NCBI RefSeq assembly: GCF_030148435.1 | Contig: NZ_JASBTN010000069.1 | Span: forward strand, 1 to 64,000 | DNA length: 64,000 nt | Source of the DNA: Aliiroseovarius sp. | Lineage (GTDB): Bacteria > Pseudomonadota > Alphaproteobacteria > Rhodobacterales > Rhodobacteraceae | Reading direction: 5' to 3' | In this document: one piece after another, positions 1 through 64,000 of the stretch | How the letters are laid out: each line of letters begins with the position of its first letter | Numbering within the stretch: the first letter of the stretch is position 1 | Program-made: the position numbers and the translations under genes | Notes under the pieces: model-generated | What the model was told of the DNA's origin: nothing | Database searches by the model: none | The model's input: the letters and a program-made list of their open reading frames with translations, nothing else

Positions 1-31
1 ACCGCTGCTGAAGGAGCTTTCCGGTGGATGA
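1..31 (+). CDS. tsaE: 3' end of an upstream gene, probably TsaE (partial)
   Basis: An open frame enters from the left edge and ends at a TGA at 29-31, overlapping the next gene's GTG start by 8 bases. The visible tail reads PLLKELSGG. Too little is present to identify the protein from its own sequence. The TsaE name (tRNA threonylcarbamoyladenosine ATPase) is inferred only from the common alphaproteobacterial order tsaE-amgK-murU-addB-addA. Confidence 0.4.
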   Translation, partial: PLLKELSGG

Positions 32-1046
32 GCGCACCCGCCTTGCCGACGCGTTTCTTGCGGATGCCGGCTGGGGCGGCGCCCGCCGGCAGGCGATCGC
101 CGGCGACGCCCCGAACCGCCGCTACATCCGGCTGAAGAGCCCGGCCACAGGCGCCAGCGCCGTATTGATGGACGCGCCGCCCGAGGCGGGCGAGGATGTG
201 CGCCCCTTCGTCCGGATCACCGGCTACCTGCGGGGCATCGGGCTGAGCGCGCCCGCGATCCTTGCCGCCGATACAGAGCGGGGTTTCTTGCTGCTGGAGG
301 ATCTGGGCGATGACCTCTTTGCCCGGCTGATCCCTGAACGTCCGGAAATGGAGCAGACGCTCTATGCTGCGGCGACTGATCTGCTGGTCATGCTGCACCG
401 TCAGCCGCCGCCGGATCTGGCAAACTACGATCCGCCGATGATGGCGCGCCTTGCCGCGCTGGCGCTGGACTGGTACGCCCCCGGCGCTACGGGAACCAGG
501 GCGAGCGAGGCCGACAAGGCGGCGTTTTTGGCTGAAACAGAGACTGTTCTTGAGGTGGTTCCACCCGGGGGGCGGGTGCTGGTCCAGCGCGACTATCACG
601 CCGAAAACCTGCTCTGGCTACCGGATCGCGACGGCATCGCGCGGGTCGGGCAGCTCGATTTCCAGGACGCGGGCGCCGGCCATCGCGCCTATGACCTCAT
701 GTCCCTGGCCGAGGATGCCCGCCGCGACGTGGACCCGGCTTTGGCGGAAAGGCTTATCGCCCACTATGCCCGGCGCACCCGCCTGGATCCGGACAGTTTC
801 CGCAGCGCGGCGGCCACCTGCGCCGCCCAGCGCAACCTGCGCATCCTCGGTGTTTTTGCCCGCCTGTCGCTGCATTTCGGAAAACCGCAATATGTCGACC
901 TGATCCCGCGGGTCTGGAACCTGTTGCAACGCGACCTCGAACACCCGGATCTTGCCGGGCTGCGCGATCTCTGCGCCCTGCCTGAACCGACACAAGCCAA
1001 CCTGCAAATCCTGAGGGACAAATGCGGCACCATCCCGACGCTGTAA
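24..1046 (+). CDS. amgK: AmgK-like anomeric N-acetylmuramate/N-acetylglucosamine kinase
   Basis: A 340-residue aminoglycoside-phosphotransferase-fold kinase. The catalytic loop has Asp190 in VQRDYHAENLLW, and the metal-binding LDFQDAG has Asp212. The AmgK family phosphorylates the anomeric carbon of MurNAc or GlcNAc in cytoplasmic cell-wall recycling, giving the substrate for MurU. The assignment rests on the kinase motifs together with direct coupling to the nucleotidyltransferase gene, which overlaps its 3' end by 25 bases. The start is the GTG at 24, which overlaps the previous gene. Other APH-fold kinases are possible on sequence alone, but the amgK-murU pairing is characteristic. Confidence 0.85.
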   Translation: MDERTRLADAFLADAGWGGARRQAIAGDAPNRRYIRLKSPATGASAVLMDAPPEAGEDVRPFVRITGYLRGIGLSAPAILAADTERGFLLLEDLGDDLFARLIPERPEMEQTLYAAATDLLVMLHRQPPPDLANYDPPMMARLAALALDWYAPGATGTRASEADKAAFLAETETVLEVVPPGGRVLVQRDYHAENLLWLPDRDGIARVGQLDFQDAGAGHRAYDLMSLAEDARRDVDPALAERLIAHYARRTRLDPDSFRSAAATCAAQRNLRILGVFARLSLHFGKPQYVDLIPRVWNLLQRDLEHPDLAGLRDLCALPEPTQANLQILRDKCGTIPTL

Positions 1047-1696
1047 TGCTTTTCGCCGCCGGGTTCGGCACGCGCATGGGGGCGCTGACCGCCAACACGC
1101 CGAAACCGTTGATCCCGGTGGCGGGCCGCCCTCTGATCGACCATGCGCTGGACCTGACCGAGGGTCTGACCGTGGTGGCCAATACACATTACCTGCCCGA
1201 GCAGCTCGAAGCTCACCTGGCACCCAGGGGCGTGGCCCTGTCCCATGAACCCCGGATCCTCGAGACCGGAGGCGGGTTGCGGGCCGCCCTGCCTCTGTTG
1301 GGCGAGGGCCCCGTCTTTACCCTGAACTCCGACGCGGTCTGGATCGGGTCAAACCCGCTTGACGTATTGGCCAACGCCTGGCAGCCCGACCGGATGGACG
1401 CACTGCTGATGCTGATCCCGCGCGAGAACGCGCGCGGCCACGTGGGCCGGGGCGATTTCCTTGTGGGACCGAACGGCCACCTTTCCCGCGGCCCCGGCCT
1501 GATCTACTCTGGCGCGCAGATTGTAAAAACCGAATTGCTGCACAAGATCGAGGATGACGTGTTTTCCCTGAACATCCTGTGGAACCAGATGATCGATGCC
1601 GGGCGGCTTTATGGCATCGCCCATGACGGCGCCTGGTGCGACGTCGGACGCCCCGAAGGCATAGCCGTGGCCGAAGCGATGCTCGCCGATGTTTGA
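1022..1696 (+). CDS. murU: MurU-like N-acetylmuramate-1-phosphate uridylyltransferase
   Basis: A 224-residue nucleotidyltransferase. The N-terminal signature AAGFGTRMGALTANTPKPL is followed by PVAGRPLIDHAL, typical of sugar-1-phosphate nucleotidyltransferases. At this short length, with no acyltransferase repeat domain, it fits MurU and not GlmU. MurU makes UDP-MurNAc from MurNAc-1-phosphate, bypassing de novo synthesis (the step that avoids fosfomycin-sensitive MurA). It overlaps amgK at its 5' end and addB at its 3' end (8 bases), so the genes are probably cotranscribed. GTP- or CTP-specific relatives exist, so substrate specificity is inferred from the neighbour. Confidence 0.85.
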   Translation: MRHHPDAVMLFAAGFGTRMGALTANTPKPLIPVAGRPLIDHALDLTEGLTVVANTHYLPEQLEAHLAPRGVALSHEPRILETGGGLRAALPLLGEGPVFTLNSDAVWIGSNPLDVLANAWQPDRMDALLMLIPRENARGHVGRGDFLVGPNGHLSRGPGLIYSGAQIVKTELLHKIEDDVFSLNILWNQMIDAGRLYGIAHDGAWCDVGRPEGIAVAEAMLADV

Positions 1697-4619
1697 GCCA
1701 AGCCCCAAACCCCGCGTCTTTGCCCAGGATCCCGGCGTCGATTTTCCCGCCGCCGTGGTCTCAGGCCTGATTGCGCGTTTCACAGATCACCCCCCCGAGG
1801 CACTGGCCCGGGTCGAGCTTTACGTCAACACCGCCCGGATGCAGCGCCGTATCCGCACCCTGTTCGACAACGGTCCCGCGCGGCTTCTTCCGCGCATCCG
1901 CCTGATCACCGACCTTGCCCGCGACCCGGTTGCCGCCGACATCCCTCCAGCCGTTTCGCCCCTGCGCCGGCGGCTGGAACTTGCGGGCTGGATCACCCAA
2001 CTGCTCGACGCGCAACCCGACCTTGCCCCGCGGGCGGCGATTTTCGACCTGGCCGACAGTCTTGCGAAACTCATGGACGAGATGCAGGGCGAAGGCGTGT
2101 CCCCGGACACCATCCGCGCGCTGGATATTTCCGACCAGTCCGGCCACTGGGCCCGCAGCCTGACCTTCATCTCGGCGGTGGACCGATTCTTTGGCCTCGA
2201 CAGCGGCGAGGCCCCGGACGGCGAGGCCCGGCAGCGACTGGTGATCGAACGGCTGGCCAAACGCTGGGCGGACACCCCGCCCGACCACCCGGTGATCGTC
2301 GCGGGCTCCACCGGCTCGCGTGGCGCCACGGGTCTGTTCATGCAGGCCGTCTCCCGCCTGCCACAGGGCGCGCTGATCCTGCCCGGATTCGACTCTAACC
2401 TGCCTGAAAACACCTGGGATCAGCTCGACGACGCCCTTTCTGCCGAAGATCATCCGCAATACCGTTACGCCCATCTGATGCGGCTTTTGAACCTGCATCC
2501 CGGGGACATCCGCCCCTGGGTCGACACCCCGCCGCCCAGCCTCACGCGCAACCGCCTGGTCTCCCTCGCCCTGCGCCCGGCGCCCGTGACCGACCAGTGG
2601 CAGGTCGAAGGTCCGGCCTTTCAGGGCGTGACCGAAGCCACGCGGAATGTGACCCTGATCGAGGCCCCCTCGCCCCGCGCCGAGGCCACTGCGATCGCCA
2701 CTGCCCTGCGCAAGGCCGCCGACGACGGGCGCTCTGCCGCCCTGATCACCCCCGACAGGGCGCTGACCCGGCAAGTCACGGCCGCGCTCGACCGCTGGGG
2801 CATTTCCCCGGATGACAGTGCCGGTCGGCCCCTGCCCCTGACCGCCCCCGGCCGCTTTCTGCGCCATGTCGCCGACCTGTTCGGACAGCGCCTGACCGCA
2901 CCTGCGCTGCTGACGCTGCTGAAACACCCGCTGACCAACACCGGCAGCGGCGCGCGCGGCGAGCATCTGCGCCACACCCGCGACCTGGAGCTGGAGTTGC
3001 TGCGCCAGGGCCTGCCCTTCCCGACACGGGCCGACCTGGACCACTGGGCCGCCAAGAAGGAGGACCGCCCGGCCTGGGCCGCCTGGGTGGGGCAGATGCT
3101 CTGCGGTCACGACACGGTCACGACCCGCAGCCTGACGGAGCACATTACCCACCACCTTGCCCTCGCCGAAACACTGTCCGCCGGACCCGGCACCGAAGGG
3201 CCCGGCACCCTGTGGGAAGAACAGCCGGGCCACGAAGCCCTCCGCGTGACCGGACAGCTGGCGCGCGAGGCCGAACACGGCGGCGACTTCACCCCGTCGG
3301 ACTACCGTGACCTGTTCCAGGCCGTGCTGAACACCGGCATGGTGCGCGATGCGGTGACGCCGCATGCGAACATCATGATCTGGGGCACGTTGGAGGCCCG
3401 CATGCAGGGCGCCGACCTGGTCATCCTCGCCGGGCTGAACGACGGCACCTGGCCGGAAATGCCCGCCGCCGATCCCTGGATGAACCGCAAGATGCGCCAT
3501 GATGCAGGGCTGTTGCTGCCGGAACGGCGCGTCGGCCTTTCTGCACATGACTTCCAGCAGGCCATCGGCGCCAGGGAAGTCATCCTGTCCCGCGCCATTC
3601 GTGATGCCGAAAGCGAAACCGTGCCCTCCCGCTGGATCAACCGGCTGACCAACCTGCTGTCCGGCATGTCCGAAGAAGGAAAACGGGCGCTTCAGGAAAT
3701 GCGCGCGCGAGGAGCGGAGTGGCTGGCTCTCGCTCAGGCAATCGAGGCGCCAACAGTCTCTATCCCGCCCGAACAACGCCCTTCTCCGCGCCCGCCTCTG
3801 GCCCATCGCCCCACGCAGTTGAGCGTCACGAGGATCGCCAGGCTGATCCGCGATCCCTATGCGATCTACGCCGAGCGCATCCTGGGCCTGCGCCCGCTGC
3901 AATCGCTGCACCAGACACCGGACGCCCCCCTTCGTGGCACGGTGTTGCATGCGGTGCTGGAGCGGTTCGTCAACGAACGCACCGGGGACAACGACCGCGA
4001 CACTCTCATGGGCATTGCTGCCGAGGTGCTGGAGGACGAAGCCCCCTGGCCCGCCACCCGCGCGCTTTGGCTGGCCAAGCTGGACCGTGTGGCAGACTGG
4101 TTCCTGGCCCAGGAGGCCGACCGGCGCACCTGGTCCCGCAACCTCTCCAATGAGGCCCGCGCAGAACACCGGTTCGAGGCGGTGAATTTCACCCTCACCG
4201 GCTATGCCGACCGGATCGACGAGGCCAGCGACGGCACACTGGTCATCTACGACTACAAGACCGGCAACCCACCCACCGCCGACATGCAGAAACATTTCGA
4301 CAAGCAGCTGCTTCTGGAAGCCGTGATCGCCGAACAGGGCGGCTTTGTCGATCTGGGTCCGCGCATCGTCTCGCAGGTCGCCTATATCGGGCTCGGATCC
4401 ACGCCGAAAGTGGTCTCTATTCCACTGGATCAGGAAGAAATCACCGCCGTCGCCGAGGAATTCGAGGCCCTGATCCGCGCCTATCAGGATCCCGCGCAGG
4501 GCTATACATCGCGCCGGGCCGTGCACAAGCAGCGCTTTGACGGCGACCACGATCACCTTGCCCGCTCCGGCGAATGGGACGACAGCCAGCAACCCCACCC
4601 GCAGGAGGTCGGCCAATGA
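1689..4619 (+). CDS. addB: Double-strand break repair protein AddB, alphaproteobacterial type
   Basis: A 976-residue inactive-helicase/nuclease subunit of the AddAB complex, which resects double-strand ends and loads RecA. The C-terminal PD-(D/E)XK nuclease is visible: GTVLHAVLERF, then YADRIDEASDGTLVIYDYKTG with catalytic residues near 855-857. The N-terminal region has no Walker A motif. Only one cysteine (in MLCGHD) occurs in the whole protein, so the four-cysteine 4Fe-4S cluster known in Bacillus AddB cannot form. The gene overlaps murU by 8 bases and addA by an ATGA, which implies translational coupling with its partner. Confidence 0.95.
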   Translation: MFEPSPKPRVFAQDPGVDFPAAVVSGLIARFTDHPPEALARVELYVNTARMQRRIRTLFDNGPARLLPRIRLITDLARDPVAADIPPAVSPLRRRLELAGWITQLLDAQPDLAPRAAIFDLADSLAKLMDEMQGEGVSPDTIRALDISDQSGHWARSLTFISAVDRFFGLDSGEAPDGEARQRLVIERLAKRWADTPPDHPVIVAGSTGSRGATGLFMQAVSRLPQGALILPGFDSNLPENTWDQLDDALSAEDHPQYRYAHLMRLLNLHPGDIRPWVDTPPPSLTRNRLVSLALRPAPVTDQWQVEGPAFQGVTEATRNVTLIEAPSPRAEATAIATALRKAADDGRSAALITPDRALTRQVTAALDRWGISPDDSAGRPLPLTAPGRFLRHVADLFGQRLTAPALLTLLKHPLTNTGSGARGEHLRHTRDLELELLRQGLPFPTRADLDHWAAKKEDRPAWAAWVGQMLCGHDTVTTRSLTEHITHHLALAETLSAGPGTEGPGTLWEEQPGHEALRVTGQLAREAEHGGDFTPSDYRDLFQAVLNTGMVRDAVTPHANIMIWGTLEARMQGADLVILAGLNDGTWPEMPAADPWMNRKMRHDAGLLLPERRVGLSAHDFQQAIGAREVILSRAIRDAESETVPSRWINRLTNLLSGMSEEGKRALQEMRARGAEWLALAQAIEAPTVSIPPEQRPSPRPPLAHRPTQLSVTRIARLIRDPYAIYAERILGLRPLQSLHQTPDAPLRGTVLHAVLERFVNERTGDNDRDTLMGIAAEVLEDEAPWPATRALWLAKLDRVADWFLAQEADRRTWSRNLSNEARAEHRFEAVNFTLTGYADRIDEASDGTLVIYDYKTGNPPTADMQKHFDKQLLLEAVIAEQGGFVDLGPRIVSQVAYIGLGSTPKVVSIPLDQEEITAVAEEFEALIRAYQDPAQGYTSRRAVHKQRFDGDHDHLARSGEWDDSQQPHPQEVGQ

Positions 4620-7600
4620 TCCGAAACGAGGCAAGCCAGGCCCAGGTGGATGCCGCCAACCCGCACAGTTCGACCTGGCTCGCGGCCAACGCGGGGTCCG
4701 GCAAGACACGGGTTCTGACCGACCGGGTGGCGCGGTTGCTGTTGGGCGGGGTCAATCCGCAGAACATCCTTTGTCTGACATACACCAAGGCCGCTGCCTC
4801 CGAGATGCAGAACCGCCTGTTTGCGCGCCTGGGCGACTGGGCGATGAAAAGCGATGCCGATCTGACCGCCGCCCTGGTCGATCTGGGCATCGATGGCGCC
4901 GCCGATCTGCCCCGTGCGCGCCGCCTGTTTGCCCGCGCGATCGAGACGCCGGGCGGGCTGAAGATCCAGACGATCCACAGTTTCTGCTCGTCTCTGTTGC
5001 GCCGCTTTCCGCTGGAATCCGGGGTGTCGCCGCAATTTACCGAGATGGACGAACGCGCCGCATCTCTGCTCCAATCCGAGCTGGTCGAGGAGATGGCGGA
5101 TGGACCCGACCGCGCCCTTGTCGCCGAACTGGCCCGCTTTTACACCGGCGAGGATTTTGTCGGCCTGACCGCCCAGATTGTGCGGCATCGCGACGGGTTT
5201 TCAGACGCGGAGCAAGCCGAGGTCTGGTCCTGGTTCGAACTGGATGCGGACTACGACGAGGCGCGGCTGACCGACCAGGCCTTTGCCCCCGGCGACGGCG
5301 CCATGCTGGCAGCTCTGATCCCATTGCTGGCAGCTGGCTCCAAGACCGAGCAGGCGGCGGCCGCCAAGCTTGGTACACTCGATGGCGGCAACCTGACCGT
5401 CCAGAACCTTCCGGTCCTGGAAAACGTGTTTCTGACCGGGGCCAAGACGAAGCAGCCGTTCAGCGCCAAGATCGGCTCTTTCCCGACCAAGGGCCTGCGC
5501 GAGGGGGCCGGGGCCGGACTGATGCCCGGGCTGGAGGGGCTCATGGCCAGGGTCGAAGCGGCGCGGCCGCTCCGAAACAGTCTCTATTCTGCCCGAAAAA
5601 CGCTTGCGTTGCATCGCTTCGCCCAGCGCTTCATCGACCTGTATGAGATCCGAAAACTGACCCTTGGCTGGCTTGATTTTGACGACCTGATCCGCAAGGC
5701 CGGCGCGCTTCTGTCCGATCCGGCGGTGGCGACCTGGGTGCTCTACCGGCTGGATGGAGGGATCGACCACATCCTGGTTGACGAGGCGCAGGACACCAGT
5801 CCGGCACAGTGGCAGGTGATCGAACGGCTGGCAGCGGAGTTTACCAGCGGCGAGGGGGCGAAATCGGGCGAGGACCGCACGATCTTCGTTGTCGGCGATC
5901 CGAAACAGTCTATTTACAGCTTCCAGGGCGCCGAACCTGCGGAATTCACCCGGATGCGGGACAAGTTCCGCGACGAGCTTCAGCAGATCGGCCAGCCGTT
6001 CCAGGCGATGCAGTTGCAGTTCTCTTTCCGCTCGTCGCCAGCGGTTCTTGGCCTGGTCGATCACACGCTTGAGAAACAGGACGGTCTGGGCGAAAGCTTC
6101 CTGCATCGCGCTTTCTTTCATGACAAACCGGGCCGCGTCGATCTATGGCCCGTGGTTGAAAAAGTCGAGCACAAGGAGGATCGCGACTGGTTCGATCCCG
6201 TCGACCGGCCCGATCCGCAGGATCACCTGTCCACCCTGGCCCGCGCGATTGCCGCAGACATTGCCGAGAAGTTGAAAACAGGCTCTATCACGTCGGAAAA
6301 GGGCGAAACCCGGCCGATTGAACCAAAGGATATCATGATCCTGGTGCGCCGCCGATCACCGCTCTTCTTCGCCATCATCAGCGCTTGCAAGGAACTGGGC
6401 CTGCCCATTGCCGGGGCCGACCTGTTGCGCATTGGCGGCGAGCTGGCGGTCAAGGATCTGGTCGCGCTGCTGTCCTTCCTCGCCACGCCCGAGGACGACC
6501 TGTCGCTTGCCGCCGCCCTGCGCTCACCGCTGTTTGGCTGGAGTGAAGCGCAGCTTTACGCGCTGGCCCAGGGACGGGGCAAGCTCCCGCTGTGGAGGGT
6601 GTTGGAAGAACGTGGCGCGCAACATGCGGACACCCACGCCATCCTGCGCGACCTGCGGGATCAGGCGGATTTTCTGCGCCCCTATGACCTGCTGGAACGG
6701 GTGCTGATCCGCCATGATGGCCGCCGCCGCCTGCTGGCCCGTCTGGGCAGCGAAGCGGAAGACGGGATCGACGCGCTGCTCTCCCAGGCGCTGGCCTATG
6801 AGCGGCTGCAGGTGCCCAGCCTGACCGGCTTCCTGATCTGGATGGAAGCCGAAGAGGTCACGATCAAGCGCCAGGTCGATTCGGCCTCGAACCAGGTACG
6901 CGTGATGACGGTACATGGCTCGAAAGGGCTGGAGGCGACAATTGTCTACCTGCCCGACACGACGAAACCGCACCCGCAGGACCGCGACGAGATTGTCGAA
7001 GTCGGCGGCCATCCCTGGTGGAAACCACCCGCCACCCAGCACCCCGACGCCCTGGCCGAGGTGATGGACACACGCCACGCGCGCGATCGCGAGGAATGGG
7101 TAAGGCTGCTTTATGTTGCCATGACGCGGGCCGAACAGTGGCTGATCGTTGCCGCCGCCGGGGAGGTGGGCAAAACCGCCGAGGACAGTTGGTACGGGCT
7201 TGTCGCCGCGGGGTTGGATCAGGCCGGCGCCGTGAAGGCGGAGTTTCCGACCGGCACCGGCAAGAGGTTCGAGACCGGCACCTGGGCACCGCGTCCGGAG
7301 GCGGCAACAACGGTGGCGAAACAGGCTCTAACTCTGCCGGAATGGGCCCATACACCCGCACCGCACCGATCCGCAGAGTCCGTCGAAATACTCGCCCCGT
7401 CCGATCTGGGCGGGGCAAAGGTGCTGCCCGGCGCGGTTGGCGACGGGGATACCGAGGCGGCAATGACACGCGGCAGCCAGGTACATCTTCTGCTGGAACA
7501 CCTGCCGCTTTATCCTGAGGCCGACTGGCCGGATCTGGCCGCGCGCCTGCTGGGCACCGGCGAGCTGGCCGCCACGCCGGCCGACTTGCCCGTGCTGTTG

Positions 7601-7978
7601 GCCGAAGTCACCGCTGTGCTCAAGGCGCCGGATCTTGCACCGCTCTTTGCGCCGGATGCCCTGGCCGAGGTCGAACTGACCGCCCCCGTTGGCGACAAGC
7701 GCCTGCACGGCGCGATCGACCGGCTGGTGGTCACGCCCGACCGCGTATTGGCCGTGGATTTCAAGACAAACACCCTGGTCCCCGACCGGCCGGAGCAAAC
7801 ACCCGAGGGGCTCTTGCGGCAAATGGGTGCCTATCACGCCGCCCTCGCGCAGGTCTTCCCCGATCGTCCGGTCGAGACGGCGATCCTCTGGACCCGGGTT
7901 GCGAAACTGATGCCCTTGCCCAACGATCTTGTCATGCGCACATTTGGTCGCCTTGACGGGACAGGCAACCATACCTAG
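4616..7978 (+). CDS. addA: Double-strand break repair helicase-nuclease AddA
   Basis: A UvrD-family helicase with a fused nuclease, about 1120 residues. Walker A is AGSGKT at residues 26-31 and Walker B/motif II is ILVDEAQDTSPAQW. The motif V/VI region includes VMTVHGSKGLEATIVYLP and RLLYVAMTRAEQ. A C-terminal RecB-type nuclease follows (GAIDRLVVTPDRVLAVDFKTN, Asp near 1048). The ATG at 4616 is preferred over an upstream in-frame ATG at 4574 because AGGAGG at 4603-4608 lies at ideal spacing and the ATGA overlap with addB is a typical coupled start. With AddB it forms the RecBCD-equivalent complex. Confidence 0.96.
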   Translation: MIRNEASQAQVDAANPHSSTWLAANAGSGKTRVLTDRVARLLLGGVNPQNILCLTYTKAAASEMQNRLFARLGDWAMKSDADLTAALVDLGIDGAADLPRARRLFARAIETPGGLKIQTIHSFCSSLLRRFPLESGVSPQFTEMDERAASLLQSELVEEMADGPDRALVAELARFYTGEDFVGLTAQIVRHRDGFSDAEQAEVWSWFELDADYDEARLTDQAFAPGDGAMLAALIPLLAAGSKTEQAAAAKLGTLDGGNLTVQNLPVLENVFLTGAKTKQPFSAKIGSFPTKGLREGAGAGLMPGLEGLMARVEAARPLRNSLYSARKTLALHRFAQRFIDLYEIRKLTLGWLDFDDLIRKAGALLSDPAVATWVLYRLDGGIDHILVDEAQDTSPAQWQVIERLAAEFTSGEGAKSGEDRTIFVVGDPKQSIYSFQGAEPAEFTRMRDKFRDELQQIGQPFQAMQLQFSFRSSPAVLGLVDHTLEKQDGLGESFLHRAFFHDKPGRVDLWPVVEKVEHKEDRDWFDPVDRPDPQDHLSTLARAIAADIAEKLKTGSITSEKGETRPIEPKDIMILVRRRSPLFFAIISACKELGLPIAGADLLRIGGELAVKDLVALLSFLATPEDDLSLAAALRSPLFGWSEAQLYALAQGRGKLPLWRVLEERGAQHADTHAILRDLRDQADFLRPYDLLERVLIRHDGRRRLLARLGSEAEDGIDALLSQALAYERLQVPSLTGFLIWMEAEEVTIKRQVDSASNQVRVMTVHGSKGLEATIVYLPDTTKPHPQDRDEIVEVGGHPWWKPPATQHPDALAEVMDTRHARDREEWVRLLYVAMTRAEQWLIVAAAGEVGKTAEDSWYGLVAAGLDQAGAVKAEFPTGTGKRFETGTWAPRPEAATTVAKQALTLPEWAHTPAPHRSAESVEILAPSDLGGAKVLPGAVGDGDTEAAMTRGSQVHLLLEHLPLYPEADWPDLAARLLGTGELAATPADLPVLLAEVTAVLKAPDLAPLFAPDALAEVELTAPVGDKRLHGAIDRLVVTPDRVLAVDFKTNTLVPDRPEQTPEGLLRQMGAYHAALAQVFPDRPVETAILWTRVAKLMPLPNDLVMRTFGRLDGTGNHT

Positions 7979-8014
7979 GTTCACGACCAACGCCGAATTA
8001 GCAGGAGCAATGAA

Positions 8015-8335
8015 ATGGCAACCGTCGCTGTCACCGACGCCACCTTTGATGCAGAAGTCCGCGACGCGGATGTGCCGGTGGTCGTAGATTTCTGGGCCGA
8101 GTGGTGTGGCCCATGCAAACAGATCGGCCCGGCTCTGGAAGAGCTGTCCGACGAGCTGGCCGGCAAGGTCAAGATCGTCAAGGTCAACGTGGACGAAAAC
8201 CCGAATACCCCGGCCCAGATGGGCGTACGTTCGATCCCGGCGCTGTTCCTGTTCAAGGACGGTCAGGTGATTTCGAACAAGATCGGTGCCGCGCCGAAAG
8301 CCGCGCTGCAGGGCTGGATCGACGAAAGCGTCTGA
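8015..8335 (+). CDS. trxA: Thioredoxin 1
   Basis: A 106-residue thioredoxin with the canonical active site WCGPC at residues 30-34 and the cis-proline segment [12 protein letters not shown]. It is the general cytoplasmic disulfide reductant for ribonucleotide reductase, PAPS reductase and others. The start ATG at 8015 follows an AGGAG at 8003-8007. It lies 36 bases after addA and ends just before a strong intrinsic terminator, so it is the last gene of the rightward unit. Confidence 0.98.
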
Positions 8336-8365
8336 CCCGCCGGCCTATCCAGCCGCAAGATACAA

Positions 8366-8400
8366 AAAACCCCGCTCGGTCGAGCGGGGTTTTCTTTTTT
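8366..8400 (+). terminator. Intrinsic terminator after trxA
   Basis: A perfect stem AAAACCCCGCTCG / CGAGCGGGGTTTT spans 8366-8393 with a 2-base loop. TTTT belongs to the stem and CTTTTTT follows. It ends the addA-trxA transcript; the stem's A-tract also allows it to work for the convergent gene at 8430. Confidence 0.92.
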
Positions 8401-8429
8401 CTGGCGCGCCTGCGCAACCAAGCCGAAGC

Positions 8430-8615
8430 TTAGTCGGCGAGGGCCACACCCAGCAGGACCAGCAGCATGAGCGGGATAACGATGCCAGCCGACGAGGAGG
8501 TGGCGGCTTCTTCGACGATGACGGTGGGTTCGACAACGGGGTCGACCAGGGCGCCGGCGTTGGCGGCAGTCGTCGCGGCGGCAACGGCCAGAGCGGCAAG
8601 GGTGATTTTTTTCAT
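8430..8615 (-). CDS. Small exported or membrane protein (61 aa), unknown function
   Basis: A short gene with a good ribosome site (GGAGA about 8 bases before the ATG at 8615). The protein begins MKKITLAALAVAAATTAANA, a clear signal peptide with an AxA cleavage site. An acidic, Val/Glu/Thr-rich linker follows, then SSSAGIVIPLMLLVLLGVALAD, one hydrophobic segment ending at the last residue. After processing it would be a roughly 40-residue peptide with a C-terminal membrane anchor. I recall similar small proteins being common in roseobacters, but no function is known to me. Its 3' end shares the terminator with trxA. Confidence 0.75.
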   Translation of the reverse strand: MKKITLAALAVAAATTAANAGALVDPVVEPTVIVEEAATSSSAGIVIPLMLLVLLGVALAD

Positions 8616-8731
8616 GTGACTTCTCCATGGGTGGAGCGCGGAACGCGCCCCGGTTTGTGATGGTAATACGGTCAGAAACCGCCAATTGTTGTGAATGGCA
8701 AGAGTGATGACGCAGTTTGCGCCCGGTGTTG

Positions 8732-9334
8732 TCAGATCAGCAACACCTGGGTGCCGGACACGGTCAGCGCAAAGAGCTCGGCGATGTTTTCGTTGTAAAG
8801 GCCGATGCAGCCATTGGAGGACTGGCGCCCGATCTTTCGCGTGTCTTGCGTGCCGTGGATTCGGTAGTATTTCCAGCTCAGGTACAGCGCATGCGTGCCC
8901 AGCGGATTGTCCGGGCCGGGACCGATGAAATCGGGCCATTCGGGATTTCGGATCTTCATCGACGGGGTGGGTGCCCAACTGGGCCCCTCGACCTTGCGCA
9001 CAATTCGGGTCCGGCCCCGGCGGGTCATTTCCTCGGTCAGCGGCACGGAGGTCGGGTAGAGCTTGTAGATACTCTCGTCCTCACTCCAGTAGTGCAGTAC
9101 GCGCGAGGTCGTATCGACAAGGATCGCCCCCTTGCGCAGGTTTTCGAAATACGGCTGCCATTGCAGCGACCGGAAGGACGAGATATTGCGCCGCACGATT
9201 TCCGGCTCTTCCTCCATTTCGGTGGTGGAGGCTTCATTCTGGGCGAATGCCGGCGCGGCCATCATGCCGGTGGCGGCCATGGTGGAGCTCAGAAAGGCGC
9301 GGCGATTGAGCTTGTTTTCACGATCCTGCGACAT
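8732..9334 (-). CDS. L,D-transpeptidase (YkuD family), Tat-exported
   Basis: A 200-residue periplasmic enzyme. The N-terminus contains NRRAFLSSTMAATGMMAAPAFAQ, a twin-arginine-like signal with AxA cleavage. The C-terminal YkuD domain has HALYLSWKYYRIHGTQD followed by RQSSNGCIGLYNENI, giving the catalytic His and Cys of the HGT...SxGC signature. Such enzymes make 3-3 peptidoglycan cross-links or attach proteins to peptidoglycan. A second, distinct L,D-transpeptidase lies about 700 bp away on the same strand, with a CAP-domain lipoprotein between them. Confidence 0.9.
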   Translation of the reverse strand: MSQDRENKLNRRAFLSSTMAATGMMAAPAFAQNEASTTEMEEEPEIVRRNISSFRSLQWQPYFENLRKGAILVDTTSRVLHYWSEDESIYKLYPTSVPLTEEMTRRGRTRIVRKVEGPSWAPTPSMKIRNPEWPDFIGPGPDNPLGTHALYLSWKYYRIHGTQDTRKIGRQSSNGCIGLYNENIAELFALTVSGTQVLLI

Positions 9335-9504
9335 GGCACGGCTCCAGTTCGACTGAATTCAATTCTCATATTCTATATTGCCCAAATGCCTCAGTCGCAA
9401 ATCAAACAAGCATCAATCTGCCGAAAGGGGGCCTGACGGGTTTGATTGACACAGTTCAAACCTATAGATGTGGCGGGATAATTTCCGGTTGAGGTGAAAT
9501 GCTT

Positions 9505-10047
9505 ATGAAACGTCTGGTCGCGATTCTGTTTGTCTCCGTACTGGCATTGGCGGGCTGCGAAGTTGCCGATGTGCAGACGATAGGCGCGGACGGGAAACCG
9601 TTGCCGCGCCCCTACCGCATCGGTGCCGGGTCGAAATCGACGATCCAGTTCCGCATGCTCGACAGCGTCAACGAACTGCGCGCGGCGGCGGGGGCCGGGC
9701 CGGTCCAGCTGGACAGCAAGCTGAACGCTGCCGCGGCCACCCACTCCCGCGACATGTCGGTGCAGAACCGGCCCTGGCATTTCGGCTCTGACGGGTCGTC
9801 GCCGCTCGATCGGGTGGCGCGCGTGGGCTATACGGGCATCATGCTTGGCGAGAACATCTCGGAAACCTATGAAACCGAGCTGCAAACCCTGTCCGCCTGG
9901 ATGGAGCAGGCAGATACGCGCGACGTGATCCTGAACCCGCAGGCCGTGAACATGGGCTTTGCCTGGTATCAGGAATCAAACGGCAAGATCTGGTGGACGC
10001 TCCTGATGGGCAGCGCCCCGGTGGGTGTGGATCAGCCCTCCAGCTGA
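9505..10047 (+). CDS. CAP-domain (SCP/PR1) lipoprotein
   Basis: About 180 residues. It starts MKRLVAILFVSVLALAGC, a lipoprotein signal whose lipobox (LAGC) puts the lipidated cysteine near residue 18. The rest is a CAP fold: MLDSVNELRAAAGAGPVQLD, AATHSRDMSVQNRPWHFG (CAP His) and GENISETYETE, ending with the WWTLLMG strand. Bacterial CAP proteins are secreted and poorly understood. The start at 9505 gives GAGGTG (9491-9496) a normal 8-base spacing; an in-frame ATG at 9499 would sit too close. The last 16 bases overlap the convergent transpeptidase gene. Confidence 0.88.
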   Translation: MKRLVAILFVSVLALAGCEVADVQTIGADGKPLPRPYRIGAGSKSTIQFRMLDSVNELRAAAGAGPVQLDSKLNAAAATHSRDMSVQNRPWHFGSDGSSPLDRVARVGYTGIMLGENISETYETELQTLSAWMEQADTRDVILNPQAVNMGFAWYQESNGKIWWTLLMGSAPVGVDQPSS

Positions 10048-10580
10048 CCCCCGGACGCGGTTGGTGCCGGCAGGTTTACCGGATAGATGTCCACCGGCGT
10101 ACCGTTCCTGACCATGGAATAGATCACCTCGATCGCTTCGTCCGAGACCGAGATGCAACCCGCCGTCCAGTCGGGCCCCTTCGGATCCTGTCGGCGCGGC
10201 CCGCCGTGGATGAAGATATCCCCGCCCGGGCTGCGGCCCTGCGCCTGGGCGTAGTCCCGGTCGACATTGTTCGGGTAGGAAATCCCCAGGCTCAGGTGAA
10301 AGCTGCTTTCCGGGTTGCGACGGTTGATGAAATACCGACCCTCGGGCGTGCGCCCGTCCCCTTCGAACTGCTTGTGTCCCTCCGGCGCAAAGCCAAGATC
10401 GACCGAGTAGCTCTTCAGCGCCACGTTTCCATTCATCAGATACATGGTCCGCGTGTCCTTGAACACGGCGATCCGGGTCACTTCCGGCCCATCATACTGC
10501 AGGAATTTCGAACGCGGCTTGGCGCAGGAAGACAGGGCCATCACCCCGACCGCCGCTAGGATCGTCATGATATAACGCAT
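10032..10580 (-). CDS. L,D-transpeptidase (YkuD family) lipoprotein
   Basis: About 182 residues. The start at 10580 gives MRYIMTILAAVGVMALSSC, a lipoprotein signal with an LSSC lipobox. An upstream ATG at 10616 would put 12 polar residues before it, so the internal start is preferred. The YkuD domain shows DIFIHGGPRRQDPKGPDWTAGCISVSDEAI, containing the catalytic His and the Cys in TAGCIS. It probably acts on peptidoglycan from the inner face of the outer membrane. The 3' end overlaps the CAP lipoprotein gene tail-to-tail by 16 bases. Confidence 0.88.
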   Translation of the reverse strand: MRYIMTILAAVGVMALSSCAKPRSKFLQYDGPEVTRIAVFKDTRTMYLMNGNVALKSYSVDLGFAPEGHKQFEGDGRTPEGRYFINRRNPESSFHLSLGISYPNNVDRDYAQAQGRSPGGDIFIHGGPRRQDPKGPDWTAGCISVSDEAIEVIYSMVRNGTPVDIYPVNLPAPTASGGQLEG

Positions 10581-10660
10581 GAGCACTGCTGCCTCGTGTT
10601 TTCCGATGTCATACACGAAACCGCCCGATCCCGAAAGCCCCGGGCCGCTCAGGTTGTTTT

Positions 10661-11875
10661 TCAGCGAGTCAGCCCGGCTGCAATCTCGACATGGGTGGAC
10701 CAGCGGAACTGGTCGACCACTTTGACCGCGCCCAGAGTGAACCCGGCACGGATCAGGATCCCGGCGTCCCTGGCGAAACTCACGGGGTTGCAGGAGACCA
10801 TGGCGACGCGGGTCAGGTTGCTTGCCGCGATCTCCTCGACCTGTGCCTCGGCCCCCGCGCGGGGCGGGTCGATCACCGCAGCGTCAAAGCGGTTCAGCTC
10901 ATCGGGCAGAAGCGGGCGGCGGAACAGGTCGCGGGTTTCCGTCGTGACCCGGTGCAACCCTTCGGCGTGCCGCCATCCGGCGTCCAGCGCCGTCATCATC
11001 GCATCGATCCCCTCGACTGCGTGCACATGGGCGTGCTCCGCGACCGGCAGGCTGAACGTGCCGCTGCCCGCGAAAAGGTCGACCACGGATTTCGCACCGT
11101 CTACCGCGTCCAGCACGGTGGCAAGCAGGGCCGCCTCGCCCGCCTGTGTGGCCTGCAGGAAAGCCCCCGGCGGAGGCGTGACCCGCACCCGGCCAAACAG
11201 CTGCGAGGGCGGCACCATCGTCGCGATCACCTCGCCATTCCAGGTCAGGCGCGCCAAACCCTGTTGACCGGCCAGCTGCCCCAGCGCGGTTTCCAGCGCG
11301 CGGTCCAGCGGCTTGCCGTCGCGCACGGACACATCCGGCCCCGCGTCGGAGCGCGTGACCGTCACGCTCATCTCGCCCTTGCGCGAGCCGCCCAGCGCGG
11401 CCAGGTCTCGCAGGGTCGGAAAGGTGGCAATCAGGTCGGGGTGCAGCAGGTGGCACTCCGGCACTTCGGTAATCACATCCGATTTCGGCGCGTGGAACCC
11501 GACCAAGGCCCCTTTCTTGGTGCGCCGCACGGACAGGGTGGCGCGGCGGCGGGTTCGCGGCGCAGAGGTCTCTATCCCGGCCAAATTCGCCTCGATTCCA
11601 CGGGCAGCCAGTGCCTCGCGCACCACGTTCACCTTCCAACCGGCGACAAATTCATCCGACGCATGCTGCAGCGCACAGCCACCGCAGCTGTTCACGTGGC
11701 GACAGGGCGCCTTTACCCGGTGCGGGCTGGGCGTGACGATCTTTGGCGCGGCGATGCGGTCGCCGTCCAGCTCCCCCTCAACGACCTCCCCGGGCAGGGT
11801 GCGTGGGACAAAGATCGGCCCATCGGCAATGCCGTCGCCCCTGTGGCCCAGCCGGGCAATCGTGACCTGGGTCAT
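10661..11875 (-). CDS. RumA/RlmD-like class I SAM-dependent RNA m5U methyltransferase
   Basis: A 404-residue TrmA/RlmC/RlmD-family enzyme. The N-terminal TRAM domain reads MTQVTIARLGHRGDGIADG, followed by a cysteine cluster CRHVNSCGGCALQH that would ligate a 4Fe-4S center. The SAM-binding motif is VVDLFAGSGTFSLPVAEHA. Catalytic segments FDAAVIDPPRAG and VAMVSCNPVSFARD carry the nucleophile Cys in SCNP. It methylates uridine C5 in 23S rRNA or tRNA; which uridine cannot be told from sequence. It overlaps the upstream cca gene by 4 bases (ATGA). Confidence 0.9.
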   Translation of the reverse strand: MTQVTIARLGHRGDGIADGPIFVPRTLPGEVVEGELDGDRIAAPKIVTPSPHRVKAPCRHVNSCGGCALQHASDEFVAGWKVNVVREALAARGIEANLAGIETSAPRTRRRATLSVRRTKKGALVGFHAPKSDVITEVPECHLLHPDLIATFPTLRDLAALGGSRKGEMSVTVTRSDAGPDVSVRDGKPLDRALETALGQLAGQQGLARLTWNGEVIATMVPPSQLFGRVRVTPPPGAFLQATQAGEAALLATVLDAVDGAKSVVDLFAGSGTFSLPVAEHAHVHAVEGIDAMMTALDAGWRHAEGLHRVTTETRDLFRRPLLPDELNRFDAAVIDPPRAGAEAQVEEIAASNLTRVAMVSCNPVSFARDAGILIRAGFTLGAVKVVDQFRWSTHVEIAAGLTR

Positions 11876-13029
11876 GCCAGAAGCTCCTCTTTCGTCAGGG
11901 CAAAGTCCGAGGCGATCCAGCGCGCCTCCAACGTCTTCAACCGCGCGCCCAGCGCCGCCCCCTGAAAGGCGGGCATCAGATCCTGCGCCGAAACAGGGAA
12001 CCTGCCGCGCGCCCCGTTTCCCAGAGTCAGCCTCTGATTCAGCCCGCGGGGCATCTGCCCATCCGTCATGGCTGCCCGCAACAGGGCCACGTCGCGGGCC
12101 AGCCCGTCCCCCAGACGATAGGCGAGCTCCGCGTCCCCTGCCGTCCCGGCCAGAGCCTCGTGCAGGTGATCCAGTGTCCTGACTTCTCCATTGGACAGGC
12201 GCAACCGGTCCTTCAGCCCATCGCCTCCCAGGCAGGTCAGACGCCGCATGGCATTCGGCGTCAGGCCGGCCTGGCCTTCCAGATGCACCAGAACTGGCAG
12301 GAACCGCGCCTCCGCCCCCGGCAGAACATGGGCCAGAACCCCGGTCTGCACCATCGAGGCCACCGATTGCGACGGGTCCGGCGCCGACAGCAGCTTGCGC
12401 ATTTCGGACCCGACGCGCTCGTTCGAAAGTGTCTCTAATCCGGCAGAATTCGCGGCGACCGCCGCCAGGCCCTCGGCATCCAATCCGCCCTCGGGATTGC
12501 CGTAATGCGCGTGGAACCGGAAAAACCGCAGGATGCGCAGATAGTCCTCGCGAATGCGGTCCTCGGGATTGTCGATAAAGCGCAGGTAGCGGGCGCGCAG
12601 ATCGGCAAGCCCTCCCAGAGGATCGACGATCGCCCCATCCGGCCGGGCATAAAGCGCGTTCATGGTGAAATCACGCCGATGCGCGTCCTCTTCGGCAGTT
12701 TTGGCGAAGGCCACCACCGCGCGGCGCCCGTCGGTTTCCACATCCTTTCGGAACGTGGTGATCTCGAAGGGTTCGTGGTCCACCACAACCGTCACCGTGC
12801 CGTGGTCATAGCCGGTCGGCACCGATTTGAACCCGGCCTGGCGCGCCGCTTCGATCACCTGGTCCGGGGTTGCATCGGTCGAAATGTCGATATCCGAGAT
12901 CGGCACGTCCAGCAGCGTATTGCGCACGCATCCGCCGACGAACAGCGCCTGGAAGCCGGCGTCGGTCAGCATCGCGCAGACCGCCTGCGCGGCGGGGCCG
13001 GTCAGCCAGTCATCGGTGATGCGGGTCAT
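11872..13029 (-). CDS. cca: CCA tRNA nucleotidyltransferase / poly(A) polymerase family
   Basis: About 385 residues. The head domain carries FVGGCVRNTLLDVPISDIDI, the catalytic GG and DxD of class II nucleotidyltransferases. RRDFTMNALYARPDGAIVDP and RIREDYLRILRFFRFHAHYG are the neck and nucleotide-selection motifs. It adds or repairs 3'-CCA on tRNA. The ATG at 13029 is used because it overlaps the upstream Nudix gene as TCAT/ATGA and starts the conserved region; a longer frame upstream lies inside that gene. Confidence 0.93.
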   Translation of the reverse strand: MTRITDDWLTGPAAQAVCAMLTDAGFQALFVGGCVRNTLLDVPISDIDISTDATPDQVIEAARQAGFKSVPTGYDHGTVTVVVDHEPFEITTFRKDVETDGRRAVVAFAKTAEEDAHRRDFTMNALYARPDGAIVDPLGGLADLRARYLRFIDNPEDRIREDYLRILRFFRFHAHYGNPEGGLDAEGLAAVAANSAGLETLSNERVGSEMRKLLSAPDPSQSVASMVQTGVLAHVLPGAEARFLPVLVHLEGQAGLTPNAMRRLTCLGGDGLKDRLRLSNGEVRTLDHLHEALAGTAGDAELAYRLGDGLARDVALLRAAMTDGQMPRGLNQRLTLGNGARGRFPVSAQDLMPAFQGAALGARLKTLEARWIASDFALTKEELLA

Positions 13030-13619
13030 CCCTGCACCCGGTCCGCAAGCGCGCGGAGCATGCGGGCCGTGGCGCCCCAGATGTAGTAAGGCCCCCAGGG
13101 CACGATGTAATAGTGCCGTTTCGTGCCCTGCCACATGCGCCCTTCGACCGCGAACCGCGCGGGATCCGAAACATGTGAGAAGGGCACACGGAACACCTCG
13201 GCCACCTCTCCCGGTTCCGGGGTGGCGTCAAATTCGTCTCTAACCCGTCCCAGAACGGGGGTAACGGTGAAACTGGTCACGGTCTCGTGGAAGGGCAGCC
13301 TTCCCAGAACATCCACGTTTGCCGGATCCAGGCCGATTTCCTCGCGCGCCTCGCGCAGGGCAGCCTGTTCCACGGTTTCCGCACCATCCAGCTTGCCGCC
13401 GGGAAAGGCGATCTGCCCGGGATGGTGTTTCAGAACCGAGCTGCGCTTGGTCAGAATGACCTGCAGGTTGCCCCGGACCTCGATCACCGGGATCAGCACC
13501 GCCGCCGGTCGCAATTTGCGATTTGGCGGCAGCTTGACCCCGGGGTTGAGGTCGAAATCCGACGAGCTGGCCCCCTCGGGAGCCAACGCCGCGCGGATCG
13601 GGGCGAAAAGGTCAGTCAT
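13026..13619 (-). CDS. CoA pyrophosphatase-type Nudix hydrolase
   Basis: A 197-residue Nudix protein. The NuCoA-type stretch LTKRSSVLKHHPGQIAFPGG leads directly into the Nudix box GGKLDGAETVEQAALREARE with EEIGL. The LxxHxGQxxFPGG pattern is typical of CoA diphosphatases (NudL/YeaB, PCD1), which hydrolyse CoA to phosphopantetheine and 3',5'-ADP. The start at 13619 overlaps the end of hslO by 8 bases, and the stop overlaps the cca start, so hslO, this gene, cca and the RNA methyltransferase form one leftward operon. Confidence 0.9.
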   Translation of the reverse strand: MTDLFAPIRAALAPEGASSSDFDLNPGVKLPPNRKLRPAAVLIPVIEVRGNLQVILTKRSSVLKHHPGQIAFPGGKLDGAETVEQAALREAREEIGLDPANVDVLGRLPFHETVTSFTVTPVLGRVRDEFDATPEPGEVAEVFRVPFSHVSDPARFAVEGRMWQGTKRHYYIVPWGPYYIWGATARMLRALADRVQG

Positions 13620-14622
13620 CCTGTGCTGCCCCGGACTCCGTAGCCTCGAACCCCAGCGTCTTGGGGTCGAATTCGTAATGCGCACCGCAGAACTGGCAGT
13701 CGGCGGTGACGATGCCCTCATCGGTCGTCATGTGCCCGATGTCCTTGGCCGAATAGATCGACATCGAGGTACGCACGCGCTCTTCCGAACAGGTGCAGCC
13801 GAACTCAATCCGTTGCGGGTCAAAGACACGCGGCGCTTCCTCGTGGAACAGGCGCAGAAGCAGCTGGGTGGGCTGTACGGTCGGACCGACCAGCTCCATT
13901 TCCTCGACCGAATCCAGAAGGATGTTGGCGCGGTTCCAGTTCTCGTATTCATCCTCCGACAGCATGTCGACGGCACGGATGATGCCCTCGTCATTGGGTC
14001 CGTTTTCCTCGCCCTGCTCCATCAGCGGCGAGGCCTTGGGCATTTGTTGCAGCATCACGCCACCCGCACGCCAGCTTTCGTCACCGCCAGGCAACATCGA
14101 GCGGCCAAAGGTCAGCTGGAACCGGGTCGGCAGCTGTTCGGACTGTGCGAAATAGGCCTTGGCGCAATCAGCCAGGCTGGCCCCCGCGATCGGGGTCATG
14201 CCGGTATAGGGTTTCGTCTCGCCGCCCTGGTGGATCAGGATCGCCAGATACCCTTCACCGATCTGGTCGAAACCGGGGGCGTTCGGATCCAGCCGCTCCT
14301 CGTCATAGGAGGCATAGGCGCGGATGCGGCCCGGCTCACCTTCCTTCTCGGGGGCATAATAGTCGGTGGCGATCAGACGGGCGGCGCCCTTGCCGCGCAC
14401 CTGCAGGGACAGCTTCCAGCGCAGCTTGATGGTCTGACCGATCATGGCGGTCAGCATCGCGGCTTCGGCAACCAGGTTTTCGATCGCCGGGGGGTAGTCG
14501 TGCTGGGCCAGGACCTGATCCAGCACCCCGTCCAGGCGCAGAACCCGGCCGCGTACGTCGGACTTGTCCAGTTGAAAGGGCAGGATGGTATCATCCCAGG
14601 CGATTTTGGCTCCGAGGCTCAT
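13612..14622 (-). CDS. hslO: Hsp33 redox-regulated holdase chaperone
   Basis: A 336-residue Hsp33. The N-terminal chaperone domain is followed by the zinc-binding redox switch near the C-terminus: FGCTCSEERV and ADCQFCGAHYEF, giving the CxC...CxxC set of four cysteines. On oxidative unfolding it becomes a holdase that prevents aggregation. It is the first gene of the four-gene leftward run ending at 10661 and is divergent from the Nudix gene at 14694. Confidence 0.95.
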   Translation of the reverse strand: MSLGAKIAWDDTILPFQLDKSDVRGRVLRLDGVLDQVLAQHDYPPAIENLVAEAAMLTAMIGQTIKLRWKLSLQVRGKGAARLIATDYYAPEKEGEPGRIRAYASYDEERLDPNAPGFDQIGEGYLAILIHQGGETKPYTGMTPIAGASLADCAKAYFAQSEQLPTRFQLTFGRSMLPGGDESWRAGGVMLQQMPKASPLMEQGEENGPNDEGIIRAVDMLSEDEYENWNRANILLDSVEEMELVGPTVQPTQLLLRLFHEEAPRVFDPQRIEFGCTCSEERVRTSMSIYSAKDIGHMTTDEGIVTADCQFCGAHYEFDPKTLGFEATESGAAQDD

Positions 14623-14693
14623 GAGGGTTTCCTATTGGCGTTCAGCTTGGCATACCGCGTCTATGTAGGTGCGGCAAGCAAGGGGAAAAGGGC

Positions 14694-15134
14694 GTGATCC
14701 GGCGATTTGGCGAATCAAGACGGTTCGGGCGGCGCTATACGCTGCGTCCGGGGGCCTATGCAATCCTGCCGCGCGGCCGTGACCTGCTTCTGACCCGCCA
14801 GCACGAGCCCGATCCCGAGGTGCAGCTGCCCGGAGGCGGGATCGACCCGGGGGAAAGCGTACTTGCCGCCCTGCACCGCGAAGTGTTCGAGGAAACCGGC
14901 TGGCACATTGCCAAACCCCGTCGCCTCGGGGCCTTTCGGCGTTTCACCTACATGCCGGACTATGACCTCTGGGCCGAAAAGCTCTGCCACATCTACCTTG
15001 CCCGCCCGGTGCGCCCGCATGGGCCGCCAAGCGAACCGGGGCACGAGGTGCTCTGGGCGCCAACAGAGGTCGCCGCCCGCATCCTCGGCAATCCGGGGGA
15101 CCGTGCGTTCGTCCGGACCTACCTGGCGCCCTGA
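14694..15134 (+). CDS. Nudix hydrolase, substrate unknown
   Basis: A 146-residue protein with a complete Nudix box GGGIDPGESVLAALHREVFE followed by ETGW. It starts with a GTG at 14694 preceded by AGGGG at 14681-14685. Upstream of the box the protein reads ILPRGRDLLLTRQHEPDPEVQLPGG, as in small housecleaning nucleotide hydrolases. Substrate is not predictable from sequence. The last 16 bases overlap the convergent response-regulator phosphatase gene. Confidence 0.85.
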   Translation: MIRRFGESRRFGRRYTLRPGAYAILPRGRDLLLTRQHEPDPEVQLPGGGIDPGESVLAALHREVFEETGWHIAKPRRLGAFRRFTYMPDYDLWAEKLCHIYLARPVRPHGPPSEPGHEVLWAPTEVAARILGNPGDRAFVRTYLAP

Positions 15135-16336
15135 AATTCGATCATGGTGCAGGATAGGTCATCGGGAAAATCCTGTGTGCCGCAGAACAGGTCAAGGCCC
15201 CAGGTCAAGGCCTGAAAGAACTCCGACCCGGTCAGGTTCTGGTTGCGGCGCGCGATCTCCTCGAACCCGGCTTCTTCCAGCTGCTTTCCGTCGTCACCTT
15301 CGCATTCGGTAAAGCCGTCGGAATAGAATATCAGCCGCTCCCCCGGCTGCAGCCGGATGCGAAAACTGTCATATTGCGCATCGGGAATCAGGCCGATGGG
15401 CATGCCGCCCTGGCCCAGGTACTCCACCGAACCGTCCCCGCGCATCAGCATCGGGTTCGGATGACCGCATTGGGTCATCTCGACCTCGCCCGTGCGCAGA
15501 TCCAGATACCCCAGCAGCAGGGTGAAATAGTGATCCGACACGATTTCATCATGCATGATCTCATTGAGCCGCCGCGCGACCTCTTGTGGCGGGCGCGGGA
15601 AAAAGACCCCGTCGGCCACGCGTTTCAGCGCGACATTGTGGTCCGGCGACCCTTCCGTCAGATAGGAGGCAAGCCGCGCGGTAAGCAGGGCCGAAGCGAT
15701 TCCATGGCCTGAGACATCGATGGAAAACACCGCCACGCGGTGCTCGTCCAGACGGAAGAACCCGACCAGGTCGCCACCGACATGTCCACAGGGTTTCAGC
15801 ATGACCGACACCTCGGCCGAGCCGAAATTGCGATACTGATCCCGCACCAGCGCCTGCTGCATCTCGCGCGCTTCGATCAGGTCACGGTCCAGGCTGTCGT
15901 AGAGCGTCGAGATTTCCGAAAGCGTCGCGCTGACCAGCCGGTTCTTTTCCTGCAACTCGCGCTGCATGCGCAGGATGCGGTCCCCCGCATTTATTCGTGC
16001 GCGCAATTCTTCGGCGTTTGGGGGTTTGGACAGGAAATCATCCGCCCCCACATCCAACCCCTGCGCCACCGCACCCTTTTCCGTCTTCGAGGTCAGCAGA
16101 ATGAAATAGCCATACTTTTCGCGTTGCAGGGCGCGGAACCGCTGACACAGTTCCAGCCCGTCCATACCCGGCATCATCCAATCCGAGATGATCAGATCAA
16201 CGTTATACGTATCCAGAAGCGCCAGAGCTTCTTCCCCGCCGGAGGCTTCGATGACCCGGTACCCCTGACGCGACAATGATGCGCCAAGCACGCGGCGCTG
16301 AGCCCGGCTGTCGTCAACAACCAGAATAGTCTGCAC
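15119..16336 (-). CDS. Response regulator with PP2C-type (SpoIIE) serine phosphatase output
   Basis: About 405 residues. The N-terminal REC domain reads TILVVDDSRAQRR, then DLIISDWMMPGMDGLEL with the phosphoacceptor Asp, ILLTSKTEKG and DDFLSKP. A short coiled linker leads to a C-terminal SpoIIE/PPM phosphatase (VFSIDVSGHGIASALLTARL; TQCGHPNPML; DDLSCTMIEF). The GTG at 16336 has a strong GGAGG 8 bases upstream and starts exactly at REC; an in-frame ATG at 16420 would add 28 unconserved residues. Such proteins dephosphorylate anti-sigma-factor antagonists in partner switching. The architecture resembles, from memory, RbaY of Rhodobacter capsulatus. An HPt gene is divergent. Confidence 0.88.
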   Translation of the reverse strand: MQTILVVDDSRAQRRVLGASLSRQGYRVIEASGGEEALALLDTYNVDLIISDWMMPGMDGLELCQRFRALQREKYGYFILLTSKTEKGAVAQGLDVGADDFLSKPPNAEELRARINAGDRILRMQRELQEKNRLVSATLSEISTLYDSLDRDLIEAREMQQALVRDQYRNFGSAEVSVMLKPCGHVGGDLVGFFRLDEHRVAVFSIDVSGHGIASALLTARLASYLTEGSPDHNVALKRVADGVFFPRPPQEVARRLNEIMHDEIVSDHYFTLLLGYLDLRTGEVEMTQCGHPNPMLMRGDGSVEYLGQGGMPIGLIPDAQYDSFRIRLQPGERLIFYSDGFTECEGDDGKQLEEAGFEEIARRNQNLTGSEFFQALTWGLDLFCGTQDFPDDLSCTMIEFQGAR

Positions 16337-16452
16337 GACACCGTCCTCCCCCGTGTCGCCGGAACTGGAGCTATACGCGGCTTGAGCACTCACAACATGA
16401 CCTTTTCCACTGCGAGTCATCGACTCATCTGTCCGAGTTACGCACCCCCGAT

Positions 16453-16467
16453 TTAACAGCCGCTTAA
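16453..16467. promoter_or_regulatory. Exact TTAA-N7-TTAA motif (candidate CtrA box)
   Basis: TTAA at 16453-16456, seven bases, then TTAA at 16464-16467. This matches the full consensus for the alphaproteobacterial regulator CtrA. It lies in the 224-bp gap between the response-regulator phosphatase and the HPt gene, 94 bp before the HPt start and 117 bp before the phosphatase start. No binding data exist here; a chance match in A/T-poor DNA is unlikely but possible. Confidence 0.55.
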
Positions 16468-16495
16468 AGCTAAAATTGTCGGGGGCTCGCCCCGG

Positions 16496-16509
16496 TCCGG
16501 TTAACCGGA
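16496..16509. promoter_or_regulatory. 14-bp perfect palindrome TCCGGTTAACCGGA
   Basis: A perfect inverted repeat centred between 16502 and 16503, 52 bp before the HPt start. It contains TTAACC, a possible CtrA half-site. The symmetry suggests a dimeric regulator's operator. The region 16444-16485 also has CCCCCGA and TCGGGGG arms that could form a longer stem. Confidence 0.4.
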
Positions 16510-16560
16510 TGGAAAGATGCGCGCGTGATCCTGGGCCCGCAGAGTGAAAGGAATCGGCCA

Positions 16561-16872
16561 ATGATCAGTTGGAACCGCGTGAATGAACTGCGCGATGAAA
16601 TCGGTGAAGAGGATTTTGCCGAAGTCGCCGAGATTTTCCTGGAGGAGGTCGAGGAGGTGATCGACCGCTTGCGGTGCGATCCGCAACCTGCCCAGTTCGA
16701 ACAGGATCTGCATTTCCTGAAAAGCTCGTCGCTGAACCTGGGTTTTGACGCGCTGTCGAAAATCTGCAGCACCGGGGAACGCCAGGCCGCGGCGGGCGAA
16801 TTCGACCCCGCCGGCCTTGGCGCCGTTTTTTCCACGTTCGAAGCTTCGAAAGAGGCCTTCCTCGCTAGATGA
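16561..16872 (+). CDS. Histidine phosphotransfer (HPt) domain protein
   Basis: A stand-alone HPt of about 103 residues. It is acidic and helical, with the phosphotransfer motif DLHFLKSSSLNLGF and His51 as the predicted phosphorylation site. The ATG at 16561 is preferred over one at 16525 because AAAGGAA lies just upstream. It would relay phosphate between a hybrid kinase and a response regulator. The divergent REC-PP2C protein is the obvious candidate partner, by proximity only. The 3' end overlaps ilvA by 8 bases tail-to-tail. Confidence 0.85.
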   Translation: MISWNRVNELRDEIGEEDFAEVAEIFLEEVEEVIDRLRCDPQPAQFEQDLHFLKSSSLNLGFDALSKICSTGERQAAAGEFDPAGLGAVFSTFEASKEAFLAR

Positions 16873-18112
16873 TGAACTCCGCCAGAACCTCGTCCTGGGT
16901 AATGTCCGACCAGACGAAACCTTCGGCATCGAGCTTGGCGAAGAGCGCGTCGAAGTTTTCCGGCGCCGAGGTTTCGATCCCGATCAGCACCGACCCGAAA
17001 TTGCGCGCGGATTTCTTCAGGTACTCGAACCGGGCAATATCGTCATCCGGCCCCAGCATCTCCAGGAAATCGCGCAGCGCGCCGGGACGTTGCGGCAGGC
17101 GCAGCAGGAAGTACTTCTTCAGCCCCGAATAGCGCTGCGCCCGCTCCTTGACCTCCGGCAACCGTTCGAAATCGAAATTCCCGCCCGAGGTCACGCAGAC
17201 CACGGTCTTGCCCTTGATCTGATCCGCCAGATCCGCCAGCACATCCACCGACAGCGCGCCGGCGGGCTCCAGCACCACGCCTTCGACATTCAGCATCTCC
17301 AGGATCGTGGTGCAGATACGGTCCTCCGGCGCGGCCAGCACATGGTGCGGCGGCACACCCTTCAGCGCCGCAAAGGGCCGTGCGCCAATGCGCGCCACTG
17401 CGGCGCCATCAACGAAACTGTCCACCTTGTCGAGCTTTACCGGCTCCCCCGCCGCAATTGCCGCGGACAGGCTGGCGCCGCCCTCGGGCTCGACGTAGCG
17501 AATGGCGACATCCGGCGCGACCTCACCCAGAAACCGCGTGACCCCGGCCGACAGCCCGCCGCCGCCCACCGGCAACACCACCATATCCGGAGCGCGCCCC
17601 AGTTGAGCCATGATCTCGGCAGAAACGGATGCCTGCCCCTCGATCACGTCCTCATCGTCGAAAGGGGCAAGGAAATGCCCGCCCACCTCGGCGCAATAGG
17701 CCTGAGCCGCGGCCAGCGTATCGTCGAAATAGTCACCAATCATGCGGATTTCGACCGAGTCACCGCCAAAGATACGGGTCTTGTCGATTTTCTGCTGCGG
17801 CGTTGTCACCGGCATGAAGACCACACCGCGCACCCCGAAATGCCGCGCCACATAGGCCACGCCCTGCGCATGGTTGCCAGCGCTCGCACAGACGAAAACG
17901 GCCTGATCGGGATCCGCCGCCAGCGCCTTGCCCATCGCATTCAGCGCGCCACGGATCTTGTAGCTGCGCACCGGCGAAAGATCCTCGCGCTTCAACCAGA
18001 TATCCGCCCCGAACCGCGCGGACAGATGGTCGTTTCTCTGGAGTGGCGTTGCGGGGAAGATCGCCCGCATCTGCTGTTCGGCCACACGGGCCTTTCGGAT
18101 GAAGTCACTCAT
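16865..18112 (-). CDS. ilvA: Threonine ammonia-lyase (threonine dehydratase)
   Basis: A 415-residue PLP fold-type II enzyme. PLP lysine is Lys52 in SPVRSYKIRGAL. Other motifs are FVCASAGNHAQGVAY and VLPVGGGGLSAGVTRF. The C-terminal 90 residues (YFLLRLPQRPGALRDFLEML) form one ACT-like regulatory domain, typical of the shorter IlvA. It makes 2-oxobutanoate from threonine, the first committed step to isoleucine, and is normally inhibited by isoleucine. The start ATG at 18112 is favoured over a frame extending 12 residues further. Confidence 0.95.
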   Translation of the reverse strand: MSDFIRKARVAEQQMRAIFPATPLQRNDHLSARFGADIWLKREDLSPVRSYKIRGALNAMGKALAADPDQAVFVCASAGNHAQGVAYVARHFGVRGVVFMPVTTPQQKIDKTRIFGGDSVEIRMIGDYFDDTLAAAQAYCAEVGGHFLAPFDDEDVIEGQASVSAEIMAQLGRAPDMVVLPVGGGGLSAGVTRFLGEVAPDVAIRYVEPEGGASLSAAIAAGEPVKLDKVDSFVDGAAVARIGARPFAALKGVPPHHVLAAPEDRICTTILEMLNVEGVVLEPAGALSVDVLADLADQIKGKTVVCVTSGGNFDFERLPEVKERAQRYSGLKKYFLLRLPQRPGALRDFLEMLGPDDDIARFEYLKKSARNFGSVLIGIETSAPENFDALFAKLDAEGFVWSDITQDEVLAEFII

Positions 18113-18258
18113 AGACACAGGTCTGGCGAATATACGCCGCCGGATCAAGCTCGATACGGCGGGAACAAGCTGATGTCACTTTTTCGCCATGAAAAAGATG
18201 TGCCGCCGCCCAATTTTCAGGAAAGATTTGCTGACAGGCAACGAGAAGGTAGTTGGAG

Positions 18259-19053
18259 ATGAAAATCCTGCAGAAAAGCATTGCGGCGCTCGCCATGACG
18301 GCGCTGGTTCTTCCGGCGGTTTCGACGACCGCGGCTCTTCTGACCACAGATGCGGCATACGCCAAGGGCGGTAATGGTGGCGGTGGCGGAAACGGTGGCG
18401 GCGGTGGAAACGGCGGCGGCGGTGGAAATGGCGGCGGCGGTGGAAATGGCGGCGGCAGCGCCAGCAACTCTGAAAGCGGCGGCGGAAACGGAAACCGTGG
18501 TGGCAGCAGCAATCGAGGCGGCAATGCCAACCGTGCCGACAAGGCCCCGAACATTGCCAGCATCCTGAAGGGCGCCAACGCCTATCGCGCCAGCGAAACG
18601 GCCCGCCAGAACGCGTCTCCGAACAGCCGCGTTGGCAAGGTAGAGGCCTATTATCAGGCATCGGTGGCAGCCGTTGAGACAAAGACTCAGGTTGAAACCG
18701 AACTTGCCGCTTTGACACAGCCGGATGTGAATGATCCCGCCTTCCAGGTCGAGGTCACGACCACGACGGAGGTAATCGACCCGGCGACTGGCGCACCGCA
18801 AATCGATCCGGCTACCGGCGAGGTGGTCACGACAACGACCACAACCACCGAATTCAGCCAGGAGCTGTACGATGTGGCCGTCAACGAATACAACGCTGAA
18901 CTGGACCGTCTCAACGGGTTGGTGGACAGCGCGGAACACGCCGAAAACGACGCGCTGTTGGAGCTGACTGACGGCCGCGGGCTGGACTCAGATGCCGAGG
19001 CATTCCTCCGCGAGCAGCTCGAAATCGAGGAATATGTGGAGCCCACCTCGTAA
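18259..19053 (+). CDS. Exported glycine-repeat protein, unknown function
   Basis: About 264 residues. It starts MKILQKSIAALAMTALVLPA, a signal peptide probably cleaved after DAAYA. A tract of GGGGGN hexapeptides (DNA repeat 18376-18447) and a Ser/Asn/Arg-rich low-complexity segment follow. The C-terminal half is soluble and helical (KVEAYYQASVAAVETKTQVE), broken by a Thr-rich segment containing two near-identical DPATGAPQ/DPATGEVV units. The ATG at 18259 fits GAGAAGG at 18243-18249 better than an in-frame TTG at 18253. No domain is recognised; a surface or matrix protein is possible. It ends before a strong terminator. Confidence 0.8.
   Translation: MKILQKSIAALAMTALVLPAVSTTAALLTTDAAYAKGGNGGGGGNGGGGGNGGGGGNGGGGGNGGGSASNSESGGGNGNRGGSSNRGGNANRADKAPNIASILKGANAYRASETARQNASPNSRVGKVEAYYQASVAAVETKTQVETELAALTQPDVNDPAFQVEVTTTTEVIDPATGAPQIDPATGEVVTTTTTTTEFSQELYDVAVNEYNAELDRLNGLVDSAEHAENDALLELTDGRGLDSDAEAFLREQLEIEEYVEPTS
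18376..18447 (+). repeat. Tandem 18-bp repeat encoding GGGGGN
   Basis: Four consecutive 18-bp units (18376-18393, 18394-18411, 18412-18429, 18430-18447) plus partial flanking units. The last two are identical (GGCGGCGGCGGTGGAAAT). Copy-number change would stay in frame and alter the linker length by six residues per unit. Confidence 0.9.
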
Positions 19054-19076
19054 CGCGTCTATCGCTCAATGATTTC

Positions 19077-19103
19077 AAAGGGCGGCCTTCGGGTCGCCCT
19101 TTT
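19077..19103 (+). terminator. Intrinsic terminator with TTCG tetraloop
   Basis: The stem AAAGGGCGGCC / GGTCGCCCTTT closes on a TTCG loop (19088-19091) and is followed by a short T-run. It lies 24 bases after the glycine-repeat gene and about 80 bp before argG, separating the two transcripts. Confidence 0.9.
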
Positions 19104-19182
19104 GCGTGTCAGCCCCACCACCAACCTTGCTCCCACCGACAAGATCGGATAAGCGCGCGAGGAACCGCTCGTGAAAGGGAAA

Positions 19183-20436
<1,254 letters not shown>

Positions 20437-20466
20437 GCTTGCGCGACGTCACCGTTGCTGCAACCG

Positions 20467-20500
20467 GAATGCCCGCCTAACCATGGCGGGCATTCTGTTT
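20467..20500 (+). terminator. Intrinsic terminator after argG
   Basis: The stem GAATGCCCGCC / GGCGGGCATTC spans 20467-20495 with a 7-base loop, followed by TGTTTT. Its T-run abuts the GGGAGGA ribosome site of the next gene, so that gene either depends on readthrough or has a promoter within this short gap. Confidence 0.85.
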
Positions 20501-20512
20501 TGGGAGGAACCG

Positions 20513-20800
20513 ATGCCGCTGACTGCCATTGCCGAAGGGATCAACGCCAACCTGCCCGAGGGCGGGTTTGACGGATCGCTGAAATTCGACTGCGGCGCGG
20601 ACGGGGTGATCGTTCTGACGGGCGGCACCACCTCGACCCGGGATCAGGACACGGATTGCACCATTCGCCTGACCACCGAAAACCTGACCAAGCTGCTGAC
20701 CGGCAAGCTGAACCCGATGACCGGGGTGATGATGGGCAAGCTGAAACTGTCCGGCAATGCGGGCGTGGCGATGAAGCTGGGGGCGTTGCTCAAGGCGTGA
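20513..20800 (+). CDS. SCP2 sterol-binding domain protein
   Basis: A 95-residue single-domain SCP2 protein. It ends with LTTENLTKLLTGKLNPMTGV and MMGKLKLSGNAGVAMKLGAL, the hallmark of the SCP2 lipid-binding pocket. Stand-alone bacterial SCP2 proteins are thought to bind acyl-CoAs or lipids; no specific role is known. The start has GGGAGGA at 20502-20508. The 3' end overlaps the convergent sulfotransferase-like gene by 11 bases. Confidence 0.9.
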   Translation: MPLTAIAEGINANLPEGGFDGSLKFDCGADGVIVLTGGTTSTRDQDTDCTIRLTTENLTKLLTGKLNPMTGVMMGKLKLSGNAGVAMKLGALLKA

Positions 20801-21494
20801 TCTTTTCCGCCTTCAACCGCTCATAATACGGCAGCGCCGCCTGAAACACGTCCTGCAAATGTTCCGGCACTTCCGGCAGCACCCCCTCGGCCCCGGCGAA
20901 ACCCGTGCTGTTCCACACCGCGCCGTACCAATGTTTGGCCCAGACGCCATCATCCTTGTGACCCCCTTTGGGCCAGGACAGCATCGCGGGATCCCAGTCG
21001 AGCTCGATCGCTTCGCAGAGTTTATTCAGCATCCCTTCGGGATCGTCGCGGATGTCGTGGCTGTCGATCACCGTGCCGCCGAACTGGTCGAACAGTTCGG
21101 CCTGTTGCCGGAAACCGATATCCTCCAACGTCGGGTTTTCCCGTTTCGCCGCGTATGATGCGATCACGCGCGCCGGGTGGCGGATCAGGAAGAGATTGGT
21201 GCACTCGGCAATCCAGCCGCGCGGCACACCGTCCACCATGTGCTGGGTCATGTGTTTCTGATAGAAATGCGGCTTGGCCCCGGGGTTCGGACCGGTCAGC
21301 GACGCCACCACTTCGTCCGGATCCTGCGATTGGCTCGCCAGGATTTCCCCCTGCATCGGATGCTGAGCCCCGGTCCTTGCCAGATAGGCCGCATAGAACG
21401 GTTCATCCACCACCGCGCAATCGGCGCGATTGCCAAAAGAATACATCATCGCCGTCGACAGGTTGCGCGGCCCGGACCACATGGCGATCTTCAT
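20790..21494 (-). CDS. Sulfotransferase-like P-loop protein
   Basis: A 234-residue protein of the sulfotransferase superfamily. The N-terminal KIAMWSGPRNLSTAMMYSF corresponds to the PAPS 5'-phosphosulfate-binding loop, and LFLIRHPARVIASY corresponds to the 3'-phosphate-binding RxP..S motif. It may be a cytoplasmic sulfotransferase or an unrelated P-loop enzyme; substrate is unknown. It follows the class IV aminotransferase gene by 10 bases on the same strand, suggesting a joint role. Confidence 0.8.
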   Translation of the reverse strand: MKIAMWSGPRNLSTAMMYSFGNRADCAVVDEPFYAAYLARTGAQHPMQGEILASQSQDPDEVVASLTGPNPGAKPHFYQKHMTQHMVDGVPRGWIAECTNLFLIRHPARVIASYAAKRENPTLEDIGFRQQAELFDQFGGTVIDSHDIRDDPEGMLNKLCEAIELDWDPAMLSWPKGGHKDDGVWAKHWYGAVWNSTGFAGAEGVLPEVPEHLQDVFQAALPYYERLKAEKITP

Positions 21495-21504
21495 GAGGCG
21501 ATCC

Positions 21505-22416
21505 TCATTTCGCTATTTCCTGCTGGATCAGAGCCTTGTAGAGCCCGCGCAACCGTTCCGTCACCGGACCCATCTGCCCAGTGCCGATCTGCCGCCCGTC
21601 GATCATGCCAACCGGAGTCTGTGCGCCGAACGTGCCGGTCAGAAACGCCTCGTCTGCGCCGTAGGTATCGACCAGCGAGTAGTTGCGTTCAGACACCGCG
21701 ATCCCGTTTGCGCGGCACAGGTCGATCACCTTGGCCCTGGTGATCCCGTTCATGCAGTAATCCCCGGTCGAGGTCCAAACCTCCCCCTTGCGCACGATGA
21801 AGAAGTTGCAGGCGTTGGTCGTGTTTACGAAGCCGTTCACGTCCAGCATCAGCCCCTCGTCCGCGCCGGCCTTTTCGGCGGCGATACAGGCCAGAATGCA
21901 GTTCAGTTTCGAATGCGAGTTCAGCTTCGGGTCCTGCGTCATTGGCAGCCCCCGAATATGCGGCACGGTGGCCAGGGTGATCGGGCGCGGAATGGACGGG
22001 CGCGAATGTTCCATGATGATGGTCACGGTCGGACCCTGCCGGCTCAATCCCGGATGCTGGAACGGACGGGTTTTCACCCCACGCGTCACCATCAGGCGGG
22101 CGTGGGCATCCGTCACCATACCATTGGCCTTTTGTGTCTCTAACACGGCGGAAATGACCTCGTCCCGGGTCATGCCAATGTCCAGGTCGATCGCCTTGGC
22201 CGCCTCGAACAACCGATCCATGTGTTCGTCGATAAAGGCCCAGTGCCCGTCATAAAGCCGCAAGCCTTCCCACACACCGTCGCCCAGCATGAATCCCGCG
22301 TCATAGACGCTGACGACCGCTTCGGCCTTGGGCACGACCCGGCCGTTCAGCCAGATCAGGATATCCTCGTTGCGGGCGTCCTCTTCGGCCTGATGAGTGG
22401 TCACGTGATCGGTCAT
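21505..22416 (-). CDS. Class IV PLP-dependent aminotransferase (BCAT / D-amino acid transaminase-like)
   Basis: A 303-residue fold-type IV enzyme. The N-terminal segment has WLNGRVVPKAEAVVSVYDAG, then FMLGDGVWEGLRLYDG. The PLP lysine lies in KLNSHSKLNCILAC, and the phosphate-binding motifs are NTTNACNFFIV and FLTGTFGAQTPVG. It resembles branched-chain aminotransferases, D-alanine transaminases and 4-amino-4-deoxychorismate lyases. Substrate choice cannot be read with confidence. It overlaps the PfkB kinase gene by 4 bases and precedes the sulfotransferase-like gene, making a three-gene leftward operon. Confidence 0.85.
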   Translation of the reverse strand: MTDHVTTHQAEEDARNEDILIWLNGRVVPKAEAVVSVYDAGFMLGDGVWEGLRLYDGHWAFIDEHMDRLFEAAKAIDLDIGMTRDEVISAVLETQKANGMVTDAHARLMVTRGVKTRPFQHPGLSRQGPTVTIIMEHSRPSIPRPITLATVPHIRGLPMTQDPKLNSHSKLNCILACIAAEKAGADEGLMLDVNGFVNTTNACNFFIVRKGEVWTSTGDYCMNGITRAKVIDLCRANGIAVSERNYSLVDTYGADEAFLTGTFGAQTPVGMIDGRQIGTGQMGPVTERLRGLYKALIQQEIAK

Positions 22417-23276
22417 TTGGCCTCCTGCCTGTCAAGAAATGCATCGGTCTCAGCGCGGGTGGGAATTGCATCGGCGGTTCCAGGGCGCGTCACCTGGATG
22501 GCCGAGGCCGCCTGGCCCAGGCGCAGGGCCTTGGGCAGGTCCAGCCCCTGGTCCAGCCCGGCCACGAACGTGCCGATGAAACAATCCCCGGCCCCGGTTG
22601 TGTCCACCGGGGTCACTGCGAAGGCCGGCAGGGAAATCTCCTCCGGACCCAGCCAGATCACTCCCTTGGCGCCACGGGTAATCAACCGGTCGGGCAAGGC
22701 GAAGTTGCCCAGCGCGGACTGCAACTGCGCGGCTTCGACCTCGTTCATCACCAGAAGGTCGGTATCGGGCAGCATCTCCTGCACCGCCTCCACCGAAAAG
22801 GGCGCGGCGGAATAGACCACGCGCATCCCCTTGGCCCGCGCCAGCCCGGCGGCCTCCCGCCCAAGGTTGGTTTCGTTCTGAAGCAGCAGAAAATCCCCTT
22901 CCTGTGCGTCGGCCAGGGCCGTTTCAAGATGCGTTAGAGACTGTTTCAGATTGGCGCCCGGGAAAATGACGATCATGTTCTCGCCCGCCTTGTCGACGCA
23001 GATATTCGCGTGACCTGTGGCCTCTTCGACCTCCGCCACGCGGGTTTCGACGCCGAAACCCTGCAAGTGTTCAACCCAGGGTCCGCCTTCAACCCCTACC
23101 GCACCGACATGTACAGCGCGGGCCCCGGCCCGGGCCACCGCCACCGACTGGTTCGCGCCCTTCCCCCCCAGCCCGGTCGCGTGAGCACTGGCTGCAAGCG
23201 TTTCCCCCGGCGCCGGGATATGCGGCACGCGGTAGACATGGTCGATATTGATCGAGCCGAGGTTATAGACGGTCAT
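22413..23276 (-). CDS. PfkB-family sugar kinase (ribokinase-like)
   Basis: A 287-residue PfkB kinase. The N-terminal motif is GLGGKGANQSVAVARAGA, and the C-terminal ATP/anion-hole motif is DTTGAGDCFIGTFVAGLDQG, with the catalytic Asp in GAGD. The GGKGANQ signature is typical of ribokinase. No ribose transporter or regulator is nearby, so substrate is uncertain. It is the first gene of the operon with the aminotransferase and sulfotransferase-like genes. Confidence 0.88.
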   Translation of the reverse strand: MTVYNLGSINIDHVYRVPHIPAPGETLAASAHATGLGGKGANQSVAVARAGARAVHVGAVGVEGGPWVEHLQGFGVETRVAEVEEATGHANICVDKAGENMIVIFPGANLKQSLTHLETALADAQEGDFLLLQNETNLGREAAGLARAKGMRVVYSAAPFSVEAVQEMLPDTDLLVMNEVEAAQLQSALGNFALPDRLITRGAKGVIWLGPEEISLPAFAVTPVDTTGAGDCFIGTFVAGLDQGLDLPKALRLGQAASAIQVTRPGTADAIPTRAETDAFLDRQEAK

Positions 23277-23311
23277 CTCCCCTCCGGGTTTTCAGCGGAG
23301 GGGAGCAGAGA

Positions 23312-25567
23312 TCAGCCGATCTTGCAAGCGGCAAGCATCGCCATGTTCAGGATGTCATTCGCGGTCGAGGCCGACGAGCAAATCTGGATCGGCTTGCCCG
23401 TGCCCGACAGAATCGGGCCGATGACCGTGGCGCCCGCAAGCTCCTGCATCATCTTCACCGAGATCGACGAGCTGTGGCGCGCCGGCATGACCAGGATATT
23501 GGCCGGGCCGGACAGTTTGCAGAATGGGTACTGCGCCATGATCTCTTCGTTCAGGGCCACATCCGCCGTCATCTCGCCGTCGAATTCGAAATCCACACCG
23601 CGCCGGGCCAGTATGTCCGGAGCGACGTGCATCTTTTCGGCGCGCTCCGAGACCGGGTAGCCGAAGGTCGAGAAGCTGACGAAAGCCACGCGCGGATCCA
23701 GGCCCAGACCGCGGGCCACCCGGGCGGCGGCTTCGGCGATATTGGCCAGGTCTTCGCTTTCCGGCCATTCATGCACCAGCGTATCCGCAACCAGCACGAT
23801 GCGCCCCTTGATCAGCAGCGCGGTAATGCCGACCGCGCCGTCCGAAGCCTCGGCGTCGAATACATGGTTGATCAGTTGCAGCACATGGGCCGATTTGCGC
23901 GTCGCGCCCGTGACCAGCCCGTCGCCGTGGCCATGGGCCAGCATCAGCGAGGCAAACACGTGGCGATCCCGCGCGGCGAGGCGGTGAATGTCGTGCTGAT
24001 CGAACCCCTGACGCTGCAGGCGGTCATAGAGGAAATCCTTGTAGGTGGCCAGGTGCTGGGTGTTGGCGGCGTTGACCACGCGCAACTCGCGCACGGCATC
24101 GGCCAGGCCCTCGGCCTCGAGCTTCTGTTTCACGTCTTCTTCGCGCCCGACGACCAGCGCACGACCGAAACCGTTGCGTTGATATTGCACGGCGGCGCGC
24201 AACACCTGCGGGTCGTCGCCCTCGGCAAAGATCATCGTGGACTGGGCCTGACGCGCCCGCGCCGTGATGCCACGCAGGATCGAGGCGGTCGGGTCCATGC
24301 GCGATTTCAGCGTCAGTTCATAGGCGTCCATGTCGATGATCGGACGCCGCGCCACGCCGGTGTTCATGCCCGCCCTGGCGACCGCAGGCGGCACCACATG
24401 GATCAGGCGCGGATCAAACGGCGTCGGGATGATGTAATCGCGGCCAAAGGTCAGCTTCTTGCCATAGGCCATGGCAACCTCATCCGGCACATCCTCGCGG
24501 GCAAGCTCGGCCAGGGCCTCGGCGCAGGCGATTTTCATCTCGTCGTTGATCGCGCGGGCGTGGATGTCCAGCGCACCGCGGAACAGGTAAGGAAAGCCCA
24601 GCACGTTGTTGACCTGGTTCGGATAATCCGACCGGCCGGTGGCGACGATCGCGTCATTGCGCACCTCGTGGGCCTCTTCCGGGGTGATTTCCGGATCCGG
24701 GTTGGCCATGGCGAAGATGACCGGGTTGTCCGCCATCGCCTTTACCATCTCCTGCGTCACGGCCCCCTTGACCGAGACGCCCAGGAACACGTCCGCGCCC
24801 TCCATCGCCTCTTCCAGCGTGCGCAGATCGGTTTTGACCGCATGAGCCGATTTCCACTGGTTCATGCCCGCGGTACGGCCCTGATAGATCACGCCCTTGG
24901 TGTCGCAGACGATGCAGTTCTCATGCCGCGCGCCCATGGATTTGAGCAGCTCGATACAGGCTATGCCCGCAGCCCCCGCGCCGTTCAGGACAATCTTCAC
25001 ATCCTCGATCTTCTTGCCCGACAGGTGCAGCGCGTTGATCAGACCGGCGGCACAGATCACCGCCGTGCCGTGCTGGTCATCGTGAAAGACCGGGATGTCC
25101 ATCTCTTCCTTGAGCTTCTGCTCGATGATGAAACATTCCGGCGCCTTGATGTCTTCGAGGTTTATGCCGCCGAAGGTCGGACCCATCAGCCTGACCGCCT
25201 CGATGAACTTGTCCGGATCCTCGGTGTCCAGCTCGATGTCGATCGAGTTCACGTCGGCAAAGCGTTTGAACAGGACCGCCTTGCCTTCCATCACCGGTTT
25301 CGAGCCCAGCGCGCCCAGATTGCCAAGGCCCAGAACCGCTGTCCCGTTCGAGATCACCGCGACCAGATTGCCCTTGTTGGTATAGTCGTAAGCGGTGGCA
25401 GGATCGGCCGCGATCCGCTCGCAGGGGACCGCCACACCGGGAGAATAGGCCAACGACAGGTCGCGCTGCGTGGTCATCGGGACCGAAGGCGTAACCTCGA
25501 ACTTGCCCGGGGTCGGGTCGATGTGAAAGGCAAGCGCCTCTTCGTCGGTAATTCTGGCTTTGGGCAT
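23312..25567 (-). CDS. maeB: NADP-dependent malic enzyme with C-terminal phosphotransacetylase-like domain
   Basis: About 751 residues. The malic domain comes first (LSLAYSPGVAVPCERIA; FHDDQHGTAVICAAGLINAL), then the NAD(P) fold (IVLNGAGAAGIACIELL; IFAMANPDPEITPEEA). The last 320 residues resemble phosphotransacetylase (MIFAEGDDPQVLRAA; ANILVMPARHSSSISVKM), a regulatory domain in this large class. It decarboxylates malate to pyruvate, making NADPH. The ATG at 25567 begins the conserved MPKARITDEEAL. It is a single-gene unit divergent from galE. Confidence 0.95.
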   Translation of the reverse strand: MPKARITDEEALAFHIDPTPGKFEVTPSVPMTTQRDLSLAYSPGVAVPCERIAADPATAYDYTNKGNLVAVISNGTAVLGLGNLGALGSKPVMEGKAVLFKRFADVNSIDIELDTEDPDKFIEAVRLMGPTFGGINLEDIKAPECFIIEQKLKEEMDIPVFHDDQHGTAVICAAGLINALHLSGKKIEDVKIVLNGAGAAGIACIELLKSMGARHENCIVCDTKGVIYQGRTAGMNQWKSAHAVKTDLRTLEEAMEGADVFLGVSVKGAVTQEMVKAMADNPVIFAMANPDPEITPEEAHEVRNDAIVATGRSDYPNQVNNVLGFPYLFRGALDIHARAINDEMKIACAEALAELAREDVPDEVAMAYGKKLTFGRDYIIPTPFDPRLIHVVPPAVARAGMNTGVARRPIIDMDAYELTLKSRMDPTASILRGITARARQAQSTMIFAEGDDPQVLRAAVQYQRNGFGRALVVGREEDVKQKLEAEGLADAVRELRVVNAANTQHLATYKDFLYDRLQRQGFDQHDIHRLAARDRHVFASLMLAHGHGDGLVTGATRKSAHVLQLINHVFDAEASDGAVGITALLIKGRIVLVADTLVHEWPESEDLANIAEAAARVARGLGLDPRVAFVSFSTFGYPVSERAEKMHVAPDILARRGVDFEFDGEMTADVALNEEIMAQYPFCKLSGPANILVMPARHSSSISVKMMQELAGATVIGPILSGTGKPIQICSSASTANDILNMAMLAACKIG

Positions 25568-25639
25568 CTGTTCTGTCTCTCGTTGCGGTCGTCCTCGGCG
25601 CATCACCCTTACAGGGGGCTTCGCCGGGTCTCAACCGCC

Positions 25640-25680
25640 TTTTGCGCATGATTATGTCTTTCACCCCGGCATTTTGCGCA
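25640..25680. promoter_or_regulatory. 9-bp direct repeat TTTTGCGCA in the maeB-galE gap
   Basis: TTTTGCGCA occurs at 25640-25648 and 25672-25680, 32 bp apart (about three helical turns). The second copy extends to the palindrome TTGCGCAA. The 260-bp divergent gap (25568-25827) is comparatively A/T-rich and holds no gene. The arrangement suits a regulator binding twice on one DNA face; its identity is unknown. Confidence 0.35.
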
Positions 25681-25827
25681 ATTGTTGAAAAGCTGTTTCC
25701 TTTCGTATCGCAATTTTCGGAATTCGCGAACCGTGTGGCCCGGAATTTTGTACAGGACCGGGCTTTCCCTGCTGATTTTCCCGCCCGTCCGCCTTACCCT
25801 CCGCACGAGCAGTAGCGGAGTTTGCAC

Positions 25828-26838
25828 GTGTCCAAGACAATCCTCCTGACCGGCGGCGCCGGGTTCATCGGGTCCCACACCTATGTCGAGCTGATGGCTG
25901 CGGGCTATGAGGTCGTGATCATCGACGATTTCTCGAACGCCCATCGCGACGTGCCGGACCGGCTGGAGGTCATCACCGGCGGCAAGGTCACTTGTTACGA
26001 GGGCGACGTGCTGGACGGCAGCCTTCTGGATCGCATTTTTGCCGAACATGACATTGCCGCCGCGGTGCATTTCGCCGCCAGAAAAGCGGTGGGGGAAAGC
26101 ACGGAAATCCCGCTCGAATACATGCAGGCCAATATTGCCGGGCTCTACTCCCTGCTGGCCGCGATGAAGAGAGCCGGGGTCTTTACCCTTGTCTTTTCCT
26201 CCAGCTGCACCGTCTACGGCGACCCGGACAGCCTGCCCGTCACCGAAGAGGCCCCGCGCAGTTTTTCGCACCCCTACGGGTTCACCAAACTGACCTGCGA
26301 ACAGTCGCTGGAACAGATCGCCCTTCACGATCCGCGCTGGGCCTTCGGCATCCTGCGCTATTTCAACCCGGCGGGCGCCCATGCCACCGGGCTCATAGGC
26401 GAGGATCCAAACGACATTCCGAACAACCTCATGCCCTATATCTCCAAGGTTGCCACCGGCGAATTGGAGCGCTTGGGCGTGTTCGGCAATGACTACCCAA
26501 CCCCGGACGGAACCGGCGTGCGTGACTATATTCACGTGACCGACCTGGCGCAGGGGCATGTGCTGTCGCTGAAGGCGCTTCTGGACAGCGGCGACAGCCA
26601 CACGGTAAACCTTGGCACGGGTCGGGGCTATTCCGTGCTCGACATGCTGCAGGCTTACGAACGGGCCTGCGGTTTTGACCTGCCACATGAAATCCTGCCC
26701 CGCCGCCCCGGCGATATCGCCGAGGTTTATGGCGATCCGTCCAAGGCGCAGGACGTGCTGGGCTTTCGGGCGCAGCTCGGGCTTGACGACATGTGCGCCA
26801 GCTCCTGGAACTGGATTTCCCGCAGAAAGAACACCTGA
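25828..26838 (+). CDS. galE: UDP-glucose 4-epimerase
   Basis: About 336 residues, an extended short-chain dehydrogenase. The NAD-binding motif is ILLTGGAGFIGSHTYVEL, the catalytic Ser/Thr region is LVFSSSCTVYGDP and the Tyr-Lys pair is in HPYGFTKLTCEQ. It interconverts UDP-glucose and UDP-galactose for surface polysaccharide. The GTG at 25828 is preferred because CGGAG lies 7 bases upstream and the next residues are SKTILLTGG; an in-frame TTG at 25822 is weaker. It is followed 60 bp later by mutS. Confidence 0.93.
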   Translation: MSKTILLTGGAGFIGSHTYVELMAAGYEVVIIDDFSNAHRDVPDRLEVITGGKVTCYEGDVLDGSLLDRIFAEHDIAAAVHFAARKAVGESTEIPLEYMQANIAGLYSLLAAMKRAGVFTLVFSSSCTVYGDPDSLPVTEEAPRSFSHPYGFTKLTCEQSLEQIALHDPRWAFGILRYFNPAGAHATGLIGEDPNDIPNNLMPYISKVATGELERLGVFGNDYPTPDGTGVRDYIHVTDLAQGHVLSLKALLDSGDSHTVNLGTGRGYSVLDMLQAYERACGFDLPHEILPRRPGDIAEVYGDPSKAQDVLGFRAQLGLDDMCASSWNWISRRKNT

Positions 26839-26898
26839 CCCCCTTTCGCCCCCCCGGCCCAATCCGTAATCTGTGCGGACACAGACCAGGGGGCACAG

Positions 26899-29541
26899 GT
26901 GAACGCAGCGAAATCCGCCGTGACGCCGATGATGGCGCAGTATCTCGAGATCAAGTCCGGCTACCCGGATGCGCTCCTGTTCTACCGCATGGGCGATTTC
27001 TATGAGATGTTCTTCGAGGACGCCGTTGCTGCGGCCGAGGCGCTGGACATTGCGCTGACCAAACGCGGCAAGCACCTGGGCGAGGACATTCCCATGTGCG
27101 GCGTGCCTGTTCATTCGGCCGAAGGCTATTTCCTCACCCTCATTCGCAAGGGGTTTCGCGTTGCCGTCTGCGAACAGATGGAAAGCCCGGCGGAGGCGAA
27201 GAAACGCGGCTCGAAATCCGTCGTGAAACGGGGGGTGGTCCGCCTGGTCACACCCGGCACCCTGACCGAAGACAGCCTGCTGGAGGCGCGTCGCCACAAC
27301 TTCCTCGCCGCCTATCACGAGGTGCGCGATGACGCGGCGCTGGCCTGGGTCGACATCTCCACCGGCGCATTTCGCGTCATGCCCTGCCCGCCCGTGCGCC
27401 TGTCCCCCGAGCTTGCCCGCCTCGCCCCACGCGAACTGGTTGTCAGCGAGGGAAAAGAGGCGGATCTGGCCGGAACAGTCACTGAACTGGGCGCATCGCT
27501 CACCCCGCTGGGCCGCGCCGCTTTCGACAGTACCGGGGCGGGGAAACGGCTGAAAGACCTCTACGGCGTTGGTGATCTGGAGGCGTTCGGCCAGTTCTCC
27601 CGCGCTGAATTGGGGGCGATGGGCGCAATTATCGAATATCTGGACATTACCCAGAAGGGCAAACTGCCGCTGCTGCGCGCACCGGTAAAGGAAATGGCCC
27701 ATGGCACGATGCAGATCGACGCGGCCACCCGGCGCAATCTGGAGCTGACCCAAGCCATGTCCGGGGGCCGCGAGGGCTCGCTGCTTGCCGCCATAGACCG
27801 GACCGTGACCGCCGGTGGCGGACGTCTGCTGGAGCGGCGTATCTCGTCGCCCTCCCGCGACCTGCCCGAGATCCATGCACGGCTTGAAAACCTGCGTTTC
27901 CTGCTGGAACAGGGTCGTTTGGCCACCGATCTGCGCGATGCCCTGCGCCGGGCCCCCGACATGGACCGCGCCCTGTCGCGCCTGGGCCTGGACCGCGGCG
28001 GCCCCCGCGACCTGGCGGCGATCCGCAACGGGCTGGCCGCGGCTCTGGACATCGCCGGACTTCTGCCCGCCGACATCCCCGCGAAGCTGGCCGAGGCTGG
28101 CGCCGCCCTGACCGGCCATGACGACCTGCTTGACCTGCTGGATCAAAGCCTGATCGCCGAACCGCCCCTTCTGGCCCGCGATGGCGGCTTTATTGCGCCG
28201 GGCTATGACCGGGATCTGGACGAGGCACGCCAGTTGCGCGACGAGGGCCGCGGCGTGATTGCCGGAATGCAGGCGGACTATGCCGAACAGACCGGCATTT
28301 CGAGCTTGAAGGTCAAACACAACAATGTGCTGGGCTATTTCATCGAAACCACGGCCACCCATGCCGACAAGATGCTGAACCCGCCCCTGTCGGAACATTT
28401 CATCCACCGCCAGACCACCGCCAATGCCGTGCGGTTCACCACCGTGGCCCTGTCGGAGATGGAAACCAAAATCCTCAACGCCGGCGCCCGCGCTCTGGAG
28501 ATCGAAAAACGGCTCTATTCAACCCTGACCGGCGCTATTCTGGAGCGAAATGCCCAGATCGCCGAAGCCGCCCGCGCCCTGTCCGAAATCGACCTTGCCA
28601 CCAGCTTTGCCGATCTCGCCCGGGCCGAGGATTGGTGCGCCCCGGTCGTCGATGACTCGCGCAGTTTCCAGATCACCGGTGGCCGCCACCCGGTGGTGGA
28701 ACGCGCGCTGAAACGCGATGGCGAACCCTTCATTGCCAATGATTGCACCCTGGCCGACGGCACGGATGGCGCGGATATCTGGCTTCTGACGGGTCCGAAC
28801 ATGGCCGGTAAATCGACCTTCCTGCGCCAGAACGCGCTGATCGCCCTGCTTGCGCAGACCGGCAGCTACGTGCCCGCGCGCAAGGCCCATATCGGCCTGG
28901 TGTCTCAACTGTTCAGCCGCGTCGGCGCCTCCGACGACCTCGCGCGCGGCCGCTCGACCTTCATGGTCGAAATGGTCGAAACCGCCGCGATCCTGAACCA
29001 GGCCGATGACCGCGCGCTGGTGATTCTCGACGAAATCGGCCGCGGCACGGCGACCTATGACGGTCTGTCCATCGCCTGGGCCACCCTGGAACATCTGCAC
29101 GAAACCAACCTCTCGCGCGCACTGTTTGCGACGCACTATCACGAGCTGACCCAGCTCGCCGGAAAACTGCCCGGTGTCGACAATGCCACCATCGCCGTGA
29201 AGGAATGGGAAGGCGAGGTCATCTTCCTGCACGAGGTCCGCAAGGGCGCGGCCGACCGCAGCTACGGCGTGCAGGTCGCCAAGCTCGCCGGCCTGCCCGC
29301 AAGCGTGGTTGAACGCGCCCGCGTGGTCCTGGAGGCGCTGGAAAAAGGCGAACGCGAGGGCAGGCAGCAAAAGGCAATCATCGACGATCTGCCCTTGTTC
29401 GCCACCACCCCTGCCCTGGTTGCGGCACCCGCAACCCCCTCGCAGGTCGAAGAAAAACTCGCCGGGATACATCCCGACGAACTCACACCCCGAGACGCCC
29501 TGAATCTGGTCTACGAACTCCGAAAGATGCTGGAGGGCTGA
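26899..29541 (+). CDS. mutS: DNA mismatch repair protein MutS
   Basis: An 880-residue MutS. The N-terminal mismatch-recognition segment contains YRMGDFYEMFFEDA, with the Phe-x-Glu wedge. The ABC ATPase has GPNMAGKSTFLRQN (Walker A, residues 632-639), VILDEIGRGTATYDG (Walker B/signature) and FATHYHELTQLA. The C-terminus has the helix-turn-helix dimer region. It starts with a GTG at 26899 after a purine-rich CAGGGGG. A short hairpin TCTGTG-CGGA-CACAGA (26870-26885) sits directly before the ribosome site. Confidence 0.97.
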   Translation: MNAAKSAVTPMMAQYLEIKSGYPDALLFYRMGDFYEMFFEDAVAAAEALDIALTKRGKHLGEDIPMCGVPVHSAEGYFLTLIRKGFRVAVCEQMESPAEAKKRGSKSVVKRGVVRLVTPGTLTEDSLLEARRHNFLAAYHEVRDDAALAWVDISTGAFRVMPCPPVRLSPELARLAPRELVVSEGKEADLAGTVTELGASLTPLGRAAFDSTGAGKRLKDLYGVGDLEAFGQFSRAELGAMGAIIEYLDITQKGKLPLLRAPVKEMAHGTMQIDAATRRNLELTQAMSGGREGSLLAAIDRTVTAGGGRLLERRISSPSRDLPEIHARLENLRFLLEQGRLATDLRDALRRAPDMDRALSRLGLDRGGPRDLAAIRNGLAAALDIAGLLPADIPAKLAEAGAALTGHDDLLDLLDQSLIAEPPLLARDGGFIAPGYDRDLDEARQLRDEGRGVIAGMQADYAEQTGISSLKVKHNNVLGYFIETTATHADKMLNPPLSEHFIHRQTTANAVRFTTVALSEMETKILNAGARALEIEKRLYSTLTGAILERNAQIAEAARALSEIDLATSFADLARAEDWCAPVVDDSRSFQITGGRHPVVERALKRDGEPFIANDCTLADGTDGADIWLLTGPNMAGKSTFLRQNALIALLAQTGSYVPARKAHIGLVSQLFSRVGASDDLARGRSTFMVEMVETAAILNQADDRALVILDEIGRGTATYDGLSIAWATLEHLHETNLSRALFATHYHELTQLAGKLPGVDNATIAVKEWEGEVIFLHEVRKGAADRSYGVQVAKLAGLPASVVERARVVLEALEKGEREGRQQKAIIDDLPLFATTPALVAAPATPSQVEEKLAGIHPDELTPRDALNLVYELRKMLEG

Positions 29542-29545
29542 CCCT

Positions 29546-29594
29546 CTTTCATCTTTCAGGAAATATCCTGGGGGTCCGGGGGCAAAGCCCCCGG
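29546..29594. repeat. Dispersed intergenic repeat with G/C stem-loop, copy A
   Basis: CTTTCATCTTTC (29546-29557), then AAATATCC (29561-29568), a G-run and a perfect stem CCGGGGGC-AAA-GCCCCCGG (29576-29594). The same order of elements recurs at 52402-52452. It lies between the convergent ends of mutS and grpE and could act as a bidirectional terminator. A second small hairpin, ATTGC-AAA-GCAAT (29603-29615), precedes grpE's stop. Confidence 0.75.
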
Positions 29595-29621
29595 CCGGTC
29601 GGATTGCAAAGCAATTCGAAA

Positions 29622-30188
29622 TCAGCCTGGCGTCGATGACACCCCGACCTGCGCCGGCCGGAGCAGCCGATCATGCAGCATGAAACCTTCCGCCATTACC
29701 TGGATGATGTCGCCCGCTTTGGTGTTCGGCACCGGGGCTTCGAACATCGCCTGATGATATTCGGGGTCAAACTTCTCGCCCACTTCCGGCGAGACGATGC
29801 GAATGCCGTGTTTCTCGAAGATGTTCAGAAGCTCTCGCATGGTCAGCTCAATCCCTTCGATCAGGGCTTTCGACGCCTCGCGCTGCTCTTCGGAAATGGC
29901 TTCCATCGCGCGTTTCATGTTGTCGAACACCGGCAGCATGTCGCGCGCCAGCTTCGAGCCGCCATATTGCTCGGCCTCGCGCCGATCCCGCTCGCCGCGC
30001 TTGCGCGTGTTTTCCGCATCCGCCAGCGCGCGCATGAAGCGGTCGCGCATGTCGTCACGTTCGGCCCGCAACTGCTCCACCTCGTCGGCGGCCTCCACTT
30101 CGGCAGGCCCTGCCGTGTCTCCGTTCTGCTCGGCCATCAGCTCTTCGATCGCCGCTTCCACATCAATGTTATTCTTCGCGTCCGTCAT
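29622..30188 (-). CDS. grpE: Nucleotide exchange factor GrpE
   Basis: A 188-residue co-chaperone that releases ADP from DnaK. An acidic N-terminal tail is followed by a long coiled coil (EVEQLRAERDDMRDRFMRAL) and the C-terminal beta domain with FDPEYHQAMFE and GDIIQVMAEGFMLHDRLLRP. It lies 12 bases after hrcA on the same strand, forming the usual alphaproteobacterial hrcA-grpE operon. dnaKJ are not in the window. Confidence 0.96.
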   Translation of the reverse strand: MTDAKNNIDVEAAIEELMAEQNGDTAGPAEVEAADEVEQLRAERDDMRDRFMRALADAENTRKRGERDRREAEQYGGSKLARDMLPVFDNMKRAMEAISEEQREASKALIEGIELTMRELLNIFEKHGIRIVSPEVGEKFDPEYHQAMFEAPVPNTKAGDIIQVMAEGFMLHDRLLRPAQVGVSSTPG

Positions 30189-30200
30189 CTATTCCAACCT

Positions 30201-31262
30201 TCACCCGCGATCCGAGATCAGCTTACCGACCAGTTGCGCCGTGTAATCGACGATGGGCACGATCCGCCCATAGTTCAGCCTGGTCGGACCAATCACACCC
30301 ACGGCGCCAATGATCTTACGATCAGCGTTCATATATGGGGAAACCACCAAAGAGCTACCCGAAAGTGAGAAAAGTTTGTTTTCCGACCCGATAAAAATGC
30401 GCACACCCTCGCCATCCTCGGCCAATTCGAGGAAATCGGCGATATCACGCTTACGCTCCAGGTCGTCGAACAGCGAGCGGATGCGGTCCAGGTCCGCCTG
30501 ATCCGCCGCATCCAGCAGATTCGACCTCCCCCGCACGATCAGACGCTCATAGGATTCACCCTCGTTTTCCCACAGCGCCGCGCCGCTCTCGACCAGCTCG
30601 GCGGCCAGCGCATCCAGCTCCTGCCGCCGCGCCTTGATTTCCGCCACCATGACCCGGCGCAGCTCGCCGATCGTGCGCCCCTCGGCCAGGGCATTCAGGA
30701 AATTCGCCGCTTCGCGCATCGAGCTCGGCGTCTGCCCCGGCGGCGGCGTAAAGACGCGGTTCTCCACATGACCATCGGCAAAGACCAGCACCACCAGCGC
30801 GCGGTCGTGGGCCAGCGACACGAATTCGATATGCTTGATCGGCGCTTCGTGTTTGGGCGCCAGCACCAGGCTCGCGCCTGCGGTCATTCCTGACAGGGCA
30901 GCCCCGACCCGGTCCAGCATCTGTCCGACATCCGGTTCCGTCCCGCCCAGGGTCGCGTCGATCTTCTGCCGGTCGGAGCCGTCCAGCTCGCTCACCTCCA
31001 GCAACCCGTCGACGAACATGCGCAGCCCCTGCTCGGTCGGGATACGCCCGGCGGAAACATGGGGACTGTCCAAAAGCCCCATCAGCTCCAGATCCGACAT
31101 CACATTGCGGATCGTCGCAGCCGACACCTTTTCGGTCAGGCTGCGTGTCAGCGTACGCGAGCCGACCGGCTCCCCGGTCTCCAGATAGCCTTCGACCAGG
31201 CGCCGGAACACCTCGCGCGACCGCGCATTCATCTCTTCCAACAGCTTTGGAGCATCCGTCAT
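30201..31262 (-). CDS. hrcA: Heat-inducible transcription repressor HrcA
   Basis: A 353-residue repressor. The N-terminal winged helix reads RSREVFRRLVEGYLETGEPV then GSRTLTRSL, followed by SAATIRNVMSDLELMGLL. The C-terminal GAF-like domain ends with the conserved GVIGPTRLNYGRIVPIVDYT. HrcA binds CIRCE inverted repeats, usually at groESL in this class. I found no CIRCE element upstream of hrcA itself, so autoregulation through CIRCE is not indicated. It is divergent from rph. Confidence 0.96.
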   Translation of the reverse strand: MTDAPKLLEEMNARSREVFRRLVEGYLETGEPVGSRTLTRSLTEKVSAATIRNVMSDLELMGLLDSPHVSAGRIPTEQGLRMFVDGLLEVSELDGSDRQKIDATLGGTEPDVGQMLDRVGAALSGMTAGASLVLAPKHEAPIKHIEFVSLAHDRALVVLVFADGHVENRVFTPPPGQTPSSMREAANFLNALAEGRTIGELRRVMVAEIKARRQELDALAAELVESGAALWENEGESYERLIVRGRSNLLDAADQADLDRIRSLFDDLERKRDIADFLELAEDGEGVRIFIGSENKLFSLSGSSLVVSPYMNADRKIIGAVGVIGPTRLNYGRIVPIVDYTAQLVGKLISDRG

Positions 31263-31331
31263 GCTATCTCGCCTTGCCTTTTCGCGGGCCTTGTGTGACT
31301 GACATTTCGACTTTTTACAAAGGGGAATGCC

Positions 31332-32045
31332 ATGCGCCCGTCTGGTCGAAATGTAGATGAAATGCGCCCGATTTCAATTGAAGTCGGCGTGACGAAACAC
31401 GCCGAGGGCTCCTGCCTGATCAAAGTGGGCGATACGCACGTGCTGTGCACCGCCACGCTGGAAGAGCGCGTACCGCCCTTCCTGCGCAACTCCGGCAAGG
31501 GCTGGGTCACTGCCGAATACGGCATGCTGCCCCGCTCCACCACCTCGCGCATGCGCCGCGAGGCATCAGCCGGCAAGCAGGGTGGAAGAACTGTTGAAAT
31601 TCAAAGGCTTATCGGTCGATCTCTGCGCGCTGGGGTGGATTTCCAGGCCCTGGGCGAACGTCAGATCACCGTGGACTGTGACGTGATCCAGGCCGATGGC
31701 GGCACCCGCTGCGCAGCGATCACCGGCGGTTGGGTCGCCCTGCGCCTGGCGGTCAACAAGCTCCTGAAAGCGGGCGACGTCAAGATGGATCCGATCCTCG
31801 ACAATGTCGCTGCGGTGTCCTGCGGCATCTACGCCGGTCAACCAGTTCTGGATCTGGACTACCCCGAGGACTCCGAAGCCGGCGTTGACGGCAATTTCGT
31901 CATGACCGCAGGCGGCAAGCAGATCGAAGTGCAGATGTCCGCCGAGGGCTCGACCTTTACCCGCGACCAGATGAATCATCTTATGGATCTGGCCGACAAG
32001 GGCGTGGCCGAGCTGGTCGCGGCCCAGAACGAGGCGGTCAAATGA
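31332..32045 (+). CDS. rph: Ribonuclease PH
   Basis: A 237-residue phosphorolytic 3'-5' exoribonuclease that trims tRNA 3' ends. It begins [20 protein letters not shown], with the phosphate-binding RxGGR region seen as [20 protein letters not shown], and [26 protein letters not shown] lies before the ATG. It overlaps rdgB by 4 bases. Confidence 0.97.
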
Positions 32046-32665
32046 CCCGGGCCTTCGACGGCGACAGGCTGGTCATCGCCTCGCATAACGCGGGCAAGAT
32101 TCGCGAGATCGGCGCGCTGCTCAAGCCGTTCGGCGTCACCGTCGTTTCTGCCGGCGATCTCGGGCTCGACGAGCCCGAGGAGACCGAGGACAATTTCGCC
32201 GGCAATGCCCGCATCAAGGCGCATTTCGCCGCCAAGGCCGCCGGCCTGCCCGCGCTTTCCGATGATAGCGGCATTACCGTTGACGCGCTGGACGGCCAGC
32301 CCGGCGTCTACACTGCCGATTGGGCCGAAACGCCGAATGGCCGCGATTTCCCGATGGCGATGACCAAGGTCTGGACGCTGCTTGAGGAAAAATCCGCGCC
32401 CGAGCCGCGCTCCGCCGCCTTCAACTGCACACTATGCCTTGCCTGGCCCGATGGCCATGACGAGATTTTCGAAGGCATCGTGCGCGGTGCAGTCTCCTGG
32501 CCGATGCGGGGCGATCAGGGCTTTGGATTTGACCCGATCTTCGTGCCCGAGGGCCATTCCCAGACCTTTGGCGAGATGGACCCGGCGCAGAAACACGCAA
32601 TGAGCCACCGGGCGGATGCGTTCGCCAAGCTGGTTTCGGGCTGTTTTGGCCGGAATAGTGACTGA
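32042..32665 (+). CDS. rdgB: XTP/dITP pyrophosphatase (RdgB/HAM1)
   Basis: A 207-residue housecleaning nucleotidase that removes ITP, dITP and XTP. N-terminal [14 protein letters not shown] binds triphosphate, and [16 protein letters not shown] and [20 protein letters not shown] are family signatures. It starts with the ATGA overlap with rph and overlaps hemW by 8 bases, so rph-rdgB-hemW is one operon. Confidence 0.96.
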
Positions 32666-33815
32666 TCTGGCGCTTGAGAACTGGCAAGAGGCCGGGTTCG
32701 GCCTCTACCTTCATTGGCCCTTCTGCGCGGCCAAATGCCCCTACTGCGATTTCAACAGCCATGTCAGCCGGTCGATCGATCAGGAGGCATGGCAGCGCGC
32801 CTACCTGTCCGAAATCGACCGCTACGCCGAGGCGACCCCCGGGCGCGTGCTGGACAGCATCTATTTCGGCGGCGGAACCCCGTCACTGATGGATCCAGCC
32901 TTGGTCGGTGCGATTCTGGACCGTATTTCCGACCACTGGACCCTGGGCAACAATGTCGAGATAACGCTGGAGGCCAATCCGACCTCCATCGAGGCGGCCA
33001 AATTCGCCGGATACCGCGCGGGTGGGGTAAATCGCGTTTCGGTCGGCGTGCAGGCGCTGAACGATGCCGACCTGCGCAGGCTTGGGCGGATACATTCCGT
33101 GGACGAAGCAAAACAGGCGCTGGCGCTGGCGAAATCCACCTTCGATCGCGTGAATTTCGACCTGATCTATTCGCGCCAGGATCAATCGCTGGACGACTGG
33201 CGCGCCGAACTCGACCAAGCGCTCGACATGGGCCCGGACCACCTGTCGCTCTACCAGTTGACCATCGAAGAAGGGACCGCCTTTGGCGACCGCTTTGCTG
33301 CGGGTGGTTTGCGTGGGCTTCCGGGCGATGATCTGGCGGTGGATCAGTATTTCCTGACGCAGGAGCTCTGTGAAGCCGCCGGTCTGCCCGCCTATGAGGT
33401 CTCCAATCACGCCCGGCCCGGCGAAGAAAGCCGGCACAATATGATTTATTGGCAGGCCGGCGACTGGATCGGCATTGGCCCCGGCGCCCATGGCCGCCTG
33501 ACCCTGACAGGTCGGCGCATCGGTACGGAAACGCCGCTCTCCCCGACGGAGTGGCTCAAGACCCCCGGCGAAAGCGCCCGGGAAGACATCCCATTGGACG
33601 AACAGGCCATCGAATACCTGCTCATGGGTCTGCGCCTGCGCGAGGGGATCGGTCTGGAGCGTCTGAAGTCCCGTTTCGGAATGGCTCTGGACCCACAGAA
33701 GCTCAATACCCTGCTGGAGCTGGGTCTGATCGAACTCGACGGCCCCACCCTGCGCACATCACGCGAAGGGCGGCCCGTTCTGAATGCAATCCTGCGTGAA
33801 CTGCTATCGGATTAG
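32658..33815 (+). CDS. hemW: HemW-type radical SAM protein (heme chaperone)
   Basis: About 385 residues. The radical-SAM cluster motif is HWPFCAAKCPYCDFNSHV (CxxxCxxC). GGGTPSLMDPALVGAIL and ISVG-type NRVSVGVQALNDADL follow. The family is often called coproporphyrinogen oxidase, but HemW proteins are thought to carry heme to respiratory enzymes instead of oxidising coproporphyrinogen. The GTG at 32658, inside the end of rdgB, gives the typical short N-terminus. The last 4 bases overlap parB tail-to-tail. Confidence 0.92.
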   Translation: MTDLALENWQEAGFGLYLHWPFCAAKCPYCDFNSHVSRSIDQEAWQRAYLSEIDRYAEATPGRVLDSIYFGGGTPSLMDPALVGAILDRISDHWTLGNNVEITLEANPTSIEAAKFAGYRAGGVNRVSVGVQALNDADLRRLGRIHSVDEAKQALALAKSTFDRVNFDLIYSRQDQSLDDWRAELDQALDMGPDHLSLYQLTIEEGTAFGDRFAAGGLRGLPGDDLAVDQYFLTQELCEAAGLPAYEVSNHARPGEESRHNMIYWQAGDWIGIGPGAHGRLTLTGRRIGTETPLSPTEWLKTPGESAREDIPLDEQAIEYLLMGLRLREGIGLERLKSRFGMALDPQKLNTLLELGLIELDGPTLRTSREGRPVLNAILRELLSD

Positions 33816-34693
33816 ACGCTGAGTTTTCCGCAAATATCGTCGAGCTGATCCAGATCGGCGTAACGGATTGTCACGACGCCGCTTTCCCCGCCCGGTTTGT
33901 GATCTATCGTCACCTTCATGCCCATGGCGGCGGACAGATCGCCCTCCAAGGCCCGCGTATCCGCGTCCTTTTCGGGTTTCGTGGAGGATTTGGCGCTTTT
34001 CGACGCCGGCTTCGGCCCCTTGGCCAGCCGTTCCGCATCACGCACCGACAACCCTTTGGCGGCAATCTGCTTGCCCAGCCCAATCGGATCCTCGGCCGTG
34101 ACCAGTGCGCGGGCATGCCCGGCGGTCAGCGCACCGTCGATCACCATGTCCTGCACCTCGTCCGGCAGGTTCAACAGGCGCAGCAGGTTGGCGATATGCG
34201 ACCGGCTTTTGCCCAGCGCCTCCGAAACTTTCTCCTGCGTGTGCCCGAAACGGTTCATCAGGTCGCGATAGCCCTGCGCCTCTTCAATCGCATTCAGATC
34301 GGCACGCTGGATGTTTTCGATAATCGCGACTTCCAGGGCCTCGGTGTCGTTATATTCGCGAATGATTGCAGGGACTTCGTGAAGCTGTGCCTGTTGCGCG
34401 GCGCGCCAGCGGCGCTCTCCCGCCACGATCTCGTACGTGTCGTCATCCCTTGGGTTTTTACGCAGGATCAGCGGCTGGATCACGCCCTTTTCCCGGATCG
34501 AGTTGGCCAGATCATCCAACCGTTCCTTGGTGAAATGACGCCGCGGCTGGTCCGGGTTGGGAAATATCCGCTCCACCGGCACCATCTGATCCGCCCGGCG
34601 CGGCCGATCTGGTGCCGCTTCCGGCTCCTGGCTCACATCCGCCATGAGGGCCGACAGCCCCCGCCCCAATCCGCCGCTCGGTTTCCGTGCCAT
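33812..34693 (-). CDS. parB: Chromosome-partitioning protein ParB
   Basis: A 293-residue ParB/Spo0J. The N-terminal motif GLGRGLSALMAD is where ParA contacts ParB. The CTPase/ParB-N domain has IVAGERRWRAAQQA and IIENIQRADLNAIEEAQGY, with the central helix-turn-helix GKSRSHIANLLRLLNLP. A C-terminal dimerisation domain follows an Lys/Ser-rich linker. It should bind and spread from the three parS sites at 36057, 37968 and 38006. It lies 9 bases after parA. Confidence 0.97.
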   Translation of the reverse strand: MARKPSGGLGRGLSALMADVSQEPEAAPDRPRRADQMVPVERIFPNPDQPRRHFTKERLDDLANSIREKGVIQPLILRKNPRDDDTYEIVAGERRWRAAQQAQLHEVPAIIREYNDTEALEVAIIENIQRADLNAIEEAQGYRDLMNRFGHTQEKVSEALGKSRSHIANLLRLLNLPDEVQDMVIDGALTAGHARALVTAEDPIGLGKQIAAKGLSVRDAERLAKGPKPASKSAKSSTKPEKDADTRALEGDLSAAMGMKVTIDHKPGGESGVVTIRYADLDQLDDICGKLSV

Positions 34694-34702
34694 TGCCGCC
34701 TC

Positions 34703-35494
34703 CTATCGTGCGATCAGTTCTTGAGCCAGCGCCGTATAGGCCAGCGCGCCCTTGGATGCCGGATCATAGGCCATAACCGGCAAAGCGAAAGAGGGGGCCT
34801 CGGACACCCGCACATTGCGCGGAATGACCGTGCCGAAGACCAGATCGCCCAGGTTGGCACGCGCATCCTCCTCGACCTGGCGCGACAGGTTGTTGCGCGC
34901 ATCATACATGGTCAGCACGATGCCCTCGATCCTGAGCCCCTTGTTGGCCGAGGCCCGCACCTCGCGCACCGTCAACATCAACTGGCTCAGCCCTTCCAGT
35001 GCAAAAAACTCGCTCTGCAGCGGGACCAGCACCGAATCTGCCGCCACCATCGCGTTGACCGTCAACAGGTTCAGCGACGGCGGGCAGTCAATCAGCACAT
35101 AATCGAAGCCCAGGGTTTCAATCCCCGGGTCGCGCAGCGCATCATGCAGCAGAAAACTGCGTTTTTCATTGGAAACCAGCTCAATATCGGCCGAGGACAG
35201 GTCCGTCGTCGCCGGAGTCAGATACAGCCCCTCGACCCCGGTTTTCATCACCACCTCGGCAATCGGCGCCTCGTCCACCAGCAGGTCATAGGTCGTGCGT
35301 TTGCGGTCGGCGACATCCACGCCCAGCCCGGTTGAGCAGTTGCCCTGCGGATCCAGATCTACAAGCAGAACCGCCTTGCCTTGCGAGGCAAGCGCGGCGC
35401 CCAGATTGATGGCCGTCGTGGTCTTTCCCACCCCGCCCTTCTGGTTCGTCACGGCTATGATCTTTGGTCGCTGGGGGCGAATCGGGTCAGGCAC
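34703..35494 (-). CDS. parA: Chromosome-partitioning ATPase ParA
   Basis: About 263 residues. The deviant Walker A is NQKGGVGKTTTAINLGAAL, Walker B-like is YVLIDCPPSLNLLTVNA. It uses the nucleoid as a matrix to move ParB-parS complexes. The GTG at 35494 is chosen: GGGAGA lies about 9 bases upstream and it begins the family's usual [17 protein letters not shown] longer frame to 35578 would lie inside rsmG. It overlaps rsmG by 8 bases. Confidence 0.95.
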   Translation of the reverse strand: MPDPIRPQRPKIIAVTNQKGGVGKTTTAINLGAALASQGKAVLLVDLDPQGNCSTGLGVDVADRKRTTYDLLVDEAPIAEVVMKTGVEGLYLTPATTDLSSADIELVSNEKRSFLLHDALRDPGIETLGFDYVLIDCPPSLNLLTVNAMVAADSVLVPLQSEFFALEGLSQLMLTVREVRASANKGLRIEGIVLTMYDARNNLSRQVEEDARANLGDLVFGTVIPRNVRVSEAPSFALPVMAYDPASKGALAYTALAQELIAR

Positions 35495-36110
35495 GGCGGA
35501 TGTCTCCCAGAGAAAGAATGACGGCTTCGGAACTGGTTTTGCTGGGATATGTATCCGCCCGGAAGGTCCACTTTTCAAGCGCTTCCTGCATTTCCGCCGC
35601 GTGGTTTGCTCCTTTCAGGAACAGGGCGCGGCCATTGGGTGACAGGTGTCTTTCCGCGTAGCTCAGAAGTTGGGCTAGCGGGGCCAAAGCGCGGGCAGAC
35701 AGGATATCCGCGCCCAGGGGGTCAACCTGTTCGATTCGCTTGGAAATCACGTCTGCCTTCACCCCGATCTCCCGCGCGACGGTGCGCAGGAAGGTCGCTT
35801 TGCGCAGATCGCTTTCAATGCAGGTCACGCGCAGGTCGGGGCGTTTTTCCGCCGCCAATATAGCGACAATAAGGCCGGGAAAGCCGCCGCCGGTGCCGAT
35901 ATCCACCCAGGTTCGACCTTCGGGCGCAATCTCCAGCACCTGTGCGCTGTCCAGAAAGTGCCGGGTCCAGAGCTGGCCCAGCGTGGACGGCGCCACCAGG
36001 TTGATCGCCGGATTCCATTTGGTCAGCAGCCCGGCATACCCGTCCAGCCGCGCCAATGTTTCACGTGAAACATCCACCTGGGTTAGAAAGCCCGCCCTTT
36101 CGTCGCTCAT
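35487..36110 (-). CDS. rsmG: 16S rRNA (guanine-N7)-methyltransferase RsmG
   Basis: A 207-residue methyltransferase (GidB) for the 530-loop guanine. The SAM site is [18 protein letters not shown]. An N-terminal [17 protein letters not shown] is encoded across a perfect parS palindrome. It overlaps mnmG by 4 bases and parA by 8, in the conserved mnmE-mnmG-rsmG-parA-parB order. Loss of RsmG gives low-level streptomycin resistance in other bacteria. Confidence 0.96.
36057..36072. promoter_or_regulatory. parS site 1 (inside rsmG)
   Basis: TGTTTCACGTGAAACA, a perfect 16-bp match to the bacterial parS consensus, in the rsmG codons for VSRET. It lies 1.4 kb from parB and about 5.3 kb left of the putative origin. 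Confidence 0.97.
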
Positions 36111-37999
36111 GCCTGTTTTGCCCGTTCCGCCTGACGCAGTTTCGCCAGGATCAAGGTCAGCGCCGCGGGGGTGACGCCCTCGACCCGCCCGGCCTGAGCC
36201 AGCGTGCGAGGCCGCGCGGCGGCCAATTTGGCCGACAGCTCGTTCGATAGGCCTTCCAGCCCGTGATAATCGAAATCGGACGGGATTTCATGCGCTTCGT
36301 CCCGTTGCAACGCTTCGACATCGCGCTTCTGCCGCTCGATATAATTGGCATAGAGCGCATCCTTGGCAATCTGGTCGCGAATCGGCGCCTCTATTGTCTC
36401 CAGGCCCGGCTCCAGGCCAAGAAGGTCGTCAAATGCAATGTCCGGGAAGCTCAGCAGTTCAAAACCGCTGCGCTTGGTGCCATCCTTGCGCACCTGAATA
36501 CCGGTCTTTTCGACCTCCTGCGGAGAAAAGCGGCGGGCGGTCAGCATCTCTTTCGCCTCGGCCAGTTTCTTGACCTTTTCCTCGAAGGCGGCACGGCGCG
36601 TCTCGCCAACCAGTCCGAGCTCGATCCCCATTGGTGTAAGCCGCTGGTCCGCATTATCCGCGCGCAGCGACAGCCGGAACTCGGCGCGCGAGGTGAACAT
36701 TCGATAGGGCTCTGTCACCCCGCGGGTGATCAGGTCGTCGATCATCACCCCGATATAGGAATTCGAGCGCGAGAAGATCACAGGGCCCTGCCCCTTGATC
36801 TTGAGGGACGCATTCAGACCGGCCACAAGACCTTGTGCTGCGGCCTCTTCGTACCCGGTGGTGCCGTTGATCTGCCCGGCCAGGAATAAGCCGGGCACGT
36901 CACGCAGTTCCAGCGTTTCGGTCAGTGCGCGCGGGTCAACGTAGTCATATTCGATCGCATAGCCAGGCTGGAGGATCTTCGCATTCTCCAACCCGAAGAT
37001 CGAGCGAACGTAATCTTCCTGCACTTCGACGGGCAGAGATGTGCTGATTCCGTTCGGATAGACGGTATCGTCGTCCAACCCTTCGGGCTCCAGAAATACC
37101 TGGTGGCTTTCCTTGTCGGCAAAGCGCACGATCTTGTCCTCGATCGACGGGCAGTAGCGCGGCCCGACCCCGTCGATATGCCCGCCATACATGGCGCTGC
37201 GGTCGAGGTTCTGCCGAATGATCTCATGCGTACGGGCATTCGTATGGGTGATTCCGCAGGCAACCTGCCGCGCAAACGGCTTGTCATGCAGGAACGAGAA
37301 CATCTCGGGCGCCTTATCGCCCGGCTGGCTATCCAGCGCCTCCCAATTGATGGTTTTCCCATCCAGACGCGGTGGCGTCCCGGTTTTCAACCGGGCCAGA
37401 GGCAGACCGAAGCCATCGATACGCTCGGCCAGCCGGATCGAGGGCCGGTCTCCCATCCGCCCACCATCCGTGCGCACATCACCGATGTGGATGACCCCGC
37501 GCAGAAAGGTGCCGGTGGTCAGGATCACCGCGCCTGCACGAATCTCGGAGCCATCCGCCAGAACCACGCCGGTCACGGTATTGCCCTGCATGATCATGTC
37601 CGTGACCTCGCCTTCGATCACCTGAAGGTTCGGCTGGGCGCGAATCTCCGCTTGCATTTCCGTGCGATATATCTTGCGATCAGATTGCGCGCGGGGGCCT
37701 TGTACCGCGGGGCCCTTGCGACGATTGAGCAGGCGAAACTGGATGCCTGCCTTGTCCGCAACACGGCCCATGACGCCGTCCAGCGCATCCACCTCGCGCA
37801 CCAGGTGGCCCTTGCCGAGACCGCCGATCGCGGGGTTGCAGGACATCACGCCGATCCCGTCGATCCGAAGCGTGATCAGCGCGGTGCGCACACCCATGCG
37901 TGCAGAAGCATGGGCGGCATCGGCACCCGCGTGCCCGCCCCCGACAACGATCACATCGAAATCAGACTGTTTCACGTGAAACACTCCTTGTTGGCTCAT
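36107..37999 (-). CDS. mnmG: tRNA uridine-5-carboxymethylaminomethyl modification enzyme MnmG
   Basis: A 630-residue FAD protein (GidA). The FAD fold is [40 protein letters not shown] and [11 protein letters not shown] are family signatures. With MnmE it modifies wobble U34 of tRNAs. The start is ambiguous. ATG at 37999 has AGGA touching it, a GTG at 37984 gives the common FHVKQ N-terminus, and a GTG at 37975 has AAGGAG at good spacing. parS site 2 lies in this N-terminal coding stretch. Confidence 0.95.
37968..37983. promoter_or_regulatory. parS site 2 (5' end of mnmG)
   Basis: TGTTTCACGTGAAACA, a perfect 16-bp match, encoding the FHVKQ residues of MnmG. It is 38 bp from site 3, centre to centre. 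Confidence 0.97.
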
Positions 38000-38005
38000 T
38001 CCTGA

Positions 38006-38021
38006 TGTTTCACGTGAAACA
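38006..38021. promoter_or_regulatory. parS site 3 (mnmG-mnmE gap)
   Basis: TGTTTCACGTGAAACA, a perfect match. The palindrome extends to 20 bp (GATGTTTCACGTGAAACATC, 38004-38023), filling most of the 36-base gap between mnmG and mnmE. Confidence 0.97.
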
Positions 38022-38035
38022 TCGCCTACACAGTT

Positions 38036-39319
38036 CTATTTTCCCAGACAGAAAGACGCGAAGATCTCGTCCAGGATATTCTCCACATCGATCCGCCCGA
38101 CCAGAGAATCAAGGGCACGGATCGCGGTACGCAGTTCTTCCGCCGCGAGTTCCGCACGGTCGGGTCCGTTCAATACCTCGATTCGCGCGTATTCCAAAAC
38201 CTCCAGCGCCTTGAGAATCGCCAGCCGGTGGCGTTCGCGTGTCGCCGTTCCCGCCTGCGCCGCGCGTCCCCGCAGCACCTGAGAGGCCCGCACGATCAGC
38301 TCATCCACACCCTGACCGGTCTTGCCTGACAGAGAAAACCCCTCCGCCCCGCGCAAATCCGCCTTGCCATGCGCAATCACATCCCCGTCCTGCGGCGTGA
38401 CCCCCTGCACATCCCCGGTCTCATCCAACAGGAACACACGCAGATCCGCCGCCGCCGCCCGCGCCTTGGCGCGTTCAATGCCGATCCCTTCGACGTGGTC
38501 GTCGGTCTCACGCAACCCGGCGGTATCCAGCACCGTGACCGGCAGCCCGTCCAGTTCCATGCGCACCTCGATCACGTCGCGTGTCGTGCCCGCATATTCC
38601 GAGGTAATCGCGGCCTCGCGCCCCGCCAGCGCATTCAGAAGCGTCGACTTGCCGATATTGGGCGGGCCGATGATGGCGATCTCGAACCCTTCGCGAATGC
38701 GTTCGGAAATCCGCGCGCCCTCGCCTTCGACCCGCAGGGAGGCCTCGACCCGGTCCAGAAGCTCCAGCACCTCCGGCGAGACATCCACCGGCACATCCTC
38801 ATCCGCGAAGTCGATCGTTGCTTCCAGCAGCGCCGCGGCGCGGATCAGATCGGCGCGCCAGACCTCCGCCTTGTCGCCCAGAGCGCCGGACAGCACGCGA
38901 AACGCCTGTTTGCGCTGCGCCTCGGTCTCGGCATCGATCAGATCGGCCAGCCCTTCGACCTGGGCCAGGTCCAGGCATTCGTTCTCCAATGCGCGACGGG
39001 TGAATTCACCGGGATCCGCCAGACGCAGACCTTCGATTTGCCCCAGCACCCGCAGGACCGCGTTGACCACGGCCGACGAGCCATGCAGCTGCAGTTCGAC
39101 CACGTCCTCGCCGGTAAAGCTTGCCCCGGCGTCGAAGCGCAGCACCAGCGCCTCGTCCAGCACCTCGCCATCCCAGGAAAGCCGCCGCAAGGCCGCATGG
39201 CGCGCCGCCGGCAGCGCGCAGAGCTGCGCGCAGGCCAAAAACGCAGATGGCCCGGAAATCCGGACCACCGCCACGCCGGCCTTGCCCTGCGCAGAAGCAA
39301 GTGCGTAGATCGTACCCAT
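38036..39319 (-). CDS. mnmE: tRNA modification GTPase MnmE
   Basis: A 427-residue GTPase (TrmE). The N-terminal folate-binding domain starts [20 protein letters not shown]. The G domain has [16 protein letters not shown], then [16 protein letters not shown] and [12 protein letters not shown]. The C-terminus is FCLGK, retaining the catalytic-region Cys. It works with MnmG on tRNA U34. It follows rho by 24 bases on the same strand. Confidence 0.96.
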
Positions 39320-39343
39320 GACTAACCCATTGATATAGAAGGT

Positions 39344-40615
<1,272 letters not shown>

Positions 40616-40696
40616 GAAATACTCCACGCGCTGTTCAGCGCGGTCTTGTGTTCTGTTCCGGGAAACAGCGTACGGCCGGACGGCCTGCTTGACGGC

Positions 40697-40725
40697 TATC
40701 TAAGCAGATGGCCCGCGTGAGTCAA
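40697..40725 (-). promoter_or_regulatory. Candidate promoter for rho
   Basis: On the minus strand TTGACT (40725-40720) and TAGATA (40702-40697) are separated by 17 bases. The leader would be about 75 bases, containing a GGCCG-GA-CGGCC hairpin near 40672-40684 that could take part in rho autoregulation. The -10 match is only partial. Confidence 0.45.
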
Positions 40726-40757
40726 CGCATGTGGCACCAGAGGCCACACAGGGCGCG

Positions 40758-41207
40758 TCAGAACTTGTAGATCACCGAAAAGACGATCACCAGCATCAAC
40801 AGCGTCGGAACCTCGTTCATCACGCGGTAACGGCGTCCTGTGAGCGTGTTGGTGCCCGCAACGAACTCCTTGCGCCGTGCCGCAAGCCACATGTGAAACC
40901 AGGTCATGGCGATCACGCTCAACCCCTTGGTCCAGGGCCAGACCATGTCCCAGCCGACAATGCCCGGTGTCAGAACAAGGACGAGACCGAAAATCCAGGT
41001 CGAGATCATCGCAGGGTTCATGATCGCCTTCAGCAGCCGCCGTTCCATGGTCTGGAACAACGTGTCGGTCTCATTGCCCGTTCCCACAACTTCGACGTGG
41101 TAGACGAACAGGCGCGGCAGGTAGAACAGGCCGGCCATCCAGGCGATCACACTGACGATATGCATCGCTTTCGCGAAATTGTAGAACGTGATCAGGACGT
41201 CTTGCAT
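40758..41207 (-). CDS. hemJ: Protoporphyrinogen IX oxidase HemJ
   Basis: A 149-residue membrane protein with four hydrophobic segments. It starts DVLITFYNFAKAMHIVSVIAWMAGLFYLPRLFVYH; the conserved His is residue 16, and a conserved Lys lies in PWTKGLSVIAMTW. HemJ is the oxygen-independent-type protoporphyrinogen oxidase used by most alphaproteobacteria that lack HemG/HemY. It reads away from the origin, with its promoter presumably in the A/T-rich tract at 41258-41294. Confidence 0.93.
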   Translation of the reverse strand: MQDVLITFYNFAKAMHIVSVIAWMAGLFYLPRLFVYHVEVVGTGNETDTLFQTMERRLLKAIMNPAMISTWIFGLVLVLTPGIVGWDMVWPWTKGLSVIAMTWFHMWLAARRKEFVAGTNTLTGRRYRVMNEVPTLLMLVIVFSVIYKF

Positions 41208-41618
41208 GTTCTCAGCCTTTGCTCGGGGTGTTCTGGGCGAACCCTCTCGGACCTTCCATATAAAATAAAAGAAAGAAAGAAAAAGATGATGATTTGGATA
41301 GGGCCTGTGGACAACGGGGATTATTGATTTGTCCCCAGTGTTCTCCGGGGTGGTCTTGCGCTGTGGATTTCTGCGGGGAAAAGGGCAGCTTCGGTGTCAT
41401 TTCAAGGCTTTAAAGATGTTAAACTTCGGGGATAACCGCCGGGGCAAATGTTAAACAACCCGGTTTTCCCGCGTTGCAAAGTTTAAACCTTCCACGGTGG
41501 ATCGACCCGGGAATTTGCGTTAGGGACTCGGGGAGATATTCACAGGCTCGGCGGGGGGTACGATTTGCCCACCAACAGGCCCCCGGAACAAACCGCAAAT
41601 ATCCACAGGGTTGTGAAC
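41208..41618. other. oriC: Putative chromosomal replication origin (oriC)
   Basis: A 411-bp gap with no gene, between leftward hemJ and rightward maf. It holds an A/T-rich purine tract at 41258-41294 (candidate unwinding element) and DnaA-box-like 9-mers. The closest match TTATCCACA with one change: 41306-41314 (minus strand) and 41599-41607. Two-change matches are at 41329, 41362, 41427 and 41536. Three GTTAAAC/GTTTAAAC motifs lie at 41418, 41450 and 41481. Gene polarity diverges here, parABS is nearby, and from memory alphaproteobacterial origins lie near maf-aroE-coaE-dnaQ. No replication data are available. Confidence 0.75.
41418..41488. repeat. Three evenly spaced GTTAAAC/GTTTAAAC motifs in the origin gap
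   Basis: GTTAAAC at 41418-41424, GTTAAAC at 41450-41456 and the palindrome GTTTAAAC at 41481-41488. Spacings are 32 and 31 bp, about three helical turns. The first is part of TTAA-N5-TTAA (41410-41422), near but not equal to a CtrA box. Confidence 0.6.
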
Positions 41619-42218
41619 ATGGCGCAACAGATCATCCTGGCCTCCGCTTCGGAAATCCGCGCGCAGTTGCTCAAGAATGCCGGGATCGCGGTCGAGGTCA
41701 AGCCCGCCCGGGTGGATGAAGAGATGATCCGAAGGGCGCTGGAGGCGGACGGCGCCGGACCGCGCGATGTGGCGGATGCGCTGGCCGAGGCCAAGGCGTT
41801 GAAAATAAGTCGAAAAACTCCTGTTTCTCTGGTTCTGGGATGCGATCAGGTGGCCGACGTCGACCGTGACATCCTGTCCAAGCCTGAGAGCCCGGAGGAG
41901 GCGATTGCGCAGCTGACCCGCCTGTCCGGCCAGACCCACCGGCTGCTGTCGGCGGCGGTGATCTGCCACGACGGCAAGCCGATCTGGCGTCACGTAGGCA
42001 CCGTGCGCCTGACCATGCGGGAGTTGTCCCCCGGCTATGTCACCGACTATGTTCATCGCAACTGGGACAGTATCCGCTGGGCGGTCGGCGCCTACAAGCT
42101 CGAGGAAGAAGGCATTCGCCTTTTCTCGCGCATAGACGGCGATTACTTCAACGTTCTGGGCCTGCCCCTGATGGAGATCATCTCCTATCTGATTACGCGT
42201 AAGGACTTGAAAATATGA
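41619..42218 (+). CDS. maf: Maf-like nucleoside triphosphate pyrophosphatase
   Basis: A 199-residue Maf/HAM1-fold protein. It begins AQQIILASASEIRAQLLKNA and has LGCDQVADVDRDILSKP. Maf proteins hydrolyse non-canonical or canonical dNTPs/UTP and affect septation when overproduced. The ATG at 41619 follows CAGGG at 41606-41610, which directly abuts and overlaps the last DnaA-box-like 9-mer. An in-frame GTG at 41613 is possible. It is first in the maf-aroE-coaE-dnaQ operon. Confidence 0.92.
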   Translation: MAQQIILASASEIRAQLLKNAGIAVEVKPARVDEEMIRRALEADGAGPRDVADALAEAKALKISRKTPVSLVLGCDQVADVDRDILSKPESPEEAIAQLTRLSGQTHRLLSAAVICHDGKPIWRHVGTVRLTMRELSPGYVTDYVHRNWDSIRWAVGAYKLEEEGIRLFSRIDGDYFNVLGLPLMEIISYLITRKDLKI

Positions 42219-43054
42219 GTGAAAAGCGCATCCCTCTGGCTGGTGTCATTGGCGATCCCGTGGAACATTCCCTGTCGCCGCGCCTGCATGGGCATTGGTT
42301 GAAGACCATGGATTTGCCGGGCCACTACATCCCGCTGCGCGTGGCGCCGGAGGATTTGGAGGACGTCATTCGCACCATGCCCAGGATGGGCTTTGCCGGC
42401 TGCAACGTGACGATCCCGCACAAGGAAGCAGTGCTGAAACTCGCCGATGTCGTGACCGACCGCGCGGCGCTGATAGGGGCTGCCAACACCTTGATTTTCC
42501 TCAATGATGGCAAGATTCTCGCCGACAACACCGACGGGTATGGTTTCATCCAGAACCTGCGCCAGGGGGCGCCGGGCTGGAACCCCAAGGCGGGCCATGC
42601 GGTGGTTTTCGGCGCTGGCGGTGCGTCGCGCGCGATCCTTGCCTCGCTGATCGAAGTCGGGGTCGAGGAGATCCGCCTCACCAACCGTACCCGCGCCCGC
42701 GCCGATGAGCTGCGCCATGAATTCGGGACCAAGATCACCGTGTTCGATTGGGTGCAGGCCGCCAATCTGGTTGATGGTGCGGCGACGGTGATCAACACGA
42801 CCTCTCTGGGCATGACCGGCGGCAAGGAGTTTCGCGTGCCGCTGGATGGGTTGACGCCCGGCGCCGTGGTGACTGACATTGTCTATACCCCTCTGATTAC
42901 ACCGCTTTTACAAAAGGCGGCCGAAGCCGGCTGCGTTACTGTTGATGGTCTGGGCATGCTGCTGCATCAGGCGGTGCCCGGCTTTGAACGCTGGTTCGGC
43001 ACGCGGCCCGAGGTGACGGATGACCTCAGAAAAGCGGTGTTGGGCGATGGCTGA
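42215..43054 (+). CDS. aroE: Shikimate dehydrogenase
   Basis: A 279-residue NADP enzyme of the aromatic pathway. Substrate-binding motif GVIGDPVEHSLSPRLHGHWL, catalytic Lys in GCNVTIPHKEAVLKLAD, nucleotide fold VVFGAGGASRAILASL. It starts in an ATGA overlap with maf and overlaps coaE by 8 bases. Confidence 0.96.
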   Translation: MSEKRIPLAGVIGDPVEHSLSPRLHGHWLKTMDLPGHYIPLRVAPEDLEDVIRTMPRMGFAGCNVTIPHKEAVLKLADVVTDRAALIGAANTLIFLNDGKILADNTDGYGFIQNLRQGAPGWNPKAGHAVVFGAGGASRAILASLIEVGVEEIRLTNRTRARADELRHEFGTKITVFDWVQAANLVDGAATVINTTSLGMTGGKEFRVPLDGLTPGAVVTDIVYTPLITPLLQKAAEAGCVTVDGLGMLLHQAVPGFERWFGTRPEVTDDLRKAVLGDG

Positions 43055-43646
43055 TCCCTATCTCATTGGTCTCACCGGTTCGATCGGCATGGGCAAATCC
43101 ACCACCGCGGCGATGTTTGCCGAGGCGGGCATTCCCACCTGGGATGCGGATGCCGCCGTGCATCGGATCTATGCCCCCGGCGGCGCGGCGGTTGAGCCGA
43201 TCCGGGCAATTTGCCCGGAAGCGATCGTGGATGGCGGCGTGGATCGAGACCGGTTGAAAGACTGGATGATGCGCGATGCTACCGCCTTGAAACAAATGGA
43301 AAAGGTCGTACATCCCCTGGTCGCTGAAGACCGCGCGAAGTTTTTGAAAACCACCGACAGCCCCATCGTTTTGCTTGATATGCCTCTCTTGTTCGAGATC
43401 GGCGCAGCAGATCAGGTCGACCTGGTCGTCGTCGTCTCGGCCCCGCCGGAGCTGCAACGCGAACGCGTGCTGGCCCGTGGCACGATGAGCGAGGAACAGT
43501 TCACGGCAATCCTGGAAAAACAGATGCCCGACGCGGTCAAACGCGCCAATGCGGATGTGATCGTCCCGACCGAGACCCTTGACGGCGCGCGCAACGCGGT
43601 GGCCGAGGTGATCGCCCATGTGAAGGAGACCCTCGCCAATGCGTGA
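43047..43646 (+). CDS. coaE: Dephospho-CoA kinase
   Basis: A 199-residue kinase for the last step of CoA synthesis. The P-loop is YLIGLTGSIGMGKSTTAAMF; IVLLDMPLLFEIGAADQVD is a family signature. The ATG at 43047 overlaps aroE; a longer frame from 43020 lies within aroE. Its 3' end overlaps dnaQ by 8 bases. Confidence 0.96.
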   Translation: MADPYLIGLTGSIGMGKSTTAAMFAEAGIPTWDADAAVHRIYAPGGAAVEPIRAICPEAIVDGGVDRDRLKDWMMRDATALKQMEKVVHPLVAEDRAKFLKTTDSPIVLLDMPLLFEIGAADQVDLVVVVSAPPELQRERVLARGTMSEEQFTAILEKQMPDAVKRANADVIVPTETLDGARNAVAEVIAHVKETLANA

Positions 43647-44367
43647 GATCGTGATGGATACGGAAACCACCGGTTTCGACCCGTTCACCGGCGACCGCAT
43701 TGTCGAGATCGGCGGGATCGAGCTGATCAACCACATGCCGACCGGTCGGACCTATCACCAGTATATCAATCCCGAACGCTCGATGCCCGAGGGCGCTTTC
43801 AAGGTGCATGGAATCGGGCCCGACATCCTGGAACCTCCGCAGCCGGTCGAACCCGGCGCCGTGACCCTGCGTGACAAGCCGCTCTTCGCCCAGGTCGGCA
43901 AGGATTTCCATGACTTTGTCGGAGACGCGAGGTTGGTGATCCACAACGCGCCCTTCGACATGAAATTCCTGAACTGGGAATGGAAACGCATGGGCCTGCC
44001 GGAACTGCCCATGTCCCAGGCGCTGGATACGCTGGAAATGGCGCGCGCCAAGTTCCCCGGGGCGCAGAACACGCTGGACGGGCTCTGCCGCCGGTACGGG
44101 ATCGACAACGCGAACCGAACCCTGCACGGCGCGCTTCTGGACTCGGAAATCCTGGCGGAAGTCTATCTGGAAATGATCGGTGGACGTCAGCCCGGGCTGG
44201 TGCTGAACGTCATGTCCGGCGTAGGTGGGGGCGCGGCCGGGGAAGATTGGCGCGCGCGCCCACGACCCGAGGCATTGCCGTCGCGGATTACAGACGAAGA
44301 AGCCGCCGCCCATGCCGAATTCGTTGACGGCTTGGGCGACGGCGCGATTTGGAAAAAATTCAGCTAG
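43639..44367 (+). CDS. dnaQ: DNA polymerase III epsilon subunit (proofreading exonuclease)
   Basis: A 242-residue DEDDh exonuclease. ExoI motif is REIVMDTETTGFDPFTGDRI, ExoII is LVIHNAPFDMKFLNWEW and ExoIII is NRTLHGALLDSEILAEVYL, with the His and Asp of the active site. A C-terminal extension ending WKKFS should include the polymerase-binding segment. It is last in the operon from maf, converging on secB with only 9 bases between stops. Confidence 0.96.
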   Translation: MREIVMDTETTGFDPFTGDRIVEIGGIELINHMPTGRTYHQYINPERSMPEGAFKVHGIGPDILEPPQPVEPGAVTLRDKPLFAQVGKDFHDFVGDARLVIHNAPFDMKFLNWEWKRMGLPELPMSQALDTLEMARAKFPGAQNTLDGLCRRYGIDNANRTLHGALLDSEILAEVYLEMIGGRQPGLVLNVMSGVGGGAAGEDWRARPRPEALPSRITDEEAAAHAEFVDGLGDGAIWKKFS

Positions 44368-44376
44368 GCCAGCGCG

Positions 44377-44874
44377 TTAGCTAACCGGCTGGCCTTCCTT
44401 CTCGGCGGTCGCGCGGCGCTGGATTTCGCGGCGGTACAGCGCCAGAAAATCGACCGTGTCCAGGTTCAGCGGCGGGAAGCCTCCATCGCTTGTGATATCG
44501 GATACGATGCGGCGCACGAAGGGAAACAGCATGCGTGGGCATTCGATCAGCAGGAACGGGTGCATCTGGTCTTCCGGCACGTTCTCGATGTGGAAGATGC
44601 CGCCATATTCCAGCTCCAGCAGGAACAGCTGATCACCGCTGGCCTTGTTCTTCGAGCTGACGGTGAACTTGGTGGTCACTTCGTACTGGTGCTCGGTCGA
44701 GCGCTTCTTGGCGTCCAGCGAAACCTCGACATTGATGTCAGGCTGCACTTCGCCCTGCACACCCTTCTGGGCCAGGACGTTTTCAAACGACATGTCACGG
44801 ATGAACTGGCCCAGCACCTGCATCTTGGGCGGAACGGGTTGTTGCGGTTGCTGCGGGGCGGCTTCGTCGGCCAT
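44377..44874 (-). CDS. secB: Protein-export chaperone SecB
   Basis: A 165-residue tetrameric chaperone that keeps preproteins unfolded for SecA. Core segments are PDINVEVSLDAKKRSTEHQY, LFLLELEYGGIFHIENVPED and CPRMLFPFVRRIVSDITSDG. AGGAG lies 9 bases before the ATG. It is a single gene divergent from idi. Confidence 0.97.
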   Translation of the reverse strand: MADEAAPQQPQQPVPPKMQVLGQFIRDMSFENVLAQKGVQGEVQPDINVEVSLDAKKRSTEHQYEVTTKFTVSSKNKASGDQLFLLELEYGGIFHIENVPEDQMHPFLLIECPRMLFPFVRRIVSDITSDGGFPPLNLDTVDFLALYRREIQRRATAEKEGQPVS

Positions 44875-44998
44875 TGCGGAAATCTCCTGCGTGTGAACTT
44901 TGGTCGGGGGTGTGCTTAGCAGGTCCGTGGCGGGGCCTCAACGACTTGGGTCAAGTCGGGGGCTTTTCGTCGCCTGTCCGAGCGGATATGTCCAGACC

Positions 44999-45520
44999 AT
45001 GAGTGATTTGATCCCCGCCTGGGTGGACGGCACCCTGCAACCTGTCGAGAAACTGGCGGCCCATCTGGACGGGCTGCGCCACAAGGCCGTGTCGGTCTTT
45101 GTGGTGCACGAAGGCGCGGTGCTGATCCAGCAGCGCGCGGTGGGCAAGTACCATACGCCGGGGCTCTGGGCGAACACCTGCTGTACGCATCCGCATTGGG
45201 ATGAGGATCCGCGCGTCTGTGCCATTCGCCGGTTGGAGGAAGAGCTGGGTCTGACCGGTGTCGATCCGGTCTGGAAAGATCGCATCGAATACCGCGCTGC
45301 GGTCGGCGGCGACATGGTGGAACATGAGGTCGTCGACCTGTTCCTGGCCACGCTTGCGCAACGCCCCGCGCTGCACCTGAACCCGGATGAGGTTCAGGCC
45401 ACCCGCTGGATCCCGTTGCAAGAGCTTGAGGCCGAAGTTGCCGCCACGCCTGAGAAGTTCACGCCGTGGCTGCGCATCTATCTGGCCGAGCACAGAGGAT
45501 CAGTGTTTGGTCCAGCCTGA
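44999..45520 (+). CDS. idi: Isopentenyl-diphosphate delta-isomerase, type 1
   Basis: A 173-residue Nudix-fold isomerase for IPP/DMAPP interconversion. The catalytic cysteine is in LWANTCCTHPHWDEDP, and the metal/catalytic Glu lies in RRLEEELGLTG and YRAAVGGDMVEHEVVDLFL. In photosynthetic relatives idi sits in the photosynthesis cluster; here it stands alone. The last 21 bases overlap fxsA tail-to-tail. Confidence 0.93.
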   Translation: MSDLIPAWVDGTLQPVEKLAAHLDGLRHKAVSVFVVHEGAVLIQQRAVGKYHTPGLWANTCCTHPHWDEDPRVCAIRRLEEELGLTGVDPVWKDRIEYRAAVGGDMVEHEVVDLFLATLAQRPALHLNPDEVQATRWIPLQELEAEVAATPEKFTPWLRIYLAEHRGSVFGPA

Positions 45521-46003
45521 CGGGCCATCTACGCCCGGAGGGGTGGGGCGCTTTTGCGGCGTCACATCGGTGAAATCACCGTCGATAACGTCCTCCCCGG
45601 ACGGATGGTGACGGCTGTCCTGCGCATTCCCCTGCATGCCCATGGTAAAGCTCTGCACCTTTACGCGCGCCGCGACGTAACGCATGACCGCGCGGCGCAC
45701 ACCCGGCACCAGAAGGGCAAAGCCGACCGCGTCGGTAAAAAAGCCCGGCGTCAACAGAAGCGCGCCGGAAAACAGGATCATCGCCCCGTGGGCCAGCGGC
45801 TCGGTCGGATTGTTCAACTGGTTGAAACTGTTCTGCAGATCCGCCAGCGCCCGCATCCCCTGCGCGCGCACCAGCGTGGTGCCCAGAATGGCCGTCACCA
45901 CGACGACTCCCAGGGTCGGCCACAGGCCGATCGCACCGCCAACCTGGATGAACAGCGCGATCTCAATCAGCGGGACGGCGACAAACAGTGCAAAAAGCCA
46001 CAT
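45500..46003 (-). CDS. fxsA: FxsA family membrane protein
   Basis: A 167-residue inner-membrane protein. Hydrophobic segments LFALFVAVPLIEIALFIQVG, LWPTLGVVVVTAILGTTLVR and GAMILFSGALLLTPGFFTDA fit FxsA (suppressor of F-plasmid exclusion of phage T7). The C-terminal 60 residues are hydrophilic and cytoplasmic. Cellular role is unknown. It is divergent from the TimA-like gene. Confidence 0.9.
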   Translation of the reverse strand: MWLFALFVAVPLIEIALFIQVGGAIGLWPTLGVVVVTAILGTTLVRAQGMRALADLQNSFNQLNNPTEPLAHGAMILFSGALLLTPGFFTDAVGFALLVPGVRRAVMRYVAARVKVQSFTMGMQGNAQDSRHHPSGEDVIDGDFTDVTPQKRPTPPGVDGPSGWTKH

Positions 46004-46107
46004 GTGATCCTCGTTTCTTGATCGGGGCCGTGGTGGACTTGGCCCTTTGCGTCACCTACATAAGGGGCATGCGCGAATGTTTCAAACGCGCCAACAAAGG
46101 AGCATCC

Positions 46108-46770
46108 ATGAGTAACGGCATCATCCAGCTTCTGGTTCTGGCCGGAATTGCCCTGTTTCTGATCCTGCGCCTGCGCGACGTGCTGGGCACGCGCGAGGGG
46201 TTCGAAAAGCCGCAGGTGACACGCCAACCGGACGAAAAGCGCATGACACGTGACGACCTGCAGGTGATCGACGGCGGGCCGGATGCCGACATCGCCGACC
46301 ATGTGGATCCGGAAAGCGATAGCGGACGCGCCCTGGCCCAGATGAAACAGGCCGAGCCGAGCTTCAGCGTCGGTGAGTTCCTGGGCGGTGCCCGGGGCGC
46401 CTATGAAATGATCCTGATGGGGTTTGAAAACGGCGACCTGGCGCGGATCAAACCGTTCCTGTCGGACGAGGTCTATGAAAGCTTTGCGGGCGTGGTCGAA
46501 GATCGCAACAGCCGCGGCCTGAACATCGAGGCCAATTTCGTCGGTCTGCGCGAGCTGAAACTGGTCGATGCCGAGTTCGACGCGAATTCACGCGAGGGCG
46601 AAGTGACCGTGCGTTTCGTCGGCGAACAGACCCTCGTGGTGCGCGACAAGGCAGGCGAGATCATCGAGGGAAATCCCAACGAGGTCAAACGCCAGAAGGA
46701 TGTCTGGACCTTTGCCCGCAGCATGGGCTCCGACAACCCGAACTGGCAGCTGGTCGCGACAGGGGGCTGA
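46108..46770 (+). CDS. Tim44/TimA family protein
   Basis: About 220 residues. One N-terminal transmembrane helix (IIQLLVLAGIALFLILRLRD) is followed by a linker and a Tim44-like domain (AYEMILMGFENGDLARIKPF; WTFARSMGSDNPNWQLVATG). It is homologous to the matrix domain of mitochondrial Tim44; the alphaproteobacterial relative is often called TimA. Bacterial function is unclear. The ATG at 46108 has AAAGGAG at 46096-46102. mltA follows 3 bases after its stop. Confidence 0.9.
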   Translation: MSNGIIQLLVLAGIALFLILRLRDVLGTREGFEKPQVTRQPDEKRMTRDDLQVIDGGPDADIADHVDPESDSGRALAQMKQAEPSFSVGEFLGGARGAYEMILMGFENGDLARIKPFLSDEVYESFAGVVEDRNSRGLNIEANFVGLRELKLVDAEFDANSREGEVTVRFVGEQTLVVRDKAGEIIEGNPNEVKRQKDVWTFARSMGSDNPNWQLVATGG

Positions 46771-46773
46771 CCC

Positions 46774-47799
46774 GTGGCGCTCCGCCTGGTAGCCGCGCTG
46801 GCCCTGGCGGCCGCCTCGGTCTCCCCGCTCCATGCGGGGCTGGGCGAGGCCCGGGTCACGATCCTCACCTTCGATCAGCTTGACGGCTGGGCCGAGGATG
46901 ACCACCAGGCCGGGCTTCAGGTCTTTCTGGACACCTGCCGGCAATTCGATCACGTGGACTGGGCGCCGATCTGCGCCCTGGCCGAAACGCAATCCGATGG
47001 GCGCATGTTCTTCGAACTCTTCTTTCGCCCGGTTCTGATCGAAGACGACAACGCGCCGCTGTTCACCGCCTATTACGAGCCCGAACTGCGCGGCGCCCGC
47101 CGTCCCGATGCGCGCTACCGTTACCCGGTCTATCGCAAACCGCCGGGTGATGTGTCCTACACCCGGCGCGAAATCGAGGAAGGCGGGGTGTTGCAGGGCC
47201 GCGGGCTGGAAATTGCCTGGGTCGAAGATCCGGTCGAGCTGCAATTCCTGCAAATCCAGGGCTCCGGCCGCATCCGCCTGCCCGACGGCAGTTCGATCCG
47301 GCTGGGATATGGCGGATCCAACGGGCATCGCTTCCGCTCACTGGGCGATCGGCTGGTTGCGCTGGGCATCTACAATCGCCACCAGGTCTCGGCGCAGGTG
47401 ATCCAGTCCTGGGTCAGGCGCAATCCCGAACAGGGGCGCGCGCTGCGCTGGCACAACGCCAATTATGTCTTTTTCCGTGAACTGGGCAGGGTGCCCGCAA
47501 GCGAGGGGCCGATCGGTGCGATGAACCGGTCGATCACCGCCCGGCGCAGCCTGGCGGTGGACCCGGCCTTCACCCCGCTGGGGGCTCCGATCTGGCTGGA
47601 GAAACAAGGCGCCAACCCGTTCAATCGCCTGATGATTGCGCAGGATACCGGCTCGCGCATCAAGGGGGCACAGCGGGCGGATATCTTCATGGGGACCGGC
47701 GATCTGGCCGGGATCGAGGCCGCCAGGATCTCGGACCCCGGCCGCATGATCGTGCTGCTGCCGATCCAGCGCGCCTATGCGCTGAAGCCGGAAGGCTGA
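46774..47799 (+). CDS. mltA: Membrane-bound lytic murein transglycosylase A
   Basis: A 341-residue MltA with a signal peptide (MALRLVAALALAAASVSPLH); I see no lipobox, unlike the Escherichia coli lipoprotein. MltA and 3D domains are visible: FTAYYEPELRGARRPDARY, GYGGSNGHRF and the C-terminal RLMIAQDTGSRIKGAQRADI with FMG, holding the catalytic Asp. It cleaves glycan strands to anhydromuropeptides, the material later recycled by AmgK/MurU. It starts with a GTG directly after the TimA-like gene. Confidence 0.93.
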   Translation: MALRLVAALALAAASVSPLHAGLGEARVTILTFDQLDGWAEDDHQAGLQVFLDTCRQFDHVDWAPICALAETQSDGRMFFELFFRPVLIEDDNAPLFTAYYEPELRGARRPDARYRYPVYRKPPGDVSYTRREIEEGGVLQGRGLEIAWVEDPVELQFLQIQGSGRIRLPDGSSIRLGYGGSNGHRFRSLGDRLVALGIYNRHQVSAQVIQSWVRRNPEQGRALRWHNANYVFFRELGRVPASEGPIGAMNRSITARRSLAVDPAFTPLGAPIWLEKQGANPFNRLMIAQDTGSRIKGAQRADIFMGTGDLAGIEAARISDPGRMIVLLPIQRAYALKPEG

Positions 47800-47815
47800 G
47801 GGTTGAGGGCAGAAC

Positions 47816-48412
47816 ATGGCGCGCAAACCCAGACATCTGAGCCCCGCAGAACGGGAGCTGTGGCAAAAGGCGACATCAAAGGATGAACGCCTGCATCCGG
47901 CCCGGGTCGATCCTGTCGAAAAGCTCGCCAAACCACCGGCAAACCCCGCCCGGCCGGTCAGGATCCAGCATCCGCAGTTCCGCGTGGGTCAAGCGGCCAA
48001 GGGCCACGCCCGCCCGCATGACATCGCCCCCGCCATTGCCGACCAGATCGCCCGCCACCCGGTGCAGATGGACCGCAAGACCTTCGGCAAGATGAGGAAA
48101 GGCCGGCTGGCCCCCGAAGCGCGGATCGACCTGCACGGGATGACCATTGCCGAGGCGCACCCCGAGCTGACAGGCTTTATCCTGCGCGCGGTGGCGCGCA
48201 ACTTCCGTCTGGTCCTGGTCATCACCGGCAAGGGCAAGAAGAAGGACGAAGGCGGCCCGATCCCGGTGCGCCACGGAGTGCTGCGCCATCAGGTGCCACA
48301 TTGGCTGAATACCATGCCCCTGAAGCCCCACGTGTTGCAGATTTCCGAAGCGCATCTGAAACACGGCGGCGGCGGTGCCTATTACGTCTACCTGCGCCGT
48401 CGCAAGGGTTAA
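47816..48412 (+). CDS. Smr-domain protein (putative endonuclease)
   Basis: A 198-residue protein. A basic, Pro-rich N-terminal half precedes a Smr domain: IDLHGMTIAEAHPELTGFIL, VLVITGKGKKKDEGGPIPVR and HLKHGGGGAYYVYLRRRKG. The DLHG and TGKG motifs are intact, consistent with nicking endonuclease activity as in MutS2 Smr. It ends the TimA-mltA-smr rightward unit and overlaps the convergent lipoprotein gene by 4 bases. Confidence 0.92.
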   Translation: MARKPRHLSPAERELWQKATSKDERLHPARVDPVEKLAKPPANPARPVRIQHPQFRVGQAAKGHARPHDIAPAIADQIARHPVQMDRKTFGKMRKGRLAPEARIDLHGMTIAEAHPELTGFILRAVARNFRLVLVITGKGKKKDEGGPIPVRHGVLRHQVPHWLNTMPLKPHVLQISEAHLKHGGGGAYYVYLRRRKG

Positions 48413-49476
48413 TTCGGCGCGATCACCACATTGGTCACGTTCTGCACCATCAGAACCGTGCCCGGCAACAGCCCGATGTTCCCCGCCCGGTCGTCCGCGA
48501 AGCCACGATCCAGTGCCGGGATCGAATTCACAAGCCGCAGGAAGCTGGGCGAGGCCAGCGCGGTGTTGTGACTGCTTTCGGCGTCGTCGAAGGCGGACAC
48601 ATCCAGCACGGTGACTTTCAGCTCCGCCAGTTCCCGGACGTCTTCGATATTGCCCAAACGGTCCCGCCGTCCGGTCAGGGACGCCGAAAGACGCAGGATC
48701 CTGTCCTGGCTTGAGCTGAAGATCACGAAGGGCTGCGGCAGCTCGCCAATGCGCTGGGCCTGCTGGCGGAACAGCTCGATATCCACATCCGGCGAGATCA
48801 GGATCACCCCCTCGATATGGCGATCGATGAAAGAACGGTCACGAATGGCGATCTGGCGCAGGGTCTCCATGATCAGGAGCGACCCCATGGAATGACCGAC
48901 CAGGGTGATCTTGCCGCCAGCCGCCGCGATTTCGGTCATCATCTGTTCCAACCCGTCGCGGGCAAACAGCATTGAATCTCGATCATATCCGTAGCCCAAC
49001 GGGTTGCCCGCGCTGGGCCAGGAATAATGCACCGCCACCTCGGGCATGCCCGTGTCATGCACCACCTGGGCAAAGCGATACATGCCCTCGGCAAAGGTGT
49101 TGTTGTAGCCATGCACGAAAAGCGCCACGCTCTGGTTCTCGGCCGGGCGCCGGGCCATTTCCCGCCGCACTTCGGTACGGAATACCTGCCTGTCATACTC
49201 GGCGAAATCCCGGGTCAGGAAATGCCTGGACGGGTCCGGTTTGCCGCGCGGCCATTCTATCTGTCCGATTTCGTGTTCGTCCGGGATCGAGATATCAAGC
49301 CGCCCGAACCGCAACTGTTGATGGCGTTCGGAGGTCGGGCGACCGTCTTCGCTGAAACCGCGGGTGGTGCCGACCAGGAAGCTGCGCAACGTGCCGCCGT
49401 CGCCGGGAAGATAGGTAATCATCCCGCGCGGGGCACAGGCGGCAAGCAGAAGAACAAGAAACAGAACGCGACGCAT
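48409..49476 (-). CDS. Alpha/beta-hydrolase (DUF900) lipoprotein
   Basis: A 355-residue predicted lipoprotein: MRRVLFLVLLLAAC gives an LAAC lipobox near residue 14. The DUF900 hydrolase core has VALFVHGYNNTFAEGMYRFA, HYSWPSAGNP and the nucleophile elbow TLVGHSMGSLLIMETL. DUF900 proteins are lipase/esterase-like with unknown substrates. It is tail-to-tail with the Smr gene. Confidence 0.88.
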   Translation of the reverse strand: MRRVLFLVLLLAACAPRGMITYLPGDGGTLRSFLVGTTRGFSEDGRPTSERHQQLRFGRLDISIPDEHEIGQIEWPRGKPDPSRHFLTRDFAEYDRQVFRTEVRREMARRPAENQSVALFVHGYNNTFAEGMYRFAQVVHDTGMPEVAVHYSWPSAGNPLGYGYDRDSMLFARDGLEQMMTEIAAAGGKITLVGHSMGSLLIMETLRQIAIRDRSFIDRHIEGVILISPDVDIELFRQQAQRIGELPQPFVIFSSSQDRILRLSASLTGRRDRLGNIEDVRELAELKVTVLDVSAFDDAESSHNTALASPSFLRLVNSIPALDRGFADDRAGNIGLLPGTVLMVQNVTNVVIAPN

Positions 49477-49527
49477 GGGGAACTCTTTGATGGTCCCCCA
49501 AGCGATAGCGTGAACCCGCGCCCCTGC

Positions 49528-50832
49528 CTAGAGCACGTAGCGGCTCATGTCCGCCGATTGCATCAGTTCGCCCAGGTTCTTCTGTACGAAATCCGCGTCA
49601 ACTGTGATCTCTTCGCCGGACCGGTCAGGGGCCGTGAAGGACAATTCCTCGAACACCCTCTCCATCACCGTGTAAAGCCGCCGCGCGCCGATGTTTTCCA
49701 CGCTCTGGTTCACCTCGGCAGCGATCTTGGCCAGCGCCGCGATGCCGTCCTCGGTAAAGCCGACAACCACCTCTTCGGTGCCCATCAGCGCGGTGTATTG
49801 ACGGGTCAGAGCATTGTCGGTCTCGGTCAGGATGCGCACGAAGTCGCCTTCGGTCAGCGCGCGCAGTTCGACCCGGATCGGCAGGCGGCCCTGCAGTTCG
49901 GGCAGCAGGTCCGAGGGTTTGGCAATGTGAAAAGCGCCCGACGCGATGAACAGGATATGGTCGGTTTTCACCGGGCCATGTTTGGTGCTGACGGTGGTGC
50001 CCTCGATCAGGGGCAGCAGGTCACGCTGCACGCCCTCGCGGCTGACATCCCCGCCGCGTGCTTCCTGGCGGGCGCAAACCTTGTCGATCTCGTCCAGAAA
50101 GACGATCCCGTTCTGCTCGACCGCTTCCAGCGCGGTCTTGGTCACGGCTTCTTCATCCAGGAGCTTGTCCGCCTCATCCGCGATCAGCACGTCATAGCTG
50201 TCGCGCACGGTCATCTTCTTGCGCACGGTGCGCTGGCCAAAAGCCTTGCCGAAGATGTCACCCAGGTTCATCATGCCGCCCATGCCCGGCTGGCCGGGGA
50301 TTTCCATTGCGCCCATCGGGTTCGAATGGTCGGCGACGTCCAGCTCGATGATGGTGTCATCCAGCTCACCGGTGCGCAGTTTCTTGCGAAACATCTCGCG
50401 CGTGGCGTCGCGGGCGTCACTGCCGGCAATGGCCTCGATCACGCGATCTTCGGCCTGCGCCTCGGCACGGGCTTTCACGTCCTCGCGCATGTGCTCGCGG
50501 GTTTGCAGGATCGCGGCATCCAGCAGATCGCGCACGATCTGTTCCACGTCCCGCCCGACATAGCCGACCTCGGTGAACTTGGTCGCCTCGACCTTGATGA
50601 AGGGGGCGCGGGCCAGCTTGGCCAGACGGCGCGAAATCTCGGTCTTGCCGACCCCGGTGGGGCCGATCATCAGGATGTTCTTCGGATAGACCTCGTCACG
50701 CAGGTCCGAGGACAGCTGCTTGCGCCGCCAGCGGTTGCGCAGCGCCACGGCCACGGCGCGCTTGGCGTCCTTCTGGCCGATGATGAAACGATCCAGCTCG
50801 GATACGATCTCGCGGGGGGTCAGGTCGGTCAT
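49528..50832 (-). CDS. hslU: ATP-dependent protease ATPase subunit HslU
   Basis: A 434-residue AAA+ unfoldase. Walker A is [16 protein letters not shown], Walker B is [14 protein letters not shown], and the pore/I-domain lies between. The C-terminus [12 protein letters not shown] fits the tail that docks into HslV. It overlaps the hslV stop by 4 bases (ATGA), an hslVU operon. Confidence 0.97.
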
Positions 50833-51386
50833 TTCGAAATCTTCTCCACGGTCAGGTTGCCGTTGGTGTAGACGCAGATATCGGCGGCGATTGCCATCGC
50901 GCTTCGGGCAATGGTCTCGGCGTCGCCACCGGCCTCCATCAGGCCGCGCGCGGCGGCCAGGGCAAAGTTCCCGCCAGAACCGATCGCGGCAATGTCATGC
51001 TCCGGCTCCAGCACGTCGCCCGCGCCGGTGATCACATACAGGTCCGCGCCATCGGTCACGATCAGCATCGCTTCGAGCTTTTGCAGGTACTTGTCGGTCC
51101 GCCAGTCCTTGGCAAGTTCGACGGCGGCGCGCTGCAACTGGCCCGGGGTTGCCTCCAGCTTGGCTTCCAGCCGTTCCAGCAGGGTAAAGGCATCCGCGGT
51201 CGATCCGGCAAAGCCGCAGACCACATCATACCCGCCCGGGCTCAGCCGGCGCACCTTGCGCGCGGTGCCCTTGATCACGGTCTGGCCCAGGCTGACCTGC
51301 CCGTCGCCCGCGACCACCACTTCGCCCCCTTTGCGCACACCGATGATTGTGGTGCCGTGCCAGCCGGGAAATTCGCTGTCTGCCAT
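50829..51386 (-). CDS. hslV: ATP-dependent protease peptidase subunit HslV
   Basis: A 185-residue proteasome-like peptidase. The catalytic threonine is Thr12 of [20 protein letters not shown], exposed after loss of an 11-residue propeptide. [20 protein letters not shown] and [16 protein letters not shown] are family motifs. The ATG at 51386 has GGAGG about 7 bases upstream; a frame reaching 51458 lacks that support. Confidence 0.97.
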
Positions 51387-51478
51387 GTCATGCCTCCATT
51401 CGTCCAAGGCTATATGGACATGTGGGCGGCGCGGCACAAGCGTTTGCCTGTTCCACACGGTGCGGATAGCCTGCGCCC

Positions 51479-52396
51479 ATGGCCCAACCGAAGATCCTGC
51501 GCGTCTATCTGGACCCCATTCCGCTGAAACAGGCGCGCAACGGGGAATTCGGCATTCTGACCCGCATTCGCGAAGCCCTGGAGCCGCGCGGGTTTCGGGT
51601 GGAATGGCGCGAAAACAGCGAGGTGGAGCGCCTCACCTCCGCCGCCCGGCGTGGATATGCGCTGTTTTTGATGGACGATCCGCTGCACGGTCGCGCGCTG
51701 ACCCTGCGCAAGGCCTATTATTACCCCTATTGGCGGATCGAGGCCACGGGCCAGCGCTGGGAGTTCGAGGTGGCAAGAAAGCACTTCGATCCTGACGAAA
51801 CAGACCCTGTTCAGGCGCAAAACTGGGCAAGCAACTGGCGCAACTGGCTGTTCAAGCAGAAAGGGCTGGAAGGCGTGACCCGGGATGGTCCGGTCTACCT
51901 GCCTTTGCAGGGGCGGCTGATGGAACGCCGCTCGTTTCAGACCATGAGCCCGATGGAAATGATCCGCACCGTGCAAGCCGCGACGGACAAGCCGATCCTG
52001 CTGGGGCTGCATCCGGGGGAAGACTATTCCGCGGCCGAACGCGAGGCCGTGCAGAAGATTGCGGACGCCGACCCGCGCGTGACTCTGCAGACCGGCGGCA
52101 TGATCGAAGCGCTGCAATGTTGCGACTACGTGGTCACGCAGAACTCCACCGCCGCGCTGTCCGGCTTCTTCTTTCACAAGCCCGCGGTGCTGTTCGGCCA
52201 GATTGATTTTCACCACCAGATGTTGAACGTGGCCGAGTTGGGCCGGGATAGAGCCTTGTCCGAGGTCAAATCAGCCACGCCCGCCTTTGACCAATACCTG
52301 CATTGGTTCATTCACCAGAATTCAATCAAAGCGGATGTTCCGGATGCGGATCAACAGATCATCACAGCCCTGCAAAAGCGCGGCTGGGACGTCTGA
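51479..52396 (+). CDS. Putative GT-B-fold glycosyltransferase / capsule-biosynthesis-like protein
   Basis: A 305-residue soluble protein, not firmly identified. The C-terminal half has [20 protein letters not shown] and [27 protein letters not shown] (read across the space as one stretch), resembling the nucleotide-sugar pocket of capsule and Kdo-type GT-B transferases. The N-terminal half carries a Tyr-rich stretch [20 protein letters not shown]. No acceptor or donor is predictable. It is divergent from hslV by 92 bp and ends at intergenic repeat copy B. A role in surface glycans is inference. Confidence 0.55.
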
Positions 52397-52401
52397 CCTC
52401 C

Positions 52402-52452
52402 CTTTCATCTTTCCACAAATATCCCGGGGGGTTTGGGGGGCTGGCCCCCCAA
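52402..52452. repeat. Dispersed intergenic repeat with G/C stem-loop, copy B
   Basis: CTTTCATCTTTC (52402-52413), AAATATCC (52417-52424), a G-run, then the perfect stem TTGGGGGGC-TG-GCCCCCCAA (52433-52452). It has the same order of blocks as 29546-29594 with a different stem sequence, and again lies between convergent gene ends. It may end both transcripts. Confidence 0.75.
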
Positions 52453-52462
52453 CGTCTTCAGC

Positions 52463-53488
52463 CTAAAGCCAGCCAGACAGTTCCCGCGCCGCGATGCCCG
52501 CCAGCGCCTCGATATGCGCGTCACCGTCGTTCAGGCAGGGGATATAGGTAAAGCTCTCACCGCCCGCTTCCTCGAAGCTTTCCCGGATCTCTTCGTTGAT
52601 CTCCTCCAGCGTCTCGATGCAATCGGCAGAGAAGGCGGGCGCGATCACCGCGATCCTCTTCTTGCCGGCCCTGGCGAGGCGCGCGACCTCTTCGACCGTA
52701 TAGGGTTTCAGCCATTCCTCGGTTCCAAACACCGACTGAAAGGTGGTGGTGATGTCCGTATCCACCCAGCCCAGACGCTCTTTCAACAGGCGGGTCTGTT
52801 TCTGGCATTGGCAATGGTACGGGTCGCCCTCTTCCAGGTAGCGGATCGGCATGCCGTGGTAGGAGACGACCAGGATATCCGGTTTCTCGGCCATTTCCGC
52901 ATAGGCGCGTTTCACACTATCGGCCAGCGCGTCCAGATAGGCATCATCATCGAAATAGGCGGGTACGGTGCGCGCGGCAGGCTGGGCTTTCTCGGCCATC
53001 AGCGCACGAAAGAACTGGTCATTGGCCGTGCCGGAGGTCGCGCCCGCATATTGTGGATAGAGCGGGAAGAACAAGACCCTATCACAGCCCTTTTCGACCA
53101 TCTCGCGCAGTTTCGCAGGGGTTGAGGGGTTGCCGTAGCGCATGCAGAAATCGACCTCGACCCGGTCGCCGTAACGCGCCTCCAGCGCGGTGCGCAGCTT
53201 GTCGGTCTGGTCGCGGGTAATGGTCATCAGCGGGCTTTCGTTCCGCTCTTCGTTCCAGATCGTCCTGTAGGCCGCACCCGAGGTAAAGGGCCGCTTGGTC
53301 AGGATGATGCCCTGCAACAAAGGCTGCCATTTCCAGGCCGGATAATCGATCACCCGCCTGTCCGACAGGAACTCGTTCAGATAGCGGCGCATGGACCAGT
53401 AGTCCGTCGCATCCGGCGTGCCCAGGTTGGCAATCAGCACACCCACCTTGCGGGGTTTGATCGTCGGGTGATTGGCGGGCTTGTCCAT
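52463..53488 (-). CDS. hemH: Ferrochelatase
   Basis: A 341-residue enzyme inserting Fe2+ into protoporphyrin IX. Conserved: KVGVLIANLGTPDATDYWSM, ILVVSYHGMPIRYLEEGDPY with the catalytic His, VFGTEEWLKPYTVEEVARLA and IAPAFSADCIETLEEINEE with the acidic metal path. It completes the pathway step after HemJ. It ends 10 bases from intergenic repeat copy B. Confidence 0.97.
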   Translation of the reverse strand: MDKPANHPTIKPRKVGVLIANLGTPDATDYWSMRRYLNEFLSDRRVIDYPAWKWQPLLQGIILTKRPFTSGAAYRTIWNEERNESPLMTITRDQTDKLRTALEARYGDRVEVDFCMRYGNPSTPAKLREMVEKGCDRVLFFPLYPQYAGATSGTANDQFFRALMAEKAQPAARTVPAYFDDDAYLDALADSVKRAYAEMAEKPDILVVSYHGMPIRYLEEGDPYHCQCQKQTRLLKERLGWVDTDITTTFQSVFGTEEWLKPYTVEEVARLARAGKKRIAVIAPAFSADCIETLEEINEEIRESFEEAGGESFTYIPCLNDGDAHIEALAGIAARELSGWL

Positions 53489-53542
53489 GGGTCTGTCCTG
53501 TCTGGCGCGGTTCCGTCTGAGATAGCGGCTTTTCCCGGCGGG

Positions 53543-54361
53543 TCAATCGGGCAGTTTGCCCTCTTTTGTACCCAGCGCATCAGCCAGCCGTTGTACGGCC
53601 GAGCCCGGGCGCAACGGTTTCTGCTGGCTCTCATGCGGAGCCCAGCCGGTCAGGAATATGAGCTCGAAGGTCGCCGGGATGCGCCCGTCCTGTCCGAATG
53701 TGGCGGCGTAGCGCGCGGCGGTCTCAGAAAAAAGCCCGCGCGGCACAGGGCGGCGCAGGCGCTGGGCCAGCGCGTTGCCCTCTCCCATTGCGCGCAGATC
53801 GCGCATCAGTGCAAGCGCATCGGAATAGGTGACGTTGCGCAGGGAACTGTCCGCCACCGGCAAGGCAAATCCGGCCCGTTGCAAAAGCGCGCCCAGATCA
53901 CGGATTTCCCCCATTGGGGCCACGCGCGGCGACAGCCCGCCCATCTGTGCGCTCTCGGCTTCGGCCAGCGCGGCGCGCAGCTGGTGCAGGGTCTGCCCGC
54001 CGAACATGACCCCCATGAAAAGCCCGTCCGGCCTCAGCGCGCGGTGGCTTTGAATGAGCTGCCCGACCGGATCATTGGCCCAGTGCAGTGACAGCCCGTG
54101 AATCACCAGGTCATGGGCGCCGGGCTCCAGTGCCAGAACCTCGACATCGGGCACGATCACCGCCTCGGGGAAGAATTCCGCCCAAATTTCCGGAAAACCC
54201 GCGACGACGGCGGGTTTGGTAAACGTCCTGTTAACCTCTGACAGGCGATCCTGCACCTCGAAGGCGGCTTCACGTTGCAGGAACATGCCCTCGTCGCGCG
54301 CACGGGCGCGGTTGCGGGCAAGTTGGGTGAGGTCGGTCAGGATCGGGGGCGTCTCTGTCAT
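53543..54361 (-). CDS. NDUFAF5-like methyltransferase-fold protein
   Basis: A 272-residue protein. LSLHWANDPVGQLIQSHRAL, MFGGQTLHQLRAALAEAESA and GRIPATFELIFLTGWAPHES closely match human NDUFAF5, a complex I assembly factor reported to hydroxylate an arginine of NDUFS7. The usual SAM motif I (DLGCGxG) is missing; the equivalent stretch reads AVVAGFPEIWAEFF. The ATG at 54361 gives MTETPPILTDLTQLARNRAR. A role in complex I assembly is inferred. It is divergent from comF across only 30 bp. Confidence 0.85.
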   Translation of the reverse strand: MTETPPILTDLTQLARNRARARDEGMFLQREAAFEVQDRLSEVNRTFTKPAVVAGFPEIWAEFFPEAVIVPDVEVLALEPGAHDLVIHGLSLHWANDPVGQLIQSHRALRPDGLFMGVMFGGQTLHQLRAALAEAESAQMGGLSPRVAPMGEIRDLGALLQRAGFALPVADSSLRNVTYSDALALMRDLRAMGEGNALAQRLRRPVPRGLFSETAARYAATFGQDGRIPATFELIFLTGWAPHESQQKPLRPGSAVQRLADALGTKEGKLPD

Positions 54362-54391
54362 GGGCGCGGACCATAACCACGAGGGCAGGGA

Positions 54392-55108
54392 ATGCAATCT
54401 CCGCTGAAACTGCTGTTTCCGCCGCAATGTGTGACCTGTGGTGATCCGGTCGAGGCGGAGTTCGGCCTCTGCGGCCCCTGCTGGGGCAAGACCCCCTTTA
54501 TCGCGGGGCTGGTTTGTGACTGCTGCGGAACGCCGCTTCCGGGGGAGGAGGACGGCACCCGCGTGCTCTGTGACGATTGCATGCCGGACGAACGGCCCTG
54601 GGGGCGTGGGCGATCTGCGCTGATCTACAAGGACAATGCGCGGCGGCTGGTGATGGCGCTGAAACATGGCGATCGTCTGGATCTGGCCCGGCCCGCGGGG
54701 GTCTGGATGGCCCGGGCGCTCACGCCGATCCTGGACCCGGAGGTTCTGGTGGTGCCGGTTCCGGTGCATTGGACCCGGCTGATGAAGCGCCGCTACAATC
54801 AGGCGGCCGTGCTGGCCAAGGTGCTGGCCACCGAGGCGCGGCTTGAGTTTGCCCCGGATCTGTTGATCCGCCCGCGTCGCACGCTGCCCCATGACCGCAT
54901 GGGCAATGCGGCCCGTTTTGCCAACATGGACGGTGCGATCGAGCCGCACCCGAAACGGGGATCACGCCTTGCGGGGCGCAAGGTGCTTCTGGTTGACGAC
55001 GTGATGACCTCCGGCGCGACGCTGACGGCCACGGCCAGGGCCGCACGGGCAGCAGGGGCCCGCGACATTGATGTCATCACACTGGCGCGCGTGGTAAAGG
55101 ATGCCTAA
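54392..55108 (+). CDS. ComF family phosphoribosyltransferase-like protein
   Basis: A 238-residue protein. The N-terminal zinc-finger-like part has CVTCGDPVEAEFGLCGPCWG and CDCCGTPLPG...CDDC. The C-terminal PRTase domain has the PRPP motif KVLLVDDVMTSGATLTATAR and VPVPVHWTRLMKRRYNQAAV. ComF is needed for natural transformation in some bacteria (single-strand DNA uptake/processing), but orthologs are widespread in non-competent ones. It starts the comF-grxC-nit-marR run. Confidence 0.92.
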   Translation: MQSPLKLLFPPQCVTCGDPVEAEFGLCGPCWGKTPFIAGLVCDCCGTPLPGEEDGTRVLCDDCMPDERPWGRGRSALIYKDNARRLVMALKHGDRLDLARPAGVWMARALTPILDPEVLVVPVPVHWTRLMKRRYNQAAVLAKVLATEARLEFAPDLLIRPRRTLPHDRMGNAARFANMDGAIEPHPKRGSRLAGRKVLLVDDVMTSGATLTATARAARAAGARDIDVITLARVVKDA

Positions 55109-55136
55109 ATAGGGCGGAACCGAAAGGACAAGCGTG

Positions 55137-55391
55137 ATGAAATCCGTGACCATCTACACCACCCAGCTCTGCGGCTTTTGCCACGCCGCAAAACGCCTTC
55201 TGACCCAGAAGGGCGTGAATTTCGACGAGATCGACGTCGCCATGAATCCTGACAGGCGTCAGGAAATGATGGCCCGCGCCGGGCGTCACACCGTGCCGCA
55301 GATTTTCGTGGGCGAGACCCATGTCGGCGGCTGCGACGACCTTTATGACCTGGAGCGGTCCGGCAAGCTTGACCCGCTGCTGGCGGCTTGA
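55137..55391 (+). CDS. grxC: Glutaredoxin 3
   Basis: An 84-residue glutaredoxin with active site LCGFCHAAKRLL (CGFC in place of the common CPYC) and the glutathione-binding TVPQIFVGETHVGGCDDLYD. It reduces disulfides with GSH. The ATG at 55137 has AAAGGA at 55123-55128; a GTG three bases earlier is less likely. Its stop TGA shares a base with the next gene's ATG. Confidence 0.95.
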   Translation: MKSVTIYTTQLCGFCHAAKRLLTQKGVNFDEIDVAMNPDRRQEMMARAGRHTVPQIFVGETHVGGCDDLYDLERSGKLDPLLAA

Positions 55392-56209
55392 TGCGCGCAG
55401 GGCTGGTCCAGATTACCGCGAGCGATGACCCGGCGGCGAACCTGCCGGGCACGCTTGAGCTGATGCGCGAGGCCGCCGCCGGGGGGGCCGGCTTCGTGCT
55501 GACCCCCGAGGTAACAAACATCGTATCGACCAGCCGCAAGCACCAGGAACGGGTGCTGCATCACGAGGAAGACGACCCGACCCTTGCTGCGCTCTGCGCC
55601 GAGGCCAGGGCGCTGGGCGTCTGGCTGCTGATCGGGTCTCTAGCGCTCAAGACCCATGACCCGGACGGGCGGTTTGCCAATCGCTCTTTCATGGTCAGCC
55701 CGCGCGGGGATATCACCGCGCGCTATGACAAGATCCACATGTTCGATGTGGAAATCAGCGAGACGGAAAGCTACCGCGAAAGTGCCGGCTATCGCCCTGG
55801 GGACCGCGCGGTGCTGACGCGCACCGATTTTGCCACTGTCGGCATGACGATCTGTTACGACATGCGGTTTGCGCATCTGTATCGCCGCCTGGCCCAGGGT
55901 GGCGCCCGGATCCTGACCGTGCCCTCGGCCTTTTCCCCCGTCACCGGCACGGCGCATTGGGAAAGCCTGTTGCGTGCCCGCGCGATCGAGACCGGGTGTT
56001 TCGTCCTCGCGCCAGCCCAATGCGGGCAACACGGACCCAGCCGGGCAACCCATGGTCACAGCCTGGTGGTCTCCCCCTGGGGCGAGATCCTGGCCGACGG
56101 TGGCGACGAGCCTGGCGTCACCCTGGTTGATTTCGACCTCTCGGACGTGGATAAGTCACGCAGGCGCGTACCGTCCCTGACCCATGACCGAGAATTCGAA
56201 GGCCCCTGA
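55391..56209 (+). CDS. Nitrilase-superfamily hydrolase, probable deaminated-glutathione amidase
   Basis: A 272-residue carbon-nitrogen hydrolase with the Glu-Lys-Cys triad: GFVLTPEVTNIV, RYDKIHMFDVEI and VGMTICYDMRFAHLYRRLAQ. The Nit1/Nit2 subgroup repairs deaminated glutathione or cleaves omega-amides. The YDKIHMFDV motif and the direct 1-base coupling to glutaredoxin favour deaminated glutathione amidase; that is inference. The ATG at 55391 overlaps the grxC stop. Confidence 0.88.
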   Translation: MRAGLVQITASDDPAANLPGTLELMREAAAGGAGFVLTPEVTNIVSTSRKHQERVLHHEEDDPTLAALCAEARALGVWLLIGSLALKTHDPDGRFANRSFMVSPRGDITARYDKIHMFDVEISETESYRESAGYRPGDRAVLTRTDFATVGMTICYDMRFAHLYRRLAQGGARILTVPSAFSPVTGTAHWESLLRARAIETGCFVLAPAQCGQHGPSRATHGHSLVVSPWGEILADGGDEPGVTLVDFDLSDVDKSRRRVPSLTHDREFEGP

Positions 56210-56656
56210 ATGTCCGACGATCCCATCGACAGCCTTTCCGTAGCGCTGTTTTCCGAGATGTTCATGGCCGATCAGCTGGCCAAGAGCCGCCTGACCAAGG
56301 CGCTCCCCAAAGGGATGGAGCTCAGCCACTTCTCGGTGCTCAATCACCTGGCGCGGTCCGGGGAGGAAAAAAGCCCGGCCCAGCTGGCCAAGGCCTTTCA
56401 CGTCACCCGCGGGGCGATGACCAATACGCTGAGCAAGCTGGAATGGGCGGGGCATGTACATATCCGCCCCGACTGGGATGACGCGAGGCGCAAGTTTGTC
56501 ACGATCTCGCCCGCCGGACGGGCCGCGCGCGATGCGGCTTTGCAGGCAATCACGCCGATCATTGCCAACATGGTTATCCGTATCGGCCCGGACCGCGTAC
56601 GCCAGGCCCTGCCCGTGCTGCGCGAGATGCGGCTGATGCTGAGCGACCTGGAGTAA
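56210..56656 (+). CDS. MarR family transcriptional regulator
   Basis: A 148-residue winged-helix repressor. GMELSHFSVLNHLARSGEEK, SPAQLAKAFHVTRGAMTNTL and WDDARRKFVTISPAGRAARD are the dimer, recognition-helix and wing segments. It begins immediately after the Nit stop (TGA-ATG). Its ligand and targets are unknown; it may regulate its own operon. Confidence 0.92.
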   Translation: MSDDPIDSLSVALFSEMFMADQLAKSRLTKALPKGMELSHFSVLNHLARSGEEKSPAQLAKAFHVTRGAMTNTLSKLEWAGHVHIRPDWDDARRKFVTISPAGRAARDAALQAITPIIANMVIRIGPDRVRQALPVLREMRLMLSDLE

Positions 56657-56738
56657 GGGCCAAAGCCTCCCGGGGCGCCCGGAATCCGCCCCGGCCCAAC
56701 GGGCGGCAATCCGAAGGCGCAACCGGGTGCCGGGAGCT

Positions 56739-57479
56739 CTACCCCCGCGGTTTCACCGCCGCCGTGACATAGTTCACCGACAGATCCCGGTCCGAGATCG
56801 ACCAGCTCCAGGTGAGCGGGTTGAATACGAACCCCTTGCGGTCCACATTCTCCAACCCCGCCATGCCGATCATGGTCTGCAACTCGTCCGGCGTGATGAA
56901 TTTCGACCATTCATGCGTGCCCTTGGGCAGCCAACGCATGATATGCTCCGCCCCGACAATGGCGACCGCAAAGCTTTTCGGATTGCGGTTGATGGTCGAA
57001 CAGAGAAACAGCCCGCCGGGTTTGACCAGCTGCTGGCAGGCACTCAGGAAGGCCTGCGGGTCGGCAACATGTTCGACGATCTCCATCGCCAGGACCACGT
57101 CGAACTGTTCACCCTCGGCAACCAGCGCCTCGGCCATGGTGCAGCGATAATCGATCTCCAGCCCCATCTGATCGGCATGGACCGAAGCCGTCTTGATATT
57201 TCCCTCGGCCGCATCGGCACCGATCACATCGGCCCCCAGCCGGGCCATCGGCTCCGACAACAGCCCGCCGCCGCAGCCAATGTCCAGGAGCCGCAACCCG
57301 CCAAAGGGTTGGTCATCCGACAGGACCCGGGCGAACTCGGCGGCGATCTGCGCGGTAATGTAATCCAGCCGGACCGGATTCATCATATGCAAGGGCTTGA
57401 ATTTTCCTGTGGGATCCCACCATTCTGCTGCCATGGCCTCGAACTTGGCGACTTCGGCGGGGTCGACGGTGGTTTGCAT
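56739..57479 (-). CDS. ubiG: Ubiquinone biosynthesis O-methyltransferase UbiG
   Basis: A 246-residue SAM methyltransferase acting at two O-methylation steps of ubiquinone synthesis. It has [20 protein letters not shown] at the N-terminus, SAM motif [20 protein letters not shown], and the C-terminal [23 protein letters not shown] (read across the space), all typical. It is divergent from pip across 50 bp. Confidence 0.96.
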
Positions 57480-57529
57480 GCGTCTTCTTTCTGATGGCGG
57501 GTGTTTCGGGCGCGTTATATAGAGATATT

Positions 57530-58519
57530 ATGGACAAGGCCGCAGGAAAAAACAGCGCAGACGCGGAATTATTCCCGCGCATCGAACCCTTCGCCCGGCG
57601 TATGCTGGATGTGGGCGACGGTCACAAGGTCTATTACGAGCAATGCGGCAACCCGGTCGGCATGCCGGTGGTGGTGTTGCACGGCGGGCCGGGTGGCGGC
57701 TGTTCCCCGGCGATGCGGCGGTTTTTCGACCCGGACAAGTATCATATCATCCTTTTCGATCAGCGCGGCTGCGGCCGGTCGCGGCCCCATGCCAGTGTCG
57801 AGGCGAACACGACCTGGGATCTGGTGGCCGATATCGAAAGGATTCGCGCGGCCGTGGGCGTGGATCGCTGGATTGTCTTTGGCGGCAGCTGGGGCGCGAC
57901 GCTTTCACTGATCTATGCCCAGACCCATGCGGATCGGGTCGCCTGGCTGGTGCTGCGCGGGGTCTTTCTGGGCACGCAAGGCGAGCTTGACTGGTTCTAT
58001 GGCGGCGGTGCGGGCAGGTTCTTTCCCGAACTCTGGGCCCGGTTCACGGATCTGATCCCGCAAGAGGAGCATGATGACCTCATCGCCGCCTATCACCGGC
58101 GGCTGTTCAGCGGCGACCGGGTCGAGGAAACCGCCTATGCCAAGGCCTGGGCAGGCTGGGAAAACGCGTTGGCCTCGATCGAAGGCAATGGCGCCATGAT
58201 CGACAGCCCGGCGGAATATGCGCGCGCCTTTGCGCGGCTTGAAAACCACTATTTCGTCAATCGTGTCTTTCTGGATGACAGCCAGCAGGTCCTCGACAAC
58301 ATGCGCGCGATCGCCCATGTGCCCGGTACGATCGTGCAGGGGCGTCACGATATGATCTGCCCCCCCCACACGGCCTGGGCGCTGCACAAATCCTGGCCCA
58401 CCTCGGAGTTCCGCATGGTGCCCAAGGCCGGTCACGCCCTGTCCGAGCCCGGCATTGCCGCCGAATTGGTGCGCACGATGAACCGATTGGCACGGCAGCG
58501 CGCGACCCTTGGGCTATAA
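57530..58519 (+). CDS. pip: Proline iminopeptidase
   Basis: A 329-residue alpha/beta hydrolase that removes N-terminal proline. VVVLHGGPGGGCSPAMRRFF forms the oxyanion loop, LFDQRGCGRSRPHA and FGGSWGATLSLIYAQTH contain the nucleophile Ser, and GRHDMICPP then KAGHALSEPG hold the Asp and His. The ATG at 57530 gives a family-typical start; the ribosome site is weak and the A/T-rich TTATATAG sits only about 13 bases upstream. Confidence 0.94.
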   Translation: MDKAAGKNSADAELFPRIEPFARRMLDVGDGHKVYYEQCGNPVGMPVVVLHGGPGGGCSPAMRRFFDPDKYHIILFDQRGCGRSRPHASVEANTTWDLVADIERIRAAVGVDRWIVFGGSWGATLSLIYAQTHADRVAWLVLRGVFLGTQGELDWFYGGGAGRFFPELWARFTDLIPQEEHDDLIAAYHRRLFSGDRVEETAYAKAWAGWENALASIEGNGAMIDSPAEYARAFARLENHYFVNRVFLDDSQQVLDNMRAIAHVPGTIVQGRHDMICPPHTAWALHKSWPTSEFRMVPKAGHALSEPGIAAELVRTMNRLARQRATLGL

Positions 58520-58624
58520 TCTTCACGCAACCGTGCGCGAATGCGGGCGGCCTGTGCGCCGCTGCCGCTTGAGTGGGGGGCTCCTCCCGTCCAGACTGGA
58601 GTCAGCCAACCCGGGAGGTAAGCC

Positions 58625-59260
58625 ATGACAGACGACAAGATTGCCCCGAAAATCGAAGCGCGCGAAAACGGCCCGCTGATGGTGCGCGGCGTGACGCGGA
58701 TGACCGGTGCCGACGGGCAGCCTGTGGCCTGCAAACCGGTCATGGCGCTCTGTCGCTGCGGGCGCTCCGGCAACAAACCCTTCTGTGACGGTTCCCACAA
58801 GGACGGGTTCTCGGACGCGAAAACCACCCCGGCCGGACGCGACCGGCTGATCGCCTATGAAGGCGCGGAGGCGACGGTTTTCTACAATCCCATGCTGTGC
58901 AGCCACGCCGCTGAATGCGGCCGGCTGGCCGGTCATATCTTCAACCCGGCGCAGAAACCCTGGGTCCAGCCCGACAAGGGCAACGTGGAAGATCTGGCCG
59001 AGGTCATGGCCGCCTGCCCCTCTGGTGCGCTCAGCTTCCGTGGGGCGGATGGTGCCCCCGATCACCGCGTCACGGCGCGGGCCGAGGTCACGGTCGAACC
59101 CAACGGCCCCTATTGGGTGCAGGGTGTCGCGCCGCCCGAATTTCCAACGGGCGACGGGCAGAGCGCCAACAAATATGTGCTCTGCCGCTGCGGCCTGTCG
59201 GGCAACAAACCCTTCTGCGATGGTTCCCACCGGGATGCGGGTTGGAAAAGCGGCGACTGA
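58625..59260 (+). CDS. Double CDGSH iron-sulfur protein with central Fer4_19-like domain
   Basis: A 211-residue protein. Two CDGSH motifs are complete: CRCGRSGNKPFCDGSH (Cys43, Cys45, Cys54, His58) and CRCGLSGNKPFCDGSH (Cys187, Cys189, Cys198, His202), each able to bind a 2Fe-2S cluster with one His ligand. Between them FYNPMLCSHAAECGRLAGH and VMAACPSGALSF resemble the Fer4_19 divergent cluster domain. It is probably a cytoplasmic electron-transfer or cluster-transfer protein. GGGAGGT lies before the ATG. The methyltransferase gene follows by 36 bases. Confidence 0.9.
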   Translation: MTDDKIAPKIEARENGPLMVRGVTRMTGADGQPVACKPVMALCRCGRSGNKPFCDGSHKDGFSDAKTTPAGRDRLIAYEGAEATVFYNPMLCSHAAECGRLAGHIFNPAQKPWVQPDKGNVEDLAEVMAACPSGALSFRGADGAPDHRVTARAEVTVEPNGPYWVQGVAPPEFPTGDGQSANKYVLCRCGLSGNKPFCDGSHRDAGWKSGD

Positions 59261-59296
59261 CCCCATATGGCTGGAGAGTTGCCGCGAGGGATTTTC

Positions 59297-59911
59297 ATGA
59301 CCGATGCCACCCGTTTCTGGGACAAGATTGCCCCGAAATACGCCAGGCGAGCCGTTGGCGACATGGCGTCCTATGAATACAAGCTGAACCGGACCCGGGC
59401 CCATATGCGACCCGACATGAATGTGCTGGAGTTCGCCTGCGGCACCGGCACCACCGCGCTGCATCACGCGCCCCACGTGGCCAGCTACCGCGCCGTCGAT
59501 ATCTCGCCCGAGATGATCCGCATTGCCCGCGCCAAGGACGGGGCCGAGCGGGTTGGGTTCGAGGTTGCCGATTTCGATACGCTGGAGATCGCACCGGAAA
59601 GCCTCGACATGATCCAGGCTCATTCGATTCTGCATCTGCTGCCCGACCCGCCGGCCAGCATCGCCAAAGTGCACACCAGCCTGAAACCCGGCGGGCTCTT
59701 CGTTAGTTCGACCAGTTGTCTGGGTTATGCCTGGTGGCTCAAACCCATCGTCCGGGTTGGCCACGCGCTGGGCAAACTCCCGGCGCTGAGCTGGTTCACC
59801 GAAGATGATCTGCGCGGGATGCTGGTGTCTCACGGGTTCGAGATCATCGAGGACTGGCAGCCGAAAGGGTCGATGAAGGCCCTGTTCCTGGTTGCCCGCA
59901 AATCCGGGTAG
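59297..59911 (+). CDS. Class I SAM-dependent methyltransferase, unknown substrate
   Basis: About 204 residues. It begins MTDATRFWDKIAPKYARRAV, the usual UbiE/Methyltransf_11-like start, with SAM motif VLEFACGTGTTALHHAPHVA and HTSLKPGGLFVSSTSCLG. The ATG at 59297 follows GAGGG by 6 bases. It is probably cotranscribed with the CDGSH gene. Substrate is unknown; the N-terminus resembles lipid and quinone methyltransferases. Confidence 0.88.
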   Translation: MTDATRFWDKIAPKYARRAVGDMASYEYKLNRTRAHMRPDMNVLEFACGTGTTALHHAPHVASYRAVDISPEMIRIARAKDGAERVGFEVADFDTLEIAPESLDMIQAHSILHLLPDPPASIAKVHTSLKPGGLFVSSTSCLGYAWWLKPIVRVGHALGKLPALSWFTEDDLRGMLVSHGFEIIEDWQPKGSMKALFLVARKSG

Positions 59912-59944
59912 TCCCGTCTTGCAAAGAGGAATCACCCATCCCCC

Positions 59945-59973
59945 TTGCATCCGCCCCTTTTCCTCTCTATATG
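59945..59973 (+). promoter_or_regulatory. Promoter of the rimP-nusA-infB operon
   Basis: TTGCAT (59945-59950) and TATATG (59968-59973) are separated by exactly 17 bases, a good sigma-70 match. Transcription would begin near 59980, giving a leader of about 100 bases before rimP. Confidence 0.65.
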
Positions 59974-60030
59974 ACCAATCAACAGCGAAGGCGCTGGGGT
60001 CCACACCCGGAGCCTCACCGGAAACACCGA

Positions 60031-60052
60031 CGGGCCGCTGGCCCGTTTTTTT
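60031..60052 (+). terminator. Attenuator-like intrinsic terminator in the rimP leader
   Basis: The stem CGGGCC-GCT-GGCCCG (60031-60045) is followed by seven T residues. It lies between the promoter at 59945 and the rimP start at 60080. Smaller leader hairpins AGCG-AAGG-CGCT and GGGT-CCAC-ACCC precede it. It could stop most transcripts before the operon unless antitermination occurs. Confidence 0.75.
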
Positions 60053-60079
60053 GTGCCCAATACAAGGCCTGCAAGACAC

Positions 60080-60664
60080 ATGACCGACCTGGTTGCCAAA
60101 GCCGCCATTGACCGCAAGCTGGCCGATATTCTGCGCCCCGTGATCGAGGGCATGGGGTATGAGCTGGTGCGCCTGCGCCTGATGGGTGGCAATACGCCCA
60201 CGCTTCAGATCATGGCCGAGAAACCCGAGGGCGGGATCGAGGTCGATGATCTGGCCGAGATCAACACCGCCGTTTCGGCCACGCTGGACGTCGAGGACCC
60301 GATTGAGGATAATTACAACCTCGAGGTCTCCTCGCCCGGAATCGACCGCCCGCTGACGCGGTTCAAGGATTTCGACGACTGGAGCGGCTATGTCGCCAAG
60401 CTCGAAACCGCCGAGCTGATCGACGGGCGCAAGCGCTTCAAGGGCACGCTTGCCGGCACCGAGGGTGACGAGGTGCTGATCGAGATCGACAACCAGGGCG
60501 AGGCCGTGACCATCGGCCTGACCTTCGACCTTCTGGCCGAGGCCAAGCTGGTCATGACCGACGAGCTGATCACCGAGATGCTGCGCCAGCGCAAGGCGGC
60601 GGGGCAGATCGACGAAACGCAATTTGACGAAATTCAGGAAATCACCGGTTCCGAGGAGGACTGA
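60080..60664 (+). CDS. rimP: Ribosome maturation factor RimP
   Basis: About 194 residues, needed for 30S subunit maturation. It has [40 protein letters not shown] and [11 protein letters not shown], family signatures. The ATG at 60080 is used; its ribosome site is weak (AAGG 13 bases upstream). nusA follows 2 bases after its stop. Confidence 0.96.
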
Positions 60665-60666
60665 CG

Positions 60667-62316
60667 ATGGCAATCACTTCCGCAAACCAGCTGGAGCTTT
60701 TGCAAACCGCCGAGGCCGTGGCCCGCGAAAAGATGATCGACCCCGGTCTGGTCATCGAGGCGATGGAAGAAAGCCTGGCGCGTGCCGCCAAGAGCCGCTA
60801 CGGCGCAGAGATGGACATTCGCGTCTCGATCGACCGCAAGACCGGCCGCGCGACCTTTACCCGCGTGCGCACCGTGGTCGAGGATGAGGAGCTGGAGAAC
60901 TACCAGGCCGAATTCACCGTCGAACAGGCGAAACAGTATATGGACGACCCGAAGGTTGGCGACGTCTACACCGAAGAAGTCCCGCCGGTCGAAATGGGCC
61001 GTATCGCCGCTCAGAGCGCCAAGCAGGTGATCCTGCAGAAGGTGCGCGAAGCCGAACGGGACCGCCAGTTCGAGGAATTCAAGGACCGCGCCGGCACCAT
61101 CATCAACGGTCAGGTCAAGCGCGAGGAATACGGCAACGTCATCGTCGACGTGGGCGCCGGCGAAGCCATCCTGCGCCGCAACGAGAAGTTCGGCCGCGAA
61201 AGCTATCGCCCGAACGACCGTATCCGCTGCTTCGTCAAGGATGTGCGCCGCGAGACCCGCGGCCCGCAGATCTTCCTCAGCCGCACCGCGCCGGAATTCA
61301 TGGCCGAGCTGTTCAAGATGGAAGTGCCGGAAATCTATGACGGCATCATCGAGATCAAGGCGGTGGCCCGTGACCCGGGTTCGCGCGCCAAGATTGCGGT
61401 GATTTCCTATGACAACTCGATCGACCCGGTCGGCGCCTGCGTCGGTATGCGCGGATCGCGCGTGCAGGCCGTGGTGAACGAGCTGCAGGGCGAAAAGATC
61501 GACATCATTCCGTGGAACGAGGATACTCCGACCTTCCTGGTGAATGCGCTGCAGCCGGCCGAAGTGTCGAAGGTCGTTCTGGACGAGGACGCCGAGCGTA
61601 TCGAAGTCGTCGTGCCGGACGAGCAGCTGTCGCTGGCGATCGGCCGTCGCGGTCAGAACGTGCGTCTGGCCAGCCAGCTGACCGGCCTGGACATCGACAT
61701 CATGACCGAGGCCGAGGAAAGCGAGCGCCGTCAGAAGGAATTCGCCGAGCGCACCCAGCTGTTCATGGACACGCTGGATCTGGACGAGTTCTTTGCCCAG
61801 TTGCTGGTGGCCGAAGGCTTTACCAACCTCGAAGAGGTCGCCTATGTCGAGCAGGACGAGCTTCTGGTGATCGACGGTGTCGATGAAGGCACCGCCGAAG
61901 AGCTGCAGGCCCGCGCCCGCGACTTCATCGACGAGCAGAACCGCAAGGCGATCGAACGCGCCCAGGAGCTGGGTGTGCAGGACAGCCTGTTCAGCTTCGA
62001 AGGCCTGACCCCGCAGATGATCCAGGCTCTGGCCGAGGACGGGGTTCTTTCGCTGGAGGATTTCGCCACCTGTGCCGACTGGGAACTGGCCGGCGGCTGG
62101 ACCTCGCAGAACGGCGAGCGTGTGAAGGACGACGGTGTGCTGGAGCCCTTTGGCATCAGCCTCGAAGAAGCGCAGACCCTGGTCATGACCGCTCGGGTCA
62201 TGCTGGGCTGGGTCGACCTGGCCGATCTGGAAGCCGACGCCGAGGAAGGTGAAGAAGGCGAGGCAGTCGACGGCGAAGAAGTTACCGACGCACTGACCGG
62301 GGAGGCCGGGGCCTGA
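60667..62316 (+). CDS. nusA: Transcription termination/antitermination factor NusA
   Basis: A 549-residue NusA. The N-terminal RNA polymerase-binding domain is followed by S1 ([20 protein letters not shown]), KH1/KH2 ([39 protein letters not shown]) and C-terminal helix-hairpin-helix repeats ([20 protein letters not shown]), ending in an acidic tail. GAGGAGG precedes the start. NusA is a natural candidate to control its own leader terminator. Confidence 0.97.
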
Positions 62317-62339
62317 CCCCAGGCCTCGGAGCAAGCGCC

Positions 62340-62978
62340 ATGACGCGCGGGGGTCAGAAATCGCGAGCGGACGAGCCCGAACGGCGCTGCATCGCGACCG
62401 GAGAGACTCAGCCGCGCGCTGGGCTGATCCGCTTCGTGGTCGGGCCCGACGATCAGGTGGTGCCTGACCTGTTGGGCAAGCTGCCGGGCCGCGGCATCTG
62501 GGTCTCGGCCGACCGCAAGGCGCTTGAGAAAGCCGTGGCGAAAGGTCTGTTTTCGCGCGGAGCAAAGCGTAAGGTCTCGGTCCCTGAGGGGCTGGTCGAG
62601 GACCTGGAAAAGGCGCTGGCGGATCGGGTGGTGCACCTGGTCAGTCTGGCGCGAAAGGCCGGCCAGGCTGTGGCCGGCTATGAGAAAGTGAAAGACTGGC
62701 TGATGAAGGATCAGGCGAAAGTGCTGATCCAGGCCAGCGATGGTTCGGAGCGCGGGAAATCCAAGCTCCGCCCCCCCCCGGGACGGGACTGTTTCATTGG
62801 CGTTTTGACCGCGAATGAATTGGGTTTGGCTTTCGGGCGGGAAAATGTGATACATGGCGCGCTCGCCGCTGGCGGTTTGACCTCTCGTGTAGTAGAGGAA
62901 GCCGCAAAGCTGCGAGGCTTGCGCGCGCAAGAGGATGTCGGCGCAAATCGGCGCCGGAAAGGTACGAAGACCAGATGA
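62340..62978 (+). CDS. YlxR/L7Ae-like RNA-binding protein
   Basis: A 212-residue fusion of two RNA-binding units. The N-terminal YlxR (DUF448) domain has ERRCIATGETQPRAGLIRFV and GKLPGRGIWVSADRKALEKA. The C-terminal L7Ae-like domain has LVSLARKAGQAVAGYEKVKD and GVLTANELGLAFGRENVIHG. Alphaproteobacteria commonly place it between nusA and infB. It overlaps infB by 4 bases (ATGA). Confidence 0.93.
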   Translation: MTRGGQKSRADEPERRCIATGETQPRAGLIRFVVGPDDQVVPDLLGKLPGRGIWVSADRKALEKAVAKGLFSRGAKRKVSVPEGLVEDLEKALADRVVHLVSLARKAGQAVAGYEKVKDWLMKDQAKVLIQASDGSERGKSKLRPPPGRDCFIGVLTANELGLAFGRENVIHGALAAGGLTSRVVEEAAKLRGLRAQEDVGANRRRKGTKTR

Positions 62979-64000
62979 GCGAAAATGACGGCAAAAAGAC
63001 CCTGGGGATCCGTGGCAACCGCCCGGGTCAGGTGAAGCAGAGCTTCTCCCACGGACGGACGAACAAGGTTGTGGTCGAAACCAAACGCAAGCCCCGCGTT
63101 GTGGTGCCCAAGCCCGGTACGGCTTCGGCAGCGAAAGCGGCGGGTGCCAAGGGTGGACCCGCCAAGGGGGATCCCTCGAAACGTCCCGCCGGGATTTCGG
63201 ACGCCGAAATGGAGCGCCGCCTGAAGGCGCTGCAGGCCGCCAAGGCCCGCGAGGTCGAAGAGGCCGCCAAGCGTGCTGCGGAAGAGAAATCCCGCGAGGA
63301 GGCGCGCGCCCGTCGCCGTGCCGAGGCCGAGGCCAAGGAACGCGAGGAACGCGAACGCGAAGCCGCGCTGAAGGCGAAGGCCGAGGAAGAAGAGCGCAAG
63401 AAGCGCGAAGCTGAAGAGGCCAAGGTCCGCGAAAAGGCCGCCAAGGCTCAGCCCGCGCCCGATCCGGCTGCCGCACAGGCGGCCGAGGCCCGTGGCACCG
63501 GCAAATCCTCGTCCGCGCCGCGCAAGACGGACCGCAACGAACGCGACCAGAAACAGACCCGCGGCAAGGGCAGCCGGGACGACAACCGTCGCTCGGGCAA
63601 GCTGACCGTGAACCAGGCGCTGCGTGGCGGTGAAGGCGGGCGGCATCGCTCGGTCGCCGCGATGAAGCGCAAGCAGGACCGCCTGCGCCAGAAGGCCATG
63701 GGCGGCGCCGAGCCGCGCGAAAAGGTCGTGCGCGACGTGCAGGTGCCCGAGGCCATCGTGGTGTCGGAACTGGCCAACCGCATGGCCGAACGCGTGGCCG
63801 ACGTGATCAAGTCGCTCATGAACATGGGCATGATGATCACGCAGAACCAGTCGATCGACCAGGATACTGCCGAACTGATCATCGAGGAATTCGGCCACAA
63901 GATCGTGCGCGTTTCGGACGCCGACGTCGAGGACGTGATCGATAGCGTCGAGGACAAGGACGAAGACCTGGAGCCGCGCCCCCCCGTGATCACCATCATG
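62975..64000 (+). CDS. infB: Translation initiation factor IF-2 (5' part, truncated by window end)
   Basis: An open frame of 342 codons to the window edge with no stop. It begins MSENDGKKTLGIRGNRPGQV, then the Lys/Glu/Ala/Arg-rich coiled IF2-associated region (EEAAKRAAEEKSREEARARR), then the IF2_N fold with AIVVSELANRMAERVADVIK and MNMGMMITQNQSIDQDTAEL. The GTPase domain lies beyond the edge. The start overlaps the YlxR-like gene, so rimP-nusA-ylxR-infB is one operon. Confidence 0.96.
   Translation, partial: MSENDGKKTLGIRGNRPGQVKQSFSHGRTNKVVVETKRKPRVVVPKPGTASAAKAAGAKGGPAKGDPSKRPAGISDAEMERRLKALQAAKAREVEEAAKRAAEEKSREEARARRRAEAEAKEREEREREAALKAKAEEEERKKREAEEAKVREKAAKAQPAPDPAAAQAAEARGTGKSSSAPRKTDRNERDQKQTRGKGSRDDNRRSGKLTVNQALRGGEGGRHRSVAAMKRKQDRLRQKAMGGAEPREKVVRDVQVPEAIVVSELANRMAERVADVIKSLMNMGMMITQNQSIDQDTAELIIEEFGHKIVRVSDADVEDVIDSVEDKDEDLEPRPPVITIM

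Follow-up and report, generated by a model that had tools for sequence, protein, structure and literature searches.

The window, that is, the whole stretch of 64,000 nucleotides analysed here, belongs to a draft genome of 89 contigs and is by its HemJ nearest to Aliiroseovarius (77-84% identity). At its centre of interest lie the 411 bp between hemJ and maf (41208-41618), with exact edges at the hemJ start (41207, minus strand) and the maf ATG (41619, plus strand). The surrounding genes form an alphaproteobacterial origin gene cluster, with parB-parA-rsmG-mnmG-mnmE-rho on one side and maf-aroE-coaE-dnaQ on the other (Table 1). As an earlier note on this DNA had stated, gene polarity diverges on both sides of the gap, the block from parB to hemJ being encoded on the minus strand and the block from maf to dnaQ on the plus strand. 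The same note had called the gap the only gene-free stretch of more than 300 bp, which is about right: the gap itself is gene-free, but open reading frame (ORF) tiling leaves two more stretches of 394-396 bp. One of them (62317-62710) is mostly taken up by a long ORF that starts at 62340, and the other (8336-8731) probably holds a small secreted-protein ORF.

Table 1. Features of the hemJ-maf gap and its surroundings (positions in the window; changes are counted relative to TTATCCACA).
Feature	Position	Strand	Remark
parB (33812-34693) and parA (34703-35512), origin segregation genes	33812..35512	-	NCBIfam ParB/RepB/Spo0J above cut-off; ParA-type matches
parS, perfect TGTTTCACGTGAAACA	36057..36072
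parS, perfect	37968..37983
parS, perfect	38006..38021
Left flank: rho (39344-40627) and hemJ (40758-41207)	39344..41207	-
Putative oriC, gene-free	41208..41618		between divergent hemJ and maf
Putative DNA unwinding element, A/T-rich, plus strand purine-rich	41251..41300		lowest stability of any 50 bp in the 64-kb window by nearest-neighbour energies
Seven DnaA-trio-like triplets (3'-5': TAG TAG TAG AAA AAG AAA GAA)	41273..41293	+	12 bp from the box at 41306
Weak DnaA box CTATCCAAA	41293..41301	-	2 changes
Proximal DnaA box TTGTCCACA, likely unwinding platform	41306..41314	-	1 change
Weak DnaA box TTGTCCCCA	41329..41337	+	2 changes
Weak DnaA box AAATCCACA	41362..41370	-	2 changes
Weak DnaA box TTATCCCCG	41427..41435	-	2 changes; aligned with GGGGATAA, a block conserved in the nearest relatives
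Weak DnaA box ATATTCACA	41536..41544	+	2 changes
Distal DnaA box ATATCCACA	41599..41607	+	1 change; starts 20 bp before maf
Right flank: maf, aroE, coaE, dnaQ-type exonuclease	41619..44367	+

Seven 9-mers in the gap differ from the DnaA box TTATCCACA by at most two changes and two of these by a single change, while a perfect TTATCCACA was not found between hemJ and maf. The earlier count of six boxes was hence one short, whereas the two one-change boxes it had listed were recovered. Dinucleotide shuffles of the gap (n = 2000) contain a mean of 1.06 boxes at up to two changes, and none of the 2000 reaches seven; for boxes with at most one change the shuffle mean is 0.07 (P = 0.002). Moreover, at up to two changes no 411-bp stretch of the window holds more than seven boxes, and the best 411-bp stretch in 315 kb sampled elsewhere in the genome has five. 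The cluster is without equal in the approximately 380 kb of this genome that were examined.

The A/T-rich purine tract noted earlier (41258-41294) is real and falls within the least stable 50 bp of the window. A similar placement is seen in relatives, where the least stable 50 bp starts within the first 90 bp of the gap in 42 of 79 gaps and GATGATG occurs within the first 110 bp in 52 of 79. DnaA trios are located on the strand complementary to TTATCCACA and are read away from the box, as in E. coli R1 and its unwinding element. The rules for a basal unwinding system (BUS) comprise a DnaA box with at most two changes, a spacer of 0-16 bp and at least three NAN triplets (PMC8287927). The gap resembles BUS in having a DnaA box, a 12-bp spacer (10-13 bp is usual) and seven NAN triplets, but the triplets are TAG, AAA, AAG and GAA (3'-5') where the BUS consensus is GAT. 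The rules are satisfied by 62 of 79 gaps on the triplet-bearing strand versus 20 of 79 on the other strand, and A-rich tracts pass them easily. Against composition shuffles the triplet run reaches P = 0.033, which is weak alone. Because composition by itself yields such a run in 3% of shuffles, the NAN triplets at 41273-41293 are only suggestive of DnaA trios.

Among 80 named loci of relatives, 78 have both hemJ and maf, and in all 78 the two genes are divergent and separated by a gap of 347-451 bp. The gaps contain on average 3.1 boxes with at most one change compared with 0.056 per 411 bp of flank, an approximately 56-fold excess. Unbiased counts of 7- to 9-mers over the gaps likewise place DnaA-box words at the top, followed by AAGAAAAG and the GATGATG words of the tract. 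In 59 of 79 gaps (0.8 expected) an inverted box with at most one change occurs at a distance of 45-135 bp from hemJ, and 20 of 79 lack one at this threshold. A forward box with at most one change is found no more than 45 bp away from maf in 53 of the 79 gaps (0.35 expected). Most relatives share a layout in which an inverted box stands near the hemJ side and a forward box some 20 bp ahead of maf. In an alignment of the window with its 18 nearest relatives, the conserved short blocks are the purine tract with GATGATG, GGCCTGTGGATAATGGGGATTA, GGGGATAA and ACAGTGGA, and a further conserved block, GAACAAAC..TTTTCCACAGGGTTAT, precedes maf. In five family genomes with no clear HemJ match, the gap sits between rho and maf; some genomes lacking hemJ have few boxes.

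GC skew also changes at this position. The cumulative G-C minimum of the 76.7-kb contig (76,703 bp) that carries the window lies at 41,093, 115 bp from the gap, and permutation of 1-kb blocks places the contig minimum at the gap in 0.04% of trials. In a 2-kb profile the sign turns from negative to positive at 40-41 kb. Fourfold sites averaged over both gene strands give -0.12 on the left and -0.02, roughly zero, on the right. The skew switch is real, but its right arm is weak once gene strand and codon position are corrected for. G003, a relative assembled as a single contig, has its minimum across the sampled chromosome next to the gap, 1.6 kb from the hemJ start at base resolution, and its dnaA is about 82 kb away. 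G035 has a local cumulative minimum 42 bp (0.04 kb) from the hemJ start, and G013 has its minimum about 18 kb from the gap and a near-equal value at the gap itself. The earlier note had expected the skew to reverse at the gap and not elsewhere, such as near dnaA; this agrees with the minimum found on the contig and with those of the three relatives, in which dnaA is about 80-215 kb off and outside the skew minimum. A fourth relative, G034, was discarded as skew evidence, its skew being scrambled and its chromosome too rearranged to inform. The reported proximity of parABS was borne out as well: beside parB and parA there are three perfect parS sites, 3-5 kb left of the gap, where 0.14 matches are expected. 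Closeness of parAB to the origin has been noted for alphaproteobacterial orders (PMC8116508).

The setting can be compared with known origins. The region in the outgroups G045 and G048 is arranged as rho, hemJ, hemE, gap, ppsR, maf, aroE, coaE, dnaQ, in line with the earlier statement that maf-aroE-coaE-dnaQ stands beside the origin in other alphaproteobacteria. The Caulobacter and Rickettsia origins lie in this same interval, between hemE and COG1806 (PMC1914354). With the Caulobacter crescentus Cori and the Rickettsia origin (hemE-ppsR[COG1806]), the gap shares rho and hemJ on one side, maf-aroE-coaE-dnaQ on the other, the size (383-404 bp; PMC1914354), the DnaA boxes and an A/T-rich part. 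A Caulobacter-type Cori is bounded by hemE and ppsR, and this gap is not: hemE is on another contig here (C80:134396-135406) and distant from the gap in G003, G013 and G035, and ppsR (PF03618) was not found in any of the four family genomes searched, namely this one and the same three relatives. A further difference from the Caulobacter Cori is the absence of a TTAA-N7-TTAA CtrA site from the gap; such a site is present in 3 of 79 gaps. The gap is thus retained with differing neighbours, hemE and ppsR or rho, suggesting that it follows the position of the origin and not one flanking gene.

Within the family, oriCs of 101 Rhodobacteraceae chromosomes were predicted earlier with Ori-Finder (PMC6699656). 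That set shares with the present case the family and the criteria (skew minimum, DnaA boxes and closeness to parAB) and differs in that the genome studied here is a draft and that hemJ and maf are unnamed in the main text of PMC6699656. Since Rhodobacteraceae origins have been predicted before by the same criteria, the finding represents a known kind of origin. The 411-bp gap is very probably the replication start of the chromosome, a predicted origin of an ordinary kind, and the earlier proposal of a likely chromosomal origin is supported as a strong prediction by the box cluster, the unstable tract, the skew and the conservation in 78 relatives.

The explanation that fits best, and of which we are highly confident, is that 41208-41618 is a DnaA-dependent chromosomal oriC with presumed leftward melting from the proximal box at 41306-41314 into 41251-41300. 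From the computed position, skew switch, box cluster, unstable tract, conserved layout and parS sites, we infer DnaA binding, the melting site, helicase loading and segregation as follows. ATP-DnaA would occupy the two stronger and five weak boxes and nucleate on the inverted proximal box. A DnaA filament might then grow leftwards across the 12-bp spacer into the A/T-rich segment and capture the plus strand of the tract at the trio-like triplets. The duplex would open in this segment and two DnaB helicases could be loaded, leading to bidirectional replication, after which ParB on the parS sites to the left may help to separate the copied origins.

Divergent hemJ and maf need promoters within the gap, and the region might accordingly be a mere shared promoter region whose DnaA boxes serve transcription control. 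We consider this very unlikely, as a gap of about 400 bp is retained family-wide, also where rho replaces hemJ, the skew switches at the gap in four genomes and boxes are 10 to 56 times as dense as in the flanks. The origin might instead be near dnaA or elsewhere and the gap a DnaA-titration site like datA. In many bacteria oriC is found beside dnaA, and here dnaA is on another contig. Against such a titration site, dnaA in this genome has no box cluster around it (at most two boxes), G003, G035 and G013 have their skew minimum at or close to hemJ-maf instead of at dnaA, and the parS sites adjoin the gap, which makes it a highly improbable alternative.

Long conserved non-coding stretches sometimes encode a small RNA or an overlooked small gene. 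For this gap the idea is scarcely credible: Rfam gives no match in it, the one weak match being inside maf, and among the nearest relatives only short DnaA-box-like blocks and the A/T tract are conserved. With the preferred reading as a DnaA-dependent oriC, a draft genome gains a predicted origin annotated at base level, and 79 genomes show a conserved architecture that is testable in cultured Rhodobacteraceae (such as Dinoroseobacter, Rhodobacter and Aliiroseovarius). Origins of this type serve as anchor points for replichore analyses and for estimating growth rates from read depth.

Mild novelty is confined to two points, the lack of CtrA sites and the loss of the neighbouring genes. Tentatively, and with somewhat less than even confidence, the Rhodobacteraceae origin might be regarded as re-bounded, having lost its ancestral hemE-ppsR neighbours and kept maf and parABS. 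With Caulobacter-type CtrA sites missing, the DnaA box layout and the one-sided trio-like tract might set initiation without CtrA at the origin. In evolutionary terms, the loss of hemE, ppsR and the CtrA sites around the origin is of modest weight and bears on how replication control may differ from that of Caulobacter.

Other motifs were scored in the same gaps. GTTAAC does not occur in the gap, and IHF-like sites are absent from it and present in 10 of 79 gaps. TTAAAC-like repeats of this gap were rejected as a second motif, TTAAC/GTTAA being unenriched over 79 gaps (0.44 versus 0.72 expected). GANTC is far below expectation between 39100 and 43900 (6 found versus about 25 expected), a scarcity around the origin that might be expected in a CcrM-methylating alphaproteobacterium. 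The weak Rfam match inside maf (SECIS_2, 41922-41974) is far below the gathering score and probably due to chance.

When the genome was scanned for perfect TTATCCACA, an inverted pair turned up on another contig (C55:157700-157725), where the 26-bp palindrome TGTGGATAAGTTTCAACTTATCCACA consists of two perfect inverted DnaA boxes. Some 130 bp separate it from a downstream luxR-type gene, which is followed by luxI, and a perfect inverted box pair like it occurs in one further genome among 101 searched. The palindrome may be a lux-box-type site, or it may link DnaA and quorum sensing.
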